DNA of 64,000 nt. It comes from a virus. The translations under genes and the position numbers were made by a program. How positions within the stretch are numbered: the first letter of the stretch is position 1; each line of letters opens with the position of its first letter. Shown here piece after piece: positions 1 to 64,000 of the stretch. The DNA is taken from positions 106,564 through 170,563 of IMG/VR virus record IMGVR_UViG_3300043788_000040; one strand, given 5' to 3'. Below the pieces are notes generated by a model. That model did no database searches. It was not told the origin of the DNA and saw only the letters and a program-made list of their open reading frames with translations.

Positions 1-729
1 CGCGGTTCGTGTAGCCGCAAGCGTTGCCCGAAGAGAGTCCTCGGGTAGGTGGCTTATGATCGGGTTCACGAGCCAGCGAAAGAGGAAAGGCACGTCACGG
101 CTCAGCCCCACCGCTTCCAGTTCAATGTAAACCCCGCCGTCCGCTTCCTCAAAACTGGTGATGGTGTAAAGCCTCCAGACGTAACCCGGTCCTTGGTCAG
201 GCGGGTCAAGTTGTTCGTCCGTCGTACCGAAGTTTTCCACCGCTTGCAGCTTGGTGCTCTGACTGATGCTATACCAGTGGGTGGGGTCTATTTGGAGGTA
301 CAGGGTTTCGTACTCCCCGTCTATCGCTGCCGTGGTGAAAGCCGTGTGTGTGACGGTGAGGATGGAGTAGTGGTCAATCATCCCCGTGGAGGCGAGTTCC
401 TTGCCCCGGACGATGGACGGATTGAAGAAGCCCCCACGTGCGGTGGCTAAAGCCTCGGTCATGGTGACACCGGGGATGAACACGACACCCGCCCAGTCGT
501 GGATCAAGCCGTGAGGTACTTTGATGGGGTTCACCTCGGCGACGGGCCAGACGATGATCTGTCCGCTTTGCGCTTCGTTACGCTGCATCGGGGAGAGCTT
601 GAGGGGTTGGTTGTGCTTGGCGACGATGTAAGCTGTCCAAGCTGCGAGAGTTTCGGGTTTCAGTTCCCCTGCGGAGACGTTCGGCACGAAAACAAGAACC
701 AGCAGGAGAGGCAAAAATCTACGAAACAT
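1..729 (-). CDS. Secreted protein, Acidobacteriota-like family (partial, C-terminus off the window)
   Basis: The frame is open from the ATG at 729 to the window edge (243 codons). The start follows AAGGTAGG. The first ~20 residues are a signal peptide: MFRR, then a Leu/Val-rich core ending VSA. The body contains a W-R-L-Y-x-I-x-S-F-E-E-x-D-G-G-V-Y stretch and an N-P-I-I-S-H-L-P-x-x-S-L motif near the left edge. That pattern recalls a secreted family frequent in Acidobacteriota genomes; this is recognition from memory, not a search. The protein is probably periplasmic. It follows a 59-residue gene with a 6-base gap. The two plus-strand frames over this region are shadows. Confidence 0.85.
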   Translation of the reverse strand, partial: MFRRFLPLLLVLVFVPNVSAGELKPETLAAWTAYIVAKHNQPLKLSPMQRNEAQSGQIIVWPVAEVNPIKVPHGLIHDWAGVVFIPGVTMTEALATARGGFFNPSIVRGKELASTGMIDHYSILTVTHTAFTTAAIDGEYETLYLQIDPTHWYSISQSTKLQAVENFGTTDEQLDPPDQGPGYVWRLYTITSFEEADGGVYIELEAVGLSRDVPFLFRWLVNPIISHLPEDSLRATLAATRTA

Positions 730-735
730 AGAGGC

Positions 736-915
736 CTACCTTTCTGTGAGGTGCAGGGCTTTCTCACGGAAAAACCGCTCCAAGTTCTCATCCATCTCCA
801 CGTTCCCATCCGCCTCCCTCACAAGGTCATTGAACGCCCGCAGGGAAATGTGCCTCTCAACAAGCAAATAGAGAAGCTGGATCAGGCGGTCGTTTACCTT
901 GCGTGGAGTTGCCAT
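736..915 (-). CDS. Small hypothetical protein (59 aa)
   Basis: ATG at 913-915 and TAG at 736-738. The start is preceded by AAGGG. The product is a charged, helical protein (MATPRKVNDRL..., ending ALHLTER) with no cysteines or membrane segment. Its stop lies 6 bases before the secreted-protein start and its tail carries that gene's ribosome-binding site, so the two are one operon. Function unknown. Confidence 0.7.
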   Translation of the reverse strand: MATPRKVNDRLIQLLYLLVERHISLRAFNDLVREADGNVEMDENLERFFREKALHLTER

Positions 916-993
916 CCCTTCATGATACTGCCCTTACAAGGGTAAATCAACCCCGAAAAAGGTAATTTTTCCCTGTATCGGGTATCTATATCC
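916..993. promoter_or_regulatory. Divergent promoter region
   Basis: This 78-base gap separates the minus-strand pair from the plus-strand NusG-like gene. On the plus strand TATCTA (983-988) lies 5 bases before the ATG at 994 and no Shine-Dalgarno is visible. CCCTGTATCGGG just upstream resembles the CCCTAA-N6-TATTAT arrangement at 52041-52056. Confidence 0.55.
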
Positions 994-2304
994 ATGATCC
1001 TAGAGTACGGAGATGTGTCCAAGCTTCAGGGAACGAATTGGTTCATGATGGAATTGAGGTCTGAGAAGACCATCGAATCCACCATGCGCCGTGTCGGCAA
1101 GCAGCTTTCCGGCATCTTCCGCCACGACCCCATAGAAATTTTCATCCCAGTCGTCAAGCGCGATCTGGACGTGTTTGAACTCAGCACCGGGCCTTACGTG
1201 TTCGTCCGCAGCACCAGCTTCAACGCCCTGCTTCGGCTCAAGAGCATCACGGGAGTTGTCAGCTTGGTCACCGAGGGTGATACCAACCGCCCGAACAAGG
1301 CGATCTCAGTTGAAGACACTTACGTCCAAGGTTTGATCAAGCAGGCTGAGGAAGAGCACCGCAAGCGCGCCATCGGCATTGAAGTGGGGAGCTTTGTCCG
1401 CATCCTGAACGGCGAGACCCGTGACTTCTGCGGTGAAGTTGAGATCATCGGCGACGGCAAGGCAGTGATCCGTGTCACGCTCCGCACCAAGTCCATCCTG
1501 CTAGAAACCCCGGTACGAAACCTTTTGAACCTCTCCCATGTCCCCAAAGAACAGCGTGTCTATTACTACAGCCCGCTCGTAGAGGAACTGTTCAAGGACA
1601 ACCCAACCGCCGCGACCGCGATGGTGGAGGAAGACCTGCACTTGGACGAGGCGACTCCGATGCCGGAGCAGGTTGAAGTGCAGCCGACCGAGGAGCCGAA
1701 GAAGCACTCACGCCAACGCACCGTTACCGCACTGGTCAAGAAGCTCGTCCTAATTGAAGGACTGCACACGCCTCTGGAGATCGCCAAGGCGGTCGTCCAC
1801 GCTCTGCGCACCAAAGAGATCAGGGCACCGAAGAATCTGTTCATCGTGTACTGCATCATCAAGGACAGACTCCGGCAGGACTACTTCGCCAAGATTGATC
1901 CGAGCCTCTCCAACTACCGTGAGATCATCAAGAAGTACGGCAAGGACTACAAGTTCAGCGCCCAGCAGATCGCCAAGATAGACCCCGACCTCGGCGTCCC
2001 CGTGCAGACCGTAGACGTATGCAAGGACGGTCGCAGCCGGGAGGCTCGTCAGAAGTCCAAGACAAAGATTCAGCCAGCGTCGGAGGTCAAGAAGCTAGCG
2101 GCGAAGAGCAAGCAGGACAAGGACAAAAAGAAGAAGGGTCCGACCGACAAGTGCGGCGAATGCTTCCACGAACGCAAAGCGCACAAGCTGTCCCCGAAAG
2201 GCGCATGGATGCGCTGCACCGGAGTATCAAACCATGATATTCACCCTTGGGTCAAGGAACGTGGCCCCTGCTGGTGCAAGAGGTTTAAGGAGAAGGAGAA
2301 ATAG
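994..2304 (+). CDS. NusG-like transcription factor with C-terminal cysteine-rich extension
   Basis: Residues ~14-95 fit the NGN domain of NusG/RfaH: the NWFMMELRS opening, an I-x-I-F-I-P-V strand, G-P-Y-V-F-V, then I-x-G-V-x-x-L-V. Residues ~128-180 (VGSFVRILNGETRDFCGEVE) fit a KOW domain. NusG binds RNA polymerase and controls elongation and termination. At 436 aa it is more than twice the usual length. The extra half holds a helical segment (~240-330), a Lys-rich linker, and a Cys/His-rich tail (~387-428: CGEC, HERKAH, C, CWC) likely to bind zinc. It heads a plus-strand run and probably has a leaderless start. A viral antiterminator role is an inference. Confidence 0.85.
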   Translation: MILEYGDVSKLQGTNWFMMELRSEKTIESTMRRVGKQLSGIFRHDPIEIFIPVVKRDLDVFELSTGPYVFVRSTSFNALLRLKSITGVVSLVTEGDTNRPNKAISVEDTYVQGLIKQAEEEHRKRAIGIEVGSFVRILNGETRDFCGEVEIIGDGKAVIRVTLRTKSILLETPVRNLLNLSHVPKEQRVYYYSPLVEELFKDNPTAATAMVEEDLHLDEATPMPEQVEVQPTEEPKKHSRQRTVTALVKKLVLIEGLHTPLEIAKAVVHALRTKEIRAPKNLFIVYCIIKDRLRQDYFAKIDPSLSNYREIIKKYGKDYKFSAQQIAKIDPDLGVPVQTVDVCKDGRSREARQKSKTKIQPASEVKKLAAKSKQDKDKKKKGPTDKCGECFHERKAHKLSPKGAWMRCTGVSNHDIHPWVKERGPCWCKRFKEKEK

Positions 2305-2318
2305 GGCTTTTAAGGCTT

Positions 2319-2324
2319 TATTAG
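2319..2324 (+). promoter_or_regulatory. -10-like TATTAG
   Basis: TATTAG lies 10 bases before the ATG at 2335. The overlapping AGAGG (2323-2327) can serve as Shine-Dalgarno, so this promoter would give a very short or absent leader. Confidence 0.4.
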
Positions 2325-2334
2325 AGGTACATTT

Positions 2335-3126
2335 ATGCCATCAATCGCACCCATAACCGGGGGAGAGTTGGGGAAGATTCGGTCTTTCCTGATTGACCAC
2401 GAGAAACTACTCATCGTTGTCATCGCCGCTGTTCTAATCTTCGCCGGGTACGTCAAGGTCACCAACATCATCGCCGCACACGACGAGGCGCAGCTTAAAC
2501 AGGCGCAGATCGTGGCAAACGCTCAGCAAGCCGCCAACGTGCAGCTTGCGCAGCAGGCAGCACAGAACGCACAACAGATCGCGCAGGACAAGGCACAGCT
2601 TCAGGCTTTATCCGACAAACTGACCGCCCAGAACCAGCAGCTTGTGAACGCCAACACGGCGCTCGCAACTGCCCTGACAAAGCAGCAGAAGACTGACGCC
2701 TCACTTCCAGTCCCCGCGCTCGTTGACCGCTGGGCGCAACTTGCGCCAGGCACCAACTTCACCGGGGCAATAGGTTCCGGCAACAACGTAGAGGTCACGC
2801 CGTCCAACGCCTTGGCGACCGTGCAGCAGCTTGAGAAGGTTCCCGTCTTGACGCAGCAGCTTGCGAACGAGACGACTGAGAAGATCAACGACGACCAGCT
2901 TATCACGCAGCAGGGGAAGAGCATCTTTGACCTGAACGGCCAAGTGGGCACGCTGAACGCATCCATCGTGGGGCTGAACAAGCAGATCGTGGACAACAAC
3001 GCAGTGTGCCAAGACCAGATCAAGGTGGTCAAGGCCGAGGCGTCCAAGTCCAAGCGACGCTGGTTTATCATCGGCTTCGTGACTGGCTTTATTAGTCGCC
3101 AGTTGTTGATAGGAAAAACTTTGTAA
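2335..3126 (+). CDS. Membrane-anchored coiled-coil protein
   Basis: 263 aa. A transmembrane helix at ~23-42 (LLIVVIAAVLIFAGYV) is followed by a long Gln/Ala-rich coiled coil (~50-125), a globular part, a second Asn/Gln-rich helical region, and a hydrophobic segment at the very end (WFIIGFVTGFISRQLLIGK). Two terminal membrane segments around a coiled coil would suit a spanin-like or membrane-tethering protein, but no family is recognised. It lies between the NusG-like gene and small genes in the same orientation. Confidence 0.8.
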   Translation: MPSIAPITGGELGKIRSFLIDHEKLLIVVIAAVLIFAGYVKVTNIIAAHDEAQLKQAQIVANAQQAANVQLAQQAAQNAQQIAQDKAQLQALSDKLTAQNQQLVNANTALATALTKQQKTDASLPVPALVDRWAQLAPGTNFTGAIGSGNNVEVTPSNALATVQQLEKVPVLTQQLANETTEKINDDQLITQQGKSIFDLNGQVGTLNASIVGLNKQIVDNNAVCQDQIKVVKAEASKSKRRWFIIGFVTGFISRQLLIGKTL

Positions 3127-3131
3127 GGCAG

Positions 3132-3137
3132 TATTAA
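3132..3137 (+). promoter_or_regulatory. -10-like TATTAA
   Basis: GCAGTATTAAA sits in the gap after the coiled-coil gene, 20 bases before the ATG at 3157. GAGGAG (3144-3149) serves as the ribosome-binding site for that gene. Confidence 0.4.
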
Positions 3138-3156
3138 ATCGCTGAGGAGCACCAAA

Positions 3157-3480
3157 ATGAAGATAGTGTTTTTGCTGGACAACAACGAGTACGTTGAAGT
3201 TGCACCGGAGAAGTTGCAGATCAGGCAGATCGCGCCAGGTCAGTCCGCTCTCGGTATTGAAGTCACGGTTCCTGTGCGCAAGGAAGACGGCACGCCCGAG
3301 ACGAACGAAGACGGCAGCGCCAAGTTGCAGACCGGGTTCCGCCCGTTCATCAACTACGCGGTGGACCTGACGGTTCCAAAGCCTGCTGAAGCCCCAGCGG
3401 CAACCCCGGTTGCGGAAGAAAAGACCGCCCCGAAAGCTGCAAAGTCCAAGAGCAAGGCTGCAAAGCGTCGCTCAAATTGA
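3157..3480 (+). CDS. Hypothetical protein with basic Ala/Lys-rich tail (107 aa)
   Basis: Good ribosome-binding site (GAGGAG, 7 bases before ATG). The first ~75 residues are a compact mixed-charge domain (MKIVFLLDNNEYVEVAPE...). The last 30 are a low-complexity Pro/Ala then Lys/Ala tail ending AAKRRSN, of the sort that contacts nucleic acid or membranes. No family recognised. Confidence 0.75.
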   Translation: MKIVFLLDNNEYVEVAPEKLQIRQIAPGQSALGIEVTVPVRKEDGTPETNEDGSAKLQTGFRPFINYAVDLTVPKPAEAPAATPVAEEKTAPKAAKSKSKAAKRRSN

Positions 3481-3491
3481 TCGAGGGCTAA

Positions 3492-3725
3492 GTGGCTGCC
3501 GTATATACACTTGACCCCGAATTAGGATGGGTGCCAGCAATACCGGAACCATTCTGGTACAGGGGTTGGCGCACGCTGTTTCGCTACCGCCCGGCTTGCT
3601 ACCAGTGCAAGAAGGGCAAACAGCCGACGATCTTCAAGACGCGGCATGAGTGGCAGACGCACTACGTGCTGAGCCACCTCCAAGGGGATTGGAAAGATGA
3701 AGGTCACCAAAACTTCCGTTCATAG
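3492..3725 (+). CDS. Small putative zinc-finger protein (77 aa)
   Basis: GTG start 5 bases after GAGGG. A CYQC pair followed by HEWQTHYVLSH resembles a single Cys2-His2-type finger, so DNA or protein binding is possible. The last 29 bases overlap the next gene. Confidence 0.65.
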   Translation: MAAVYTLDPELGWVPAIPEPFWYRGWRTLFRYRPACYQCKKGKQPTIFKTRHEWQTHYVLSHLQGDWKDEGHQNFRS

Positions 3726-4311
3726 GCTCACCATTGAAAAAACTTGCGGCTGCCAAGCCACCCGCGAGTACGAGGACGTCCGCTATACCAAGCCTGTTGC
3801 GGAAGGCGTGTTCACCGCGTGCGAGAAGCACGAGAAGAACAAGCTGATTGCCGAGTTCGCCGGGGAGATGCTGATTGAGGCGCTTGACAAGGAAGCCGAG
3901 ACTGCTGGCAAGACCGTAGTCGCCTCCGTCCGAGAGACCGCCACAGCTTTGTCTGGTACCAGCGGCGGAAGCGTCACATCTATGGGCGCACCAAACGTCC
4001 CGAAGAGTCGGGAGAAGGTGGACCCTCTGAAACCCAAGACCGCACACTTTGACCGACCTGACCCACGGCGTCCCAGCAACACATCCCCCACAGGGAACCT
4101 GAACCTTGCCCAGCATGAAGACATCTCCGACGAGGAGTTGCAGGAGCAAGGTATTACCATGACCGGAGACATTGACGGCGTCCCAGTAGACCCGAGGGTT
4201 GACCAAGCACTAGGCGAGGGTCTCCGTGACCTTGAGAACATCTTTGACGATGAAGACGCCAAGGCTGGCGGCGTGTCGCAAAAGCTGATCAACATCCAAG
4301 CTGTAGACTAA
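3697..4311 (+). CDS. Hypothetical protein (204 aa)
   Basis: The start lies inside the upstream gene after GGAAAG. Near the N-terminus CGC and a later CEKH could coordinate a metal. Residues ~75-130 are Ser/Pro-rich and likely disordered, and the C-terminal third is strongly acidic. No family recognised. It ends 26 bases before the next start. Confidence 0.75.
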   Translation: MKVTKTSVHRLTIEKTCGCQATREYEDVRYTKPVAEGVFTACEKHEKNKLIAEFAGEMLIEALDKEAETAGKTVVASVRETATALSGTSGGSVTSMGAPNVPKSREKVDPLKPKTAHFDRPDPRRPSNTSPTGNLNLAQHEDISDEELQEQGITMTGDIDGVPVDPRVDQALGEGLRDLENIFDDEDAKAGGVSQKLINIQAVD

Positions 4312-4325
4312 TTCCCTAAACCTGT

Positions 4326-4331
4326 TACAAT
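4326..4331 (+). promoter_or_regulatory. -10-like TACAAT, probable leaderless start
   Basis: TACAAT is followed by 6 bases (CAAGAC) and the ATG at 4338. CCCTAA lies 6 bases upstream of it, as at 20015 and 52038. There is no Shine-Dalgarno. Confidence 0.5.
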
Positions 4332-4337
4332 CAAGAC

Positions 4338-4511
4338 ATGAACGCACCGAAACCAGACCCGGTTGAGGAGTGCATAGAATACCTGCGCCAACACGGGGAC
4401 TATTTTGGCGTGAGCCTACTCAAGGCATGGCGGGTGGAACGTGGACAAAAAGACGCCGAAGATTCTGAACGCACACGCAAAGAAACGGGCGGAGGAGAGG
4501 TACGGTCTTAA
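4338..4511 (+). CDS. Small hypothetical protein (57 aa)
   Basis: MNAPKPDPVEECIEYLRQHG... runs to TAA at 4509-4511. Its last 71 bases overlap the next gene in another frame, an unusually long overlap for this genome. The N-terminal half looks like a real helical protein. The tail is Arg/Glu-rich and may simply reflect the overlapping frame. The promoter-like hexamer directly before its ATG supports it. Confidence 0.5.
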   Translation: MNAPKPDPVEECIEYLRQHGDYFGVSLLKAWRVERGQKDAEDSERTRKETGGGEVRS

Positions 4512-4803
4512 CCTCAACAAAGAAGCCCGGCACGAGATCGTGCAAATGATCCAGACGAACCAAGCTGAGTTCGTCGGCAAGCAAAGCAACAACCGCACGC
4601 TCTGGCGTGTCACGTACCAAGATCAGCCCCTCAACGTCGTCTACGACAAAGCACGGAGCACCATGTGTACCGTGCTTCCGAAAGAGGCGCACGAGTTTCA
4701 AGAAGGCGGATGGGTAGAGCCGGAACACGAACATTCCACTTCTGCGCAGAGCCGTGCCGACATCACAGCGGAATTGAAAGAACTTTGGAAGGATACCGAA
4801 TGA
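4441..4803 (+). CDS. RelE/DUF4258-like small protein (120 aa)
   Basis: GTG start. An N-terminal helix A-H-A-K-K-R-A-E-E-R-Y is followed by strands including L-W-R-V-T-Y, L-N-V-V-Y-D and T-V-L-P. This order (His-containing helix, then a sheet carrying V-V-Y-D and ending in T-V-L-P) is typical of phage and bacterial proteins related to the RelE/DUF4258 group. No partner antitoxin is evident, so toxin activity is only a possibility. It overlaps the following membrane gene by 4 bases (ATGA). Confidence 0.65.
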   Translation: MDKKTPKILNAHAKKRAEERYGLNLNKEARHEIVQMIQTNQAEFVGKQSNNRTLWRVTYQDQPLNVVYDKARSTMCTVLPKEAHEFQEGGWVEPEHEHSTSAQSRADITAELKELWKDTE

Positions 4804-5234
4804 ATTTCCTCTACTATTTTGCGGCGGCAATCCTCGGGCACTTCGTGGGTGATTACATCTTCCAGAACCAGTGGATGGCTATTGGTAAGTCACAACCCGG
4901 AAGGCTGGGGCACGTCGCTTGCACCGTCCACGTCCTGCTTTACACGTTCGCCGTGGCGCTGCTCACGGGTTGGCACCCGCTGTTCCTGCTCGTGGTTGCG
5001 GTGCCGCACTGGATCATTGACCGCTGGAGCCTTGCGACCTATATTCTGTGGCTCAAGAACGGCTACTCCCCTTGGACGGCGTGGGATAAGACCCAGCCGA
5101 CCGATGTAGCGGAGGAAAGACTGGTCAAGAACGTGTGGAAGGTTTCATTCGCCGCCCCGGTTTACATCTTCAACGACAACACCCTGCATTGGGTGTGCCT
5201 GTGGTTCACCTGCAAGTACTTCTTTCACGGTTAG
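4800..5234 (+). CDS. DUF3307-like integral membrane protein
   Basis: 144 aa with three or four membrane segments. G-H-F-V-G-D-Y-I-F-Q-N-Q-W-M near the N-terminus, a later HV-x-x-Y, and P-H-W-I-I-D are the landmarks of DUF3307 proteins (L-x-D-F-x-Q-T-x-W-M ... HFLID). The function of that family is unknown. The start overlaps the upstream stop as ATGA. The gene ends convergently, its stop overlapping that of the minus-strand gene. Confidence 0.7.
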   Translation: MNFLYYFAAAILGHFVGDYIFQNQWMAIGKSQPGRLGHVACTVHVLLYTFAVALLTGWHPLFLLVVAVPHWIIDRWSLATYILWLKNGYSPWTAWDKTQPTDVAEERLVKNVWKVSFAAPVYIFNDNTLHWVCLWFTCKYFFHG

Positions 5235-5758
5235 TGTCGGGTGCGAATCGGTTCGTACTGTGTCGCTGGTTGCATACCTTCCGGCGCATCAAAGGGTTCG
5301 TGAATCTCGCCGTTGGACTCAGCTTCCAAGCGGTCTAGCGCCTCACGGCGCATCTGATCGTTGTGGGTGTCTGAGGAATCCAGTCGGGTGCTGAACAGTG
5401 CCGCCACTGTCAGAAGGATAAAGACCAAGAGCAGTTTGCCGACGTTGTTCCACACGAATCGCAGTGCGCTGTCAACTGAGGACGACCCGGTCGTGCTTGG
5501 GGCAATCAAGGCGTCGTCGCCGTTGGAGTAGCCGTTGGCTTGCACGATATGCTGTGCTAGATACCAATCCGCATCCCGTTGCACGGTGACATCGTTCGGA
5601 GTCCAAGTCACGACTCTATTGACGCTTGGCTTCGTCACAGCAGACATGATTCCGGGCGTAGGAATAAACCCGTGGTCAATGCCAGCCTTGAGTCCGATCA
5701 CGGTCAGCATCATCAGGATGAAAGCGAAAACCATCTTGGGGAAAGGTTTCATGTTCAC
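5231..5758 (-). CDS. Membrane protein, two TM segments (175 aa)
   Basis: An N-terminal hydrophobic segment (~8-28) and a second one at ~108-128 (KLLLVFILLTVAALF) flank a soluble region that would lie outside the membrane. The C-terminal 45 residues are hydrophilic. I take the GTG at 5758 because it overlaps the upstream stop (GTGA) with GAGGAG 8 bases away; the ATG at 5752 is an alternative. No family recognised. Confidence 0.7.
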   Translation of the reverse strand: MNMKPFPKMVFAFILMMLTVIGLKAGIDHGFIPTPGIMSAVTKPSVNRVVTWTPNDVTVQRDADWYLAQHIVQANGYSNGDDALIAPSTTGSSSVDSALRFVWNNVGKLLLVFILLTVAALFSTRLDSSDTHNDQMRREALDRLEAESNGEIHEPFDAPEGMQPATQYEPIRTRH

Positions 5759-6126
5759 AGGATTGGCTCCTCTTCTTCCGGCTCCGGTTCGTCGTCGGGT
5801 TCTGGCTCTTCGTCGTATTCCTCGTCAAATTCGTCTTCCGAGACGTAGTGTCCTTCAACGGTGCAGACTTCACGCCCCTCAAAGCGGCTGAGAATGTCCA
5901 GCAGGATTGCTGTGCGCCCAGAGTTGCTGACTACCCAATGGTAGACCAGTTGGGCGAACACCAAGGCTAGAATGAAATCAACGGCAGTGGCGTACTCTAC
6001 GTGTCGGGCGTCAATGCCGACCAGCCGGGGAATGAGGCTCTCGGCGACGGCAAGACCGCAGCCTACCAGCCAAACAATGAACAGTCTCGGGTACTGCTGA
6101 ACATTCATTCTGAATCGTGTGAACAT
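5755..6126 (-). CDS. Membrane protein with acidic tail (123 aa)
   Basis: Two hydrophobic helices at ~13-32 and ~47-68, then a soluble part ending in a Glu/Asp/Pro run of about 30 residues (EEYDEEPEPDDEPEPEEEEP). Acidic tails like this often interact with basic partners. It sits in the middle of a three-gene minus-strand operon with overlapping ends. Confidence 0.7.
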   Translation of the reverse strand: MFTRFRMNVQQYPRLFIVWLVGCGLAVAESLIPRLVGIDARHVEYATAVDFILALVFAQLVYHWVVSNSGRTAILLDILSRFEGREVCTVEGHYVSEDEFDEEYDEEPEPDDEPEPEEEEPIL

Positions 6127-6905
6127 TATCGGCTCTCCCTTTCAATTTGAACTCGGAATTTGTTGTAGGCGACGCTGAACGCTTGCTTCTCGTCTAGTTC
6201 GCCGTCTTGGTAGTAGTTCTCGGGGGCTTCGGACTTGTACGTGATAATGCGTGCCCGAATCATAGCATCAACCTCGCTGGTGTTGTCCGTGATCGGGGCG
6301 GGGGCTGCGCTGCCGCTTGCTTGCACCGCTGGTTTCGGCTGGCGTGCGGAGCCGTCAAAGTTCAGGTTGTGCGAGGCGGCTGCGCCAGAAGCGATCACAG
6401 TCACGACGGCTGCTGCCAAACCCATCATCTGGATACAATCAGGTCCAAAGCCGGATGCGATAGACTCAGGCACGGTCAGCTTTTTACCGCAGCGACCGCA
6501 CTTGCCTTCGTGCCAGACTTCAAAGCCGCACATGGTGTCCGCTTGGAGCGATTCAAAAACAAATTGGAAGCCGACGAGGGACGGCGCATCTTGGGCGACC
6601 TTGGACTTTCCAGTCCAACGAAATTGGTTGTTCTTGATCATGCCGATGTACTTGTAGTTCGCCCAATTGTCGGGTCCCATCAGGAGACTCACGAACCAAG
6701 TGTCGGTGTCGTTCGGGTTGCGCTTGTCGGCTTGCTCAATTTTGTAGGTATAGCGGTTACCGCTCTTGAGGCTCACGAGGGTGACGAATGCTTTGCCGCC
6801 AAGAATGAAGGTCAAGGCTGCCTTTGGGTCGGTGATTTGTCCCTGCGTCATTGTTTCCCTCCACATGAAGTATACAGCGGGGCACTCGGAAACGTCCATT
6901 TTCAT
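6126..6905 (-). CDS. DUF6011-domain protein
   Basis: About 259 aa from the ATG at 6905; a TTG at 6920 would add five residues. The diagnostic stretch C-G-R-C-G-K-K-L-T-V-P-E-S-I-x-x-G-F-G-P-D-C (residues ~143-164) is the zinc-binding signature of DUF6011, often found in phage and plasmid proteins that appear to handle nucleic acids. An Ala-rich linker (~170-215) and a short C-terminal helical domain follow. First gene of its minus-strand operon. Confidence 0.75.
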   Translation of the reverse strand: MKMDVSECPAVYFMWRETMTQGQITDPKAALTFILGGKAFVTLVSLKSGNRYTYKIEQADKRNPNDTDTWFVSLLMGPDNWANYKYIGMIKNNQFRWTGKSKVAQDAPSLVGFQFVFESLQADTMCGFEVWHEGKCGRCGKKLTVPESIASGFGPDCIQMMGLAAAVVTVIASGAAASHNLNFDGSARQPKPAVQASGSAAPAPITDNTSEVDAMIRARIITYKSEAPENYYQDGELDEKQAFSVAYNKFRVQIERESR

Positions 6906-6970
6906 GTCTTTTATTTTCAACAGTTTGCAACTAAAAACGTCACCGGGGCGCTGAAGTGCATCTTATGGGT
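6906..6970. promoter_or_regulatory. Divergent intergenic region
   Basis: AT-rich gap between the DUF6011 gene (minus) and the DUF5715 gene (plus). Two weak candidates are TTGCAA at 6926-6931 (plus) and an A-rich stretch before the minus ATG. No convincing -10 or Shine-Dalgarno is seen for either gene. Confidence 0.3.
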
Positions 6971-7678
6971 ATGAGAACGTTCGCAGCGCTTATGCTTCTT
7001 CTGTGCTTCCCCGCCGTTGTGACGGCTCGGAAACACCAGAAGCGCAAGCCCGTGATAGTGGACAACCGCTTATTCGTGGGCACGTCCGAGAGCTTGATCT
7101 CGCAGAACGAGGCGATAGATGCGATGGGTCTCCCCCGCATCCGTGATGATAAGCAGCTTCGGTCGCTGATCGGTGAAGAAGCACTCGTGCCTGTGACCTT
7201 GAACCAGTACGTCATAATCTCCCCTAAACTGGAAGTGAAGCGCCGCTACGTCAATCCACTCGTCAATGAGTTCCTTCAGGAACTCGGGCAAGAATACTAT
7301 GCACAGTTCGGTAAGCCGATCCAAGTCAATTCCGCTGTCCGTACTGTGCGAACACAGCTAAGTCTCCTGCGCTGGAACCGCAATGCGGCTCCCATTCACG
7401 GAGAAAAAGCAAGCGCACACCTCGCAGGCGTCGCAGTGGACTTGCAGCGCCGAGGTTTGACGACGGAACAGATCAGGTTCCTTCAGCAAAAGCTCTTGCC
7501 TTTCGCAAGGGCGGACATGATAATCGTTGAGGAAGAAATAAAGGAACCGTGCTTTCATATCGTGGTGACAGGGAACTATCCGAACCCGCTGCCTCCCGAT
7601 TTGCCGACCGCATTGCCGTTTATTGACCCGCTGCTCTTGCAGCAAACCCAACCGGAGGCACCGAATGAACTTCACTAA
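6971..7678 (+). CDS. DUF5715 / M15-like secreted peptidase, candidate endolysin
   Basis: 235 aa. Signal peptide (MRTFAALMLLLCFPAVVTA), then a core with V-N-S-A-V-R-T-V-R, N-x-N-A-A-P-I-H-G, S-A-H-L-A-G-V-A-V-D and C-F-H-I-V-V. The SxHxxGxAxD and late CFH motifs match the zinc ligands of M15/DUF5715 D-Ala-D-Ala-type peptidases. DUF5715 is, to my knowledge, mostly acidobacterial, which supports the host guess. Exported by its signal peptide, it could act on peptidoglycan as a lysis protein. An ATG at 6965 is an alternative start. The 3' end overlaps the next gene by 14 bases. Confidence 0.85.
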   Translation: MRTFAALMLLLCFPAVVTARKHQKRKPVIVDNRLFVGTSESLISQNEAIDAMGLPRIRDDKQLRSLIGEEALVPVTLNQYVIISPKLEVKRRYVNPLVNEFLQELGQEYYAQFGKPIQVNSAVRTVRTQLSLLRWNRNAAPIHGEKASAHLAGVAVDLQRRGLTTEQIRFLQQKLLPFARADMIIVEEEIKEPCFHIVVTGNYPNPLPPDLPTALPFIDPLLLQQTQPEAPNELH

Positions 7679-8141
7679 AATTCCGACGAACCACGTCTGG
7701 ACGGGAGAACAGATTCAGGAACTCCTAGACACACAGGTCAAGTACAAAGACTGGGTCTTCGTCGTGCAGGAAGAAAAAGTCGCCGAGACGATTGAGTTGC
7801 TGGGGTCGGGCGTCACCATCGCTGGCGACATTGACATCCACATCCGTGCCGAGTGGTTTGCCCCGGATAATGTCACCGGAGAGATGGGAAAGCAGACGTC
7901 ACGCTGGTGGAGGGTGTCAAAGCATTCCCGCAAGAATGAGATCATCGCCGCAGCCTTTGCGTGCATCCAAAGAGCAGAGGAGCACGAGATGCGTGAGTGC
8001 TTCAAGTACCTGTTTAAGGGCCAGTGGACGATGCCGTACAACACCCACACCGACGTGGACGAGCTTGCCGACGCTTCGCTGCACTTGGACGTTCGCACCG
8101 ACACTCGCCCGGAAGCGCCGAAGAACCAGAGGAGAGATTGA
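7665..8141 (+). CDS. Conserved-looking phage protein (158 aa)
   Basis: GGAGG at 7653-7657 sets the ATG at 7665. The core has V-A-E-T-I-E-L-L, a W-W-R-V-S-K-H-S-R-K-N-E-I-I-A-A-A-F segment and a C-terminal Y-N-T-H-T-D-V-D-E-L. The last resembles the P-H-F-D-V-D-A-L signature of a widespread actinophage and soil-phage family of unknown role. The stop overlaps the next start (TGATG). Confidence 0.75.
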   Translation: MNFTKIPTNHVWTGEQIQELLDTQVKYKDWVFVVQEEKVAETIELLGSGVTIAGDIDIHIRAEWFAPDNVTGEMGKQTSRWWRVSKHSRKNEIIAAAFACIQRAEEHEMRECFKYLFKGQWTMPYNTHTDVDELADASLHLDVRTDTRPEAPKNQRRD

Positions 8142-8350
8142 TGTTCACCCACGGGGAACAACTGGCGCATGGCGAGAAGCTTGTCGCTGTGGCTGGGAAA
8201 TGGGCGGAAGAAAAGGGCTTCGGTTCAACGAAGACTGTTTACGCCAAAACCTTCGCAGCGGCGCTCTCTGCTGTACAGGACATGGGGCCGAGCATGCTCA
8301 CCTTTGACGAGATGAGAGAGCTTACCGAAGTCCTTGCAAAGGTGGAGTGA
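8141..8350 (+). CDS. Small hypothetical protein (69 aa)
   Basis: AGAGGAGAG precedes the ATG. Predominantly helical, no cysteines, central A-K-T-F-A-A-A-L-S-A-V motif. It is translationally coupled to both neighbours by overlapping stop and start codons. No family recognised. Confidence 0.7.
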   Translation: MFTHGEQLAHGEKLVAVAGKWAEEKGFGSTKTVYAKTFAAALSAVQDMGPSMLTFDEMRELTEVLAKVE

Positions 8351-8604
8351 TGGAAGACGGACACAGTTGCCAGACGATTTTGGCACGCAGGATGGCGGAA
8401 CAATTCTACGACATCCCCATCGCTGTAACCGTGTTTGGCGACAAAGTTTACGGGGCGTATATCGGCAACTGGAGGCCCTATGAGTTGACCGCCTATACGC
8501 CGATGATTGCGACGCTGGCAATTGAGATGGGGCTGTTTAGCAACTCGCAGCCCGGCGAGATTGACGGCAAAGAAGTGACATGGTGGAGGAACCGACGTGC
8601 CTAA
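8350..8604 (+). CDS. Small hypothetical protein (84 aa)
   Basis: ATG at 8350 overlaps the upstream stop, with GGTGGAG upstream. The product is MEDGHSCQTILARRMAEQFYD..., an alpha/beta mix with two Trp-rich ends. A GTG at 8347 is the alternative start. Overlaps the next gene by 8 bases. Confidence 0.65.
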   Translation: MEDGHSCQTILARRMAEQFYDIPIAVTVFGDKVYGAYIGNWRPYELTAYTPMIATLAIEMGLFSNSQPGEIDGKEVTWWRNRRA

Positions 8605-8830
8605 TTGCCCAGTAAAGACGTTAGCTGAACGGATGGATGATGAGCACAACCCCAGCACTCGCTGGGAGTTCATCGTAGGCAAGGCGCTGAAGGATTGGGC
8701 GACGGCTCTGATGCAGTTCGGCATGACCCGAGACGAGGCACGAGTGCATGTGCTCTCCGAGATCAAGCGTGAAACAGAGCGTATCAAGTTTGATTACGAG
8801 GAAAAGAAGAAGGGAGGATTAGTAAAATGA
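8597..8830 (+). CDS. Small hypothetical protein (77 aa)
   Basis: GTG start with GTGGAGGA just upstream. A helical, highly charged C-terminus ends DYEEKKKGGLVK. No recognised domain. Overlaps the next start by 4 bases. Confidence 0.65.
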   Translation: MPNCPVKTLAERMDDEHNPSTRWEFIVGKALKDWATALMQFGMTRDEARVHVLSEIKRETERIKFDYEEKKKGGLVK

Positions 8831-9207
8831 ACGGCTTCAAAATTGAACTCAACGAGTTCGTGGCGAGCGCCTTGCTTATCACCATCGCGGCGGTTACCGT
8901 GGGCTACTGGCAGACGCACCGACCCGCAGAGGTCATCAAGGAGGCGACGGTCAAGGTGGAGACGCAGTACATCCCCGCCCCAGCGGCGAAGGTCAATGTC
9001 CGCGTGATCTACCCGAAACTGAAGCCTCAGACGGACATGTTCATTCAGCCGACCCCGCAGGATCAGTTGAACCTGCCGCCGACGCAACCATTGCCGCAGG
9101 CGCAGCCAAGGGTTTGGAACAACGACAACATGCTTCGCGCCTCCGATCCGCCGACGTTTGAACATCGGACGCCGAAGATTACGGCATCGCTCAGGGACAG
9201 TCAGTGA
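8827..9207 (+). CDS. Single-pass membrane protein with Pro/Gln-rich tail (126 aa)
   Basis: GGAGG upstream of the ATG. One N-terminal signal-anchor helix (~11-28, VASALLITIAAVTVGYW) followed by an extended Pro/Gln/Asn-rich region, probably periplasmic and unstructured. No enzyme motifs. Confidence 0.7.
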   Translation: MNGFKIELNEFVASALLITIAAVTVGYWQTHRPAEVIKEATVKVETQYIPAPAAKVNVRVIYPKLKPQTDMFIQPTPQDQLNLPPTQPLPQAQPRVWNNDNMLRASDPPTFEHRTPKITASLRDSQ

Positions 9208-9434
9208 AGCCGGAAACCCACATCACGACCGTCTCGTCGCCCCACTGGGGGCCGGGCGACGATTACGAGGTGGTTGAGGTGCAAGTATTTGACCTCCCGG
9301 CGCGGACCCCCGTTCGCATAACCGTGGTACCTCTCTCGCAGGAGGAGTATAATTCGTACCTTGAGGGGAAGACGGACGCAGCGGGCAATGAGATCAAGAA
9401 GGCGAGTCGTGGAAGAAAAAGAGCTAAAAGCTAA
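9204..9434 (+). CDS. Small hypothetical protein (76 aa)
   Basis: GTG start overlapping the upstream TGA. A beta-rich N-terminal half and a basic C-terminus ending SRGRKRAKS. The overlap with the next gene is 26 bases. No family recognised. Confidence 0.6.
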   Translation: MKPETHITTVSSPHWGPGDDYEVVEVQVFDLPARTPVRITVVPLSQEEYNSYLEGKTDAAGNEIKKASRGRKRAKS

Positions 9435-9627
9435 GCTGAAGGAACTTGACGACAAACTTGCCGTGCTGTCGGGCGAGATTGAAGACATGCAGTACGAAGC
9501 CGAGGCGCTGCTGAAGAAGCGTCGGGCGTTCGCACGCCGGAACTGCAAGCACCAACGCACCCGCCAACGCAGCGTGATGGGCAAAGAGATCGTCACCTAC
9601 TGCGACATCTGCGACGAAGAACTATAA
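9409..9627 (+). CDS. Coiled-coil protein with C-terminal Cys cluster (72 aa)
   Basis: I place the start at GTG 9409, after AAGGCGAG. About 40 residues of heptad-like coiled coil (KELKAKLKELDDKLAVL...) lead to a short tail with C-K-H and Y-C-D-I-C, a likely zinc site. Function unknown. Confidence 0.65.
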   Translation: MEEKELKAKLKELDDKLAVLSGEIEDMQYEAEALLKKRRAFARRNCKHQRTRQRSVMGKEIVTYCDICDEEL

Positions 9628-9633
9628 AGCCCC

Positions 9634-9639
9634 TACAAT
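9634..9639 (+). promoter_or_regulatory. -10-like TACAAT
   Basis: CCCCTACAATCCCCTAAT lies in the gap before the ATG at 9686, whose ribosome-binding site GGGGGA is at 9673-9678. It would give a leader of about 40 bases. Confidence 0.35.
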
Positions 9640-9685
9640 CCCCTAATCTTTTTGCCTTCCCGCATCCTTTGGTAGGGGGAAGCGC

Positions 9686-9904
9686 ATGAACCGCATCACC
9701 CACTTCATAAACTCGGAGTGCGAAATCTACATCACCCGAGTCGCCGAAAACGGCGTGAGAATCCGCATAGCAGAGAAAGACACCAGCCTGCCCGACCCCA
9801 CCGACTTTGAAATAGAGGGAAATCCTGCATATATCGCTGAAGCGTTCGCATCGCTCGCGTCAGTTTTGAGAAGCCTTGACCAGATACTCAAGGAACCTTC
9901 GTGA
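9686..9904 (+). CDS. Small hypothetical protein (72 aa)
   Basis: Strong GGGGGAAG ribosome-binding site. Beta-rich N-terminal half (CEIYITRVAENGVRIRI), then a helical end. It is in the same reading frame as the following phoH gene and separated from it by one TGA stop. Confidence 0.7.
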   Translation: MNRITHFINSECEIYITRVAENGVRIRIAEKDTSLPDPTDFEIEGNPAYIAEAFASLASVLRSLDQILKEPS

Positions 9905-9925
9905 TCTCAGTTCAGGAGATGTCCT

Positions 9926-10624
9926 ATCCGTTCGAAGCATAAGAAGTCGCACGATAAACCGCACGAAAAGCCATCGTTCACCGTACGCAGATCATTCGCC
10001 CCACTCAACGACTCCCAACGTGAATACGTTGCCGCCATCGGTGAGGGCGGCATTCTGTTTGGCGTCGGTCCCGCAGGTACAGGGAAGACATACGCCGCTG
10101 TTGCCATGGCTCTCGCGGCTCTCAACGCCGGGCGCGTGAAGAGGATTATTTTCACTCGTCCCGCCATTGAAGCTGGGGAAAAGCTGGGGTTTCTTCCCGG
10201 CACCATGCAGGAAAAAGTAGACCCCTACATGCGCCCACTTTTTGATGCCCTACATGACATGGTGGACAACGAAGAACTTCTCAAGATGATGGCCGGGGGC
10301 ATCATTGAAATCGCCCCTCTGGCTTTCATGCGGGGTCGGACTTTGAGCAAGGCCTTCGTCATTTTGGACGAGGCGCAGAACACCACCAGCGAGCAGATGA
10401 AGATGTTCCTGACTCGTTTGGGGTTTGGCTCGCAGATGGTGATCACCGGGGATGTCACCCAAGTGGACTTGCCCAACGGGAAAGTGTCTGGTCTGGTTGA
10501 GGCAGTAGAACTGTTCAAGGACGTGCCGGAGATCGGCATCTTCCATTTCAACGCTACGGATGTCGTCCGTAACGCCCTTGTACAGGTGGTGGTCAACACT
10601 TACGAGAGTAAGCGCTCGCGTTAG
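9926..10624 (+). CDS. phoH: PhoH-like ATPase, no standard start codon
   Basis: The frame is unmistakable: [10 protein letters not shown], Walker [23 protein letters not shown], Walker B V-I-L-D-E-A-Q-N, and I-T-G-D-x-x-Q-V-D-L-P. PhoH proteins are RNA-linked ATPases common in phages. The coding sequence clearly begins before the first in-frame ATG (10106), which lies after Walker A, yet no ATG, GTG or TTG occurs between the upstream TGA (9902-9904) and 10106. The ATC at 9926 sits 7 bases after a perfect AGGAG and would give 232 aa. Alternatives are a +1 slip from the GTG frame at 9901 (which stops at 9940-9942), or a sequence error. The stop overlaps a convergent gene. Confidence 0.85.
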
Positions 10625-10920
10625 AAAATGAACGTGCCCGTGACGATGTAGTCTGTCGCGGCAAGCAAAGCGGATGAAAAGGTCAGCGTAATCGAGTCTG
10701 TCAATCCAATTGCTCCTGTGACCGTGATCGTGTTGTCTGAACAATTCAGATTTGTCACGCTAGTGGGCATGAGGGCCATGGCTGTGAAGCCATCAGAGAT
10801 AGTTTGACCAGTGGGGGAAGCATAGCTGAGTGCTGCCGTGCCGAGTGAGATGGTGATGGACGTTGCAGACCCGTCACCGTGCAATTGGACGCCGAAGTTG
10901 ATGGACTGTTTGATAGCCAT
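10621..10920 (-). CDS. Virion-like beta-rich protein (99 aa)
   Basis: [11 protein letters not shown]... is beta-rich, Ser/Thr/Ala-rich and free of charged clusters. It looks like a short paralogue of the N-terminal part of the neighbouring 402-aa protein (both open MAI-K/Q-Q, then G-D-G/N-x-A-T-S). It is the last gene of the minus-strand structural block. Two bases separate it from the upstream stop. Confidence 0.7.
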
Positions 10921-10921
10921 T

Positions 10922-12130
10922 TTAGTATTCGTACCCGCAGATGGTGACGTTGAGGATGTTGGTTGTCGCCTGATCCAAGTGACTGACGCCGATAGTCTGC
11001 GTACCGTTGCCGAAGAACTCGATGCCGTCTGGAATATCTATGACAACCTCGCCGCCTGAACCCGACGTGGCGTTCAGCGTATTTGCTTCAGGCACCAAGT
11101 ACGCGATGGGGCTGGCAGCAGTAGTGGCTCCAGCGGTGTTGTGGCGCAGAGCGATGCGTGAAAACGCGATAGCAGCCGCACCGGAACGCACGCTTACACC
11201 GATTGATGTGATGCGAAGAGTCTTGCCGGATGTGATTGTGTAACTGGTGACGCCAGCCGTGTTGACGCCCTGCTTGTTTTGAGCCATGGACAGCAGAGCT
11301 TCAGCCGTGACGCCCGCTGCTGCGAGTGCGGTAAAGGAAACGTAGGTACGACCCGAATCCTTCATGTCCTGCGTGGTGAGCGCACGTGCGCCCTGCGTTG
11401 CCTTGGCGACGGTGTTGACCGCGTTACCGCCAGCCGCATCGTCCAGTGTCATGTGCAGGTTCGCACCGTTAGCTTGTCCCACGGTGGGAACAGGCTCTAC
11501 GCTGACGTCGTTCCCCTCCATGATGAACGTGACGGTGCCCGTTCCGGTAAGCTGCGGATTGAGGCGTAGACGCATGTAGGATAGACCTGCTACGTCGAAC
11601 TGGATAGCGCGGCTGCCGACGCCGTTTGTCCAGCCTGTAAGTGCGGTGTAGCCGTCAGCGATGGCTCCTTGAATTGGAAACCAAGCTGCGCCGTCTTGTG
11701 AAACTTCAAAAAGAATTGTGCCGCCCGTGATAGAGCCGCTGACCACGAATCCTACTTCAACGGAATTTGAACCAGACAACGGCAGAGTCCATGTGGTGTT
11801 GAGAGCAGTGGCACTTGTCCAAGCAGCCGTGGTGCCTTGCAAAGTGCCAGAGTTGAAGAACAGTCCAACGAAAGCTGTGCCCTGACCAGACCAAGCCGAG
11901 GGGAAAGACAGAATCAGGTTGCCAAAGCCGTCGAGGGAGGCTGATCCGCCAGCCGGAAGTGCTCCGACTACGTTGTTCAGAGTCGCGCTGTTCGGGAGAG
12001 TTCCAGGGTTGACAACTTGCCCAGAGTCCAACACAAGCTGAAACAGTTTCGCGAAGCTGTACGTGAAAGAAGTAGCGACGTTGTCGCCATTCAATAAAAT
12101 TTCTACTGTGACCACTTGCTGGATCGCCAT
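10922..12130 (-). CDS. Virion-associated protein, paralogue of the 665-aa protein
   Basis: 402 aa from the ATG at 12130 (AGGAGG upstream); the frame is open to 12178. Beta-rich throughout. From about residue 250 it matches the C-terminus of the next upstream protein: M-K-D-S-G-R-T, E-A-L-L-S-M, Y-T-I-T-S-G-K-T-L-R, and the terminal C-G-Y-E-Y. Such Ser/Thr/Gly-rich modular proteins are usual among tail fibres and capsid-decorating proteins. No catalytic motifs. Confidence 0.75.
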   Translation of the reverse strand: MAIQQVVTVEILLNGDNVATSFTYSFAKLFQLVLDSGQVVNPGTLPNSATLNNVVGALPAGGSASLDGFGNLILSFPSAWSGQGTAFVGLFFNSGTLQGTTAAWTSATALNTTWTLPLSGSNSVEVGFVVSGSITGGTILFEVSQDGAAWFPIQGAIADGYTALTGWTNGVGSRAIQFDVAGLSYMRLRLNPQLTGTGTVTFIMEGNDVSVEPVPTVGQANGANLHMTLDDAAGGNAVNTVAKATQGARALTTQDMKDSGRTYVSFTALAAAGVTAEALLSMAQNKQGVNTAGVTSYTITSGKTLRITSIGVSVRSGAAAIAFSRIALRHNTAGATTAASPIAYLVPEANTLNATSGSGGEVVIDIPDGIEFFGNGTQTIGVSHLDQATTNILNVTICGYEY

Positions 12131-12206
12131 AGTGTTTGACTGCCTCCTGCCCAAGGAACGTAAAGTGCGCCGACGCATCGGCTTGCGACAAGGGCAAACT
12201 TAGGGA

Positions 12207-14204
12207 TTAGTATTCGTACCCCACGACGCACACAGTCGCGTTGCCAGTGTTCACCTGCGAAAGTGTGCTGATGCCCACTTGCTGACCAGCCGCTATTTCT
12301 AATCCATCTGGAAAAACTTGCTCGGCGTTGCCTACGTCAGCCGTGCCTGAGGTCGTAGATGGAGAGGCGAATAGGGTGCAGTAAATCGGCGAGGTGACGA
12401 GGACAGCCGCAGCAGCGCGGATGCGTGCTTTGACTGCGCCGATGCCAGTATTGACTTGCGAAGCCAGCGTCATGCTCTGCATGCGGAACGTTTTACCAGC
12501 CGTCACGGTGTACGAAGTTCCCGTTGTCGTTGCACCGTTCTTGGTGATGCTCATCGTCTGCAAAGCTTCCGCCGCTGGGGCTGTAACGTTGTCGATATAC
12601 AACACCACTACGGTGCGACCAGAGTCCTTGAGTTCTTGCACCTTGGTCGGTGGTACTCCGTTGGATTGTGCCGCGAAACCAACGGTGACCGTGCCCGTCC
12701 CTGTGATAGCTGGGCTGAGTCGGACGCGGAAGTATTGCCAGCCTCCGATGTTGAACTTGAAGGAGATGTAGGTGCTGGCTTGGAACGTGTAGGACTGGAT
12801 GTCATTGCCGTCAGCGGCATAGTTGACACCTGAGGCTGCGACCCAGTTGGCGTTATCGTTGCTGACTTCGAAGTTGGCAGCACCACCCGTGATCGTCGTC
12901 GTCTGGTTGAAAGTGACTAGGATAGTGTTGTACGAAAAGTTCGCACTGAGCAGGGTGACGGCTGTATTGTTCGCTGTGGCAGATGTCCAAGATGCAGCGG
13001 CGGTGTTGCTAGTGCCGCTGTTCGCTTCCTTCAAAGCACCAATGGCGTCAACCTGCAAGGGCGATACGTTACCCGTGGTGATTGTAGTGGGGGTCGTGTT
13101 GAACTGTCCGGCGATCAGAAGCTCGTTGGCAGGAGAGGCTGCGTTTTGACCCGCAGCATCCATCGCCGCGCCCGTATTTCCGACAATGCCAACCTTCTGC
13201 ACACCAGCCGCAGCCGTTACGACAGCCACACCTGCCACTGCTTGCAGATCGTGATTGAGTGCGCCGTGTAAATCGGTAACGGGCAGGACTTGATCGCCTG
13301 TCGTGTAAGTGACAGTCGTGTACGCGGTCTCAGCAATCGCAGGCAGTACGCCAAGATTTTGAGCGTTCGGAGCCGCGTTATTGTTGGTCAAGTTGCCAAC
13401 GACTGTGAACGGTGCGGCTGGGTTTGTCACATTGACGTTCAGCGACGTGCCTGTCGCGGTGATCCCGGTGACGCCAGCGAACAGAGAAGAGTTGACGGCT
13501 GGAACTGCAACGGCTGCTGGAGCCGATCCGAAGTTTACAATCGCCGTGGCACCGAGTGCTGTACCTGCGACAGCTTGCAAATCTTGGTTGAGAGCACCGT
13601 GCAGGTCCGTGACGGGAAGCACCATGTCGCCCGTGGTGTAGGTGACGGTCGTGTACGCAGTCTCAGCAATAGCACCCAGTACGCCAACTAGCGTTGCGGT
13701 AGGAGCCGCGTTGTTGTTCGTTAGGTTTCCGTCAACGACCCATGGGGTTGTGCTCTGCGTGACACCCACGGTCCCTGAGATTGCTGTCGTGGAGAGGGAA
13801 CTGACAAACGAGTCAGCGGAGTATCCGATGGTGACCGTTCCCGTGCCTGTGATTGCCGAACTAAGAAGAACTTGAAAATACGGAATGGCGGTTAGGTTAA
13901 ACTGGAAGACCGCGTAGGTGTTCGCTTGAAGCGTGTACGTAGCTCCCACCAACGCCAGCGTGGAGGTGTTGAATCCTTGAAGGTTGAAGAAGTTTACGCC
14001 GTCGAAGCTGCCCTGAAATGTGACCACGCCGCCTGTGATCGTGGTGGTCTGTGACAGGGAAATGTTCAGGGTGTTGTAGGAGATGTCATTGCTGACCAGC
14101 GAGGCGACTGTGTTGAGAGCAGTGCTGCTGTTCCACGCGACAAACGAAGGGTTCTGCGAACCTACGCTGATACTTGCCGTGATGGAATACTGTGACTCAG
14201 GCAT
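12207..14204 (-). CDS. Large repeat-containing tail/fibre-like protein (665 aa)
   Basis: AGGGGA lies 7 bases before the ATG. The protein has an N-terminal W-N-S-S-T-A-L-N-T-V sandwich-like domain that recurs near residue 400. Between them are two ~90-residue repeats, each starting N-L-T-N-N-N-A-A-P, with A-E-T-A-Y-T-T-V-T-Y-T-T-G-D and V-T-D-L-H-G-A-L-N, related to those of the 518-aa protein. The C-terminal domain (K-D-S-G-R-T ... G-Y-E-Y) is shared with the 402-aa protein. Low charge and no Cys-rich motifs suggest an exposed virion protein. The exact role (fibre, decoration or baseplate) cannot be told. Confidence 0.8.
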   Translation of the reverse strand: MPESQYSITASISVGSQNPSFVAWNSSTALNTVASLVSNDISYNTLNISLSQTTTITGGVVTFQGSFDGVNFFNLQGFNTSTLALVGATYTLQANTYAVFQFNLTAIPYFQVLLSSAITGTGTVTIGYSADSFVSSLSTTAISGTVGVTQSTTPWVVDGNLTNNNAAPTATLVGVLGAIAETAYTTVTYTTGDMVLPVTDLHGALNQDLQAVAGTALGATAIVNFGSAPAAVAVPAVNSSLFAGVTGITATGTSLNVNVTNPAAPFTVVGNLTNNNAAPNAQNLGVLPAIAETAYTTVTYTTGDQVLPVTDLHGALNHDLQAVAGVAVVTAAAGVQKVGIVGNTGAAMDAAGQNAASPANELLIAGQFNTTPTTITTGNVSPLQVDAIGALKEANSGTSNTAAASWTSATANNTAVTLLSANFSYNTILVTFNQTTTITGGAANFEVSNDNANWVAASGVNYAADGNDIQSYTFQASTYISFKFNIGGWQYFRVRLSPAITGTGTVTVGFAAQSNGVPPTKVQELKDSGRTVVVLYIDNVTAPAAEALQTMSITKNGATTTGTSYTVTAGKTFRMQSMTLASQVNTGIGAVKARIRAAAAVLVTSPIYCTLFASPSTTSGTADVGNAEQVFPDGLEIAAGQQVGISTLSQVNTGNATVCVVGYEY

Positions 14205-14236
14205 TGGATAATCCCCTACAAATCCCTTAGAAAGTC

Positions 14237-14265
14237 AAAAGAAAAGGGGCACCTTGCGGTGCCCC
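14237..14265 (-). terminator. Rho-independent terminator (minus strand)
   Basis: On the minus strand GGGGCACC-GCAA-GGTGCCCC (8 bp, GNRA loop) is followed by TTTTCTTTT. It closes the transcription unit of the pseudoknotted RNA just before the 665-aa gene. Confidence 0.85.
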
Positions 14266-14446
14266 TCGTCCGAATGCCTCAACTTCAAGGCACGCCCTGA
14301 TAAAGATCAAAATTGATGACAGGCAGGATGGGTACGATCAAGCGGAAGGCACCGGAGTTGAACCGGAGAGGTTTCCCTCCCATCGCTTTATCAGGGCGTG
14401 CTCAATGACCTATTGAGATTACCTTCCGAGAGCAGCCCTGCCTGTC
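14237..14446 (-). ncRNA. Pseudoknotted noncoding RNA with own promoter and terminator
   Basis: The gap between two structural genes folds, on the minus strand, into perfect helices: B 14446-14437 with 14327-14318 (10 bp); C 14428-14422 with 14349-14343 (7 bp); A 14400-14386 with 14305-14291 (15 bp). B encloses C, but the two arms of A lie inside C and beyond B, so A crosses both as a pseudoknot. Hairpins inside are 14417-14401, GGGAGG-GAAA-CCTCTC, and CCGG-TTCAACT-CCGG, the last with a tRNA-type T-loop. TATTAG ends 6 bases before the first base of helix B, and a rho-independent terminator follows helix A. I recognise no known RNA family. Confidence 0.75.
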
Positions 14447-14452
14447 AAATGT

Positions 14453-14458
14453 CTAATA
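14453..14458 (-). promoter_or_regulatory. -10-like TATTAG for the pseudoknotted RNA
   Basis: The minus strand reads GGGTATTAG, ACATTT, then GACAGGCAGG. The predicted first transcribed base (14446) is the first paired base of helix B. The motif is the same as that in front of many plus-strand genes. Confidence 0.65.
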
Positions 14459-14482
14459 CCCTCTCCCCAACAATTCAGCCGA

Positions 14483-16039
14483 TTAGATTGCAGCGGCTTC
14501 TTCTGACCAGCGGATGGAACCAAAAGCCTTGGAAGTACCAGTGCCGAACTTCTGAGCGGCAAGGGTGTAGGTGTCTCCAGGTGCCCCGGCAGCCATGTAC
14601 TGCAACAGCATGTCGGTGTGCGCGGGAGCCGAAGCAAGCATAGATGACCAAACCACGGTTCCGGTGCCGATAGTGACAGCAGTCGCCGTGACGTCACGCT
14701 TGATGTGCGAACCAGTCGGAATACCAGTCGCCGTGAACGCTGCGCCCGTGAGGGTTTGGGGGTTCTTGATGAGCACGACCTTGACCTGCGAGCCGTCTCC
14801 GTACGCCTGAACCTCGCGGATAAGGAATGACTCCGTGGTTGAGTTGGACTGAATCGAGATCAGCGGTACCAGCGTGGCGTTCGGCAGTGTGATGAGGGTC
14901 GTGAAGCCGGAGTCGTCAGCGAAGTAGTTGATTGACTGGGCATACTGCTCATCCGCAGGAATCGTGACCAGCGAACCGCCCTGCGACACGCGCAGAAGTT
15001 CTTGGTCGCCAGCGGTGTAAGCCGGGAGGGTGACGGTCGGGAACGTGCCGGAGTCCGTGACTGCGATCAACGCGCCGATGTTGTTCGTAGTCGGAGCCGC
15101 GTTGTTGTTCGTCAGGTTGCCAGCGATTACCCAAGGCGTGGTGCCCTGCGTGACTGCGACCGTGCCGCCCGTGACATCCACGTTCAGGCTGGAGCCTGTC
15201 GCGGTGATGCCCGTGGTTCCGGCGAAGATTGAAACGTTCGCGCCGATTACGTTTGCAGCAGCGGGTGCCGTACCGAAGGCGGTAACAGCAGTCGCACCCA
15301 GTTGGACGCCAGCCGAAGCCTGCATGTCGTTGTTGACTGCGCCATGGAGGTCGGTGACTGCCAGTACTTGGTTGCCCGTCGTGTAGGTGACGGTGTTGTA
15401 AGCGGTCTCAGCGATGAAGCCCAGCACGCCCATGTTGTCGGCAATCGGGGCTGCCGTGTTGTTAGACAGGTTGCCAGCAACCGTGACGGTAGTCGTGCTA
15501 CCAGTCAGGTTGACGTTCAGCGCACCGCCCGTGTTCGTCAGAGCCGTGGTGCCTGAGAAGATTGAGGAGTTGACAGCCGGAACGTTTACAGCGGCCGGAG
15601 CCGAACCGAAGGCGACTACTGCGGTCGCGCCAAGCTGGACGCCAGCAACAGCCTGCAAGTCGTCATTGACTGCTCCATGCAAGTCGGTGGTCGCCAGAAC
15701 TTGGAAGCCGTTCGTGTAGGTGTTGGTCGTGTACGCGGTTGAAGCAAGGAAGCCAAGCGTGCCGAGGTTGTCTGCAACGGGCGCTGCGTTGTTGTTCGTC
15801 AACGTGCCCATGACGTTCGTGGTGCCCGCGAACGTGGCGTTGACGTTTAGAAAGCCGTTTGGAGTGGACGAGAGCGGCTGGAAGTTGCCGTTGCTGTCCA
15901 TGCTGCCGACTAGGATGCCCGATGTCGGGGACGCTGTGCCATTAGCAGCAAATAAAGGCGATTCGGTGTTGTTGTCGTACAACCCGGAGACTGTGACTGT
16001 CGTGTACTGGTCAGTTCCGGGGAATAGTGTCAATGGCAT
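14483..16039 (-). CDS. Repeat-containing tail/fibre-like protein (518 aa)
   Basis: GAGAGGA precedes the ATG. After an N-terminal domain come two full ~90-residue repeats and part of a third, with N-L-[ST]-N-N-x-A-A-P, V-x-Y-T-x-G-x-Q-V-L, T-D-L-H-G-A-V-N and A-P-A-A-x-N-V. They are related to the repeats of the 665-aa protein. The C-terminal domain (L-V-P-L-I-S-I ... I-R-W-S-E-E) is shared with the 396-aa protein upstream. DNA-level repeats in this gene are coding. Confidence 0.8.
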   Translation of the reverse strand: MPLTLFPGTDQYTTVTVSGLYDNNTESPLFAANGTASPTSGILVGSMDSNGNFQPLSSTPNGFLNVNATFAGTTNVMGTLTNNNAAPVADNLGTLGFLASTAYTTNTYTNGFQVLATTDLHGAVNDDLQAVAGVQLGATAVVAFGSAPAAVNVPAVNSSIFSGTTALTNTGGALNVNLTGSTTTVTVAGNLSNNTAAPIADNMGVLGFIAETAYNTVTYTTGNQVLAVTDLHGAVNNDMQASAGVQLGATAVTAFGTAPAAANVIGANVSIFAGTTGITATGSSLNVDVTGGTVAVTQGTTPWVIAGNLTNNNAAPTTNNIGALIAVTDSGTFPTVTLPAYTAGDQELLRVSQGGSLVTIPADEQYAQSINYFADDSGFTTLITLPNATLVPLISIQSNSTTESFLIREVQAYGDGSQVKVVLIKNPQTLTGAAFTATGIPTGSHIKRDVTATAVTIGTGTVVWSSMLASAPAHTDMLLQYMAAGAPGDTYTLAAQKFGTGTSKAFGSIRWSEEAAAI

Positions 16040-16116
16040 ATAGGGGAGTCCTCTCCAACTTCGGGTTCAAAATCGCTTCTATCTGAGGGAATGGTAGTCG
16101 AAAAAGGGCTATCTCG

Positions 16117-23595: not shown

Positions 23596-24050
23596 GCAGG
23601 AAGGTCGGATTCACGGGCACGCACAAGGGCGCTCGTCTCGCCGAGCTTGAGGCGTTGTCGGAGAAACTGCAAGCCCTCAAGGAAGCGGGCTTTGACGAAT
23701 TCCACCACGGCATGTGCATCGGAGCCGACGAGCAAGCCGCCCGGATCGCGAAGGTGATCGGTTTCCGTGTGGTCGCCCATCCCGGCTTGGCGAAAGACCC
23801 AACGAACCTGATGTACCGCTCCGAGTGGGATGGAAACGACGAGGTGCGTGAGGCGAAGCCGTTCATTGAACGTGACCACGACATCGTGGACGAAACCGAG
23901 ATCATGCTCGCCACGCCTCTGACGCACGAAGAAACTATCCGATCTGGAACTTGGACAACGGTGCGCTACGCAAGGAAGCAGGGACGTGTGGAAGGAACCA
24001 CGCTGCACGTGATCAAACCAGCATGGGAACCGCCGAGGTGGGCACGATGA
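23592..24050 (+). CDS. SLOG-family (Rossmann-like) protein
   Basis: V-G-F-T-G-T-H-K-G at the N-terminus and H-H-G-M-C-I-G-A-D-E-Q-A-A are the two nucleotide-binding loops of the SLOG superfamily (DprA/LOG/YpsA relatives), which bind or process nucleotide derivatives. A later A-T-P-L and G-T-W-T-T-V-R-Y-A complete the fold. 152 aa, single domain. Ligand and role in the phage are unknown; modification or sensing of nucleotide signals is possible. Confidence 0.75.
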   Translation: MSRKVGFTGTHKGARLAELEALSEKLQALKEAGFDEFHHGMCIGADEQAARIAKVIGFRVVAHPGLAKDPTNLMYRSEWDGNDEVREAKPFIERDHDIVDETEIMLATPLTHEETIRSGTWTTVRYARKQGRVEGTTLHVIKPAWEPPRWAR

Positions 24051-24331
24051 GCATCAAGGAAAACCGATTCGGTGGAGTCATGATTGAGTACGGTGCGATC
24101 ACAGCGCTGTTTGAGGACATCCCAGCGTCCGAGGTCAGCGTCACGTCCGGCGCACAGTCGGCGTTTAATGCCGCTCGTGCCTTCATCAAAGAGATGGTCG
24201 CCAATCAGTGCAAGCTCGCCGGGTGCAAGTTGACCGGGCATCCCTACGGCGAGGGGGATGAACACTCGCACGAGTGCTGGTTCGGTATGAGGCGGGACTT
24301 CTACGCGGATAGGAACGCAAAACGTGGATAA
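24047..24331 (+). CDS. Small hypothetical protein (94 aa)
   Basis: The ATG overlaps the upstream stop. The C-terminal half holds C-K-L-A-G-C and H-S-H-E-C, likely a metal site. Overlaps the next gene by 8 bases. Confidence 0.65.
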   Translation: MSIKENRFGGVMIEYGAITALFEDIPASEVSVTSGAQSAFNAARAFIKEMVANQCKLAGCKLTGHPYGEGDEHSHECWFGMRRDFYADRNAKRG

Positions 24332-24725
24332 GGCTACTGAAGAAAAGCAGTGGGAACTCTGCGGCTTCTGCGGAGCGCAGAAGGTACCAGACCAGCGCAT
24401 CGTCGCCGAAGCCGGGGAAGAGTACGCCCGCCAGCATCAGTACTACGTCTGCCCCAACGCCGGGTGCAGCAAGCTCAACAAGCATTCCGAATGCCTGCGT
24501 ATGCCGTTCGTGGACGGGGCGTACTACCACGGGATTTGCCGCAACGCAAGAGTCGCCCGCTATGTGGCTGCGACCAACCGCTTCGTGTACATGCGCCAGA
24601 AGTTCGGCTCCGTCTTTCCAGAGGGTATCGGACACGCCGAGAACGACAACGGCTTTGACCTGTTCAAACCCTTCGGTCTGCTGGAAGCGCCGCCCTTTGA
24701 CATCCCGCAACTGACTGAGATTTGA
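24324..24725 (+). CDS. Zinc-ribbon protein (133 aa)
   Basis: GTG start. C-G-F-C, then C-P-N-A-G-C and C-L, and a further C-R, give one or two zinc ribbons in the first 75 residues, followed by an aromatic region. Unknown role. A GCTGTATACT promoter follows. Confidence 0.7.
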   Translation: MDKATEEKQWELCGFCGAQKVPDQRIVAEAGEEYARQHQYYVCPNAGCSKLNKHSECLRMPFVDGAYYHGICRNARVARYVAATNRFVYMRQKFGSVFPEGIGHAENDNGFDLFKPFGLLEAPPFDIPQLTEI

Positions 24726-24762
24726 CGACTTAAATCACTAGCCAAAACTCGTCTCTTGGCTG

Positions 24763-24768
24763 TATACT
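24763..24768 (+). promoter_or_regulatory. -10-like TATACT (GCTGTATACT type)
   Basis: GGCTGTATACTACGG lies 17 bases before the ATG at 24786, with CTGGAGG as ribosome-binding site between them. It heads the DUF6166/def/pnkp operon. Confidence 0.5.
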
Positions 24769-24785
24769 ACGGCTGGAGGCGACTC

Positions 24786-25202
24786 ATGTACATTGGGACA
24801 ATCGTCAACGACGGCGAGATCAAGGACGTTGACCGCTTCGTCGTCAACACCGTAACTGGCAAGAAGCTTGACCTGAATGCAAGTCTCAAGATCGTGAACC
24901 ACTCCCCCACGGGCTTTTGCTGGGGGTACGCAGGTTCGGGTCCAGCGCAACTCGCGCTCGCCATTATGCTTGACTACTTCAAGGGCGACCGTGAACGTGC
25001 CCTGTCGTTGTATCAAGATTTCAAGTTCAAGGTCATTGCCCGGCTTCCGATGGACAACGACTTCTCGCTCACCGACCGGGAAGTAGAGAACGCCATCACC
25101 GAGATTGACATTGCGAGGATGCGAGCATCCGAAGGCTCGCCCTCCCGAATCAAGGACGACCCCGACGAAATGGAAAGACTGATTCAACGGGATAGCCAGT
25201 AA
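24786..25202 (+). CDS. DUF6166-domain protein (138 aa)
   Basis: N-H-S-P-T-G-F-C-W-G-Y-A-G-S-G-P-A-Q-L-A-L-A-I is the hallmark of DUF6166, followed by L-Y-Q-D-F-K and V-I-A-R-L-P. The family occurs in bacteria and phages, with unknown function. It begins an operon that continues with peptide deformylase 2 bases later. Confidence 0.8.
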   Translation: MYIGTIVNDGEIKDVDRFVVNTVTGKKLDLNASLKIVNHSPTGFCWGYAGSGPAQLALAIMLDYFKGDRERALSLYQDFKFKVIARLPMDNDFSLTDREVENAITEIDIARMRASEGSPSRIKDDPDEMERLIQRDSQ

Positions 25203-25204
25203 CC

Positions 25205-25756
25205 ATGAGTAAGACGTTACCGCTGCGGTATTGGAATGACCCCATTTTGTCCGTGATCTGTGATAAGATCGGGGACGGCGAATTCGGCTCGCAGCTTGAG
25301 GAATTCGGGCGGGAACTCGTCACCACCATGACCGCAAAGAACGGCATCGGGCTGGCGGCACCGCAGGTCGGCGTGGCGAAGCGTATGTTCGCCATGGGAT
25401 TCCCCGATCACCGGGAAAAAGACCCGATTGTAGTTTGCAATCCGATGCTGGTTCTGAACGGCGGGACGACAGCGGAACGTGAAGGTTGCCTCTCGCTGCC
25501 GAATGTCTACCAGCAGGTGTACCGAGCGGCGGGTGCCACGATGCAGTACCAAGACCCGACCGGGAAGCACTTTGAGATGCTGCTGACCACGGCTTGGGAT
25601 GCGAGAGTTGCGCAGCACGAATTTGACCATTTGAACGGCATCATGTTCTTTGACTTCAAGGACAAGCGCCCGGAACCTTGGGGCGCAAGAATGAGTAAGC
25701 AGATGAGCAAGACAGTCCTTCGGGAGTGGGAGAAAATGAAGCAGAAGGGATTTTGA
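25205..25756 (+). CDS. def: Peptide deformylase
   Basis: 183 aa with all three catalytic motifs: G47-I-G-L-A-A-P-Q, E93-G-C-L-S-L-P, and H138-E-F-D-H. Cys95 and the two His residues bind the metal and Glu139 is the general acid/base. The enzyme removes the formyl group from new proteins. Phage copies are known in cyanophages and other large phages and may keep phage proteins maturing when host supply is limiting. The C-terminal helix (K-Q-M-S-K-T-V-L-R-E-W) is longer than in minimal phage forms. Confidence 0.95.
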   Translation: MSKTLPLRYWNDPILSVICDKIGDGEFGSQLEEFGRELVTTMTAKNGIGLAAPQVGVAKRMFAMGFPDHREKDPIVVCNPMLVLNGGTTAEREGCLSLPNVYQQVYRAAGATMQYQDPTGKHFEMLLTTAWDARVAQHEFDHLNGIMFFDFKDKRPEPWGARMSKQMSKTVLREWEKMKQKGF

Positions 25757-25757
25757 T

Positions 25758-25955
25758 ATGGCAACAACCGACTTAGACGGCACGAACCTGATGCTCCTGC
25801 GTGAGGGTACACTGGTGACTCTTGTCCTCGGGGACAAAAGCTACATGGGCACGCTCAAGATGCGCAAGACAGAGTCTCAGGAAAGCTGGTACATCTCGCT
25901 GGCGGACGGCGGTGAGATTGAGATTCACAAGCGTGAGGGTACGGCAACCGCATGA
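25758..25955 (+). CDS. Small beta-rich protein (65 aa)
   Basis: ATG directly after the def stop. L-V-T-L-V-L-G-D-K-S-Y-M-G-T-L and I-S-L-A-D-G-G-E-I-E-I resemble an SH3-like barrel. Overlaps the next start (ATGA). No family recognised. Confidence 0.65.
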   Translation: MATTDLDGTNLMLLREGTLVTLVLGDKSYMGTLKMRKTESQESWYISLADGGEIEIHKREGTATA

Positions 25956-26134
25956 TCACAGGCACGCTTGATCTACCGAAAATGGATGGAATGGAAGTTC
26001 GCCCCGGAGTTGTGCTGATCGGAGAGCCGACGCCGATGCCCGGCAGCGACAAGCTGCGGTGCTTGGCGAATGTTTTGGGTGCTTTGTGCGTTGTGGAACT
26101 GAGCCTCAAATTTAAGGACAAGGCAGCGGAATGA
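25952..26134 (+). CDS. Small hypothetical protein (60 aa)
   Basis: MITGTLDLPKMDGMEVRPG... is a compact hydrophobic/polar mix with one cysteine pair. It is coupled by 4-base overlaps to genes on both sides, inside the def-pnkp operon. Confidence 0.6.
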   Translation: MITGTLDLPKMDGMEVRPGVVLIGEPTPMPGSDKLRCLANVLGALCVVELSLKFKDKAAE

Positions 26135-27258
26135 AGAACGAATTCACAGAACAGCGATTTGACTACTCGCAGGGACGTCCCAACGCCCCGGAGTTGACCA
26201 TCACTGTCGGTCTGTCCGGCTGTGGTAAGTCCACGTGGGCGAAGCAGGAAGTAACCCGGAACCGTGGCGACATCGTGCGCCTGAACCGTGACGATATGCG
26301 CAAGATGCTGTTCGCTGACGTGCCGTGGAACTCGTTCAACGAGAACCTCGTGCGCAACTGGCAGCAGGAAGGCGCTCGTCAGGCGCTCCAGATGGGCAAG
26401 AACGTGATCATTGACGACACCAACTGCGTCCGGCGCACCCGGCAGGGTTGGGAAGAGTTTGCACAGAAGAACTTTGTCAAGCTGCGCATCGTGACGTTCA
26501 ACACGGACTTCAAGGTCTGCGTTGAGCGTGACAAGGGACGTGGAGTGATTTGCACCGCATGCGGCAAGGCTAACGGCGTAATGGTCGGTGAGGGCGTGAT
26601 CGCAAAGCAGCGGAAGGATTTGGGTGACAACAAGGTGAAGGACAAGACTCCAAAGGTTTACAAGCTGACTCGTCCGTTCTTTGAGCGTACTGAGTACCTC
26701 AAGAACGGCGGGTGGGTCACCCGTCTGCCCAACGCCAAGTGGGTGTTGGTGGACGTGGACGGCACGCTGGCGACCTTCACAGCCAAGGACGGCACCTCGC
26801 TTCGGGGTCCGTTTGAAGAGCACAAGGTGCTCGTTGACGAACTCATAGAGTCCGTCGCCGAGATGGTTCGGTCGCTGTACCCGACTCATAACGTCTGCAT
26901 AATGTCCGGTCGCCACGACTTCTGCGGCGACGACACCTGCGACTGGCTGGAGATGAACGCTGTCCCGTTTGACCACATACTGATGCGATACAGTGGGGAC
27001 AACCGCTCCGACGCTGTCGTCAAGCAGGAGTTGCTGGACGAACTCACTGCCGTGATAGGCAAGGACAACGTGGCGTTCGTGATAGACGACCGCCCACGTG
27101 TCTGCGACATGTGGAGGGGCAACGGTCTCACGGTGAAGCAGGTTTACGCCGGAGAGGTCTTGGAGAACCCGACCGTCAAGCACGCAGACGGCTGCGCCTA
27201 CGAGAATCAGAAGGGTTACAGGCGTTGCCCCGATTGCGGAGCATTGGAGTATTTTTGA
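26131..27258 (+). CDS. pseT: Polynucleotide 5'-kinase/3'-phosphatase
   Basis: 375 aa. N-terminal kinase: Walker A G27-L-S-G-C-G-K-S-T, R-L-N-R-D-D-M-R, I-I-D-D-T-N. C-terminal HAD phosphatase: D208-V-D-G-T, S-G-R and F-V-I-D-D-R-P. This is the T4 Pnkp domain order, longer than T4's 301 aa. The extra parts are an insert with C-T-A-C-G (~141) after the kinase and a C-terminal zinc ribbon (D-G-C ... R-C-P-D-C). It heals RNA or DNA ends (5'-OH to 5'-phosphate, removal of 2',3'-cyclic or 3'-phosphate) before ligation. The Rnl1-type ligase at 29973 is its expected partner, as in T4 tRNA repair. Confidence 0.93.
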   Translation: MKNEFTEQRFDYSQGRPNAPELTITVGLSGCGKSTWAKQEVTRNRGDIVRLNRDDMRKMLFADVPWNSFNENLVRNWQQEGARQALQMGKNVIIDDTNCVRRTRQGWEEFAQKNFVKLRIVTFNTDFKVCVERDKGRGVICTACGKANGVMVGEGVIAKQRKDLGDNKVKDKTPKVYKLTRPFFERTEYLKNGGWVTRLPNAKWVLVDVDGTLATFTAKDGTSLRGPFEEHKVLVDELIESVAEMVRSLYPTHNVCIMSGRHDFCGDDTCDWLEMNAVPFDHILMRYSGDNRSDAVVKQELLDELTAVIGKDNVAFVIDDRPRVCDMWRGNGLTVKQVYAGEVLENPTVKHADGCAYENQKGYRRCPDCGALEYF

Positions 27259-27512
27259 TGATCCCTTACGGCGGTCCCGTCATTAAACCTCCGGTGCAGC
27301 GGGTAGACCCGCCGTCCCCGAGGGAGCGGCGACAGACGCAAAGGCTATTGCTTCTGTGTGTGTTGTTCGCAGCGGGTTTGTATCTTCTGCTGGTCGGCTT
27401 TGGCGAGGATGGCTTCAACGAATCCTTCGTCCAGTCGTACCAGCACTACCTCGCCAGCATAGGATTTTTTGCAGCTTGGCTGGCGGTTAAAATATGCTGG
27501 ACGAAAGAGTAG
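27258..27512 (+). CDS. Small membrane protein (84 aa)
   Basis: The start overlaps the pnkp stop (TGATG). Two hydrophobic helices, ~30-48 (LLLLCVLFAAGLYLLLVGF) and ~64-80. N-terminus Pro-rich. No family recognised. Confidence 0.65.
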   Translation: MIPYGGPVIKPPVQRVDPPSPRERRQTQRLLLLCVLFAAGLYLLLVGFGEDGFNESFVQSYQHYLASIGFFAAWLAVKICWTKE

Positions 27513-27516
27513 TCTG

Positions 27517-27741
27517 ATGACCCTGAAAGAGATCGTCAAGGACAACAACAAGGCGCTGTTCTCCCACTACCGTGACGGGAACTTCTTCTACGTCGTGGAA
27601 GTGGGAGGCAAGCGCTACAGCTTCCCCATCTCGCTTGAGGAAGCCAAGGGCGCTACGCTGTTCGCCGAGTTCAAGGCGATCACGCTCATGCGCTGGATTC
27701 GCAAGGCGCTTGAAGCCAAAACATTCCAACTGGCGAGGTAA
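27517..27741 (+). CDS. Small hypothetical protein (74 aa)
   Basis: MTLKEIVKDNNK... has a G-N-F-F-Y-V-V-E-V-G-G-K-R-Y-S-F-P-I-S strand pair followed by helices ending W-I-R-K-A-L-E. The start lies 4 bases after the upstream stop. No family recognised. Confidence 0.65.
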   Translation: MTLKEIVKDNNKALFSHYRDGNFFYVVEVGGKRYSFPISLEEAKGATLFAEFKAITLMRWIRKALEAKTFQLAR

Positions 27742-27745
27742 CCGC

Positions 27746-27931
27746 ATGTCCGAGATTGCCGACATCAAGCAGAGGCGGGAAGTGGTAGAAGCTAGCTTGG
27801 AACTCAACGGATACGTTGAGGACTTGCGCAACAAATTCAAACTGTCGCCGTTGCAGATAGTGGTATTGCTGCAAGAACAGGCGCAGATTTACCTCAAGGC
27901 AGTGGCACGGAGGGCACTTGGAAAACGTTAA
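27746..27931 (+). CDS. Small helical protein (61 aa)
   Basis: All-helical, with S-P-L-Q-I-V-V-L-L-Q-E-Q-A-Q in the second half; could pack as a dimeric bundle. Starts 4 bases after the previous stop and overlaps the next gene by 14 bases. Confidence 0.6.
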   Translation: MSEIADIKQRREVVEASLELNGYVEDLRNKFKLSPLQIVVLLQEQAQIYLKAVARRALGKR

Positions 27932-28316
27932 AGCCCCAGCGCCGAAGGTCTTCTACTTCGGCTGCATGGGAGGAAAAGGGCACCGCCTGTACGACGCTGA
28001 CGGCGAGGACATGCGCCGCATCGTCACGACCCCATGGGGGAACCAGATTGACGGCATGCTCGCGCCGGACGGTCTCGTCCTACGGAAAGTCGGCGAGGGC
28101 GAAAGGATGCAGCCAGAGGGCAGGGCGCTCCTGCACCACAAGGAGGGCTGGACGGCGATAGGCTTTTGGGACAGGAGTGGCGATCAGCGCTTCAATTCCA
28201 ACAGCAACTTCCTCGTGCGAGGCACATACACGTTTGACGAGATGCTGGCGCTGGCGAAGGCTCAGTTTCCCGGCATTTTCGCTACGATCAAATTTCCAAT
28301 CACTGAAATCAAGTAG
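27918..28316 (+). CDS. Hypothetical protein (132 aa)
   Basis: TTG start just after GGAGGG; no better start in frame. F-Y-F-G-C-M-G-G-K-G-H-R-L-Y begins the domain, and D-G-M-L-A-P-D-G and a C-terminal Y-T-F-D-E-M-L follow. Soluble, unassigned. Confidence 0.65.
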   Translation: MENVKAPAPKVFYFGCMGGKGHRLYDADGEDMRRIVTTPWGNQIDGMLAPDGLVLRKVGEGERMQPEGRALLHHKEGWTAIGFWDRSGDQRFNSNSNFLVRGTYTFDEMLALAKAQFPGIFATIKFPITEIK

Positions 28317-28375
28317 ACTTCAGTTCTTGCTTGTGGTAACTTGGGGATAAGTCAGGTGTGGAGAAAAGGTGTTCT

Positions 28376-29173
28376 ATGAAACGAGCTATTTTAGCTGCGT
28401 TCGCAGTTATGTTTTTGTGTGCGTCTGTTGGTAAGGCACAAGCCATTCCAGCAGCAACGTCCATTTACGATGAGCATTTCCGCTTCCTCACTGGCGTCAG
28501 TGGCGGGGGCGATCTCGGCAACTTGTTCCTGTCTTTGAACGCGGGTATGGAGATTCCGGTCACGAGGCGGTTTGAGATTGATCTCGGAGACGGGTTCTCT
28601 CCGGTGTTTCATGTGAATGGCATCGTCATCCCTTTCGAGCAGCACATTAACCTCGGCACGGGATCGGCGAACATTGCCAGCGGCGGCGTACTTGTCTGGG
28701 TCTCGCCGGGCAGGAGTCTTGGATTGAGTGGCGGCGTTGACTACTCGTCCTACAGCGTGAACATCCACAAGGGCAGCTATTACGCTCACGGCGACTTGGT
28801 GTGGCGCAAGATTGCATGGGGGATGCCGACACGATTCAATTTCGGCTACTTCCAGCAGTTCAACAACGGAATCGCGTGCGGCACCATCGCGGCGTGCTCT
28901 CTACCCGGTGCTAACGGCACCGAGACAGACCACGTGCAGGGCGGTGAGTTCGGTCTGACAACTCGCATGGGAGCCGTTGGACCGACCGTAATCAGGATGA
29001 CGTTCAGCACCAACGTGGCGCACCTACTGACACAGGGCAACCAAGCCTGCGATGGGAGCCTCGGCGTCTTCATCCCGTCTTGCAAGCGCGGCAGCACGGT
29101 GGGCGGTGGCGCAACAATGGGAGTCAGCTTTGAGTTCCCACGTCATCGTGGAGACGAATACAAAGCGTTCTAA
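28376..29173 (+). CDS. Secreted beta-barrel-like outer-membrane protein
   Basis: 265 aa. Signal peptide (MKRAILAAFAVMFLCASVGKAQA), then repeated amphipathic strands rich in Gly and aromatic residues (F-S-P-V-F-H-V-N-G, S-L-G-L-S-G-G-V-D-Y-S-S-Y). It ends with a strand close to an aromatic residue (V-S-F-E-F-P ... Y-K-A-F), as in barrel proteins recognised by the Bam machinery. A cysteine pair (~170/176) may form a disulfide. A phage-coded barrel could change the host surface, for example to block superinfection; that is inference. No clear Shine-Dalgarno; GGTGTGGAG lies 18 bases upstream. Confidence 0.7.
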   Translation: MKRAILAAFAVMFLCASVGKAQAIPAATSIYDEHFRFLTGVSGGGDLGNLFLSLNAGMEIPVTRRFEIDLGDGFSPVFHVNGIVIPFEQHINLGTGSANIASGGVLVWVSPGRSLGLSGGVDYSSYSVNIHKGSYYAHGDLVWRKIAWGMPTRFNFGYFQQFNNGIACGTIAACSLPGANGTETDHVQGGEFGLTTRMGAVGPTVIRMTFSTNVAHLLTQGNQACDGSLGVFIPSCKRGSTVGGGATMGVSFEFPRHRGDEYKAF

Positions 29174-29236
29174 CCCCGCTCTAGCGGACGAGTGCGCCGG
29201 GGAGAGAAAGTTCTTCCCGGCGTTTTCTTTTTGGTG

Positions 29237-29242
29237 TACTAT
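29237..29242 (+). promoter_or_regulatory. -10-like TACTAT, probable leaderless start
   Basis: GGTGTACTAT, ACGAAC, then ATG at 29249, with no Shine-Dalgarno. Confidence 0.4.
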
Positions 29243-29248
29243 ACGAAC

Positions 29249-29365
29249 ATGTGCGAAGTGTGCGTTGCAGGAGCAGCGGCCGTGTTGGTGGGCTGGCGGT
29301 ACTATCGCTGGCATGTGATTGAGTTTTGCAGGAGGGCAGGATTATGGCTCCTAAAAAGAAAATAG
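29249..29365 (+). CDS. Very small membrane-like protein (38 aa)
   Basis: MCEVCVAGAAAVLVGWRYYRW... has a short hydrophobic stretch and a basic end (LLKRK). It overlaps the next gene by 22 bases and its end contains that gene's AGGAGG. A promoter hexamer sits 6 bases upstream. It could be a real microprotein or a coupling leader. Confidence 0.4.
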   Translation: MCEVCVAGAAAVLVGWRYYRWHVIEFCRRAGLWLLKRK

Positions 29366-29931
29366 TGCCCAACAAAGACGTAGAGAAAGCCAAAGGCGAG
29401 ATTGGCGATGCCGCTCGTGCTGTCGGCAAGGCGGCAGAGGCTCTGCGGAAGCAGCCTGTCCTTACCGTGACAGACCAGTACGGCAATCCGTGGGAGCAGG
29501 TCGTTGAAGACGTTGACGCCTTGGATCAGGAATTCGGCGAAGAAGAAGTTCTTCAAAAAGAGAGCTTCATGGATTTCTTGCAAAAGAAGCTCAAAAGTGG
29601 TGACACCGAGGTGCGTGTGATGCAGATCGGACCAAGAGGTGAGCTAATTGATGTCTCAGACAAAATCAAGGCGGGAGACCTTAAACCCGAGGACATCACT
29701 AGCATCCGAGACGAGGATAACGGGAGGACTATGCCCCTCGGTCGGAACCGACAGAATCGCGAGGCGGCCATGAGGCTCCTGCAAGAAATGGTAAGCGGTC
29801 TGCAACCACCGCAACGACCGAGCCTAGATGGCTGGAAACCAAGACCAGTAAAGGGTAAATCGGAGTCAATTCGAAGAATGGAACTGATCTTAGAAGATAG
29901 TGACAAAATCCTAGAACACTGGAAAAAATGA
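29344..29931 (+). CDS. Helical hypothetical protein (195 aa)
   Basis: ATG 29344 after AGGAGGGCAGG. A basic start (MAPKKKIVPNK), an Ala-rich helix, a central acidic stretch (E-F-G-E-E-E-V) and a basic C-terminal third. Hydrophilic, no Cys or Trp cluster. Function unknown. Confidence 0.7.
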   Translation: MAPKKKIVPNKDVEKAKGEIGDAARAVGKAAEALRKQPVLTVTDQYGNPWEQVVEDVDALDQEFGEEEVLQKESFMDFLQKKLKSGDTEVRVMQIGPRGELIDVSDKIKAGDLKPEDITSIRDEDNGRTMPLGRNRQNREAAMRLLQEMVSGLQPPQRPSLDGWKPRPVKGKSESIRRMELILEDSDKILEHWKK

Positions 29932-29942
29932 CCCCTCCTCGG

Positions 29943-29962
29943 TATTAGACCCGAGAGGGTCT
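29943..29962 (+). promoter_or_regulatory. TATTAG with GNRA hairpin before the RNA ligase
   Basis: TATTAG (29943-29948) overlaps AGACCC-GAGA-GGGTCT (29947-29962), a perfect 6-bp hairpin. The ligase ATG is at 29973 and lacks a good Shine-Dalgarno. The dyad could be an operator or an mRNA 5' hairpin. Confidence 0.45.
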
Positions 29963-29972
29963 GGTACCGAAA

Positions 29973-31085
29973 ATGATACTCCTCAAGAACATTCTGCCTT
30001 ACGACTTGTTCAAGCGCATGCTTGACGAGGGATACATCCGTTCACAGGTACACCCCCTCTATCCCGAGTTGGTGATCTTCAACTACACCGAGGCGGCGCA
30101 GTTTGACCGCCTGTGGAATGAGGCGACCAACGTGTGCCGTGGCTTGATCGTGCGGCTCGCGAACGGCGTGCTTGACGGCGATGCCGAGGTCGTGGCTCGT
30201 CCGTTCAACAAGTTCCACAACCTGAACACTGCCTACGTGCCGGAGACGATGGAAGAGAACTTGCCGAACGAGGCTCCGCTCGTGACCACGAAGATGGACG
30301 GTTCCATGGGGATCATCTACGAGTACGACGACAAGGCGTGGGTGGCGACTCGTGGATCGTTTGACTCGGATCAGGCTCGCCGGGCGACGGCGTGGTATCG
30401 TCAGCACGCGGCGATGTTGCCGCAGGGTTGGCCGGACGGCGTTACGCCCGTGTGCGAGATCATCTACCCGGAGAACCGGATCGTCGTTGACTACGACTTT
30501 GAGGGGCTTGTCCTGCTCTCAATCATAGACAACGAGACTGGGAAGGAGTTGTCGCGCTTTGATGTTGAAATGTGGGGTGCGATCAACACGCTCCAGGTTG
30601 TCACAAAGTTTGACAAGTCACTCGCTGAGTGCGCAGCCGAGAACACGCTGAACGAGGAGGGGTATGTCCTGACCTACTCCAACGGCGTGAAGGTCAAGGT
30701 GAAGTTTGCGGAGTATGTCCGGCTCCACCGTGTCCTCACTGGGCTGAATCCGAAGGCGATCTGGGAGATGCTTGCCCAGAACGGCGGCGAGGCAGTTGAC
30801 GCAATCCTCGCAGACCCGAAGATGCCGACCACTTTCATCTCGTGGTTCAAGGGATGGGTGGATCAGCTTCGGGGGAAGTATGCGGAGATTGAGCGTGAGG
30901 CGCTGGCTATTTTCGCAGCACGTCCGCAGTCGTCTGTCCGCAAGGATCAGGCACTCTACTTCAAGCAGACACCGCTGCACATGTCGCTCCTGTTTGCAAT
31001 GCTGGACGGCAAGAACTACGCCGGAATCATCTGGGACAGGATCGCACCGAAGGGTAACCAGACGTTCAAGAAGGATGGGGAGTAA
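29973..31085 (+). CDS. rnlA: T4 Rnl1-type RNA ligase
   Basis: 370 aa, near T4 RNA ligase 1 (374). Motif I is T-T-K107-M-D-G-S (Lys is adenylated). An upstream C-R-G-L-I, then E162-I-I-Y-P-E-N-R-I-V (III/IIIa), E-G-Y-V-L (~229, IV) and K-V-K-F-A-E-Y (~241-247, V) complete the nucleotidyltransferase set. A C-terminal helical domain (~255-370) corresponds to the tRNA-specific domain of Rnl1. It seals 3'-OH to 5'-phosphate RNA ends, classically in anticodon loops cut by host nucleases, and would act after the kinase/phosphatase at 26131. Pronounced codon bias suggests good expression. Confidence 0.95.
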   Translation: MILLKNILPYDLFKRMLDEGYIRSQVHPLYPELVIFNYTEAAQFDRLWNEATNVCRGLIVRLANGVLDGDAEVVARPFNKFHNLNTAYVPETMEENLPNEAPLVTTKMDGSMGIIYEYDDKAWVATRGSFDSDQARRATAWYRQHAAMLPQGWPDGVTPVCEIIYPENRIVVDYDFEGLVLLSIIDNETGKELSRFDVEMWGAINTLQVVTKFDKSLAECAAENTLNEEGYVLTYSNGVKVKVKFAEYVRLHRVLTGLNPKAIWEMLAQNGGEAVDAILADPKMPTTFISWFKGWVDQLRGKYAEIEREALAIFAARPQSSVRKDQALYFKQTPLHMSLLFAMLDGKNYAGIIWDRIAPKGNQTFKKDGE

Positions 31086-31136
31086 CCTACTGATTTTAAG
31101 GTGGTTATTCCCTAGCCTTTTTGGCGGACTCCGCTG

Positions 31137-31142
31137 TATACT
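31137..31142 (+). promoter_or_regulatory. -10-like TATACT (GCTGTATACT type)
   Basis: CCGCTGTATACTACTGG precedes a leader of ~112 bases to the ATG at 31261. Confidence 0.5.
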
Positions 31143-31148
31143 ACTGGT

Positions 31149-31260
31149 GGAGGCAACAGCCTCAAAAGTTTCGGCGGGGCGTTCCGTGGCGTAACTGAAA
31201 GGGCGGCTCGAAAAGTCTTGGCACTGCGACCAAGGCCCCAAAGTTTGAGCAAGGCAAACC
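31149..31260 (+). promoter_or_regulatory. Structured leader of the cca operon
   Basis: Hairpins GAGGC-AACA-GCCTC (31150-31163) and CTTGG-N8-CCAAG (near 31215-31235) and possible GGGGC/GCCCC long-range pairing lie between the promoter and a 52-codon gene. AAAGTTT occurs twice, flanking the region. No known riboswitch is recognised. Confidence 0.4.
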
Positions 31261-31419
31261 ATGATGAACTTCTGCACAGCCTGCCAGAAACCGTACGACG
31301 AAGAAACGCCGTGCGACTGCGACGCGGCTGGGCTGCAACCTGTTCCGGCGTTCACTCAATGGTTTGAAGATCAAGAAGACATTGACTTCAAAGATTCACG
31401 AAGAATCAACAATGACTGA
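31261..31419 (+). CDS. Small Cys-rich protein (52 aa)
   Basis: MMNFCTACQKPYDEE... with C-x2-C and C-D-C, a probable zinc knuckle, and an acidic tail. AAGG precedes the ATG. Its end overlaps the cca start by 8 bases, so translation is coupled. Confidence 0.6.
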   Translation: MMNFCTACQKPYDEETPCDCDAAGLQPVPAFTQWFEDQEDIDFKDSRRINND

Positions 31420-32713
31420 TTCCTTCCATCTCGCAGCGCACGTCAAGGTGATGCACACCCTTGAGCACCACGGCTTTGAGGCTTTCCTCGTCGGTGGCTG
31501 CGTGCGTGACCGCCTTCTCCAACGGCAATCCAAAGACTTTGACGTGACGACTAACGCCACGCCCGATGAAGTTCGTGCGATCTTCCCCAAGACCATTCCA
31601 GTCGGCGCAAAGTTCGGCGTCGTGGTCGTGGTGATGGACGGTGTTCAGATTGAAGTCGCCACCTACCGTGCTGATGGCGCATACACTGACGGTCGGCGAC
31701 CGGATGAAGTCACGTACAGCAAGAGTGCGAAGGACGACGTGACTCGCCGGGACTTCACCATGAACGGCTTGCTGATGAATTCCCTCGGCGAGATCACTGA
31801 CTACGTTGAAGGTCAGGCAGACATCAATCGTGGAATCATCCGTGCCATCGGTGACCCGAACGTGCGCTTCACTGAGGACGCACTGCGCATGCTTCGTGCC
31901 GTCCGTTTCGCAGCACAGCTTGGTTTTGAAATTGAGATCAGGACTCTTGAGGCAATCAGGGACAACGCACGGCTGCTCAAGGTCATTAGCCGGGAGCGTG
32001 TCGCTGCCGAACTGTTCAAAATCTTCTCTGCACCCTTTCCCCTCAAGGGAATCGTGCCTTTCATTTCCACCGGGCTGTTCCGCTACGCCCTGCCGGACAA
32101 TTTCGCTGAGCAAGCGAACATGACACGCACGATTCAGCGCTTCGGCACGTTCACGGCAAACAAAGACGCCATGCTCGGCATGGGAATGTTCTTCGCCGAT
32201 CTGGAATACCTCGGACACAATGCTGACCGCTTGGCAGATTACCTCAAGCTGTCCACGGCGCAGAAGGAAGAGATCGTTTACATGCGGTACCACGTGACCC
32301 GTTTCGGGCAGCACTTGACCGGAGACCTGTTGACCGAGGCTACGCTCAAGCGCAAGCTGCGCACGCCGGGCGTTGAACTGGCGCTGGAGATCATGACGCA
32401 AAACGAAGTCATGGGCAAGACCAATTTCGGCTTTGAGGCGCTGATGGGTTTTGTTCACAAGGTCAGGGCGTACACACCGGAGCAGATCAAGCCGAAGCCG
32501 CTCGTCACGGGCAAGGACTTGATTGATGCCGGGATACCAGCCGGACCGATCTTCACGAGCATCCTGTTTGACGTGGAGAGTCACCAACTTAACGGCGTGT
32601 TCACGACGAAAGAGCAGGGCATGAGTTTCGTGCGTGAGCGCACCTACCAAGACACGCTCAAGGAATGGAACTACATGGGCTTGTCCACGGCGGAAGTGCG
32701 GGAGCTAGAATGA
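31412..32713 (+). CDS. cca: CCA-adding enzyme / poly(A) polymerase family nucleotidyltransferase
   Basis: 433 aa. Class II nucleotidyltransferase head: F-L-V-G-G28-C-V-R-D-R-L, D42-F-D-V, the R-R-D-F-T-M-N-G-L motif, and R-F-T-E-D-A-L-R-M-L-R-A-V-R-F-A-A-Q-L-G-F. The two catalytic Asp residues are present. The C-terminal half is helical, as in bacterial CCA enzymes and PAP I. It could restore tRNA CCA ends or tail RNA 3' ends. Motifs alone do not separate these activities. It belongs with the ligase, kinase and Thg1 proteins of this phage as RNA-end chemistry. Confidence 0.92.
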   Translation: MTDSFHLAAHVKVMHTLEHHGFEAFLVGGCVRDRLLQRQSKDFDVTTNATPDEVRAIFPKTIPVGAKFGVVVVVMDGVQIEVATYRADGAYTDGRRPDEVTYSKSAKDDVTRRDFTMNGLLMNSLGEITDYVEGQADINRGIIRAIGDPNVRFTEDALRMLRAVRFAAQLGFEIEIRTLEAIRDNARLLKVISRERVAAELFKIFSAPFPLKGIVPFISTGLFRYALPDNFAEQANMTRTIQRFGTFTANKDAMLGMGMFFADLEYLGHNADRLADYLKLSTAQKEEIVYMRYHVTRFGQHLTGDLLTEATLKRKLRTPGVELALEIMTQNEVMGKTNFGFEALMGFVHKVRAYTPEQIKPKPLVTGKDLIDAGIPAGPIFTSILFDVESHQLNGVFTTKEQGMSFVRERTYQDTLKEWNYMGLSTAEVRELE

Positions 32714-33258
32714 TCACCCCACGCTTCAACCAGATCACTTTCCTGCACGGGCGGGATGAGCTTCCAAGCGGGTACATGGAACGCTTGGAAGCCATCCTGC
32801 ATACGTCGTATCCGACCGTGCTCTTTGCCCGTCCCTTTGTTCCGTCCGATCTTGACACCAAGGATGCGTTTGAATTCGTGCGGAGGAACTACGCCAGCCG
32901 GATACAAGCCGACTCGCTGATTGTCGGGCTGGAACGTGGGGGACTGATCGCATGCGCCATACAGGACGCCTTTCCTGCGCTGCGCTTGTCCGTATTCGCC
33001 ATCAACTCGCCCACGGAAGAGGATGGTCTCTTTGCGGAGCCGTCCGTTCCCCACACCCGTTTCGCCCTGTATTCCAGTGCCTACCCCCCGATCAAGGGGC
33101 GCTGTAACTGGAGCACGACCACACCCCTCGCATACGACGTTCCGTGGCTGGCTCCCGGCTGCAACGTCATATACCCCCTCGCCTACCTGATCTCCGGGTA
33201 CAGCCACGGCGCTGACATGGATAAGCAGGTTGCTATGTTGTTCGGCGACAAGCTATAA
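32710..33258 (+). CDS. Unassigned enzyme-like protein (182 aa)
   Basis: Start overlaps the cca stop (ATGA). A central S-L-I-V-G-L-E-R-G-G-L-I-A-C-A-I-Q-D-A-F could be either the elbow of an alpha/beta hydrolase with Glu in the nucleophile position, or a phosphoribosyltransferase-like strand-loop; the PRPP loop is missing. A C-terminal Y-S-H-G-A-D might supply a His. I do not assign a function. Confidence 0.6.
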   Translation: MITPRFNQITFLHGRDELPSGYMERLEAILHTSYPTVLFARPFVPSDLDTKDAFEFVRRNYASRIQADSLIVGLERGGLIACAIQDAFPALRLSVFAINSPTEEDGLFAEPSVPHTRFALYSSAYPPIKGRCNWSTTTPLAYDVPWLAPGCNVIYPLAYLISGYSHGADMDKQVAMLFGDKL

Positions 33259-33259
33259 T
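33254..33259 (+). promoter_or_regulatory. Consensus -10 TATAAT, probable leaderless start
   Basis: AGCTATAAT, CAAAGC, then ATG at 33266. The hexamer covers the stop codon of the preceding gene. No Shine-Dalgarno. Confidence 0.6.
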
Positions 33260-33265
33260 CAAAGC

Positions 33266-34009
33266 ATGGACAGAGCAACGCTACGGTTTGACAAGTGGCC
33301 CTCGCTTTTGCGAATCGCAAGGCATGGCTACAGCACCGCCAACAAGCGCAAGGACGATGCGAAGAAGGCGGGTCAGGAGCCGCAGTGGACTGAGGTTGAG
33401 CGTGATCAAGATTGCAACCTCACGTCCATCGGGCACCAACAGGCATTTGATCTAGGCGTGGGAATCGCCCTGTCCGGCGACCCGCTGCCGGAAGTCATCG
33501 TCACATCACCGTACACCCGTGCCAAGCAAACCACCGAGGGTCTCGTTCGTGGTATCCAGAGCGTCCACCCTGAGTACAATCCCACAATCGTCGTTGAGGA
33601 ACGTGTCCGTGAAATTGAGTTCGGGATCATGGACGGCATAGACCGTGCCACATTCCGCAAGCTCTTTCCATCCGAGGCGGATCGCCGGGAACGTGACGGG
33701 AAGTACTATTACCGTCCGCCAGGTGGCGAGAATCGCCCCGACGTGCGCCTGCGAGTGCATTCCGTCCTTGACACCCTGAACCGTGACTACGTCGGCATGA
33801 ACGTCCTGATCGTCTGCCATAGCGTAGTCGTGCTTGCCTTCCGCAGTCTGATAGAGCGCTGGGAGGAGGCCGAGTACCTTCAGGTGGACAAAGAAGATGA
33901 CGTTAAGAATTGTGGGTTGACCACCTACGACCGTGTTGACAATCGGAAGCTAAAACTGCGAGAATACAACAAGGTCGCTCCGGCATCTAACCAAGAAGGG
34001 ATGCAATGA
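33266..34009 (+). CDS. Histidine phosphatase superfamily protein
   Basis: 247 aa. L-L-R-I-A-R19-H-G opens the domain (phosphorylated His20). T-S-P-Y-T-R-A-K-Q-T-T, E-I-E-F-G-I-M-D-G and V-C-H-S-V-V-V supply the remaining pocket residues. Members hydrolyse phosphosugars, nucleotides or signalling molecules; the substrate cannot be told. I choose ATG 33266 because of the adjacent TATAAT. The frame is open a further 12 codons upstream. Confidence 0.88.
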   Translation: MDRATLRFDKWPSLLRIARHGYSTANKRKDDAKKAGQEPQWTEVERDQDCNLTSIGHQQAFDLGVGIALSGDPLPEVIVTSPYTRAKQTTEGLVRGIQSVHPEYNPTIVVEERVREIEFGIMDGIDRATFRKLFPSEADRRERDGKYYYRPPGGENRPDVRLRVHSVLDTLNRDYVGMNVLIVCHSVVVLAFRSLIERWEEAEYLQVDKEDDVKNCGLTTYDRVDNRKLKLREYNKVAPASNQEGMQ

Positions 34010-34182
34010 TCAAAGTAGCAGTGTTTGAAGCAACAGGCTTGTCGCAATGTGACGAGATGAACAAGTTCATTGACAAGAACGTTGAAACCTTGATCTCTGT
34101 CCATACGTCGTCATCAGCGACCCAGTACTCAGCCCGAAATTACGTCACGATTGTGTACTACCCGACGCAAGAGGGACAATGA
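34006..34182 (+). CDS. Small hypothetical protein (58 aa)
   Basis: MIKVAVFEATGLSQCDEMNKF... is a predicted beta-alpha-beta unit ending in Y-V-T-I-V-Y-Y-P-T, resembling phage SPP-type Sm-like/ferredoxin-like small proteins in layout only. ATGA overlaps on both sides. Confidence 0.6.
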   Translation: MIKVAVFEATGLSQCDEMNKFIDKNVETLISVHTSSSATQYSARNYVTIVYYPTQEGQ

Positions 34183-34379
34183 CACTCCACACTAAACTGA
34201 GCTACGCCAAGAGCGGCGTCCGCATCATCGGTTACGCTTGCCTGATCCTCGTCGGCGTCGTGACAGAGACACCCGGCTTGTGGATCGGCGGCGGGCTGCT
34301 CCTCCTCGCGGAGCTTCTCGGGATCGCCGAGGAAGCTTGGCCCGGCGCTTACAAAGGCACCGAAACAGACGCCAAATGA
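34179..34379 (+). CDS. Small membrane protein (66 aa)
   Basis: Two hydrophobic stretches (I-I-G-Y-A-C-L-I-L-V-G-V-V and L-W-I-G-G-G-L-L-L-L-A-E-L) separated by a turn. Overlaps neighbours by 4 bases. No family recognised. Confidence 0.6.
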   Translation: MTLHTKLSYAKSGVRIIGYACLILVGVVTETPGLWIGGGLLLLAELLGIAEEAWPGAYKGTETDAK

Positions 34380-34618
34380 GCACCACCCTCATGATGAAGT
34401 GCTTGTACCGTGCTGATGGACTTGTGTGCGGCTCCGGCATGCTTTACAACTCCGTCACATTAGAGCCGATCCTACTGGAAGGCACGAGTGTCTACTGCCC
34501 AGCGTGTGAAGGCAGGGGCATGCTCATAACATCCGAAGGGCGTGACGTACTTGCGTTGCTGGAGAAGTTTGGCAGGTCTCAACTCCGTGATATAATTGAA
34601 GAGATTTTAGAGCGATGA
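34376..34618 (+). CDS. Small zinc-ribbon protein (80 aa)
   Basis: M-M-K-C, L-V-C-G-S-G and Y-C-P-A-C-E-G-R-G resemble one DnaJ-type Cys-rich repeat (CxxCxGxG), followed by a helical C-terminus. Overlaps the next start. TATAAT at 34591-34596 lies 18 bases before the next gene. Confidence 0.6.
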   Translation: MSTTLMMKCLYRADGLVCGSGMLYNSVTLEPILLEGTSVYCPACEGRGMLITSEGRDVLALLEKFGRSQLRDIIEEILER

Positions 34619-34857
34619 ACGAAAACGAGTGGTCTTCTAAGAAACTGCCTGAGTACTGCGGGAAGCACGGCGGGGCACGGATCGTCGGCTTCGTCAACGG
34701 CGTAGGCGTCTGTGAGCATTGCGTTGATGTTGGTGACGATTATTCCGAACAGCGAGACGACCTCTGCGTAACTTGCGACAGCACCGGGGAGATTGATGGG
34801 CGGGTTTGCAAGAACTGCCAAGGCAAAGGTTACGTGCAACCCCCTAGTTCCAAATGA
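34615..34857 (+). CDS. Small DnaJ-type zinc-finger protein (80 aa)
   Basis: Y-C-G-K-H, C-E-H-C, L-C-V-T-C-D-S-T-G and V-C-K-N-C-Q-G-K-G-Y: the last two are CxxCxG(x)G units as in DnaJ, able to hold a zinc ion. No J-domain. Possibly an RNA- or protein-binding adaptor. Confidence 0.65.
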   Translation: MNENEWSSKKLPEYCGKHGGARIVGFVNGVGVCEHCVDVGDDYSEQRDDLCVTCDSTGEIDGRVCKNCQGKGYVQPPSSK

Positions 34858-34889
34858 CTTATACCTAGACGAAATCCCCTTCCCCGCTG

Positions 34890-34895
34890 TATACT
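34890..34895 (+). promoter_or_regulatory. -10-like TATACT (GCTGTATACT type), probable leaderless start
   Basis: CCGCTGTATACT, TACGGT, then ATG at 34902. No Shine-Dalgarno. Confidence 0.55.
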
Positions 34896-34901
34896 TACGG
34901 T

Positions 34902-35156
34902 ATGAGCCAGACTGCATGGAACCCGCGCTATCTCGCTTACTGCCGAGCGCACAAAAAGACCCCGGAGCAAATGCTGGAGCACGACCGAGAACAGTATCCG
35001 GGCGGCTGCATGTGCGGCTACATTCTCTGGCACAGCGCCAAGCTGGCTGAGGCGAAGCGCACACACCCTGAGTTCTTTTACATTGGATTCGCTGGCATTG
35101 ACGGGCTGCTTGATCACAAGAACTACGACAAGTGGCTGAATGCGAGCATACAATGA
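34902..35156 (+). CDS. Small hypothetical protein (84 aa)
   Basis: MSQTAWNPRYLAYCRAHKKTPEQMLEHDRE... G-G-C-M-C-G-Y is followed by helices. This N-P-R-Y-x-x-Y-x-x-x-x-G-K/H-x-P-E-x-M opening is common in small phage proteins of unknown function. Coupled to the next gene by ATGA. Confidence 0.65.
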   Translation: MSQTAWNPRYLAYCRAHKKTPEQMLEHDREQYPGGCMCGYILWHSAKLAEAKRTHPEFFYIGFAGIDGLLDHKNYDKWLNASIQ

Positions 35157-35356
35157 GCATCTACAAATCAGATCACCGCTGTGACCGCACGCTGAAACAG
35201 ATTCTCGTCGGATTCTTTTTGCGCCGGACGTGCCCGTCGTATGTGACCTACCAAGACCAGCGGCACGAGTGTAAACTCCTGTCAGGGCACAAGGGGCGGC
35301 ATGGTGATGGCGAACTGTTTTGGGGATACGGCGACAACTGGCTGGAGATGCCATGA
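35153..35356 (+). CDS. Small Cys/His protein (67 aa)
   Basis: C-K-L-L-S-G-H-K-G-R-H is a recurrent C-x4-G-H-x-G-x-H signature of tiny phage proteins, likely metal-binding together with an earlier Cys. Overlaps the next start by 4 bases. Confidence 0.6.
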   Translation: MSIYKSDHRCDRTLKQILVGFFLRRTCPSYVTYQDQRHECKLLSGHKGRHGDGELFWGYGDNWLEMP

Positions 35357-35643
35357 AAATTGAGAAGCTGCAACCCGGTCAGGTGGTGTTCAACGTGGTG
35401 CGCCAGAACATGGGCAACACGACCATGAAAACCACGTCCGTGTACAAAGTCTACATCAAGGAAATTGACCCGGAGTTTCAGTGGGTACTGGCTTCGTGGA
35501 ACGGCAATCCGGCACGCAAGTTCTACAAGCGCACGGTCAGCAAGTGGCGTGAAAAGAAGCCCGTGATGATCACCAGCCCGATGGGTAGCCAACGTCTGGC
35601 AACCCGTGAAGAGATCAAGGCGATGGAGCAGAAGAGTGTTTGA
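35353..35643 (+). CDS. Hypothetical protein (96 aa)
   Basis: MKIEKLQPGQVVFNVVRQNMGNTTMKT... is a beta-barrel-like sequence (V-V-F-x-V, V-Y-K-V-Y-I-K-E-I, W-V-L-A-S-W) with a basic helical end. It could be a small nucleic-acid-binding barrel. Unassigned. Confidence 0.65.
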   Translation: MKIEKLQPGQVVFNVVRQNMGNTTMKTTSVYKVYIKEIDPEFQWVLASWNGNPARKFYKRTVSKWREKKPVMITSPMGSQRLATREEIKAMEQKSV

Positions 35644-36148
35644 TCACGTACATCACGGTCAGGTGGACTCACACCGCTACCGCAGCTACTACGACGCCCA
35701 GAACGGCTCTAATACGCAATGTGCCTATTGTGGGAGGGTGATCCGGTACTGCTACGCCATCCACAACCAGCACGGCAAGACTTTCGTGATCGGCTCCTGT
35801 GATTTCGCCCAATACCGAGGCACCAAGCTGTACGCCCAACTCAAGGCAGCGCAAGTATTGCAGGAAGCCCTTACCAAAAACATCCGGCACGACCTCAAAT
35901 TCTACGGCGACAAGGCGGAAGTCCGCGAACGTCGCAAGGCTTGGGCACGTGCCCGGCGCAAGGGCGAGAAGCTGGTGCGCACGTGGGTCATGGTCAAGGG
36001 CGAATGGCTACCGGAGAGCCTCTACAACCTTCGTCGTGCCGCCGAAGAGAAACCCCGCCAATACAAGCGGCCATCCGCCGCTCTCCGCTGGTATCAGCAA
36101 CAAACCGAAAAAATAATCTCCTTGACGAAAGACGTTCCCAGTATTTAA
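35636..36148 (+). CDS. Zinc-finger hypothetical protein (170 aa)
   Basis: GTG start 8 bases after GGAG. C-A-Y-C-G-R-V-I near residue 26 and a later G-S-C-D-F-A suggest a zinc site similar to DUF6011-type domains. The rest is an Arg/Lys-rich helical region (R-E-R-R-K-A-W-A-R-A-R-R-K-G). RNA or DNA binding is plausible. Confidence 0.7.
   Translation: MFDHVHHGQVDSHRYRSYYDAQNGSNTQCAYCGRVIRYCYAIHNQHGKTFVIGSCDFAQYRGTKLYAQLKAAQVLQEALTKNIRHDLKFYGDKAEVRERRKAWARARRKGEKLVRTWVMVKGEWLPESLYNLRRAAEEKPRQYKRPSAALRWYQQQTEKIISLTKDVPSI
36142..36147 (+). promoter_or_regulatory. -10-like TATTTA
   Basis: CCCAGTATTTAACG spans the stop of the zinc-finger gene, 40 bases before the acidic-protein gene at 36188. AGGAGAGG (36171-36178) is the ribosome-binding site there. 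Confidence 0.35.
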
Positions 36149-36187
36149 CGTTCTACGAACCCCCCAAGTAGGAGAGGTCACTGATCA

Positions 36188-36382
36188 ATGCCACGGTTCT
36201 TGGAAGACGAGGACTTTATTGACCGCGAGGACGAGGACGAAGTCCCCGAGGACAAAGAGGACGACGACGAAGGTCTTCTTGAAGAAGAAGAGACCCTTGA
36301 AGAGCTTGATGTGGACGACCGTGGGCATGTGCGCCCCCGTCGTCGCCAGCGCGACGAGGAAATAGACCCCGAGGAGTACTGA
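36188..36382 (+). CDS. Highly acidic small protein (64 aa)
   Basis: Roughly half the residues are Asp or Glu, with an Arg-rich stretch near the end (R-P-R-R-R-Q-R). Size and charge recall DNA-mimic proteins such as Ocr or Arn, which block host DNA-binding enzymes. The likeness is only in composition. Confidence 0.65.
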   Translation: MPRFLEDEDFIDREDEDEVPEDKEDDDEGLLEEEETLEELDVDDRGHVRPRRRQRDEEIDPEEY

Positions 36383-36408
36383 ATCCTTTCGGTCAGTGGG
36401 GGCATCCA

Positions 36409-36612
36409 ATGCGTATGAGTGGCACCGTGAAGTGGTTCTTGATAACCGCACTGCTGCTCGCTGCTGCCATTTTTGCCTACGTCCGTATCGCCGACGCCCT
36501 TAACGATTACGAGATGCAAATAAGCAACCCCGGTGAGACCCAGCCTGAGACCCCAACCCCGCCTGCACCTGACGCCCGACCTTGGATGCACGATCAGTTG
36601 ATCCGCACCTAA
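36409..36612 (+). CDS. Small signal-anchor protein (67 aa)
   Basis: Hydrophobic helix at ~10-26 (WFLITALLLAAAIFAYV) and a Pro-rich periplasmic tail. ATG codons at 36409 and 36415 are both possible. No family recognised. Confidence 0.6.
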   Translation: MRMSGTVKWFLITALLLAAAIFAYVRIADALNDYEMQISNPGETQPETPTPPAPDARPWMHDQLIRT

Positions 36613-36620
36613 AAACGCAG

Positions 36621-36626
36621 TATTAT
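36621..36626 (+). promoter_or_regulatory. -10-like TATTAT, probable leaderless start
   Basis: GCAGTATTAT, AGAAGGT, then ATG at 36634. AGAAGG is too close to the ATG to act as a normal ribosome-binding site. Confidence 0.5.
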
Positions 36627-36633
36627 AGAAGGT

Positions 36634-36837
36634 ATGAGCCAAAAAGTTGATCGCTACTACGTTGACTCGGACGGCAATCCGAAATCAAACATCGTGATTA
36701 GAGATCGGATTTCCCCGCTTGGGAAGCAGACTTATCCCACCGACATCGCTGTTGAAGTCACGATGGGGATGTTTTCCAACAGAGAAACAACCGTCGCCAT
36801 CGCGCATGCCATCTGCCAACTCCTGAACGAAGAGTAA
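36634..36837 (+). CDS. Small hypothetical protein (67 aa)
   Basis: MSQKVDRYYVDSDGNPKSN... is a beta-rich start with a C-terminal helix (A-I-A-H-A-I-C-Q-L-L-N-E). Own promoter. Unassigned. Confidence 0.6.
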   Translation: MSQKVDRYYVDSDGNPKSNIVIRDRISPLGKQTYPTDIAVEVTMGMFSNRETTVAIAHAICQLLNEE

Positions 36838-36889
36838 CCCCTAAGCAATTCCGTCCTTGTCGTGGCTACCGTCCCCTTTCATAGGAGCC

Positions 36890-37186
36890 ATGCGAGAGCG
36901 CCTCATATTCGAAACCGACACCGAACGGGCAGAGGTTCGCAAGTCCCTGTCCGAAACGTTTCCGCTTGGCAAACTTTGGTACGTGCCGGATGACACCGAT
37001 TTTCTCATGGATGCCGAGTTTCCTTGCTCCGAAGAAGCTTTCTTCCGCTACGCCCTGTTGGCTCCAGGCCCGCACGGGCAACTGGTTTTCTCCTGTCTTC
37101 ACCTCACTCTGCTGATGCTTGACCCCCCACCGTGGATGATCGCCGAGCTTAGCAAGCCCCAGCGCCAACTCCCCGCAAAGACCTGA
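36890..37186 (+). CDS. Hypothetical protein (98 aa)
   Basis: ATAGGAGCC ribosome-binding site before the ATG at 36890. Alpha/beta protein with aromatic and Pro-rich second half (L-M-L-D-P-P-P-W-M). No family recognised. Confidence 0.65.
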   Translation: MRERLIFETDTERAEVRKSLSETFPLGKLWYVPDDTDFLMDAEFPCSEEAFFRYALLAPGPHGQLVFSCLHLTLLMLDPPPWMIAELSKPQRQLPAKT

Positions 37187-37211
37187 AAAAGGGAATTTCC
37201 TCGCTACCGGG

Positions 37212-37258
37212 TACTGTAGTGTGGGCAGCCTTATCGCCCTAGTGCAGTCAAATCTAAC
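37212..37258 (+). promoter_or_regulatory. Promoter-leader element shared with the 52-kb gene
   Basis: CCGGGTACTGTAGTG (hexamer TACTGT, 37212-37217) and GCAGTCAAATCTAAC (37244-37258) parallel CGGGTATTATAGTA and GCAGTCAAATCCAAC at 52048-52077. A GGGC/GCCC hairpin lies between. The leader to the ATG at 37280 is about 55 bases. Confidence 0.55.
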
Positions 37259-37279
37259 AGTGAAGTACAGTGAGGTTCT

Positions 37280-38221
37280 ATGTCTCAGCAGGAAGCCGTT
37301 TTCGGCACAGCACGTTCGTCTGTTGTAAAATCCACCTACAAGCACCTTTCCGATGTTCTCTCAGCCTATTGGGCTGGCAATCGTCTTGGCAATGGACTGG
37401 TAGACACCATCCATAATTCGCCACGTCTTACCCAGTGGGCAAAGACGGCCGAGGGGTATCGCATCTGGTCAACCGATGAGGCGTTATCGGTGACTGTGAC
37501 CCCGGAAAAAATCTATACCACCAAAGGGAACCGTGTTGATCCCGTTCAAGACGGCCTCCCGGCGCAGACGCTATACAACGCCATCCAGACGGCACAAGCC
37601 ATAGTCAACACCAGCGGTGCGGATGAAAAAGAGGACGAATGGTTTGAGGAGGACGAGGACTTCTCGGGCGGCGCGGGCTTGGATGCCGCGTTGGCGGAGA
37701 CACACTCCGAGCCGCTCGTGGAAGATGACGCCGAGCTTATTGAAGATGTCTGCCTAGAAACTATCTCGCCCACGCCCGACACGTCAATCAGCATGGACAC
37801 GGAACCGTACGATCCCGAGCGTGTCTACTCGCAGGAAGTGATCCCCGAGAGTTTCACGGCGCAGGCGAACCGCAAGAACGCCGCTACGGACGGCGTTGAG
37901 TGCTCCTACTGCGGTAACCTCAACCGTGCTGCGTACAAGGGCACCTGCCCGAAATGCCCGAAGCAGACAGCAGCGGAAGTCGCTGCCATGAAAGAGCCGA
38001 AGAAGGCGTCTAAACCCGAAAGTGCAATCTCCGAGGCATGGCTCATGGCTCGCCTTAAATCGCTCCAAGGCCGGGTTCTGACCATCCTAGACGCCTCCCC
38101 CATCGCTGACAAAGCTCAGCGGGACGCAGTGAAAACACTGCTCAACAAGGAATTCCGTCGTGAGATGAACAAGGTCAGCGACGGCGGTTGGCGGCAAAAC
38201 GACCCAAGGTACGAGGAATAA
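37280..38221 (+). CDS. Hypothetical protein with central zinc ribbon (313 aa)
   Basis: The N-terminal ~100 residues are a folded domain, then an acidic linker (~115-195). A zinc ribbon C-S-Y-C-G-N-L-N and C-P-K-C-P (~213-232) and a basic helical C-terminus follow. Modular, acidic-linker proteins like this often bind single-stranded nucleic acid or recruit partners; no family is recognised. It leads the SNF2-helicase operon region. Confidence 0.7.
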   Translation: MSQQEAVFGTARSSVVKSTYKHLSDVLSAYWAGNRLGNGLVDTIHNSPRLTQWAKTAEGYRIWSTDEALSVTVTPEKIYTTKGNRVDPVQDGLPAQTLYNAIQTAQAIVNTSGADEKEDEWFEEDEDFSGGAGLDAALAETHSEPLVEDDAELIEDVCLETISPTPDTSISMDTEPYDPERVYSQEVIPESFTAQANRKNAATDGVECSYCGNLNRAAYKGTCPKCPKQTAAEVAAMKEPKKASKPESAISEAWLMARLKSLQGRVLTILDASPIADKAQRDAVKTLLNKEFRREMNKVSDGGWRQNDPRYEE

Positions 38222-38223
38222 CC

Positions 38224-38418
38224 ATGCGACCCAAAGAGACCGAGATCGCCAAGGTTGTTCGCAACTGCGACGGCTCCATGGACATCACTTTCCGTGACGA
38301 TTCCAACGCCCGGTACGCAGTGTTCACCATGCAAGACGGTGGCAAGATCAAGTTCAAGGACCCCAAAGGGGCGTACCAAGCCAGCAGGCGAGTGGTTGAG
38401 GTTTCCATTCGCGGTTGA
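38224..38418 (+). CDS. Small beta-rich protein (64 aa)
   Basis: ATG 38224, 2 bases after the upstream stop. The pattern I-A-K-V-V-R-N-x-D-G-S-M-D-I-T-F, Y-A-V-F, R-R-V-V-E-V-S-I is a simple antiparallel sheet. The next gene's promoter hexamer follows its stop by 5 bases. Confidence 0.6.
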   Translation: MRPKETEIAKVVRNCDGSMDITFRDDSNARYAVFTMQDGGKIKFKDPKGAYQASRRVVEVSIRG

Positions 38419-38423
38419 CGGCG

Positions 38424-38429
38424 TATTAG
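38424..38429 (+). promoter_or_regulatory. -10-like TATTAG, probable leaderless GTG start
   Basis: GGCGTATTAG, ACTAG, then GTG at 38435. TTGACG (38415-38420) upstream is too close to act as a -35. Confidence 0.5.
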
Positions 38430-38434
38430 ACTAG

Positions 38435-40417
38435 GTGCCAGATCAAGAAAATTTCTCCAGTTGCCCTCTGTGGACGGCATACGCGACAGACGAAGGTCTA
38501 AAGACCGACGTCCGTCCGTTTGCCGCCCTCAGCAGGGATATGCTTGAACGGCTCTACATCATCCGCAAGTGGCCGATTGACGCTGTAAACAATCCCATCC
38601 CCCTAAAGCTGCCTGACCTCGTTCGTACGCATCACTACGACCCGTTCACGCACAGTCTCACCGATACCCCACTGGTTGTCAAAGAATTCCAGAAGCAAGC
38701 GATCCTCCACCTCGTCAGGATGCCTCGGTTCATCCTCGGCGATGCCGTGGGTCTAGGTAAGACACTGGACGCCCTCGTGGCGTTCGCCTGGCTCAAGGCG
38801 AAGAACCCGCAGGCGAAAATGGTCGTCGTCACCACCAAGTCCACCACGTACCAGTGGGCGGACGAATGCCAGAAGTACACCAAGCTGCGGCCGAGAGTCA
38901 TGACCGACACGTACAACGGGATGAAGTCCAAGAATGCCCGCTACGCCCAGATGCGGGACTTCCTTGAAAAGGACGATTACGACATCCTGATCTGCAAGTA
39001 CGACTCGCTCAAAGGCAACCGCAAAATTATCATGGTGGACGGTGTGAAGCAGCGTGAACGTGAGTCCGAGGAAACCACGTTTTACAAGGGCATATTCAAG
39101 GAGCACCGCAGCAAGCTGGTGCTGACGTTGGATGAGTGTCACCGATTCCGCAAGACCGGAACCCAGACCCGGCACTTCATCGCCCGTGTCTGCCGTTTCC
39201 CAGAGCGTGTGTGGGCACTAACAGCGACAGCCATCAAGAACGGACTGGACGAATTCTACTCCATAGCGCACGCTATCGGCGTGCAGCCACTCGGCCCGAT
39301 GACCCAGTTCTGGGAGGAGTACTGCCTGTGGCGTGAACAGCACATCGGAAACGGGCGTAAAATCAGGCTGATTAGAGGGTATCAGAACGTCGCACACTTC
39401 AAGGAACAGTTGCGCCCTTTCTTCCTTGGGCGTTCACAGAAGCAGGTCAACGAAAAGCTCCCTGCGCTGACTACTGTCTATCACCCAATTGATCTTGACG
39501 AGAAGCAAGCAAAGTTGCTCATAGAAATTCCGCTGGGTTTGATTGAGCTTCCGCCGATCTTTTTCAAGGTCGCCGGAGAAGTGTTTGAGAAGGAGCGTGA
39601 CGCCTCCAACGAGATGACCCAGCTTTCTTGCCAGCAGCTTGTGGCAAACCACTGGGCACTGCTTGACCGCAACACCCCCGAGACGTTTCTCACAACACAG
39701 CTTTCCCCGAAGGAAGATGCACTGCTGGACATGCTTGACGGCGAGTACCGGGGTGAGAAGGTCGTGGTCTACACGAAATACCGAAGCTGGATTGATCGCC
39801 TCCAGTGGCTCACCGAGAACGGGAAGTTCACCGAACGTAAGTTCCTGCGCATCACAGGTGCCGAGAATGAAGCTCAGCGCAACGAGAACAAGCGAAAGTT
39901 TCAAGACCCCAACTCCGGCTACGATCTGATCGTGGTCAATGCGGCGGGTATGGAGGGCATCAACCTTCAGCAGGCGGCGCACATGGTCATGCTGGACGTG
40001 CCGTGGTCGTGGGGCGATCTGATCCAGCTTGTGGGACGCATGGTGCGCATGGCTTCACCACATTCCGCCTGCACGCTGCACATCATGGTTGCCAAGGGAA
40101 CGATTGACGAGTACGCTATAGACACGCTGCGGGGAAAGAAGGGGGTCTTTGAGGCCATCTTGGGTAATAGCCACTCGGCTGGTATCCTAGACAGTGGAGA
40201 CAGTTTAGACTTACAAGCAGGCATGGAGGTCGCCGGGAGCGACACGGAGTTCAAGAGTTTGCTGAAGGCGTACGCCAAGAAGATAGGCATGGGAAAGTAC
40301 CTCAAGGGCGACCAGATCACGGCAGCGCAGGATTTGGAATATCAGATGGGGTTTGAGCGTGAACCTGGCAAGAAGAAGCGCAAGAAAAAGGAGCAAGACA
40401 ACTCATGGGCATTTTAG
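38435..40417 (+). CDS. SNF2/DEAD-type superfamily 2 helicase
   Basis: 660 aa. Walker A G106-L-G-K-T, V-V-V-T-T-K-S-T (Ia), D233-E-C-H (II), A-L-T-A-T (III), then a C-terminal domain with V-V-Y-T-K-Y, V-V-N-A-A-G-M-E-G-I-N-L-Q-Q-A (V) and Q-L-V-G-R-M-V-R (VI). The order and the A-x-x-x-x-x-D-x-P-W-S motif are those of SNF2-family translocases found in large phages, which remodel protein-DNA complexes or assist replication and repair. The C-terminus is very basic (K-K-K-R-K-K-K-E). Start is GTG with no Shine-Dalgarno. Overlaps the next gene by 13 bases. Confidence 0.92.
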   Translation: MPDQENFSSCPLWTAYATDEGLKTDVRPFAALSRDMLERLYIIRKWPIDAVNNPIPLKLPDLVRTHHYDPFTHSLTDTPLVVKEFQKQAILHLVRMPRFILGDAVGLGKTLDALVAFAWLKAKNPQAKMVVVTTKSTTYQWADECQKYTKLRPRVMTDTYNGMKSKNARYAQMRDFLEKDDYDILICKYDSLKGNRKIIMVDGVKQRERESEETTFYKGIFKEHRSKLVLTLDECHRFRKTGTQTRHFIARVCRFPERVWALTATAIKNGLDEFYSIAHAIGVQPLGPMTQFWEEYCLWREQHIGNGRKIRLIRGYQNVAHFKEQLRPFFLGRSQKQVNEKLPALTTVYHPIDLDEKQAKLLIEIPLGLIELPPIFFKVAGEVFEKERDASNEMTQLSCQQLVANHWALLDRNTPETFLTTQLSPKEDALLDMLDGEYRGEKVVVYTKYRSWIDRLQWLTENGKFTERKFLRITGAENEAQRNENKRKFQDPNSGYDLIVVNAAGMEGINLQQAAHMVMLDVPWSWGDLIQLVGRMVRMASPHSACTLHIMVAKGTIDEYAIDTLRGKKGVFEAILGNSHSAGILDSGDSLDLQAGMEVAGSDTEFKSLLKAYAKKIGMGKYLKGDQITAAQDLEYQMGFEREPGKKKRKKKEQDNSWAF

Positions 40418-40755
40418 AGATACTACTTCCGTTCGTGTTGCTCGTGCTGGTCATGTTGGGCATCAAAGCCGTGTGGATGTCCGGCTTCGTCGCTGGCACT
40501 TTGGGCGAGGCGAAGCTCTGGATTGACAGTATAGACAGGCTCTTTGTACCGAACTGGCAGTCCTTGCCTGTTGTGATAACGGCGGACGATCAACCTCTGA
40601 CCCCTGAACAAACCAAGTGGATGAACCAAATCTACGTGTCGGCTTATGACTTGGCGCTGACGACCATCAAGGTAGAAATCGCTGAGGCACGCCGTGACAT
40701 AGTAGCAAAAGCGGCAGCCGAGGAAGAGCAGCAGCGACGAAGGTTTGAACGATGA
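40405..40755 (+). CDS. Single-pass membrane protein (116 aa)
   Basis: Begins in the helicase tail. One long hydrophobic helix at ~3-22 (ILEILLPFVLLVLVMLGIKA), a folded middle and a charged coiled-coil end (A-E-E-E-Q-Q-R-R-R-F). Unassigned. Confidence 0.65.
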   Translation: MGILEILLPFVLLVLVMLGIKAVWMSGFVAGTLGEAKLWIDSIDRLFVPNWQSLPVVITADDQPLTPEQTKWMNQIYVSAYDLALTTIKVEIAEARRDIVAKAAAEEEQQRRRFER

Positions 40756-41078
40756 GTGATCCGATCAAAGGTGACTTCAATACATTCTCCGAGTTCTGCC
40801 ACAGGGAAGACCCGGAGCCTTACCCGAAGGGGAAGAACGGGAAGTTTCAGTGTCCCTGCTGCCTGCACTTCACCCTAGACGAGGTCGCAGGATACGACAT
40901 CTGCCCGGTGTGCTTCTGGGAGGATGACGGAACTACCAGCGAGCACGGCTTCTCACCCAACGGCATATCCTTGGATCAAGGTCGGATCAACTACCTCAAG
41001 CTGGGTGCAAGCAAAGAACGGGATGTTCAGTATGTCAGGAAGCCTACGCCCGAGGAAATTCCAAGTATTAGTGAGTAA
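40752..41078 (+). CDS. Cysteine-rich CPCC-domain protein (108 aa)
   Basis: C-P-C-C ... Y-D-I-C-P-V-C-F-W-E-D-D-G, then S-P-N-G-I-S-L-D-Q-G-R-I-N-Y and Y-V-R-K-P: the complete signature of the bacterial "Cysteine-rich CPCC" family, which presumably binds zinc. Biochemical role unknown. ATGA-coupled to the upstream gene. Confidence 0.85.
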   Translation: MSDPIKGDFNTFSEFCHREDPEPYPKGKNGKFQCPCCLHFTLDEVAGYDICPVCFWEDDGTTSEHGFSPNGISLDQGRINYLKLGASKERDVQYVRKPTPEEIPSISE

Positions 41079-41440
41079 TGGCTAAAGTCAACAAGCTCGC
41101 TCTGGCACGCTTCGCGCTGCGCATGACTATCAACCAATTGGATGATAGGGAACTGCTGTGCGTCCTCACCGATCTGTACACGGGCGTCTCTGGCGCTGAC
41201 CAGCCTCCCCGTTGGTACGGTAATGGCAACGGCACAAGCGGCCTTGAACAAGGCATCTACAACCACATGACGACGTTCCGTCGTGTGACGAACCTGTGGA
41301 CGAAGATCAGCCTCCTCCTCGGTGGCGACAAGGACAAGCTCAAGCAAGAGACCATTCGGGTGCGTGATCTTATCGTGAAGCGGCTCAACGAAAAGGGCGT
41401 AGACCTGAAGGAAATTGAGGTAGAGGAGCCGAATGAGTAA
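41078..41440 (+). CDS. Hypothetical protein (120 aa)
   Basis: Helical protein with L-D-D-R-E-L-L-C-V-L-T-D-L-Y and a charged C-terminal coiled coil. The start overlaps the upstream stop (TAATG). No family recognised. Confidence 0.65.
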   Translation: MAKVNKLALARFALRMTINQLDDRELLCVLTDLYTGVSGADQPPRWYGNGNGTSGLEQGIYNHMTTFRRVTNLWTKISLLLGGDKDKLKQETIRVRDLIVKRLNEKGVDLKEIEVEEPNE

Positions 41441-42401
41441 CGCAGTTTCCGGCGTGATGAACGCCCTGAAGGCCGAAACGCTTTTGGAAGGCTCACAGCT
41501 TTTTGACCAGATTGAGAAGCTGCGTGCGAATGTCTCGTACACCACGGTGGACGGGAAGCTTGCTTTTGACGATTACTTCAAGACGCTTGTAGACGCCATT
41601 GACGCTATCCCGAAGCTCCAGCTTGAGGATGACGTTGCCCCCGGAACCGAGACCACCTACACCATTCAGCTTACCCAAGAAGTAGAGCGTATCGTTGACG
41701 AATGCGACCGGATTTTCCGCAGGCTGAACCAGTTTGAAGGGAAGCTCCACGAGGCAGAGCGTCAAGTCCTGAACCAGAAAGCAGAGTTCGTGGCATGGTA
41801 CATGCTCGCCGCGGCGACCCTGTTGAAGGACTTGGAGGACATCAAGCTCCCGCAGGCGGAGATTCGCAAGCTGGGCGAGGCTGAGTTCTCCCGACTCATG
41901 CACGGACTGGATGTCGCACTCGCAACGTTGCTTGACGCTGTCAAGATTGAGACCAATCGGGCGTCGCAGCATAAGGCTTCGCAAAAAGAGAAGTACAACC
42001 TCGGCAGGGATCAGGCAAACGCAAGTTGGACAAGTTCGCTCCCGGCGTTCGGCAACGCCTTCACCGAAGACCGTGGCGACGTGTCCGGCGTCCAAGAACT
42101 GGACGAAGAAGACGTACCAGCGCAAGTCAAGGCAGCGCCGAAGGTTTCCATCGGCGACACGCTGCGCATCATCAAGCCCGAGGATGCCGAGATCAAGGGC
42201 ACGTTCGTGAAACGTGGCGACCCGGCACCAGTCAAGGTCATCGCAGATAGCGTTCCAGTGCTGAAGGATGGCAAGCCGTACTGCGACATGTGCCACGAGC
42301 CTGGTTGCCCGTGGTGCTATCCGAAACCGGAAACGAAGGTGGCTGTCATACCCAAGTCCCCACGTAAGAGGCTCATTGAAGAAGAAGACGAGGGGCTGTG
42401 A
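41433..42401 (+). CDS. Helical protein with C-terminal zinc knuckle (322 aa)
   Basis: AGGAG upstream of the ATG. Long helical region (~1-195), acidic loop, then an S-I-G-D-T-L-R-I-I-K strand unit, and a C-terminal C-D-M-C-H-E-P-G-C-P-W-C, a compact four-Cys zinc site, followed by a basic tail. Unassigned. Confidence 0.7.
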   Translation: MSNAVSGVMNALKAETLLEGSQLFDQIEKLRANVSYTTVDGKLAFDDYFKTLVDAIDAIPKLQLEDDVAPGTETTYTIQLTQEVERIVDECDRIFRRLNQFEGKLHEAERQVLNQKAEFVAWYMLAAATLLKDLEDIKLPQAEIRKLGEAEFSRLMHGLDVALATLLDAVKIETNRASQHKASQKEKYNLGRDQANASWTSSLPAFGNAFTEDRGDVSGVQELDEEDVPAQVKAAPKVSIGDTLRIIKPEDAEIKGTFVKRGDPAPVKVIADSVPVLKDGKPYCDMCHEPGCPWCYPKPETKVAVIPKSPRKRLIEEEDEGL

Positions 42402-42844
42402 TTAACTGCACCCCAAACCGTGACCGCTGGAAGATGCTGACGCTCGCCCTGCATTGTGTCGCCCTAATCTCCCACTTGCTTGACTTGAAACATAACCGCA
42501 TGAGCGTTGAGGAAGACGGTCAGACACGGCTCTTCAAGATGACGCTGAAGGATCGTGAGGATTTCGTCAAGTTCGCCGCGAACCTGCGCTGGCTCATCAC
42601 TGACCACAAAGTCGGCGACAAGGACTTCTGGGGTGGCTACAGCGAGTTTCAGTACACAGACTACGAATTCCGAACTCTCTTTGATCCGTTCTACAGGGAG
42701 CAGACGGAAGCCATCGTCACCTTACTGGAAAAGATCGGAAACGGCGAGGAACTTACCGAGGACGAGGCTAAGACAGCGATAGATTTTCTTCACTTGCTTA
42801 ACGGTCGTGCCCTTGCGAGAATAGACCATGGAGGATGCTTCTAA
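42398..42844 (+). CDS. Hypothetical protein (148 aa)
   Basis: GTG start overlapping the previous stop. Predominantly helical with a Trp/Tyr-rich middle (D-F-W-G-G-Y-S-E-F-Q-Y). No motif assigned. Ends one base into the next ATG. Confidence 0.65.
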   Translation: MINCTPNRDRWKMLTLALHCVALISHLLDLKHNRMSVEEDGQTRLFKMTLKDREDFVKFAANLRWLITDHKVGDKDFWGGYSEFQYTDYEFRTLFDPFYREQTEAIVTLLEKIGNGEELTEDEAKTAIDFLHLLNGRALARIDHGGCF

Positions 42845-43482
42845 TGGCAACCGCAAAGCAAGCCCCGGCTTTCCGCACGACAGTGCATGCCGAGCTTCGA
42901 CTCGCCACCCTTGAGGTGGAGCAAGGTCATTACCTAGACCTCGTTGCGTTGCTCGCGCTGATCCCCAACCCGAACCATCGTAAGTTCGTGCAGATTCTCC
43001 ACGAACACAAAGCGCAGATCATTGAAGGTTTCGGTTCCAGCCATAACCACCAAGCGTGGGAGGGCGGCTACCTTGACCACGTGGTGGAGACCATGAACCT
43101 CGCCTGCCAGCTTTATCACACGCTGAGCGGGCTTCGCAAGCTGCCGTTTGCGCTTCACGAGGCGCTGGAAGTCATGTTCCTGCACGACATTGAGAAACCG
43201 TTCAAGGTAGGCGACAAGCTGCTGTTCAAGGGGGATTTGTCACCTGCTACTAAGGGCAACCGCAAGGCGTTCCGTTCCTCGGTCATATACAACTACAAAA
43301 TTGTCCTGACACCGGAACAAGAAAACGCCCTGCGTTACGTGGAGGGCGTGCCGGACAGCGAGTACACACCGGGTGAACGTACCATGGGCAAGCTTGCAGC
43401 ATTCTGCCATACCTGTGACATCCTCAGTGCCAGGATGTGGCACGACAAGGGCGCAAATGTCCCTGCTCCTGACTGGGAGTGA
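42844..43482 (+). CDS. HD-superfamily phosphohydrolase
   Basis: 212 aa. H-N-H-Q-A-W-E-G-G-Y-L-D-H-V-V-E, L-H-D-I-E-K-P and a late C-D-I-L-S-A-R give the H...HD...D metal-site pattern of phage HD proteins. Members hydrolyse nucleotides or cyclic nucleotides; a dNTP or signal-nucleotide substrate is possible but unproven. A promoter hexamer follows its stop. Confidence 0.8.
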   Translation: MATAKQAPAFRTTVHAELRLATLEVEQGHYLDLVALLALIPNPNHRKFVQILHEHKAQIIEGFGSSHNHQAWEGGYLDHVVETMNLACQLYHTLSGLRKLPFALHEALEVMFLHDIEKPFKVGDKLLFKGDLSPATKGNRKAFRSSVIYNYKIVLTPEQENALRYVEGVPDSEYTPGERTMGKLAAFCHTCDILSARMWHDKGANVPAPDWE

Positions 43483-43483
43483 G

Positions 43484-43489
43484 TATTAT
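43484..43489 (+). promoter_or_regulatory. -10-like TATTAT, probable leaderless start
   Basis: GAGTATTAT, TCAGT, then ATG at 43495, beginning 2 bases after the HD gene's stop. Confidence 0.5.
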
Positions 43490-43494
43490 TCAGT

Positions 43495-43695
43495 ATGGCT
43501 AACCTACTGAATCCGATCTATCTTGATGATGCAATATCCCCGGACCCGATCATTTCAGCCGACGAAAGCGAGCTTTTTCAGTCTCTCCATCTTCAGATGT
43601 GCGCCGAAACCGGGGCAGACCCGGCTTTGATCAGCGTCCGTCGTGTCATGGACTGGCTGAATACCACCCCGAAAGTTAAGGCTGCGAATGCGTGA
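43495..43695 (+). CDS. Small hypothetical protein (66 aa)
   Basis: Acidic N-terminal half, helical second half (L-F-Q-S-L-H-L-Q-M). Starts a run of microgenes lying between the HD and tRNA-synthetase-like genes. Overlaps the next start by 8 bases. Confidence 0.6.
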   Translation: MANLLNPIYLDDAISPDPIISADESELFQSLHLQMCAETGADPALISVRRVMDWLNTTPKVKAANA

Positions 43696-44161
43696 TGTTG
43701 AGGTTCTCGTCAACAAGGATTTTGAGGGTCCAGACATCCTTGAGATGGCTGAGAACATTCCTGAGATAGACGAGACGATCACCGTCTATTGGTCAAACAC
43801 CCCCGACGAGATCGGCACGCTCCTTCGGTTCCCCAACAAGAAATTCATCCTGTATGTCCGTGACTTGCACATGCGTGACCGCACCGTGGAGAAACTTGGT
43901 CTTTTTCTCAAGCTGGAAGAGCCTGTGGTCAACAAAGCGTGGGCATCCCTTGCAGCCCCAAAAGAGTACGATTGGCGCAACTTCTGCAAGCAAAACGAAC
44001 ACGGGGTGTCCACCCGCAACATCCTGCTCAAGCTGGCGGCAGACTCGCTGCGCAGAGGCAATCGTCCAATCATAGCCGATCTCATTGAGCCGCTTTTCCT
44101 CGGCAGGATCAGTATTGTAGATGTGGATGTACTCATGCGCCTCAGAGGCAGACAGAAATGA
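43688..44161 (+). CDS. Hypothetical protein (157 aa)
   Basis: Alpha/beta N-terminal half (V-E-V-L-V-N, I-T-V-Y-W-S, F-I-L-Y-V-R-D-L) and helical C-terminal half. No active-site motif. ATGA-coupled to the next gene. Confidence 0.65.
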   Translation: MRDVEVLVNKDFEGPDILEMAENIPEIDETITVYWSNTPDEIGTLLRFPNKKFILYVRDLHMRDRTVEKLGLFLKLEEPVVNKAWASLAAPKEYDWRNFCKQNEHGVSTRNILLKLAADSLRRGNRPIIADLIEPLFLGRISIVDVDVLMRLRGRQK

Positions 44162-44337
44162 CCGAGAAGCCCACTAAATTTGAGCTTAAGATCGCGAAGG
44201 TGATCTGCGATGCGCAGGGCGACTTTGATTGGAAGTACCTCAAGGACGTGAAGGGCAACCCGTCCACGGCGTATGCCTACTACGACTACATAGAGACGGC
44301 ACGGAAGGTCATCAAGAAGCTGGGGCTAAAAGCGTGA
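44158..44337 (+). CDS. Small hypothetical protein (59 aa)
   Basis: MTEKPTKFELKIAKVICDAQGD... helical, basic C-terminus (A-R-K-V-I-K-K-L-G-L-K-A). Both ends overlap neighbours by 4 bases, supporting translation. Confidence 0.6.
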   Translation: MTEKPTKFELKIAKVICDAQGDFDWKYLKDVKGNPSTAYAYYDYIETARKVIKKLGLKA

Positions 44338-44483
44338 CGCTGAAAAGTCGGAAGCCTGACGTGGCGTGGAAGTGGCGCAAGTGGACGTTCGGATTCTGGA
44401 CTGATCCAGAGAACTGGACGGCGTTCGGCATTGACGTGGGTCCGCTGGAGATCGTCTGGCGGTACGAGGGGTACAGGCAATGA
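44334..44483 (+). CDS. Small Trp-rich protein (49 aa)
   Basis: GTG start in the GTGA overlap. Six Trp in 49 residues (W-K-W-R-K-W, F-W-T, N-W-T, V-W-R). Resembles tiny phage proteins built on F-G-[FI]-x-x-G-x-x-x-I-x-W strand pairs. Unassigned. Confidence 0.55.
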   Translation: MTLKSRKPDVAWKWRKWTFGFWTDPENWTAFGIDVGPLEIVWRYEGYRQ

Positions 44484-44638
44484 GCAGATGTCCAACATGC
44501 GGCACAGAATTTATTGAGGACATGTGTCCCACTGCGGTAGCGTACCGCAAGCGCCAGAAGGCACGTCGTGTGCGGGCAGCCAAGAAGGGTTGGCGGAAGA
44601 GGAAGAATGCCGGGCTATCACACAGTAGAAATCGCTAA
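44480..44638 (+). CDS. Small basic zinc-ribbon protein (52 aa)
   Basis: MSRCPTCGTEFIEDMCP... C-x2-C near the N-terminus followed by ~30 residues with about half Arg/Lys, suggesting nucleic-acid binding. Its 3' end overlaps the MazG-like gene by 32 bases. Confidence 0.55.
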   Translation: MSRCPTCGTEFIEDMCPTAVAYRKRQKARRVRAAKKGWRKRKNAGLSHSRNR

Positions 44639-44849
44639 GGGCGTCCTCGGCAAGAGCAGCAAGATTCAAGAGGAGCTTGACGAGCTTCTGGATGCTGAGA
44701 AGCAGGGTGTCAAGATTCTGATCCACTGCGAGCTTGCTGATCTTTACGGCGCTTTGCGTGAATACGCAGCAACCCACGGGCTGACGATGGAAGACTTGAG
44801 GGCTATGGTTGATCTGACCAAGAGCGCCTTTGAGCACGGAGAAAGATGA
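44607..44849 (+). CDS. MazG-like nucleotide pyrophosphohydrolase
   Basis: 80 aa. K-I-x-E-E-L-D-E-L-L-D-A then E-L-A-D-L-Y-G-A-L-R is the E-E-x-x-E ... E-x-x-D metal-binding pattern of all-alpha NTP pyrophosphatases. These remove pyrophosphate from (d)NTPs or related signal nucleotides. Single-domain phage form, consistent with nucleotide-pool cleaning. Confidence 0.75.
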   Translation: MPGYHTVEIAKGVLGKSSKIQEELDELLDAEKQGVKILIHCELADLYGALREYAATHGLTMEDLRAMVDLTKSAFEHGER

Positions 44850-45025
44850 AAACTCTCGCTCAAGAAATGGCGGAAGAGAACGACCGCCTCAACATGCGTA
44901 TCCGCTACCTCACCACCATGAAGGGCAAGACGTTCACGATGGGAGAGGCGCACGCCTTGTGCCAGCAGCGGGACGAAGAACTCAAAGCGCTGAAGGAAAA
45001 ATATGGCACTACCGAAATATCCTAA
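44846..45025 (+). CDS. Small coiled-coil protein (59 aa)
   Basis: MKTLAQEMAEENDRLNMRI... two charged helices around a short M-K-G-K-T-F-T-M-G-E strand. Overlaps both neighbours (4 and 23 bases). Confidence 0.6.
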   Translation: MKTLAQEMAEENDRLNMRIRYLTTMKGKTFTMGEAHALCQQRDEELKALKEKYGTTEIS

Positions 45026-45470
45026 CCGGGGCTTTCAACCCGAGAGGGTGACGTTTGACAGGCTTGTCGTCAGTATGGACGCGGCCGTCTCTGACGCCGT
45101 CCTGCACGATCTCGCCGCCGTGCATCGTGATATGCCACTGAGAATGAGCACCGTGTTTTCAGAGCACAGTTCTATTGCCCCTCACATGTTGTTTAGCATG
45201 CGTGCTTGGTTGCTGAAGAGCATGCACGTTGAGAAGGGTGCCCGGAAACCGTTCCTTGTTCCTAAGACGTGGTGGGATCACGCCAAGCATGACATGCTGG
45301 GCAGCCCGAACAAACGGGTGGTATGGTTCGCAAAGCTGTTCACCGCCCCGGAATACGACACGATATTCCAAGAGGAAATTTACGAGACTCGTGTCTGCCC
45401 ACATGACAACACCTACCTCCCCGAGGACAAGCAGCACATTGAGTACCTGCTGTGGAGAAACGATGAGTGA
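45003..45470 (+). CDS. Hypothetical protein (155 aa)
   Basis: GAAGGA upstream of the ATG. Helical, rich in His, Met and Trp, with C-P-H-D-N-T-Y and a central M-S-T-V-F-S-E-H. Unassigned. Confidence 0.65.
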   Translation: MALPKYPNRGFQPERVTFDRLVVSMDAAVSDAVLHDLAAVHRDMPLRMSTVFSEHSSIAPHMLFSMRAWLLKSMHVEKGARKPFLVPKTWWDHAKHDMLGSPNKRVVWFAKLFTAPEYDTIFQEEIYETRVCPHDNTYLPEDKQHIEYLLWRNDE

Positions 45471-45555
45471 CCTCCAACTCATGGCGTCAATCTCCGAGAT
45501 CGCCCTCGGGCTGGCAGTTTTGGCACGGGTTTGGAGCGTAATCAAATGGCGATAG
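45463..45555 (+). CDS. Microprotein with one hydrophobic helix (30 aa)
   Basis: MSDLQLMASISEIALGLAVL... then A-R-V-W-S-V-I-K-W-R. ATG overlaps the upstream end and the TAG lies inside the next gene. Single-helix membrane microprotein or coupling peptide. Confidence 0.45.
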   Translation: MSDLQLMASISEIALGLAVLARVWSVIKWR

Positions 45556-45755
45556 ACTGGAAGAAAGAACTAAACCTCATCAGACGATGCTGGTGGTGGT
45601 GGATGAAGGTAGGCTTCATCGCCGCCCCGTTCGGCGCAGTCTATGGATGCGTGACGGTGTACCTTGGGCACGAAAGCTTGTCAGTCCTGATCCCCCTCCT
45701 CGTCGCAGCCCTCCTCACCATCTACAAAATTCAGGGGATGCCTCCGATTGAGTGA
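45546..45755 (+). CDS. Small membrane protein (69 aa)
   Basis: W-W-W-W-M-K-V at the membrane edge, helix ~21-37 (VGFIAAPFGAVYGCVTV) and a second helix ~45-60. Unassigned; just upstream of the tRNA-synthetase-like gene. Confidence 0.6.
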   Translation: MAIDWKKELNLIRRCWWWWMKVGFIAAPFGAVYGCVTVYLGHESLSVLIPLLVAALLTIYKIQGMPPIE

Positions 45756-45760
45756 TGTGG

Positions 45761-45766
45761 TAGACT
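45761..45766 (+). promoter_or_regulatory. -10-like TAGACT preceded by TGG, probable leaderless start
   Basis: TGTGGTAGACT (an extended -10, TG-N-hexamer), TAAATC, then ATG at 45773. No Shine-Dalgarno. Confidence 0.5.
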
Positions 45767-45772
45767 TAAATC

Positions 45773-46438
45773 ATGAAGTATGTAGGCACACTTCAGTACG
45801 CACGACTTCTTGACGCACGGGAGTACTTTGAGAAGTATGGGTACAAGTTTGTGGATGCACCTTGGACAGTGTCACGTGAAGCAGTCCTCCTCACACGCCC
45901 GCCGTGGGTGCAGGGCGAGCCTTTCAGCTACGCCGCAGGCGGTGTGTTCCAGTTCCCAGTCGCTTCAGCAGAACAGTCTTTCATTCAGATGCAGATGGAT
46001 GCACGGGCAGCAGGCAGTCCGATCACCGGGAGTTACTGTGCCCTGACGCCGTGCTTTCGCAACGAGGCTATTCTCAACGACCTGCACCAGCCGTATTTCA
46101 TGAAGCTGGAACTGATCACGTGGGACGGAACGGAAGCCGACTTGAGCCGAATGATACAACTTGCACGTATTTGGTTTGAGAGCGAACACCCCGGAGATCA
46201 TCCCGGCGATGACTTGATGCTCAGCATAGTACCGAACAACGATGAGGACTCGCTTGGGGTGACGCAGGCTTACGACATCACCACCGCGTTCACCGGGATT
46301 GAGCTTGGAAGCTATGGGATCAGAGAACACGCCAAAGTTGGACGCTGGGTCTACGGCACAGGACTCGCCGAACCAAGATACAGCCTCGCGCTTGAAAAAG
46401 AAAAAGCGTTCAGAACCGCCGCACGGAGACCCTCGTAA
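45773..46438 (+). CDS. Class II aminoacyl-tRNA synthetase-like catalytic core
   Basis: 221 aa. Motif 1-like Y-F-E-K-Y-G-Y-K-F-V-D-A-P; motif 2 P-C-F-R-N-E followed by a loop and Q-P-Y-F-M-K-L-E-L-I; D-I-T-T-A-F-T-G-I-E-L-G-S-Y-G-I-R; motif 3 G-T-G-L-A-E-P-R-Y-S. The order and the G-I-E-L-G-S-x-x-I-R signature fit the Asp/Asn/Lys-tRNA synthetase and AsnA branch. The motif 2 and motif 3 arginines that hold ATP are present, so adenylate formation is plausible. There is no anticodon-binding domain, as in AsnA, EpmA and other synthetase paralogues. The substrate is unknown. Confidence 0.8.
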   Translation: MKYVGTLQYARLLDAREYFEKYGYKFVDAPWTVSREAVLLTRPPWVQGEPFSYAAGGVFQFPVASAEQSFIQMQMDARAAGSPITGSYCALTPCFRNEAILNDLHQPYFMKLELITWDGTEADLSRMIQLARIWFESEHPGDHPGDDLMLSIVPNNDEDSLGVTQAYDITTAFTGIELGSYGIREHAKVGRWVYGTGLAEPRYSLALEKEKAFRTAARRPS

Positions 46439-46725
46439 TGTTCGGGATCATAGGCGGGGCAAGGCGGCGAGCGAGGCTACGACGCAGGCCCGCTTTGACC
46501 CACGTCAGCGCTCCCTCTTCGGAGAAGGACACGAGAATGAACTGGCTGATCAAAGTATTTTACATCGTCACGGGCGGTAGACCGATGAAGCGGGAGTGCT
46601 CCGCTTTTTACGATCCCATTGCCAACGAGCCTGTGTACTTTTTCCGTGACCGCCTGAACAACGTCCGCTACATGGCGACCCACAAATGGTCACGCTTCCG
46701 TGTGGAAGCTGAAAATCAGAATTAG
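46438..46725 (+). CDS. Small hypothetical protein (95 aa; start uncertain)
   Basis: The ATG at 46438 overlaps the upstream stop (TAATG) but gives a very Arg-rich, odd N-terminus. A second ATG at 46537, after GGAGAAGGA, gives 62 aa beginning MNWLIKVFYIVTGG, which looks more natural. The common part has F-Y-D-P-I-A-N-E-P-V-Y-F-F-R-D. No family recognised. Confidence 0.55.
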   Translation: MFGIIGGARRRARLRRRPALTHVSAPSSEKDTRMNWLIKVFYIVTGGRPMKRECSAFYDPIANEPVYFFRDRLNNVRYMATHKWSRFRVEAENQN

Positions 46726-46748
46726 CCTCTCTTAGGTAGGAGCCTTCG

Positions 46749-47498
46749 GTGAACAACTGGTACGACATCCTCGGCATGAGCCAAGTTGGTCATCGCCTCT
46801 TCGTGGGCGGATACGCCCGAGCAGCAGACCTAGCAAAGGACAACCCCCACAAGATTACTGCGGTTTTGTGCGTCCACCAAGCGATGGATTACCCCAAGAA
46901 CCCCGACATCGTTTACATGCACGTCCCCTTCGCTGACGGCGCGGGCATCCCACCCAAGGCTTTTGTCAAGTGCCTCGGCTGGCTGAAGCACATGTACGAG
47001 AGCGGGCACATAATCTACATTCACTGTGCCGCTGGCATCTCCCGGTCGGTAACGATCATGGCGTCCTTCATGCACTACGAAGGCATTGCAGACTTTAACG
47101 ATGCGCTTGACCAGATCAGGATGGTGCGCCCGAACGCCAGCCCTGCACCGAACGTGCTCAACTCCGCGAAGCAAATGCTTGGCGTGTACCCTTACGACGG
47201 GTCGTACGACTCCGAACCGGAGCACCAGAAGACCGTCCACAGCGACTTGATTGAACAAGTGCAGAACCGTCGTGCGGCCGAACAGCACCCGGACCCGAAC
47301 TGTCCAATGCGCCAGTTCCTCTTGTCCGGCGAAGAAAGCAACGTGCCACGCCACGAGATTCCGTGTTCCTGTACGCAGTTGCTTTCGGCTCTGGATCGAG
47401 CTAAGCTTGAGACAGCGAAGCAGAGAGAGATAAACGGGCCTCTGGGTGAACCCGTAGATTTCAACACGCTTCAGAGAAAAGTTGATGACGACGCCTGA
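46749..47498 (+). CDS. Dual-specificity (tyrosine) phosphatase
   Basis: GTG start (MNNWYDILGM...). Active-site loop H92-C-A-A-G-I-S-R-S (HCxxGxSRS), with the general-acid region around H58-V-P-F-A-D. Residues 1-150 are the phosphatase fold; the C-terminal 95 residues carry a C-P-M and a C-S-C and are not recognised. It could act on phosphoproteins or on RNA 5' triphosphates, as some members of the fold do. Overlaps the HD gene by 14 bases. Confidence 0.88.
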   Translation: MNNWYDILGMSQVGHRLFVGGYARAADLAKDNPHKITAVLCVHQAMDYPKNPDIVYMHVPFADGAGIPPKAFVKCLGWLKHMYESGHIIYIHCAAGISRSVTIMASFMHYEGIADFNDALDQIRMVRPNASPAPNVLNSAKQMLGVYPYDGSYDSEPEHQKTVHSDLIEQVQNRRAAEQHPDPNCPMRQFLLSGEESNVPRHEIPCSCTQLLSALDRAKLETAKQREINGPLGEPVDFNTLQRKVDDDA

Positions 47499-48120
47499 GC
47501 AAATTCTTGATGAAGCCTTTGAGACCGAGGGCGTTGCGCAGAACCACCGCGACGACATCAAGGACTACCTCCACATCCTGAAGAACCGTGATCCGAAGAC
47601 CTACGAGCACAGTATCCGTGTCGGCGTGCTCGCCAGCAAGATCGCCCTCTACGCCGCCAAGCCGGGAATAAGCGCCAAAATGATGCTCTGGGCAGGCTTG
47701 CTGCACGACATCGGCAAGACCCTGGTACCGCCTGGTGTCCTGACCAAGACGACGAACTTTACACCGGAAGACTACGCTGCCATGGAGCCGCACGTGAAGT
47801 ACGGCTGGGACATGCTCAACAGCGTCCACGACTGGACGGCGCACGTCATCGTCCGGCACCACCAATTCGGTCCCCATCCTTACCCCGCCGTGCTCCCGCC
47901 CCTCCCCGAGTACCTTCAAGCCAAAGCTGAGCTAATCCAGACCGCTGCCCGCCTGCTTGCTATGGCTGATTACTATGACGCCTTGACGAGCCGGGGCAAC
48001 GACAAGAACGGGAAGAAGCCCCTGACTCCCAGCGAGCGCCGGGAAATCTACATGCGGGACAACGCTGACCAGAAGGAACTTGCCGAGCTTCTTGAGTCCA
48101 TGGGTGTGCTAAAATTCTGA
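47485..48120 (+). CDS. HD-GYP-like phosphohydrolase
   Basis: 211 aa. E-H42-S-x-R-V, L-L-H74-D-I-G-K, R-H-H-Q and M-A-D-Y-Y-D-A-L-T form the HD-GYP arrangement, but the GYP tripeptide itself is missing: the sequence after H-H-Q is F-G-P. HD-GYP enzymes hydrolyse cyclic dinucleotides, and phage versions are candidates for degrading host defence signals; this is inference. ATG 47485 preferred over TTG 47482. Confidence 0.82.
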   Translation: MTTPEQILDEAFETEGVAQNHRDDIKDYLHILKNRDPKTYEHSIRVGVLASKIALYAAKPGISAKMMLWAGLLHDIGKTLVPPGVLTKTTNFTPEDYAAMEPHVKYGWDMLNSVHDWTAHVIVRHHQFGPHPYPAVLPPLPEYLQAKAELIQTAARLLAMADYYDALTSRGNDKNGKKPLTPSERREIYMRDNADQKELAELLESMGVLKF

Positions 48121-48128
48121 CTTTTCGG

Positions 48129-48134
48129 TATTAG
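48129..48134 (+). promoter_or_regulatory. -10-like TATTAG, probable leaderless start
   Basis: TTCGGTATTAG, AAAGTC, then ATG at 48141; no Shine-Dalgarno. Confidence 0.55.
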
Positions 48135-48140
48135 AAAGTC

Positions 48141-48572
48141 ATGAGTGAAGTTTGTCCTAAGTGCGGTGAGACCGATCTGTCTAAGTTCTCCAAGAATAAG
48201 AGACGACCTAACGGATACCAAGGTTACTGCAAGATTTGCATGAAGGATTATCGTGCTAATTGGCTAGCGCGAAATCCGGACCAGACAGCCATACGGTTTG
48301 GAAGAAGACTCGCTTCTTGGCAAAAGCGGGGCGTGAGCATCACGAAAGAAGTGTATGACGGAATGCTCAGCAAGCAGCAAAATCTGTGTGCTCTCTGCCA
48401 TGAACCGTTTGACGAACCACAAGCGCCTGCGGTAGACCATGATCACATTACGGGGAAAGTTCGGGCTTTACTACATAAACGCTGCAATGCGGCTATTGGG
48501 TTTTTGGGTGATGACCCTAAAAAAGTCCGTTGTGCGTTGGAGTATCTGGAAAGCCATCTACAAAAGCCATAG
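48141..48572 (+). CDS. Recombination endonuclease VII-like HNH protein
   Basis: 143 aa. An N-terminal zinc ribbon (C-P-K-C ... C-K-I-C) precedes C-A-L-C-H-E-P-F, V-D-H-D-H-I-T-G-K-V-R-A-L-L-H-K-R-C-N-A-A-I-G-F-L-G-D-D-P. This is the treble-clef HNH core of the T4 endonuclease VII group, which cuts branched DNA; related proteins are also mobile. Its AT-rich codons at the start differ somewhat from the neighbours, which fits a mobile gene. Separate promoter. Confidence 0.87.
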   Translation: MSEVCPKCGETDLSKFSKNKRRPNGYQGYCKICMKDYRANWLARNPDQTAIRFGRRLASWQKRGVSITKEVYDGMLSKQQNLCALCHEPFDEPQAPAVDHDHITGKVRALLHKRCNAAIGFLGDDPKKVRCALEYLESHLQKP

Positions 48573-48585
48573 TAGGGGAAATCCT

Positions 48586-49056
48586 ATGGCTATTGAAGTC
48601 AAAGCGCCCGGAAAGTACGACGCCTCAGCGCGTTATACGATCTTTTTGGCCGGAGCCATTGACCAAGGGAAGGCGGAGGACTGGCAGGCAAAGGTCGCTC
48701 GTGCCCTTGATTCATTTGACATTACCATCCTGAACCCCCGCCGTGACGACTGGGACCCAAGCTGGGATCAATCCGCCGACAACCCCGAGTTCGCCAAGCA
48801 GGTAAACTGGGAGCTTGACGCACAGGAAGCGGCCGACATGGTGATCTTCGTGTTCACCAAGGACAGTAAGGCTCCGATCACCTTTCTTGAGTTCGGGCTA
48901 TTCGCCCCGAAAAAGGACGCTATCGTCTGCGCCGAGGAAGGCTTCTACCGGATCGGCAACCTTGACATCGTCGCCGAGCGCCACAAGGTTCCGATGTACC
49001 ACAATTTGGACGAGATGATCGCCGACCTGCAAACCGTTCTGAGGGAGAAGGTCTGA
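48586..49056 (+). CDS. Nucleoside 2-deoxyribosyltransferase-like protein
   Basis: 156 aa, AGGGGA upstream. I-F-L-A-G-A-I, I-L-N-P-R-R-D-D-W-D, W-E-L-D-A-Q-E-A-A-D-M-V-I-F-V-F and T-F-L-E-F-G-L-F are landmarks of the nucleoside deoxyribosyltransferase-like family (Rossmann-like, Glu nucleophile region present). True members exchange bases on deoxynucleosides; phage relatives may cleave nucleotide-derived signals or NAD-type molecules. Overlaps the next start by one base. Confidence 0.8.
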   Translation: MAIEVKAPGKYDASARYTIFLAGAIDQGKAEDWQAKVARALDSFDITILNPRRDDWDPSWDQSADNPEFAKQVNWELDAQEAADMVIFVFTKDSKAPITFLEFGLFAPKKDAIVCAEEGFYRIGNLDIVAERHKVPMYHNLDEMIADLQTVLREKV

Positions 49057-49790
49057 TGGCCGAAACAGTCTACGTGCTGATGAGCCAAGAAGGCTCCGGC
49101 AAGAACAAGATGTGGCGTCCCGTTGCCGTGGTGTCCAACCCGGACCTCGCGACCCAGTGGATGGAGTACGGCAAGGACGTGGACTGGGTTCCTCTCGAAC
49201 TTGACGAGGTCAAGAACATCTCGCCGGGAAACACGCCCTCTTTCCACGCCCGCGAGACCACGCCAGGCGAAGCAAAAGCGACTGAACTGAGCGAGCGGAT
49301 GGACGCAACGATTGAGCGGATGCAGAAAATCATTGACGATCAAGCGAAGCTCATCAAGAAGCTGATGAAGGGAAAGCAGGGCGCAGCCGAAGACTCAACG
49401 CCGCCGAAGCCCTCCGGCTTCGCTGAGCGCCTGAATAATGGCGATGAGATAGCCGACTACATAGAGACATGGGCAGGCTACCCCGTTGATAACGAATTTG
49501 TGAGTGAACGGTTTCGTGACCATCATGCTGAATTGAAGCTCTTGCCCATCACGGAGATAAAGCCGGGCTGGCAGGGCGCGAACGTGCGGAACCCAGCGAA
49601 CGAGCGCAAGTATCAACGCATGAGTGTGAAGACGATCCCGCCGATACTCGTACAGGACGGCGTGATTGTAGACGGGCATCACAGGTTCCGCGCTGCCCAG
49701 AAGCGTGGCTTGACTCACCTGTGGGCGTATGTAGTAGACTGGGACAAGGGAGATGAACATGGTGACAGTAACGTCAACGGCAGCCGCTAA
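49056..49790 (+). CDS. ParB/Srx-like nuclease-domain protein
   Basis: 244 aa. The N-terminal ~70 residues are a separate small domain, then a coiled-coil linker (M-D-A-T-I-E-R-M-Q-K-I-I). The C-terminal half has L-L-P-I-T-E-I-K-P and I-V-D-G-H-H-R-F-R-A-A-Q-K-R-G, the ParB/sulfiredoxin-fold signature (DGxHRxxAA). Phage ParB-like proteins can be CTPases, nucleases or DNA modifiers. Overlaps the Fe-S carrier gene by 38 bases. Confidence 0.8.
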   Translation: MAETVYVLMSQEGSGKNKMWRPVAVVSNPDLATQWMEYGKDVDWVPLELDEVKNISPGNTPSFHARETTPGEAKATELSERMDATIERMQKIIDDQAKLIKKLMKGKQGAAEDSTPPKPSGFAERLNNGDEIADYIETWAGYPVDNEFVSERFRDHHAELKLLPITEIKPGWQGANVRNPANERKYQRMSVKTIPPILVQDGVIVDGHHRFRAAQKRGLTHLWAYVVDWDKGDEHGDSNVNGSR

Positions 49791-50088
49791 GCTCAAAGAA
49801 ATCTTGGAAAAACAGGACCCGATACCTGCTGCGGTGCGCATCGGTGTGCGTGGAGGCGGGTGTTCAGGCTTCTCCTACGCCTTGGAGTTTGACCACAATC
49901 CCAACGTGTCCGAGAACGATGAAGAGATTGATTTAGACGGACTGAAGGTCAGGGTGGACAACATGTCTGCCATGTACCTTGAGGGCTGCGAGGTTGACTA
50001 CGTGGAATCACTGGCGGGTGCGGGCTTCAAGTTCAACAACCCGAATGTGACACGTACCTGTGGCTGCGGAAGCTCTTTCAGCGTATAA
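49753..50088 (+). CDS. A-type iron-sulfur cluster carrier (IscA/ErpA/HesB)
   Basis: 111 aa, the usual length. I-G-V-R-G-G-G-C37-S-G-F-S-Y, D-N-M-S, G-F-K-F-N-N-P-N and C103-G-C105-G-S-S-F: the three conserved cysteines are present. A-type carriers pass Fe-S clusters to target enzymes. The best start is the ATG at 49753 after AAGGGAG. Fe-S carriers are uncommon in phages. A client might be an Fe-S protein elsewhere in the genome or in the host. Confidence 0.93.
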   Translation: MNMVTVTSTAAAKLKEILEKQDPIPAAVRIGVRGGGCSGFSYALEFDHNPNVSENDEEIDLDGLKVRVDNMSAMYLEGCEVDYVESLAGAGFKFNNPNVTRTCGCGSSFSV

Positions 50089-50089
50089 T
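50084..50089 (+). promoter_or_regulatory. Consensus -10 TATAAT, probable leaderless start
   Basis: GCGTATAAT, TATGGGA, then ATG at 50097; the hexamer covers the stop of the Fe-S carrier gene. Confidence 0.5.
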
Positions 50090-50096
50090 TATGGGA

Positions 50097-50285
50097 ATGT
50101 CAAACAGCGACGACGAAGGGGCAATCGCAGAACGCGAAGCCCTGTTGCGGTGGGCGGACGAAGCACCGGAACATCCCGGCAGCTACGAGCGAGCACCGAC
50201 CGAGGAAGAATCCGCTGCGCACAATGAAACTGTGCGTAAGTGGAAGGAACGGAAGCCACGCAGGCGACCGAAGTACGACCGATAG
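50097..50285 (+). CDS. Small charged protein (62 aa)
   Basis: MSNSDDEGAIAEREALLRW... acidic front, strongly basic end (W-K-E-R-K-P-R-R-R-P-K). An in-frame ATG at 50091 would add two residues. Unassigned. Confidence 0.6.
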   Translation: MSNSDDEGAIAEREALLRWADEAPEHPGSYERAPTEEESAAHNETVRKWKERKPRRRPKYDR

Positions 50286-50287
50286 TT

Positions 50288-50485
50288 ATGACTAACAAGC
50301 CAAGACGGGTCATCGTTGTTCACCTCGGCACCGAACGTGTAATCGAACTAGAAAACGGCCCGTTCAAGCTCTTCGGCAAAGACACAGAATACTACGAGGG
50401 GTGGGTCATGCCTCAGCCCCTTGATCCCTACGGCGAACCATACCACATCGTCTTCACAGCAGACCGCATAGTGAGAGAAGCATGA
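50288..50485 (+). CDS. Small beta-rich protein (65 aa)
   Basis: MTNKPRRVIVVHLGTERVI... with F-K-L-F-G-K-D-T-E-Y-Y-E-G-W and Y-H-I-V-F. Starts 2 bases after the upstream stop. No family recognised. Confidence 0.6.
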   Translation: MTNKPRRVIVVHLGTERVIELENGPFKLFGKDTEYYEGWVMPQPLDPYGEPYHIVFTADRIVREA

Positions 50486-50658
50486 ACAATTGCTGCGCCC
50501 GTGGCGAGCACGAGGGCAAGGTTGACGAGTATTACTGTACAGACGGCGGCACGGTCTTCCTGTGCGAGCGCCACTTGCCGACAGCCAGCATCGTCGTGTA
50601 TGATGGGAAGCAGCCGATCACGGTGAAGTACTACGACGAGGTCTACAGCAAGAAATGA
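50482..50658 (+). CDS. Small Cys-rich protein (58 aa)
   Basis: N-C-C, Y-Y-C and F-L-C-E-R-H form a likely zinc site in the first half; a beta strand pair follows. ATGA overlaps on both sides. Confidence 0.6.
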   Translation: MNNCCARGEHEGKVDEYYCTDGGTVFLCERHLPTASIVVYDGKQPITVKYYDEVYSKK

Positions 50659-51284
50659 AATTCCCCTACAACAAAGTCCTTGTGATTCAAGCGCAGTACC
50701 AAGCGGGGAAGCTCAGCCGTGAGGATGCGAAGGAGCAGCTTGCGTACCTGCTTGATCTGAAGAACGACAACGATTTTTGTGCCGAAGCAGCAGGCGAGCC
50801 GACCGAGTACTACAAGCCCGCAAGCCACGGTCCGCTCCTGCGGCTGTCCGATGTCTGCAACACTCTACGCCTTTTCGCACGACTGTTCTGCACGCCCCAG
50901 CCAACCGATGATGAATGGAAGAAGAAAGAACGCCTTGAGCACTACGAGCATTTCCAGAAGGTAGACTTGGCGATCTCAAAAAGTTCTCTGCTGGATCGCC
51001 TGTTCTTCCAAGAAGAAGGCGTCCGCACAGTTCCTTGCCCCGAGCACAAGGGACGTTGGAGCGGATGCGTTTGGGACAAGCTGCCGTGCGGCTGCCAAAA
51101 CGGCGCGAACGTGACGGGCTGGCTGCCGCTGCCGGAGGATGAGGGCTACGTGGATGCCCCCGAGGCTCCGCTCTGTGACTTCTGCGGCAAGCCGCCACGC
51201 AAACAAGGGCTATGGAGCAGCCGGGTTGACAACAAGCACGGGCACCCTGAGTGCATGGACAAGAATCCAATGGTGAAGCCATGA
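50655..51284 (+). CDS. Hypothetical protein with two Cys clusters (209 aa)
   Basis: Helical N-terminal half; C-P-E-H-K-G-R-W-S-G-C and C-G-C (~128-149) and C-D-F-C-G-K-P-P (~174) with H-P-E-C indicate one or two zinc sites. Unassigned. Confidence 0.7.
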   Translation: MKFPYNKVLVIQAQYQAGKLSREDAKEQLAYLLDLKNDNDFCAEAAGEPTEYYKPASHGPLLRLSDVCNTLRLFARLFCTPQPTDDEWKKKERLEHYEHFQKVDLAISKSSLLDRLFFQEEGVRTVPCPEHKGRWSGCVWDKLPCGCQNGANVTGWLPLPEDEGYVDAPEAPLCDFCGKPPRKQGLWSSRVDNKHGHPECMDKNPMVKP

Positions 51285-51628
51285 TCGGCGCAGGCACAAC
51301 AGCAACCGCTATTGACTGGCACAACCGTGTGAACTACTCGTCCCAACCCCCGACCGGAGGCTGGGACTACGAAGACGGCACACGCTACGCCAACTCGTAC
51401 TGTTCGCCTTCAAAGCCCGAACCGCCGAACCCACGCAAAGACCCCAAGAACTGGGCGCTGTGGTTCAGGGAGTTTCTGGCTGAAATCTTTCCCCGTGTCC
51501 GTATGGAGATTCTGACTCCAGCGGAGCCGATCTTGCAGAGACTTGCATACCGCTGCCGATCCGGTACAATCCCCATTCGTGAGTGGAAGATGAAGAACTG
51601 GGTGCAAGCCTTAAACCAGCAAATCTGA
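51281..51628 (+). CDS. Hypothetical protein (115 aa)
   Basis: Trp-rich, with Pro-rich central segment (S-K-P-E-P-P-N-P-R-K-D-P-K-N-W-A-L-W). The C-terminal half is helical (F-R-E-F-L-A-E-I-F). No family recognised. Confidence 0.65.
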   Translation: MIGAGTTATAIDWHNRVNYSSQPPTGGWDYEDGTRYANSYCSPSKPEPPNPRKDPKNWALWFREFLAEIFPRVRMEILTPAEPILQRLAYRCRSGTIPIREWKMKNWVQALNQQI

Positions 51629-51638
51629 AAATTCCCGG

Positions 51639-51644
51639 TATTTG
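51639..51644 (+). promoter_or_regulatory. -10-like TATTTG
   Basis: CCCGGTATTTGTTTCCCTAA lies 39 bases before the ATG at 51683. A GCGG-ATCAA-CCGC hairpin and AAAGGGA follow in the leader. Confidence 0.35.
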
Positions 51645-51682
51645 TTTCCCTAATAGGCGGATCAACCGCTAGAAAGGGAAAC

Positions 51683-52033
51683 ATGTACAAACAACCTAAA
51701 GCACCACGGCAGCGTACTCCGCGTTGCCCGCACCCCAATTGCCCATCAAATCAGGAGCCTTGGAACGACCCTTGGGAAGAGGCGCAATGCACTCTTAACA
51801 AGCCCCTTTGGATGGTCATACCGCCCGAGGGAGTCCATATCTCATGCCCGGTTCACCCGGAAGGGCACCACATCTACGGGCCGAGCATCACGTGGATGGA
51901 GGATCGTCTTCCCGACCCTCCCGGCACAACCCCTTGGGACTACAGGGAGACCAACCTGCCTGACCGTAAAAACGAGCCGAAATGCACCGGGACGGGCTTC
52001 ACGGGAAATGACACATTTAAGTTCTCAATGTGA
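51683..52033 (+). CDS. Small Cys/His/Pro-rich protein (116 aa)
   Basis: C-P-H-P-N-C-P, a later C and S-C-P-V-H-P-E-G-H-H provide two potential metal sites. High Pro and Trp. Unassigned. Confidence 0.65.
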   Translation: MYKQPKAPRQRTPRCPHPNCPSNQEPWNDPWEEAQCTLNKPLWMVIPPEGVHISCPVHPEGHHIYGPSITWMEDRLPDPPGTTPWDYRETNLPDRKNEPKCTGTGFTGNDTFKFSM

Positions 52034-52050
52034 TTTTCCCTAATTTCGGG

Positions 52051-52056
52051 TATTAT
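52051..52056 (+). promoter_or_regulatory. -10-like TATTAT with upstream CCCTAA
   Basis: CCCTAA-TTTCGGG-TATTAT heads a 70-base leader. Followed by GCAGTCAAATCCAAC (52063-52077), which recurs at 37244. Confidence 0.55.
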
Positions 52057-52076
52057 AGTAGAGCAGTCAAATCCAA

Positions 52077-52112
52077 CCGACTTTAAGCAGACAGGTCTTA
52101 GTCGGTGACCTG
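52077..52112 (+). promoter_or_regulatory. Leader with two mutually exclusive hairpins
   Basis: CCGACT (52077-52082) can pair with AGTCGG (52100-52105), or CAGGTC (52092-52097) with GACCTG (52107-52112). The second hairpin's loop contains the 3' strand of the first, so only one can form. AAGGAG follows at 52115-52120. This is attenuator-like or translational-switch-like geometry. Confidence 0.5.
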
Positions 52113-52127
52113 AAAAGGAGACCCACC

Positions 52128-52994
52128 ATGGTCTATAGCCCGAACAAGGTAGTAGCTTGCGTTAAAGTGGACGGAAAGATTCTGCGTGAAGACGGTAATG
52201 CTGTCACGCTGCCTTTCGGTTCCGAGTATTCCGTTTTCATCAAAAACCTCAACCCACGCCGCATCAAGGTCAAAGTGTCTGTAGACGGTACCGACGCCAC
52301 GGAAGGCGCTTGGCTCGTCGTGGAACCGAACTCAGACTTCAACCTAGAACGCTTCATCCGTGCAGGCAACATGGAGAGAGGCAACCGCTTCAAGTTCATT
52401 GAGCGCACTGCGGCAATTGAAGAGCACCGGGGCATCAAGGCGGACGATGGTCTGATCCGCATTGAGTACCAAGTTGAGAAGGAAAAACCCCTCGTCATTG
52501 ACGTTGAAGAGCATTACCACCACTACGATCATTACGATTCGTGGCCTCGCCCGTGGCGGTACAGTGGCATCGCCCGTGGCGCTTCCCTTGGAAGCACTTT
52601 GAAGTCCGCCCAGCGACCGCTCCGACCCAGCGCAAGCGCAGGGAATCGGAAAGAAAGCGCAAAGAAGAGCGTTCGCCCCACGGGCGGCGCGGAATTCGGC
52701 GACCAACTCGGCTTTGAATCAACGATGGACTCGGCGGTGGTACAGTGCTCTTTCAACGACCAAGGCATCACCGTGCCGGGCAGCGAGTCTAACCAGCAGT
52801 TTCGTTGGACAGCAGGGTTTGAGACGGGACCGAGTGAGGTCATCGTTCTCCAGCTTCGTGGCTGCATCGCTGGCAAAGAAGTGGTCAAAGCAGTGACCGT
52901 GGAAACCAAGCTCCGTTGCGTGACGTGCAACAAGACGTCAAAGAGCACGGAGAAATTCTGCGGACAGTGCGGCACTGCTCTGGAGATCATCTAA
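52128..52994 (+). CDS. Phage protein with N-terminal G-S-E-Y domain and C-terminal zinc ribbon (288 aa)
   Basis: Excellent AAGGAG. The N-terminal domain has V-D-G-K-I-L-R-E, L-P-F-G-S-E-Y-S-V-F-I-K-N-L-N-x-R-R and V-S-V-D-G-T-D, known to me from many phages and plasmids without a function. A His/Tyr-rich patch (H-Y-H-H-Y-D-H-Y-D) and a basic linker lead to a second beta domain and a C-terminal zinc ribbon (C-V-T-C ... F-C-G-Q-C-G). The elaborate leader suggests high, controlled expression. Confidence 0.8.
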   Translation: MVYSPNKVVACVKVDGKILREDGNAVTLPFGSEYSVFIKNLNPRRIKVKVSVDGTDATEGAWLVVEPNSDFNLERFIRAGNMERGNRFKFIERTAAIEEHRGIKADDGLIRIEYQVEKEKPLVIDVEEHYHHYDHYDSWPRPWRYSGIARGASLGSTLKSAQRPLRPSASAGNRKESAKKSVRPTGGAEFGDQLGFESTMDSAVVQCSFNDQGITVPGSESNQQFRWTAGFETGPSEVIVLQLRGCIAGKEVVKAVTVETKLRCVTCNKTSKSTEKFCGQCGTALEII

Positions 52995-53004
52995 CTAAAT
53001 CGGG

Positions 53005-53010
53005 TATTAG
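53005..53010 (+). promoter_or_regulatory. -10-like TATTAG, probable leaderless start
   Basis: TCGGGTATTAG, ATAGGC, then ATG at 53017; no Shine-Dalgarno. Confidence 0.55.
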
Positions 53011-53016
53011 ATAGGC

Positions 53017-53526
53017 ATGACGCCTCAAGAACATCATGCCTATCTTGATACCTGTTGCGAGTACGCCCGAATGTCCCCCTGCGCGAAGGCGCGGGTAGGC
53101 GCTCTAGTAGTGTCGGCTGGTCAGGTCGTCGGTACTGGCTACAACCATTCTCCAAATCCCGCATGCAACGATTGCGCCACGATGTGCTCTGGCGGTATCC
53201 GTAAAGGCATCCCCTCCGGCACACGGCTGGAACTTTGCTACGCCGTCCACGCAGAGCAGTGGGCGATCCACGAGGCCGGACCACTCGCCAAGGGCGGCAC
53301 GCTCTACGTCGCATCGTTTGACCAGGACTGGAAGAGGCGGCTCAAAGACCCGTCCCTCCCGCTGGGGCATCCCATGCGGGGTTTCTACTGCTCCCTCTGC
53401 GCCCGTGCCATCTGGATGGCGGGCATTGATCTTGTCATCACCGACAGCATCAACGGCATCATTGAGCACACACCCGAAGACATCTGGAAGGCCTCCTTTA
53501 GCTACGGCGTTGCCGCGAGTATTTAG
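53017..53526 (+). CDS. Cytidine/deoxycytidylate deaminase-family protein
   Basis: 169 aa. H78-A-E and C125-S-L-C128 are the zinc-binding and proton-shuttle motifs of the CDA fold. N-H-S-P-N-P is the substrate loop typical of dCMP deaminases. Extra Cys residues (C50, C53, C57) may hold a second zinc, as in T4 dCMP deaminase. It should feed dUMP to ThyX. The genome has a second deaminase at 55001. The next gene's hexamer spans its end. Confidence 0.88.
   Translation: MTPQEHHAYLDTCCEYARMSPCAKARVGALVVSAGQVVGTGYNHSPNPACNDCATMCSGGIRKGIPSGTRLELCYAVHAEQWAIHEAGPLAKGGTLYVASFDQDWKRRLKDPSLPLGHPMRGFYCSLCARAIWMAGIDLVITDSINGIIEHTPEDIWKASFSYGVAASI
53520..53525 (+). promoter_or_regulatory. -10-like TATTTA, probable leaderless start
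   Basis: GAGTATTTA, GACCT, then ATG at 53531; overlaps the deaminase stop. Confidence 0.45.
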
Positions 53527-53530
53527 ACCT

Positions 53531-54061
53531 ATGGTTGAAAACGAGAACAAAGGTAAGAAGAAGGGCACGAAGCGCACGAAGTACGTGGTCGGCTTCATGC
53601 TAGACCCCACGCTGTCAAAGGTAGTCCTCATCCGTAAGCAGAAGCCCGTATGGCAGCAAGGGCTGCTCAACGGTGTCGGCGGTAAAGTCGGCGACAACAT
53701 TCCCGGCGAGACACCGGAGCAGGCGATCCACCGTGAGTTCAAGGAAGAGGCTGGCTTGGATAACTTGGACTGGAAGCCGTACCTCACGCTTCGGACACCG
53801 CACTCCGAACTTTACTTCTTCCGTGCAATCGGCAACGTCCACGGGGCGCAGACCCAGACGGAAGAGGACATCGGCGTGTACGACGTCCACGACATCATGG
53901 ACCGCTCCGACACGATACCGAACCTCCGCTGGTGCATCCAGATGGCTCGCACTTTCCACTTCGGCGAGCGTGCGCAGGAGTTCAAGGTTGAAGAAGTCAT
54001 GGTGCCGGAGTGGACTGGCAACGGCTACGAAGTCAAAGACGGAAAGTGGATCGGCAAATAA
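53531..54061 (+). CDS. NUDIX hydrolase
   Basis: 176 aa. The Nudix box G54-x5-E60-x7-R68-E69-F-K-E72-E73-A-G75-L is complete. A Lys-rich N-terminus precedes the fold (V-V-G-F-M-L). NUDIX enzymes hydrolyse nucleoside diphosphates linked to other groups. In this dNTP cluster it may sanitise nucleotides, but RNA-decapping relatives exist. The frame is open further upstream, overlapping the deaminase. Confidence 0.92.
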   Translation: MVENENKGKKKGTKRTKYVVGFMLDPTLSKVVLIRKQKPVWQQGLLNGVGGKVGDNIPGETPEQAIHREFKEEAGLDNLDWKPYLTLRTPHSELYFFRAIGNVHGAQTQTEEDIGVYDVHDIMDRSDTIPNLRWCIQMARTFHFGERAQEFKVEEVMVPEWTGNGYEVKDGKWIGK

Positions 54062-54062
54062 C

Positions 54063-55004
54063 TTGAAAATTGAATCAAAGCTCATTCTCACGAGCAAGAA
54101 CCGTGAAACAGGCGTGAGCCTTTACACGTTTGTCTTGACGTACCCCCGTGTGGTTCTAGCGGAGGTCAACACCCACCGCATGCTGTCCCGCAACACGGCG
54201 TCTTCTCGTGCCATCCCGGCGAAGAAGCAGCGCCAGCGTGTGCTTGACGACCCGTTTGTTCCCATCACGATAGGACAGAACCAGAAGGGCATGCAAGCTG
54301 GCGAGGAGCTTACAGGCTGGCGCAGATTCGTAGCGATCCAGACATGGAAACTCGCACGCTATCCGAACGTGCTGGCTTCGTGGATTCTGGAAAAGGTCGG
54401 GGCGCATAAGCAGGTTGTGAACCGCCTCGTGGAGACATGGACTTGGACGCAACAAGTTGTGACCTGCACGGACTTGAAGAACGTGTTCAAGCTGCGCAAC
54501 CACCCGGACGCCGAGCCTCACTTCCACGAACTTGCTCGTCAGATGCAGGAACAGGTGGAGTATGTGGAGAACCTGTTTGATGTCATAAATTTTGACTCCC
54601 GTGAACCTGACGGAAGACCCGCCGCATTGGATGACGTGAATCCTGGTCGGGGCATATACCGTGTGCAGATGCTCCGCCTCGGCGACTGGCACCTCCCGTT
54701 CATTGACTCCCGTGATGAGACGAAGGTGACTCCCACTCTTGATCTTGAGCCTGTCCCGCTGGAAACGCTGAAGCAGGTCAGCACTGCCCGCTGTGCGAGG
54801 ACGAGCTACTACCTACCGGAGAACGGGAAGTGGTCAACGGCCGACCGGGACGTGGAGCTTTGCACCCGCCTATCAAGCTCCGGGCACTGGAGTCCGTTTG
54901 AACACGTCGCCACGCCCGTCGCCGACCGCATCTACATTGGCAATTTTTTCTCGTGGAAACAGTATCGTAAAGAGTACGCCGAGGAACATGGGGGAGACAG
55001 GTGA
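54063..55004 (+). CDS. thyX: Flavin-dependent thymidylate synthase ThyX
   Basis: 313 aa from TTG 54063 (no ATG fits). The ThyX motif appears as H38-R-M-L-S-R-N-T-A-S-S-R (normally RHRxxSxNxxSxR, with Thr replacing the first Arg). G-H-W-S-P-F-E-H and W-K-Q-Y-R near the end are also ThyX-like. It makes dTMP from dUMP with FAD/NADPH and folate. It is longer than the usual ~220-250 aa, with an insertion around residues 95-210. It sits between two deaminases and dUTPase that supply dUMP. Confidence 0.9.
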   Translation: MKIESKLILTSKNRETGVSLYTFVLTYPRVVLAEVNTHRMLSRNTASSRAIPAKKQRQRVLDDPFVPITIGQNQKGMQAGEELTGWRRFVAIQTWKLARYPNVLASWILEKVGAHKQVVNRLVETWTWTQQVVTCTDLKNVFKLRNHPDAEPHFHELARQMQEQVEYVENLFDVINFDSREPDGRPAALDDVNPGRGIYRVQMLRLGDWHLPFIDSRDETKVTPTLDLEPVPLETLKQVSTARCARTSYYLPENGKWSTADRDVELCTRLSSSGHWSPFEHVATPVADRIYIGNFFSWKQYRKEYAEEHGGDR

Positions 55005-55516
55005 GTTTTGGACCTATCCAAGCGGAAGAGGCTCAGCGCAAGGCTGCCAAGCTGCGTGAATGGGACGTGTTCTATCTGAACTTGGCACGATACGTTGCGA
55101 CCAAGTCCAAGGACCCGTCTACTCAGACCGGAGCAGTCATCATCCGCCCGGATGGGTCGCCAGCGTCCTTTGGATTCAACGGGTTTCCTCGTGGCATGAA
55201 CGACAGCCCGGAACTTTATGCCAACCGGGACATCAAGTACTCCCGTACTGTCCACTGCGAAATGAACGCGATGATCTTCGCCCGGCAGGACTTGAAGGGC
55301 GCAACGCTGTACACATGGCCTTTCGCCTCGTGCGACCGCTGCGCCGTCCACATGATTCAGGCTGGCATCAAGCGCTTCGTTTATCCATCCATGCCGCCAG
55401 AAAAAGCGGCACGTTGGGCTACCAGCATGGACACGGCCGCCAGCTATATGAGGGAAGCCGGGTGTGAAGTGGTGGAAGTCCCCTTGGAAGAGATTCCCTC
55501 GGTTGTGCTAGAATAG
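55001..55516 (+). CDS. dCMP deaminase
   Basis: 171 aa. D-P-S-T-Q-T-G-A-V-I, N-G-F-P-R-G, H85-C-E, and A-S-C111-D-R-C114-A: full zinc site of the dCMP deaminase family. Converts dCMP to dUMP for ThyX. GTG start overlapping the thyX stop (GTGA), so the two are coupled. Confidence 0.93.
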   Translation: MSFGPIQAEEAQRKAAKLREWDVFYLNLARYVATKSKDPSTQTGAVIIRPDGSPASFGFNGFPRGMNDSPELYANRDIKYSRTVHCEMNAMIFARQDLKGATLYTWPFASCDRCAVHMIQAGIKRFVYPSMPPEKAARWATSMDTAASYMREAGCEVVEVPLEEIPSVVLE

Positions 55517-55523
55517 GAACATT

Positions 55524-56432
55524 ATGCCACGCAAAGAAAACAAGCTTCGCCCTTACCGGGTAGACTTCTTTGATGTTGATGAAATGAAAGACTACGACTT
55601 GGCTCTCGTCCGGTCGCAGGTAGTCCGTGCCGTCACCGCCGATGATGCGGTGTACGAAGTTCTGACGAGACCCGAGGACGACAGCGACTTTGAGTACCCG
55701 TCCCTCGTCCTGATCCGTGCCTACCGCTACTACAAAAACCTCGTTCACAAGAAAGACGTTTACAAAGCTGTTGAAGACCTGTTCACTGCGAACAAAGCAG
55801 TTCAAGTCATGGAAGCAGTGGAGAACTACCGCAAGAAGAAAGCCGAGTGGGCTGCGGCACCGAAGCCAGTTGTGGTGCCTATTTCTACTGATCCTGCCGG
55901 GCATGTAACACGCATATCTGATTCCAGTCTGTACGACGAAGTCTGCGTGAACTGCGGAGCGACGGACACCAGCGGCAAATTGGATCAGCCCTGCCCCTCA
56001 GCACCCGCAATCGTTCCTGCCCCACCTGCACCAACATCAGGTCCCGACAGCCCCGCAACTGTTGCCGTGGTAGCCGATCTTCAGGGCATGATCGCACACG
56101 ATGCGCATGAACAAGCGATGGACACGTTCAAACCCGACAGTGTACCGGAAGGCAAGCGCTTCCCTGACCCAACGAATGCACCAATTACGGAACAGCCGAC
56201 AGCCGTCGCTGAACAAGCCGGAAGAGCACCTACGTCGTGGACTTACGGAATACCCGGCTTGCCGGAACCTGCGATTGAACCAGACCAAGCTGTCGGCGCA
56301 GAAGCCCGCCCTCCACTCAATAGCCCGATGCCTGATGCTTCCGACGATTACATGCCGCTGTGGGGGAAGCTCATCCTCTTCGGCAGCGTGTTGCTTCTCG
56401 CTCTCAGCATTATTCATTACCTACGCCACTAA
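55524..56432 (+). CDS. Protein with helical domain, Pro-rich linker and C-terminal TM helix (302 aa)
   Basis: Residues ~1-115 are a folded helical domain (Y-R-V-D-F-F-D-V-D). A C-V-N-C pair (~142) follows, then a long Pro/Ala/Thr-rich region and a C-terminal membrane helix (K-L-I-L-F-G-S-V-L-L-L-A-L-S). A tail-anchored membrane protein of unknown function. Confidence 0.7.
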   Translation: MPRKENKLRPYRVDFFDVDEMKDYDLALVRSQVVRAVTADDAVYEVLTRPEDDSDFEYPSLVLIRAYRYYKNLVHKKDVYKAVEDLFTANKAVQVMEAVENYRKKKAEWAAAPKPVVVPISTDPAGHVTRISDSSLYDEVCVNCGATDTSGKLDQPCPSAPAIVPAPPAPTSGPDSPATVAVVADLQGMIAHDAHEQAMDTFKPDSVPEGKRFPDPTNAPITEQPTAVAEQAGRAPTSWTYGIPGLPEPAIEPDQAVGAEARPPLNSPMPDASDDYMPLWGKLILFGSVLLLALSIIHYLRH

Positions 56433-56559
56433 TCTCTCAACTTCAGTATTACAATTCTAGCGGCTCACGACCTAAAGCCCCGCCTTCAGTCTTCCGCGAT
56501 CCGGTCCGCCAACGGAAGGCGAGGGGATGCAATCGAGAGCCGCGAGGATTCTATGTAAA
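56433..56559 (+). promoter_or_regulatory. Promoter and structured leader of dut
   Basis: TATTAC (56447-56452) is followed by a ~100-base leader. CCCCGCCTTC (from 56477) pairs with GAAGGC and GGGG just before 56527, and an inner CTTCCG/CGGAAG competes for part of the same sequence. The helix covers an in-frame ATG at 56527. No known riboswitch recognised. Confidence 0.45.
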
Positions 56560-56991
56560 ATGTTGAAGGTAAAAAAGCTTGACCCCGGAGCAACACTTCC
56601 GACTTGTGCCCGTCCCGGTGAGGATTTAGCATTTGATGTTTACTCGCTAGAGGACGCTGAACTGAACTATGCACGAGTGCGACGCTTGCGCACGGGGGTA
56701 GCCCTAGAGATGGAAGGGTTCGGGTTTCTTGTTCGTGACCGTTCTTCCATGGCCTACCCAAAAGGGTTCCTAACCTGCGGAGGTGTTATTGACCGTGGGT
56801 ACCGTGGTGAGATATTCATCAACCTCATTCTCTTCGGAACCGCGGAGAGTATGGAGTTCAGGATTCGGCGTGGCGACAAAATCGCCCAGTTGATTCCTAT
56901 CCGCCCGGAAACGATGGTACAGATCGTTGAGGTTGACGAACTTTCCCCATCCGATCGCGGAGAGAAGGGTTACGGCAGTTCCGGTCGTTGA
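56560..56991 (+). CDS. dut: dUTP diphosphatase
   Basis: 143 aa from the ATG at 56560; ATG 56527 would add 11 residues inside a helix. Trimeric dUTPase motifs: D26-V-Y-S, R61-S-S-M, G-G-V-I-D-R-G-Y-R-G-E (74-84), G-D-K-I-A-Q (105-110), and the C-terminal G-Y-G-S-S-G-R arm. Hydrolyses dUTP to dUMP, keeping uracil out of DNA and supplying ThyX. Confidence 0.94.
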   Translation: MLKVKKLDPGATLPTCARPGEDLAFDVYSLEDAELNYARVRRLRTGVALEMEGFGFLVRDRSSMAYPKGFLTCGGVIDRGYRGEIFINLILFGTAESMEFRIRRGDKIAQLIPIRPETMVQIVEVDELSPSDRGEKGYGSSGR

Positions 56992-56993
56992 TC

Positions 56994-57149
56994 ATGAAGC
57001 GGCGTGTTTTGATCTTCGCAGCATCAGCTATCGTTTCGCTGGCGATTGTCCTTGCCACGATGCAGATGGTCTGCAACTACGTCAACCGCATCTACGGGAC
57101 CTCCTACCACGTATTGCCCTCACATCACGTGACTTGGTTGGTGAAATAG
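56994..57149 (+). CDS. Small signal-anchor protein (51 aa)
   Basis: MKRRVLIFAASAIVSLAIVL... an N-terminal hydrophobic helix after basic residues, then a short hydrophilic tail. Starts 2 bases after the dut stop. Unassigned. Confidence 0.55.
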   Translation: MKRRVLIFAASAIVSLAIVLATMQMVCNYVNRIYGTSYHVLPSHHVTWLVK

Positions 57150-57152
57150 GTG

Positions 57153-57158
57153 TATAGT
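57153..57158 (+). promoter_or_regulatory. -10-like TATAGT
   Basis: GGTGTATAGTGG lies 16 bases before the ATG at 57175; GGGGGAG (57165-57171) is the ribosome-binding site, so a short leader is expected. Confidence 0.4.
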
Positions 57159-57174
57159 GGTCTTGGGGGAGTTT

Positions 57175-57687
57175 ATGGCGCTACGGGAAGAACTGATGCA
57201 GATACGGCAGGCTGGGATGGAAAAAGCCGCCGAAGTCTGGGAATTCTTGGAAAACCTCCCGAGTCCGGTAGACCCCGCCAACGTGTACAAAGCTGCAACC
57301 TCCCTGAAATGTGCGGAGTTCATCAACCGCATCCGCAACCATAAAATCGCCCCAGTGCTTGCGAAGATCATGCTTCAGTTTTTGGATGACACCCTTGCTA
57401 TAGTTGGTCTTGATTCCGGGGAAGTGTTTGAGGGAGCACGTGTGTTGCAGATCATTGAAGAGACCATGCCGTTGACCCCCGAAATTTACAACGACGCACT
57501 GGCCTACGCGACACGCCAGCACGTGTACGATGGACTGCTTCTGCTGGCGTCCGCCCGGCTTGGCAAGGAAGTAGAAACCAAAAAGCGTTTAGACGATATG
57601 CAGGAGAGTGTGGCGATGGTATGGCTGATGAGCCGTCTTGAAGAAAGCGGCATACAGTTTGACCCCAACGCGCCACCACAAGCATGA
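57175..57687 (+). CDS. Helical hypothetical protein (170 aa)
   Basis: Strong ribosome-binding site. Nearly all-helical, with W-E-F-L-E-N-L-P-S-P-V-D and D-D-M-Q-E-S-V-A-M-V-W-L. No Cys cluster. Unassigned; ATGA-coupled to the next gene. Confidence 0.7.
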   Translation: MALREELMQIRQAGMEKAAEVWEFLENLPSPVDPANVYKAATSLKCAEFINRIRNHKIAPVLAKIMLQFLDDTLAIVGLDSGEVFEGARVLQIIEETMPLTPEIYNDALAYATRQHVYDGLLLLASARLGKEVETKKRLDDMQESVAMVWLMSRLEESGIQFDPNAPPQA

Positions 57688-57959
57688 ACGACGAAGTTGA
57701 ACTGATTTTTCACGAAGAGCGGGAACGGAAAATCCTGCGTGAAGCCATGGAAAGACTTGACCTGTCCGCCACGGCGGTCATCCGCTACTGGGCACGGATG
57801 GGGCAGCTTGTTGACCACCAGATTCAGCAGGGGTACAAGCTCGCTTGGGTTAAGAATGGTGAGGTTGTTGATCCGTTCGGCATGGACAAAAAGGCATCAG
57901 CCACGCTTTCCTGCGGCTGCGATGTTGGCACCTGCATCTGCGATTACGAGAAGGACTGA
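57684..57959 (+). CDS. Small HTH-like protein with Cys tail (91 aa)
   Basis: A-M-E-R-L-D-L-S-A-T-A-V-I-R-Y-W-A-R-M-G resembles a ribbon-helix-helix/HTH segment, followed by a tail S-C-G-C-D-V-G-T-C-I-C. DNA binding with a metal site is possible. Confidence 0.6.
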   Translation: MNDEVELIFHEERERKILREAMERLDLSATAVIRYWARMGQLVDHQIQQGYKLAWVKNGEVVDPFGMDKKASATLSCGCDVGTCICDYEKD

Positions 57960-58150
57960 TGAAAGCCAAAGTCACATTGACGCCCGACCTCCTGAAGCGC
58001 TTGCTTGAAGGGAAGCCCCTCCAGTTCAAGCTCCCCAAGGCTGTGACAGAGGTAGAAATTGCCATTGAAGAAGACATTTTTGACAGGTTTGACCGCATTT
58101 TCAACAAGCTTTGGAACAAGGCGCTGGACAAGCTAGATAAACTCACATAG
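57959..58150 (+). CDS. Small hypothetical protein (63 aa)
   Basis: MKAKVTLTPDLLKRLLEGK... strand-helix-strand then an amphipathic C-terminal helix (F-D-R-F-D-R-I-F-N-K-L-W). Overlaps the upstream stop by one base. Confidence 0.6.
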   Translation: MKAKVTLTPDLLKRLLEGKPLQFKLPKAVTEVEIAIEEDIFDRFDRIFNKLWNKALDKLDKLT

Positions 58151-58172
58151 GCGACCCCTTAATAGGGACCCT

Positions 58173-58763
58173 ATGCCACGATACATTGACGTCAACTCGG
58201 AACGCCTGTCCAACCTCCACGGAGCGCTTGAACTTATTGAAAGCGTTGACCGTGATGCTTTCCGCAACCTTGACCTGCACATCTACGGCATCACCAATAA
58301 CCCCCAGATCGTGGACGCCGCCAAGGAAGCCATCGCCGAGAACGCAGATGTCTCCGAAGAGGACGTGCAGCTTTCCGAGGTCGCCGTCGCTATCCCCTTG
58401 AGTTCAGACATCATCTACTACCTTGCCGGGAGCGGGTTGAACCTGCGCCGCGAGGACTTCGCCTACATGGGCGGAGGCGGTGAGGGCATCCGTACCATGA
58501 GTTTCACGTTTTCCCACTACAAGCCGCAAGTGACCTTGAGCTATTTCAGCAAGCTTGCCCTAGCCTCCTCCGATGCTTGGCTGGACGACTTCCTGAAGAA
58601 GGAAGGCTCCGGCAAGCCCGCAGCGGTCGCCCAGAACGTCCGACGCACCGAAGAGGCAACTCAGCCCGGTGCTCCGGCTACAACGCCGCCAGCAGCCCCG
58701 CAGCAAGCACAAATGCCCAAACAGACATCCCTCGCCAGTATCCTTGACGAATTCCTAGACTAA
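58173..58763 (+). CDS. Hypothetical protein (196 aa)
   Basis: Alpha/beta N-terminal ~145 residues (L-D-L-H-I-Y-G-I, D-I-I-Y-Y-L-A-G-S-G, M-G-G-G-G-E-G-I-R), then a Pro/Ala-rich linker and an acidic C-terminal peptide (S-L-A-S-I-L-D-E-F-L-D). Such tail peptides often dock on partner proteins. Directly upstream of thg1. Confidence 0.7.
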   Translation: MPRYIDVNSERLSNLHGALELIESVDRDAFRNLDLHIYGITNNPQIVDAAKEAIAENADVSEEDVQLSEVAVAIPLSSDIIYYLAGSGLNLRREDFAYMGGGGEGIRTMSFTFSHYKPQVTLSYFSKLALASSDAWLDDFLKKEGSGKPAAVAQNVRRTEEATQPGAPATTPPAAPQQAQMPKQTSLASILDEFLD

Positions 58764-58798
58764 AACACCCTTTCCGCCGAGTCCGGCATCAAAGGACT

Positions 58799-59644
58799 AT
58801 GGCGACTTCCCGCAGAGATGCTCTCGGCGACCGCATGAAGCGGTACGAAGAGGCTACGCGTTTCTCCCTCCCCAGGCGCACGTACACCATCCTCCGCGTT
58901 GACGGTCGTGCATTCCACTCTTGGACGCGGGGTCTTGAAAAACCCTACGACACCGATTTTATGGTGTGCATTGACAATACGGCGATAGCCTTGTGTGAAC
59001 AGATTTCCGGGGCACAGTTCGCTTACGTTCAGTCCGACGAGATCAGCGTACTCGCCGTGGATTTTGATAACGTAGACACCCAGTCGTGGTTTGACGGGAA
59101 CGTACAGAAGTGGGCGAGTATAGGCGCATCCGTAGCCACGATGGCGTTTAATCGCATGGTCATGAATTACCTGACGCAAGCCGGGGACATGGCTCCCAAT
59201 AAAATCCTCCAAAAGCAACCTAACGCGGTGTTTGACGCCCGCGTGTTCACCATCCCCGATCCCATCGAGGTGGAGAACTACTTCGTCTGGCGTCAGCAGG
59301 ACGCCGAACGCAACTCCGTCATGATGCTCGCCCGCGCTCACGCCAGCCACAAGCAGCTTGCGGGCAAAAAGCGGGCCGACCAGCACGAGATCATCCACAG
59401 GGCAGGGGACAACTGGGCGAAACATCCGGTGCGCTTCAAGCACGGCGCGGTCATCCGACATGCCGGAGAAAACGAACGATTGAAGACCGATGTTCTCTTT
59501 GCTAAAGGCAATCACACATTCTCCAACTGGGTTATGGACACCGAAACTCCGGTCTTCACGAAGCAGCGTGAGTACCTCCGCAGCCTCGTGCCGATCATCT
59601 GGAACGACGATCTCCTAGTCAGAAAGGCGGCAGCGAATGGCTGA
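58799..59644 (+). CDS. Thg1-family 3'-5' RNA polymerase (tRNA-His guanylyltransferase-like)
   Basis: 281 aa. R-V-D35-G-R-A-F-H-S-W-T-R-G-L-E-K-P-Y-D and Q-S-D80-E81-I-S hold the metal-binding acidic residues of Thg1/TLP enzymes, which add nucleotides to RNA 5' ends. H-A-S-H-K, N-W and a C-terminal helix follow, as in bacterial and phage-type members. Bacterial TLPs repair 5'-truncated tRNAs. With ligase, kinase-phosphatase and CCA enzyme in the same genome, a tRNA 5'-end repair role is plausible. Confidence 0.93.
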   Translation: MATSRRDALGDRMKRYEEATRFSLPRRTYTILRVDGRAFHSWTRGLEKPYDTDFMVCIDNTAIALCEQISGAQFAYVQSDEISVLAVDFDNVDTQSWFDGNVQKWASIGASVATMAFNRMVMNYLTQAGDMAPNKILQKQPNAVFDARVFTIPDPIEVENYFVWRQQDAERNSVMMLARAHASHKQLAGKKRADQHEIIHRAGDNWAKHPVRFKHGAVIRHAGENERLKTDVLFAKGNHTFSNWVMDTETPVFTKQREYLRSLVPIIWNDDLLVRKAAANG

Positions 59645-59981
59645 AAACAAGCTGGACTACAGAGCAATCAACGTCCTCGGCGCTACGTTTCGGTTCCGCA
59701 TCAAGAAGCTGGAGACCGAGTTCATGTTCGCGGACGGCACCGTCCACATATTCCCCAACTGGGACGTCAAGAACCTCCGTGAACGGTACTACATGGAAGA
59801 GTACATCAATGTGCCCACGGAGATGTACCTGACGATAGCCGCCGAATCCGGCGAGACCGTGGAGTACGGGATCAAGACCTCCGACGTCAAAAAGTTCATT
59901 GAACTAAGAGCAGAGTTCTTTGAAGACTTACTCCTCGCCGCAGCGGGCAATATGCCGCTGGACTCCGAGGAAAATCTGTAG
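59637..59981 (+). CDS. Hypothetical protein (114 aa)
   Basis: Starts inside the thg1 end (8-base overlap). Beta-rich (F-R-F-R-I-K-K-L, V-H-I-F-P-N-W-D-V) with an acidic helical end. Co-translated with Thg1, perhaps an accessory factor; unassigned. Confidence 0.65.
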   Translation: MAENKLDYRAINVLGATFRFRIKKLETEFMFADGTVHIFPNWDVKNLRERYYMEEYINVPTEMYLTIAAESGETVEYGIKTSDVKKFIELRAEFFEDLLLAAAGNMPLDSEENL

Positions 59982-60017
59982 TACAACTGAAACAGCATTC
60001 AAACCTAAAGGAGCAAG

Positions 60018-60842
60018 ATGACTCTCAAACGCATCAGCTTATTTTTACTCGCATTTTTGGCACTAAACACCTTCGCGCACGCCGACGATGTTCAGCCTGT
60101 CAACTCCCAAGTCAACGCCATTGTTGCGGCGAACACAACCCCGGCTGCCAAAGCAACAGCGATCCTCGGCTTGCTCAACACGGCGAGCACGATCAACGAA
60201 GCCGAAAAGGCAGACTTCAAGACCCACGAAGCGAAGAAATCCGCTATTGAGATGGCGGACGCCGCCCTCACTAAGTATCTCCCGCCCCACAACACTGCTG
60301 TTGCGAACCTAGCCATTGAACAGGGACAGCACAACGACGCGGTGCATGCGCAGGATACCGCCACGGCGCAGCACAACGCTAACCGTTGCGTAGCCCCCTC
60401 GGACAACCCCGGCGTGTGCTCTGCGTACAACGCAGAAGCGGATCAACTGAACCAGCGGGCTAGTTACCTCACCAACGAGGCGGCGGGATTGAACAAACGA
60501 GCCGACGACCTCAACGCAGAGAAGGCTAAGCTGGACGAAATCCAGAAGAACCTTTCCGCCGACATTCTGGAATACACGGCATGGTCAAAGTCGTACAACG
60601 CTAACGTCGCCCAGAACCAAGCCAACATCGCGCTGCTGGTCAGCACGCTGAAGCAGGTTTTGAAGTCCAACGACGACTGCAAAAAGGCTATCGGCAGCGG
60701 CACCGCCGAAAACATGTCCGAAGTTTGTGGGCAGCTTTTTGACGGCAACGCAATCCATGACGGCAAAACCAACAGGGGAACCGGGACCAACGAATTCGGT
60801 CGCGGGGGCAACCCAACGAACGAGCAAGAGCCGCACAACTAA
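60018..60842 (+). CDS. Secreted coiled-coil protein (274 aa)
   Basis: AAAGGAGC ribosome-binding site. Signal peptide (MTLKRISLFLLAFLALNTFAHA), then long Ala/Asn/Lys-rich helices forming a probable periplasmic coiled coil. Two cysteine pairs (C-V-A...V-C and D-D-C...V-C) may form disulfides. Gly/Asn-rich end. Possibly an adaptor in the periplasm; unassigned. Confidence 0.75.
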   Translation: MTLKRISLFLLAFLALNTFAHADDVQPVNSQVNAIVAANTTPAAKATAILGLLNTASTINEAEKADFKTHEAKKSAIEMADAALTKYLPPHNTAVANLAIEQGQHNDAVHAQDTATAQHNANRCVAPSDNPGVCSAYNAEADQLNQRASYLTNEAAGLNKRADDLNAEKAKLDEIQKNLSADILEYTAWSKSYNANVAQNQANIALLVSTLKQVLKSNDDCKKAIGSGTAENMSEVCGQLFDGNAIHDGKTNRGTGTNEFGRGGNPTNEQEPHN

Positions 60843-60848
60843 TCTTCT

Positions 60849-60920
60849 GCCGGGATTTCCGGCGAAGCGCAACAAGCAAAGTAAGGCTGGGCGGGGGGTT
60901 CAACGTCGGCTCCCGCCCGG
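60849..60920 (+). other. Intergenic hairpins
   Basis: GCCGG-GATTT-CCGGC (60849-60863) and CTGGGCGGG (60887-60895) pairing with CCCGCCCGG (60912-60920). No T-run follows, so these are weak terminator or mRNA-stability candidates between the coiled-coil gene and the small membrane gene. Confidence 0.45.
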
Positions 60921-60939
60921 CACCTCTCACGGAGGGGTT

Positions 60940-61170
60940 ATGCAACCACTGGTTCAACTGCTGTTGACTGTCGCAATGTACTCCCTCATGGGGATGACGG
61001 TAGGTCTCGGCGTAGTCCTTTACCGAAGGTACCCGATGATCGGATTTCAGATGCAGCAGCACCCGGTGCTCGGATGGTCACTGGCGTTTGCAGCAGGAAG
61101 TGCGTTTACGACCATAGTTTTCACCGTCATTGAGTACGCAGCGCTTCTGCTTCTTTCACACACGGGGTGA
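60940..61170 (+). CDS. Small membrane protein (76 aa)
   Basis: GGAGGGG before the ATG. Two hydrophobic helices (~3-27 and ~46-72) separated by R-R-Y. Immediately upstream of a UPF0114-like membrane protein. Confidence 0.65.
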   Translation: MQPLVQLLLTVAMYSLMGMTVGLGVVLYRRYPMIGFQMQQHPVLGWSLAFAAGSAFTTIVFTVIEYAALLLLSHTG

Positions 61171-61171
61171 C

Positions 61172-61744
61172 ATGAGCAAGGTCTGGACAAAACGGCTGGG
61201 CGATGCGGTATTCGCAATCCGCTGGATTCTCTACCCGATCAATATCGGGTTGATCCTCGCTCTGTGCTTCTACGTCGTCGGCTTTCTGGTCAACGACTGC
61301 CGCTTCATCTGGGACATGTTCCGGCACTGGACTTGGGACATGGAAGCGATGATGGTCATGCTCCTCGGCTTCGTGGACATGAGCATGGTCGCCAACCTGA
61401 TTGTCATGGTGGTTCAAGGCACCCAGCGAATCTTCATCCACCGCTTTGACATCTCGGACAAGTCGGAACGCCCGCAGTGGCTTGACCACATTGACTCCGG
61501 TATCCTGAAGGTCAAGATCGCGCTGTCCATCGCGGGCATCACGCTCATCCAGATTCTCAAGGATTTCGTCCATGTGGAACAGGTCAACTGGGGCAACACC
61601 CTACACCGCATCATCATCCACGTGGTCGCCCTGTTCTCCGCACTGATGATGGCGCTGATCTGGCGCATCACGCACCCGGAATGGGCTGCCGACCATGCGA
61701 CAGAGGAAAATGAAACCGTCTACGACGGACGGAGACAGATATGA
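61172..61744 (+). CDS. YqhA/UPF0114-like membrane protein
   Basis: 190 aa with four hydrophobic segments. V-D-M-S-M-V-A-N-L-I-V-M-V, H-R-F-D and D-S-G-I-L-K-V-K-I-A-L-S-I-A-G-I-T-L-I-Q-I-L-K fit the UPF0114/YqhA family signature (S-G-x-L-K-x-K-L-x-x-S-I). The family's function is not established. Acidic C-terminus; ATGA overlap with the next gene. Confidence 0.75.
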   Translation: MSKVWTKRLGDAVFAIRWILYPINIGLILALCFYVVGFLVNDCRFIWDMFRHWTWDMEAMMVMLLGFVDMSMVANLIVMVVQGTQRIFIHRFDISDKSERPQWLDHIDSGILKVKIALSIAGITLIQILKDFVHVEQVNWGNTLHRIIIHVVALFSALMMALIWRITHPEWAADHATEENETVYDGRRQI

Positions 61745-62010
61745 CCAAAGATAAAGAAATCAAATTTGAACTGAAACGGCTGAAGCTAGATGCCGAGATC
61801 ATGCAACTGAAAGCCGACGCCTTGGTGATAGGGCGTCCCGTGCGCATCCTGTCCGACTATAACGGGCAGCCTTACGGCAGGTCCAAGCGGTCTCTTCGTG
61901 GAGAAACCAGAACCGCCGAACGGGTGCATATTGACCCGCATCACGGCATCTCCCTGTTCCTGCGGGACGAAAGAGTCTCAATCCCGGTGGATGAGGTTGA
62001 GTGGCTGTGA
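61741..62010 (+). CDS. Small basic protein (89 aa)
   Basis: N-terminal coiled-coil-like helix (F-E-L-K-R-L-K-L-D-A-E-I-M-Q), then a beta-rich basic domain (V-R-I-L-S-D-Y-N, R-V-S-I-P-V-D-E-V-E-W). May bind nucleic acid; unassigned. Confidence 0.6.
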   Translation: MTKDKEIKFELKRLKLDAEIMQLKADALVIGRPVRILSDYNGQPYGRSKRSLRGETRTAERVHIDPHHGISLFLRDERVSIPVDEVEWL

Positions 62011-62177
62011 AACCCTCCGTTGCAAAAACGTTGAAGCGTGGCGATCCTCTGTGGGTTCGGGGACACGTCCGTGAGGTTGACGCAAGCGGTAAGTGGATTG
62101 AGGTGCAGTTCTCAACGCCCTACTCCCTTGACATAACGGTCAAGGACATCCGTCGTCCGAGGAAAAAGAAGTCATGA
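62007..62177 (+). CDS. Small basic protein (56 aa)
   Basis: GTG start in a GTGA overlap. L-K-R-G-D-P-L-W-V-R-G-H-V-R-E-V and W-I-E-V-Q-F form a small barrel-like unit with a basic end (R-R-P-R-K-K-K). Unassigned. Confidence 0.55.
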   Translation: MKPSVAKTLKRGDPLWVRGHVREVDASGKWIEVQFSTPYSLDITVKDIRRPRKKKS

Positions 62178-62287
62178 CGCCATTCCTCGTGGTTTTCGGG
62201 CTGGCCGCGCTTTTTAATCACCACGAGGCGCTGGGGCTGACGCTTTTCCTGATAGCCTATCTCATCAGGCACAAAAGGTTCGCATGA
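62174..62287 (+). CDS. Membrane microprotein (37 aa)
   Basis: MTPFLVVFGLAALFNHHEAL... two short hydrophobic stretches and a basic end (R-H-K-R-F-A). ATGA overlaps at both ends make it convincing despite its size. Confidence 0.55.
   Translation: MTPFLVVFGLAALFNHHEALGLTLFLIAYLIRHKRFA

Positions 62288-64000: not shown

What the first reader, a model, noticed from the sequence alone, without database searches (positions are those of the whole stretch)
45773..46438. Stand-alone class II tRNA-synthetase core in a phage
Seen: motifs 1, 2 and 3 and an AspRS/AsnA-like G-I-E-L-G-S-x-x-I-R segment within 221 aa, and no anticodon-binding domain. Known: such minimal paralogues include AsnA (asparagine synthesis) and EpmA (protein modification). 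Inference: it could charge an amino acid onto a small molecule, a protein, or the tRNA-like RNA at 20.2 kb, or act as asparagine synthetase. It has its own promoter-like start.
Basis: partly seen in the sequence, partly recalled or inferred. Interest (0 to 1): 0.72.

Follow-up and report, generated by a model that had tools for sequence, protein, structure and literature searches.

The report
Phage SerRS-like core with MazG partner
The gene encodes a very small enzyme built like the catalytic centre of the enzyme that loads serine onto tRNA, but without the tRNA-holding parts; nearly every virus that has it, and some tiny archaea and bacteria, also carries a small nucleotide-cleaving (MazG-like) protein next to it or fused to it, so the two probably form one unknown amino-acid-plus-nucleotide pathway.

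Summary
The ORF at 45773-46438 has class II motifs, a confident SerRS-core fold (AlphaFold pLDDT 93; Z about 20 to SerRS) and no tRNA-binding domain. It belongs to phrog_4806, a phage family found in at least 262 phage records. The family is closest to SerRS, not to AsnA, EpmA, AspRS or HisRS; the PHROG name 'histidyl tRNA synthetase' looks wrong. The SerRS ATP, metal and amino-group residues are invariant in 80 of 80 diverse members.

New here: in 99 of 100 loci (about 50 unrelated gene contexts) a small MazG-like protein (phrog_6408, intact EExxE/ExxD metal motif) lies on the same strand within 1.5 kb. It is fused to the enzyme in Microcystis phages and in DPANN/CPR cellular genomes. The window's copy is at 44607-44849. 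In DPANN archaea the fusion forms an operon with a short radical SAM protein found in no other sampled genome of that phylum.

Best reading: an obligate amino-acid-activating plus NTP-pyrophosphohydrolase module, probably not a tRNA charger, most likely making an aminoacylated nucleotide or similar small molecule. The acceptor is inferred. DNA hypermodification is disfavoured: phi92-like carriers are very restriction-sensitive.

The parts
45773..46438 (+). SerRS-like stand-alone class II catalytic core (phrog_4806), 221 aa
44607..44849 (+). MazG/PRA-PH-like small protein (phrog_6408), 80 aa, conserved partner; EExxE and ExxD metal motifs intact; the only copy in the 170.6-kb record
   Evidence: phrog_6408 E=3e-26; PF01503 22.1 bits, cut-off 21.3
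45860..45862 (+). motif 1 proline P30 (76/80 members)
   Evidence: aligns to P196 of E. coli SerRS
45965..45973 (+). S65-A-E67: counterpart of the SerRS TxE motif (T237, E239 of E. coli SerRS); S and E invariant
46046..46066 (+). motif 2 strand T92-P-C-F-R96-N-E98 (R96 invariant, = R268 of E. coli SerRS)
46097..46111 (+). motif 2 return strand F109-M-K111-L-E113 (invariant F, K, E = F287, K289, E291)
46295..46324 (+). GIELGSYGIR (175-184): E177 and S180 invariant = E355 and S358 of E. coli SerRS (metal ligands in SerRS, from general knowledge)
46352..46378 (+). motif 3 Y194-G-T196-G-L-A-E-P-R202 (T196, R202 invariant; Y194 replaces N389 of SerRS)
44846..45755 (+). three short ORFs between the MazG-like and SerRS-like genes (44846-45025, 45003-45470, 45531-45755); the two tested (45003-45470 and 45552-45755) have no PHROG match

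Best explanation
The gene encodes a catalytically intact, arm-less SerRS-like enzyme that activates a small amino acid (Ser, Gly, Ala or similar) as aminoacyl-AMP. It works as one system with the small MazG/PRA-PH-like nucleotide pyrophosphohydrolase encoded at 44607-44849. Steps: (1) amino acid + ATP gives aminoacyl-AMP + PPi (strongly inferred from invariant residues and fold); (2) the MazG-like partner cleaves a nucleoside triphosphate or similar nucleotide to the monophosphate (inferred from its invariant metal motif); (3) the aminoacyl group is passed to a small acceptor, most likely the nucleotide the partner produces, giving an aminoacylated nucleotide (inference only, by logic like the MazZ-PurZ pair of Z-DNA phages). 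It is not a tRNA synthetase in the ordinary sense. Shown: family, fold, intact residues, near-universal pairing, fusion. Inferred: the reaction, the amino acid, the acceptor. The core claim (amino-acid-activating SerRS-like enzyme coupled to the MazG-like partner, not charging tRNA) I hold at about 0.7; the confidence below is for the whole chain with a nucleotide acceptor.
For: Fold and residues: model pLDDT 93.4, SerRS best by Foldseek, VIA and profile; the SerRS ATP/metal/amino-group residues conserved in 80/80. No tRNA-binding arm or anticodon domain. Partner: MazG-like within 1425 nt, same strand, in 99/100 loci, median gap 14 nt, about 50 distinct gene contexts, upstream, downstream or fused; the remaining locus (Acj61) keeps a 32-aa remnant. 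Independent count: 260 phage records carry the partner against 262-272 with the enzyme, in the same genera, including phage G gp286-gp287. Fusion in Microcystis phages and in 5 of 236 DPANN genomes plus a CPR genome. Metal motif of the partner invariant. Distances of the two proteins co-vary (Spearman 0.22, 2/1000 permutations). Cellular neighbours are nucleotide or radical-SAM enzymes: radical SAM, AAA_28/uridine-kinase-like, NUDIX.
Against: No activity was measured. The acceptor is not identified. Motif 2 Glu (E98) varies in the family and SerRS N389 is Tyr, so the amino acid may not be serine. Some phage copies lie in tRNA clusters or beside translation genes (CcrSC, Vibrio 2.275.O, phi92 YqeY-like gene), which suits a tRNA role. 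The MazG-like domain is remote from solved MazG proteins (best true relatives E=0.07-0.08). The co-variation signal is modest.
Confidence: 0.4

Rival explanations
1. It modifies a protein, like EpmA (with EpmB) or an amino acid:carrier-protein ligase: the activated, perhaps radical-SAM-altered, amino acid is placed on a protein target.
For: In DPANN archaea and a CPR genome the fusion sits in an operon with a short radical SAM protein that occurs only in genomes with the fusion, which recalls EpmA plus the radical SAM enzyme EpmB. Arm-less SerRS relatives that aminoacylate carrier proteins are known (PMC9437257).
Against: Phages lack that radical SAM gene. Profile similarity to EpmA is weak (8%). 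The small partner is MazG-like, without an invariant Ser for phosphopantetheine; the enzyme has only one invariant Cys, not the Zn ligands of aa:CP ligases. A nucleotide pyrophosphohydrolase is not explained.
Confidence: 0.17
2. It acts on tRNA or a tRNA-like RNA, for example placing an amino acid on a tRNA or modified base in the way of GluQ-RS.
For: Some copies lie in tRNA arrays or near tRNA-processing genes; the closest family is a tRNA synthetase.
Against: No tRNA-binding arm; short motif 2 loop; the window has no tRNA gene and only a sub-threshold tRNA-like match at 20.2 kb; the constant partner is MazG-like, not tRNA-related.
Confidence: 0.17
3. It makes or tunes a nucleotide alarmone (Ap4A-type dinucleotide polyphosphate), the MazG-like partner degrading or shaping the nucleotide pool.
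For: Class II synthetases including SerRS can make Ap4A (general knowledge); the MazG fold hydrolyses nucleoside triphosphates; the pair is fused in some genomes.
Against: Ordinary host synthetases already make Ap4A; nothing in the neighbourhood points to Ap4A specifically.
Confidence: 0.1
4. It supplies an amino-acid-modified dNMP for hypermodified phage DNA.
For: The MazG-plus-ligase logic matches MazZ-PurZ (PMC8342488); several copies lie beside thymidylate synthase, RNR or dNMP kinase.
Against: phi92-like phages, which carry the pair, are exceptionally sensitive to restriction-modification (PMC8594841). Cellular copies exist.
Confidence: 0.06
5. Asparagine synthetase A-like enzyme.
For: The short GIELGSYGIR segment resembles FELSSMGIR of E. 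coli AsnA.
Against: hhalign probability with AsnA is 0.6% over 12 columns; the same segment aligns to SerRS REISSC; the SerRS-type S-x-E and motif 3 are present.
Confidence: 0.02

Closest known systems
Seryl-tRNA synthetase (catalytic core)
   Same: fold, order of motifs, S/T-x-E, R, F, K-x-E, E-x-x-S, T/S and R of motif 3
   Different: no N-terminal tRNA-binding arm, shorter core (about 190 aa), N389 replaced by Tyr, MazG-like partner
phrog_4806 ('histidyl tRNA synthetase'; also annotated 'putative seryl-tRNA synthetase')
   Same: this is its family (E=3e-34)
   Different: the HisRS name is not supported (hhalign 0.4%); the pairing with phrog_6408 is not noted in the PHROG label or in the papers found
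Amino acid:[carrier protein] ligases
   Same: class II SerRS-like cores without a tRNA-binding domain (PMC9437257)
   Different: no Zn-ligand cysteines, no adjacent carrier protein with a phosphopantetheine Ser
EpmA/EpmB (EF-P modification)
   Same: class II core plus, in the archaeal operons, a radical SAM protein
   Different: weak sequence similarity (8%), MazG-like domain, no radical SAM partner in phages
MazZ-PurZ of Z-DNA phages
   Same: a MazG-type pyrophosphohydrolase coupled to an ATP-dependent enzyme that joins an amino acid to a nucleotide
   Different: ligase fold is SerRS-like, not adenylosuccinate synthetase; carriers appear restriction-sensitive
MazG / phosphoribosyl-ATP pyrophosphohydrolase superfamily (for phrog_6408)
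   Same: EExxE...ExxD metal motif, all-helical, PF01503 at cut-off for the window protein
   Different: very short (about 80 aa), extra invariant GYH and AFxxGxR motifs

Membership tests
Class II aminoacyl-tRNA synthetase catalytic fold | motifs 1, 2 and 3 with motif 2 Arg and motif 3 Arg | tested here: met
   P30 76/80; R96 and R202 80/80
Class II aminoacyl-tRNA synthetase catalytic fold | antiparallel class II core fold | tested here: met
   pLDDT 93.4; SerRS Z 20.3, 206 residues, 3.4 A
Seryl-tRNA synthetase | closest profile among class II families | tested here: met
Seryl-tRNA synthetase | TxE and E-x-x-S active-site residues | tested here: met
   S65/E67 and E177/S180 invariant and aligned to T237/E239 and E355/S358
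Seryl-tRNA synthetase | N-terminal coiled-coil tRNA-binding arm | tested here: not met
   221 aa, all of it in the catalytic core
Seryl-tRNA synthetase | serine activation and tRNA charging | not testable with these tools
   needs enzyme assay
Asparagine synthetase A | profile similarity to AsnA | tested here: not met
   hhalign 0.6%, 12 columns
EpmA | profile similarity to EpmA/LysRS | tested here: not met
   8% against 94% for SerRS
EpmA | modifies EF-P | not testable with these tools
   -
Amino acid:[carrier protein] ligase | Zn site with two Cys and a Glu | tested here: not met
   only C94 is an invariant Cys in 80 members; the Zn site itself is from general knowledge
Amino acid:[carrier protein] ligase | adjacent carrier protein with a phosphopantetheine Ser | tested here: not met
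   neighbour phrog_6408 has no invariant Ser; it has EExxE/ExxD
Histidyl-tRNA synthetase / HisZ (PHROG name) | profile similarity to HisRS | tested here: not met
   hhalign 0.4%; fold similar but second to SerRS
MazG/PRA-PH superfamily (phrog_6408 partner) | EExxE and ExxD metal-binding motifs | tested here: met
   invariant in all complete copies
MazG/PRA-PH superfamily (phrog_6408 partner) | profile match to the family | tested here: met
   PF01503 22.1 bits, cut-off 21.3, for the window protein; other copies just below the cut-off
MazG/PRA-PH superfamily (phrog_6408 partner) | nucleoside triphosphate pyrophosphohydrolase activity | not testable with these tools
   -

The most novel reading that the evidence does not exclude
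The SerRS-like/MazG-like pair is a widespread two-enzyme pathway, mobile between large phages, DPANN archaea and CPR bacteria, that makes an aminoacylated nucleotide not yet described: a metabolite, signal or counter-defence molecule made by what would be one of the smallest natural class II amino-acid-activating enzymes (size comparison from general knowledge).
Probability: 0.3. Interest if true: 0.85.

Novelty: new variant of a known kind. Interest (0 to 1): 0.62.

Why it matters
Hundreds of phage genomes carry this gene under a misleading 'histidyl-' or 'seryl-tRNA synthetase' label. Its near-perfect linkage to a MazG-like protein, with natural fusions, turns an orphan annotation into a defined two-protein system that can be tested in laboratory E. 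coli phages (phi92-like members of the BASEL collection). If the pair makes an aminoacylated nucleotide, it would be a new branch of aminoacyl-tRNA-synthetase-derived chemistry, shared by viruses and ultra-small cells.

Tried and rejected
Single-sequence scan of viral contigs found nothing; a 15-member alignment found 131. One bacterial/archaeal scan gave only 4 loci; profile search of DPANN and CPR genomes gave more. Flanking-gene clustering: apart from MazG, frequent neighbours (RNR, glutaredoxin, dNMP kinase, helicase, NAMPT, metallophosphatase) seem to come largely from one or two phage lineages, so they were not taken as part of the module. An upstream ORF in three loci (L003, L006, L011) was first aligned as MazG by position and proved unrelated; the true copy lies elsewhere or is fused. 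The RF-1-like tail of the L051 MazG protein is below cut-off and was not used. No paper found links the two families; the Citromicrobium phage RXM paper names both genes but separately (PMC8953757). Plasmids: no match. aa:CP ligases are not among the 50 listed structure matches; this does not exclude kinship.

Full report
CHECK. The ORF at 45773-46438 (+) is 221 codons from ATG. It matches phrog_4806 at E=3e-34 and, by tblastn, 272 phage records, 262 of them over at least 80% of its length, all under 60% identity. It is the only such gene in the 170,563-base virus record that holds the window. The class II motifs are present.

WHAT IT IS. AlphaFold2 on an alignment of 71 sequences (window and fetched loci) gives pLDDT 93.4 and pTM 0.90. 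Foldseek ranks SerRS first (E=1.7e-9); VIA-align gives Z 20.3 over 206 residues at 3.4 A to human mitochondrial SerRS and 19.5 to T. thermophilus SerRS, with HisRS next at 19.0-17.9. A profile of 80 members finds SerRS at 7.7e-8 in the PDB, PylRS at 0.007 and AspRS at 0.02. Profile comparison with single E. coli proteins gives probability 94% for SerRS, 64% AspRS, 8% EpmA, 0.6% AsnA and 0.4% HisRS. It is therefore a stand-alone SerRS-like core; the database name 'histidyl tRNA synthetase' is not supported, while the older 'putative seryl-tRNA synthetase' is right about the fold, not necessarily about the function.

ACTIVE SITE. Aligned to E. coli SerRS, the members keep S65/E67 (T237/E239, the TxE motif), R96 (R268), F109 (F287), K111 (K289), E113 (E291), E177 and S180 (E355, S358), T196 (S391) and R202 (R397); all are invariant in 80/80. 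From general knowledge of SerRS these residues bind ATP, the metal ions and the amino group of the substrate. Two differences matter: motif 2 Glu (E98 here) is missing in some members, and N389 of SerRS is Tyr in 75/80. The amino acid is therefore probably small but not certainly serine. The tRNA-binding arm is absent and the motif 2 loop is short.

THE PARTNER. A protein of about 80 residues, phrog_6408 ('unknown function'), lies beside the gene in nearly all carriers; phi92 gp197 was already noted as MazG-like by its annotators. A profile found it in 99 of 100 loci, always on the same strand, at most 1425 nt away, median gap 14 nt; 46 loci have it directly upstream, 33 upstream with a longer gap, 13 downstream, 6 fused at the C-terminus. 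(The 100 loci include the window, and a short extract of its own record was left out of the second count.) The exception, Acj61, keeps a 32-aa remnant next to the gene. Grouping loci by shared flanking genes leaves 50 contexts, so this is not the synteny of one phage lineage. Independently, tblastn with the phi92 partner finds 260 phage records with almost the same genus counts as the enzyme (Escherichia 110/109, Caulobacter 12/12, Pectobacterium 10/10, Cronobacter 8/8); its weakest listed hit, Bacillus phage G gp286, is directly before gp287, the enzyme. In the window the partner is at 44607-44849 (phrog_6408 E=3e-26, PF01503 above cut-off) and is the only copy in the record; the window's nearest relatives L016 and L017 show the same spaced order. 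Its EExxE and ExxD residues, and a GYH and an AFxxGxR motif, are invariant or nearly so. Distances of the two proteins co-vary modestly across contexts (Spearman 0.22, 2 of 1000 permutations).

EXTRA DOMAINS. In five loci the MazG-like domain carries an N-terminal cupin (phrog_4784, weakly phrog_4786 'cysteine dioxygenase'; model pLDDT 91, cupin matches Z about 11.8). In L068 the cupin is a separate gene between the two, and Caulobacter and PB1-like Pseudomonas phages have it elsewhere. It is treated as an accessory.

CELLULAR COPIES. A scan of 84,980 species gave four loci; three of them (L096, L097, L098) sit among cellular genes. A profile search found the enzyme-MazG fusion in 5 of 236 genomes of the phylum of the Woesearchaeota MAG and the family in 3 of 332 of the phylum of L096. 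In four of the five archaeal loci the fusion is followed, with overlapping ends, by a 221-228-aa radical SAM protein, and all five have a divergent HTH-like gene; a CPR genome has the radical SAM gene just before its fusion. That radical SAM family was found in exactly four of the 236 genomes, all with the fusion, and not convincingly in phages. Two genomes of the L096 phylum have instead a P-loop kinase with a CYTH-like part (my reading of the sequence) and an HTH-NUDIX protein. That these phyla are DPANN and CPR is my reading of the organism names and gene content; the genomes themselves are unnamed. In the tree five fusions form one clade (95/89) and other cellular copies lie among viral ones, so several transfers are likely. 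These genomes are metagenome-assembled, so misbinning cannot be excluded for single cases.

MECHANISM. Shown by sequence and structure prediction: a complete amino-acid-activating site, no tRNA-binding parts, a nearly obligate nucleotide-pyrophosphohydrolase-like partner. Inferred: activation of a small amino acid and transfer to a small acceptor. The partner suggests that acceptor or substrate is a nucleotide, as in the MazZ-PurZ pair (PMC8342488). Against a DNA-modification use, phi92-like phages are described as exceptionally susceptible to restriction-modification (PMC8594841). Rivals are protein modification in the manner of EpmA/EpmB or aa:CP ligases (reviewed in PMC9437257), an RNA acceptor, and dinucleotide polyphosphates.

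VERDICT. The enzyme family is known as an annotation; its near-obligate module, fusions and archaeal operon were not found described in the papers available here. The pathway's product is unknown and testable.

Noticed in passing
window 20219-20285 (+): Sub-threshold tRNA match (Rfam RF00005, 20 bits against a cut-off of 29, E=0.31); ARAGORN calls no tRNA. Could be a decayed tRNA.
   Followed up: partly
L026, L034, L042, L073, L087; separate gene in L068 9436-9999: Cupin domain (phrog_4784, weakly cysteine-dioxygenase-like) fused to or lying beside the MazG-like partner; free-standing relatives in PB1-like Pseudomonas phages.
   Followed up: partly
L124, L126, L127, L128, L129: DPANN/CPR operon: divergent HTH regulator (archaeal loci), SerRS-like/MazG-like fusion, short radical SAM protein found in no other sampled genome of the archaeal phylum.
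   Followed up: yes
L130 8946-10130, L131 8555-9733 and the HTH-NUDIX genes beside them: In two genomes of the phylum of the L096 MAG the pair neighbours a P-loop kinase joined to a CYTH-like part and an HTH-NUDIX protein.
   Followed up: partly
L051 9309-9992: MazG-like partner with a C-terminal stretch that weakly resembles the RF-1 release-factor domain (below cut-off).
   Followed up: no
window 46749-47498, 47482-48120, 48141-48572, 48586-49056, 49056-49790: Downstream genes: dual-specificity-phosphatase-like, HD-domain-like (by eye), endonuclease VII-like, phrog_30579 (reads like a nucleoside deoxyribosyltransferase), ParB-like.
   Followed up: partly
PHROG phrog_4806 and GenBank records using it: The family is labelled 'histidyl tRNA synthetase', yet SerRS is by far the nearest family; the wrong name has spread to many phage records.
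   Followed up: yes
Microcystis aeruginosa PCC7806 plasmid, gene 1 (PMC12510456): A plasmid gene described as a putative seryl-tRNA synthetase may belong to this family; its sequence was not tested here.
   Followed up: no
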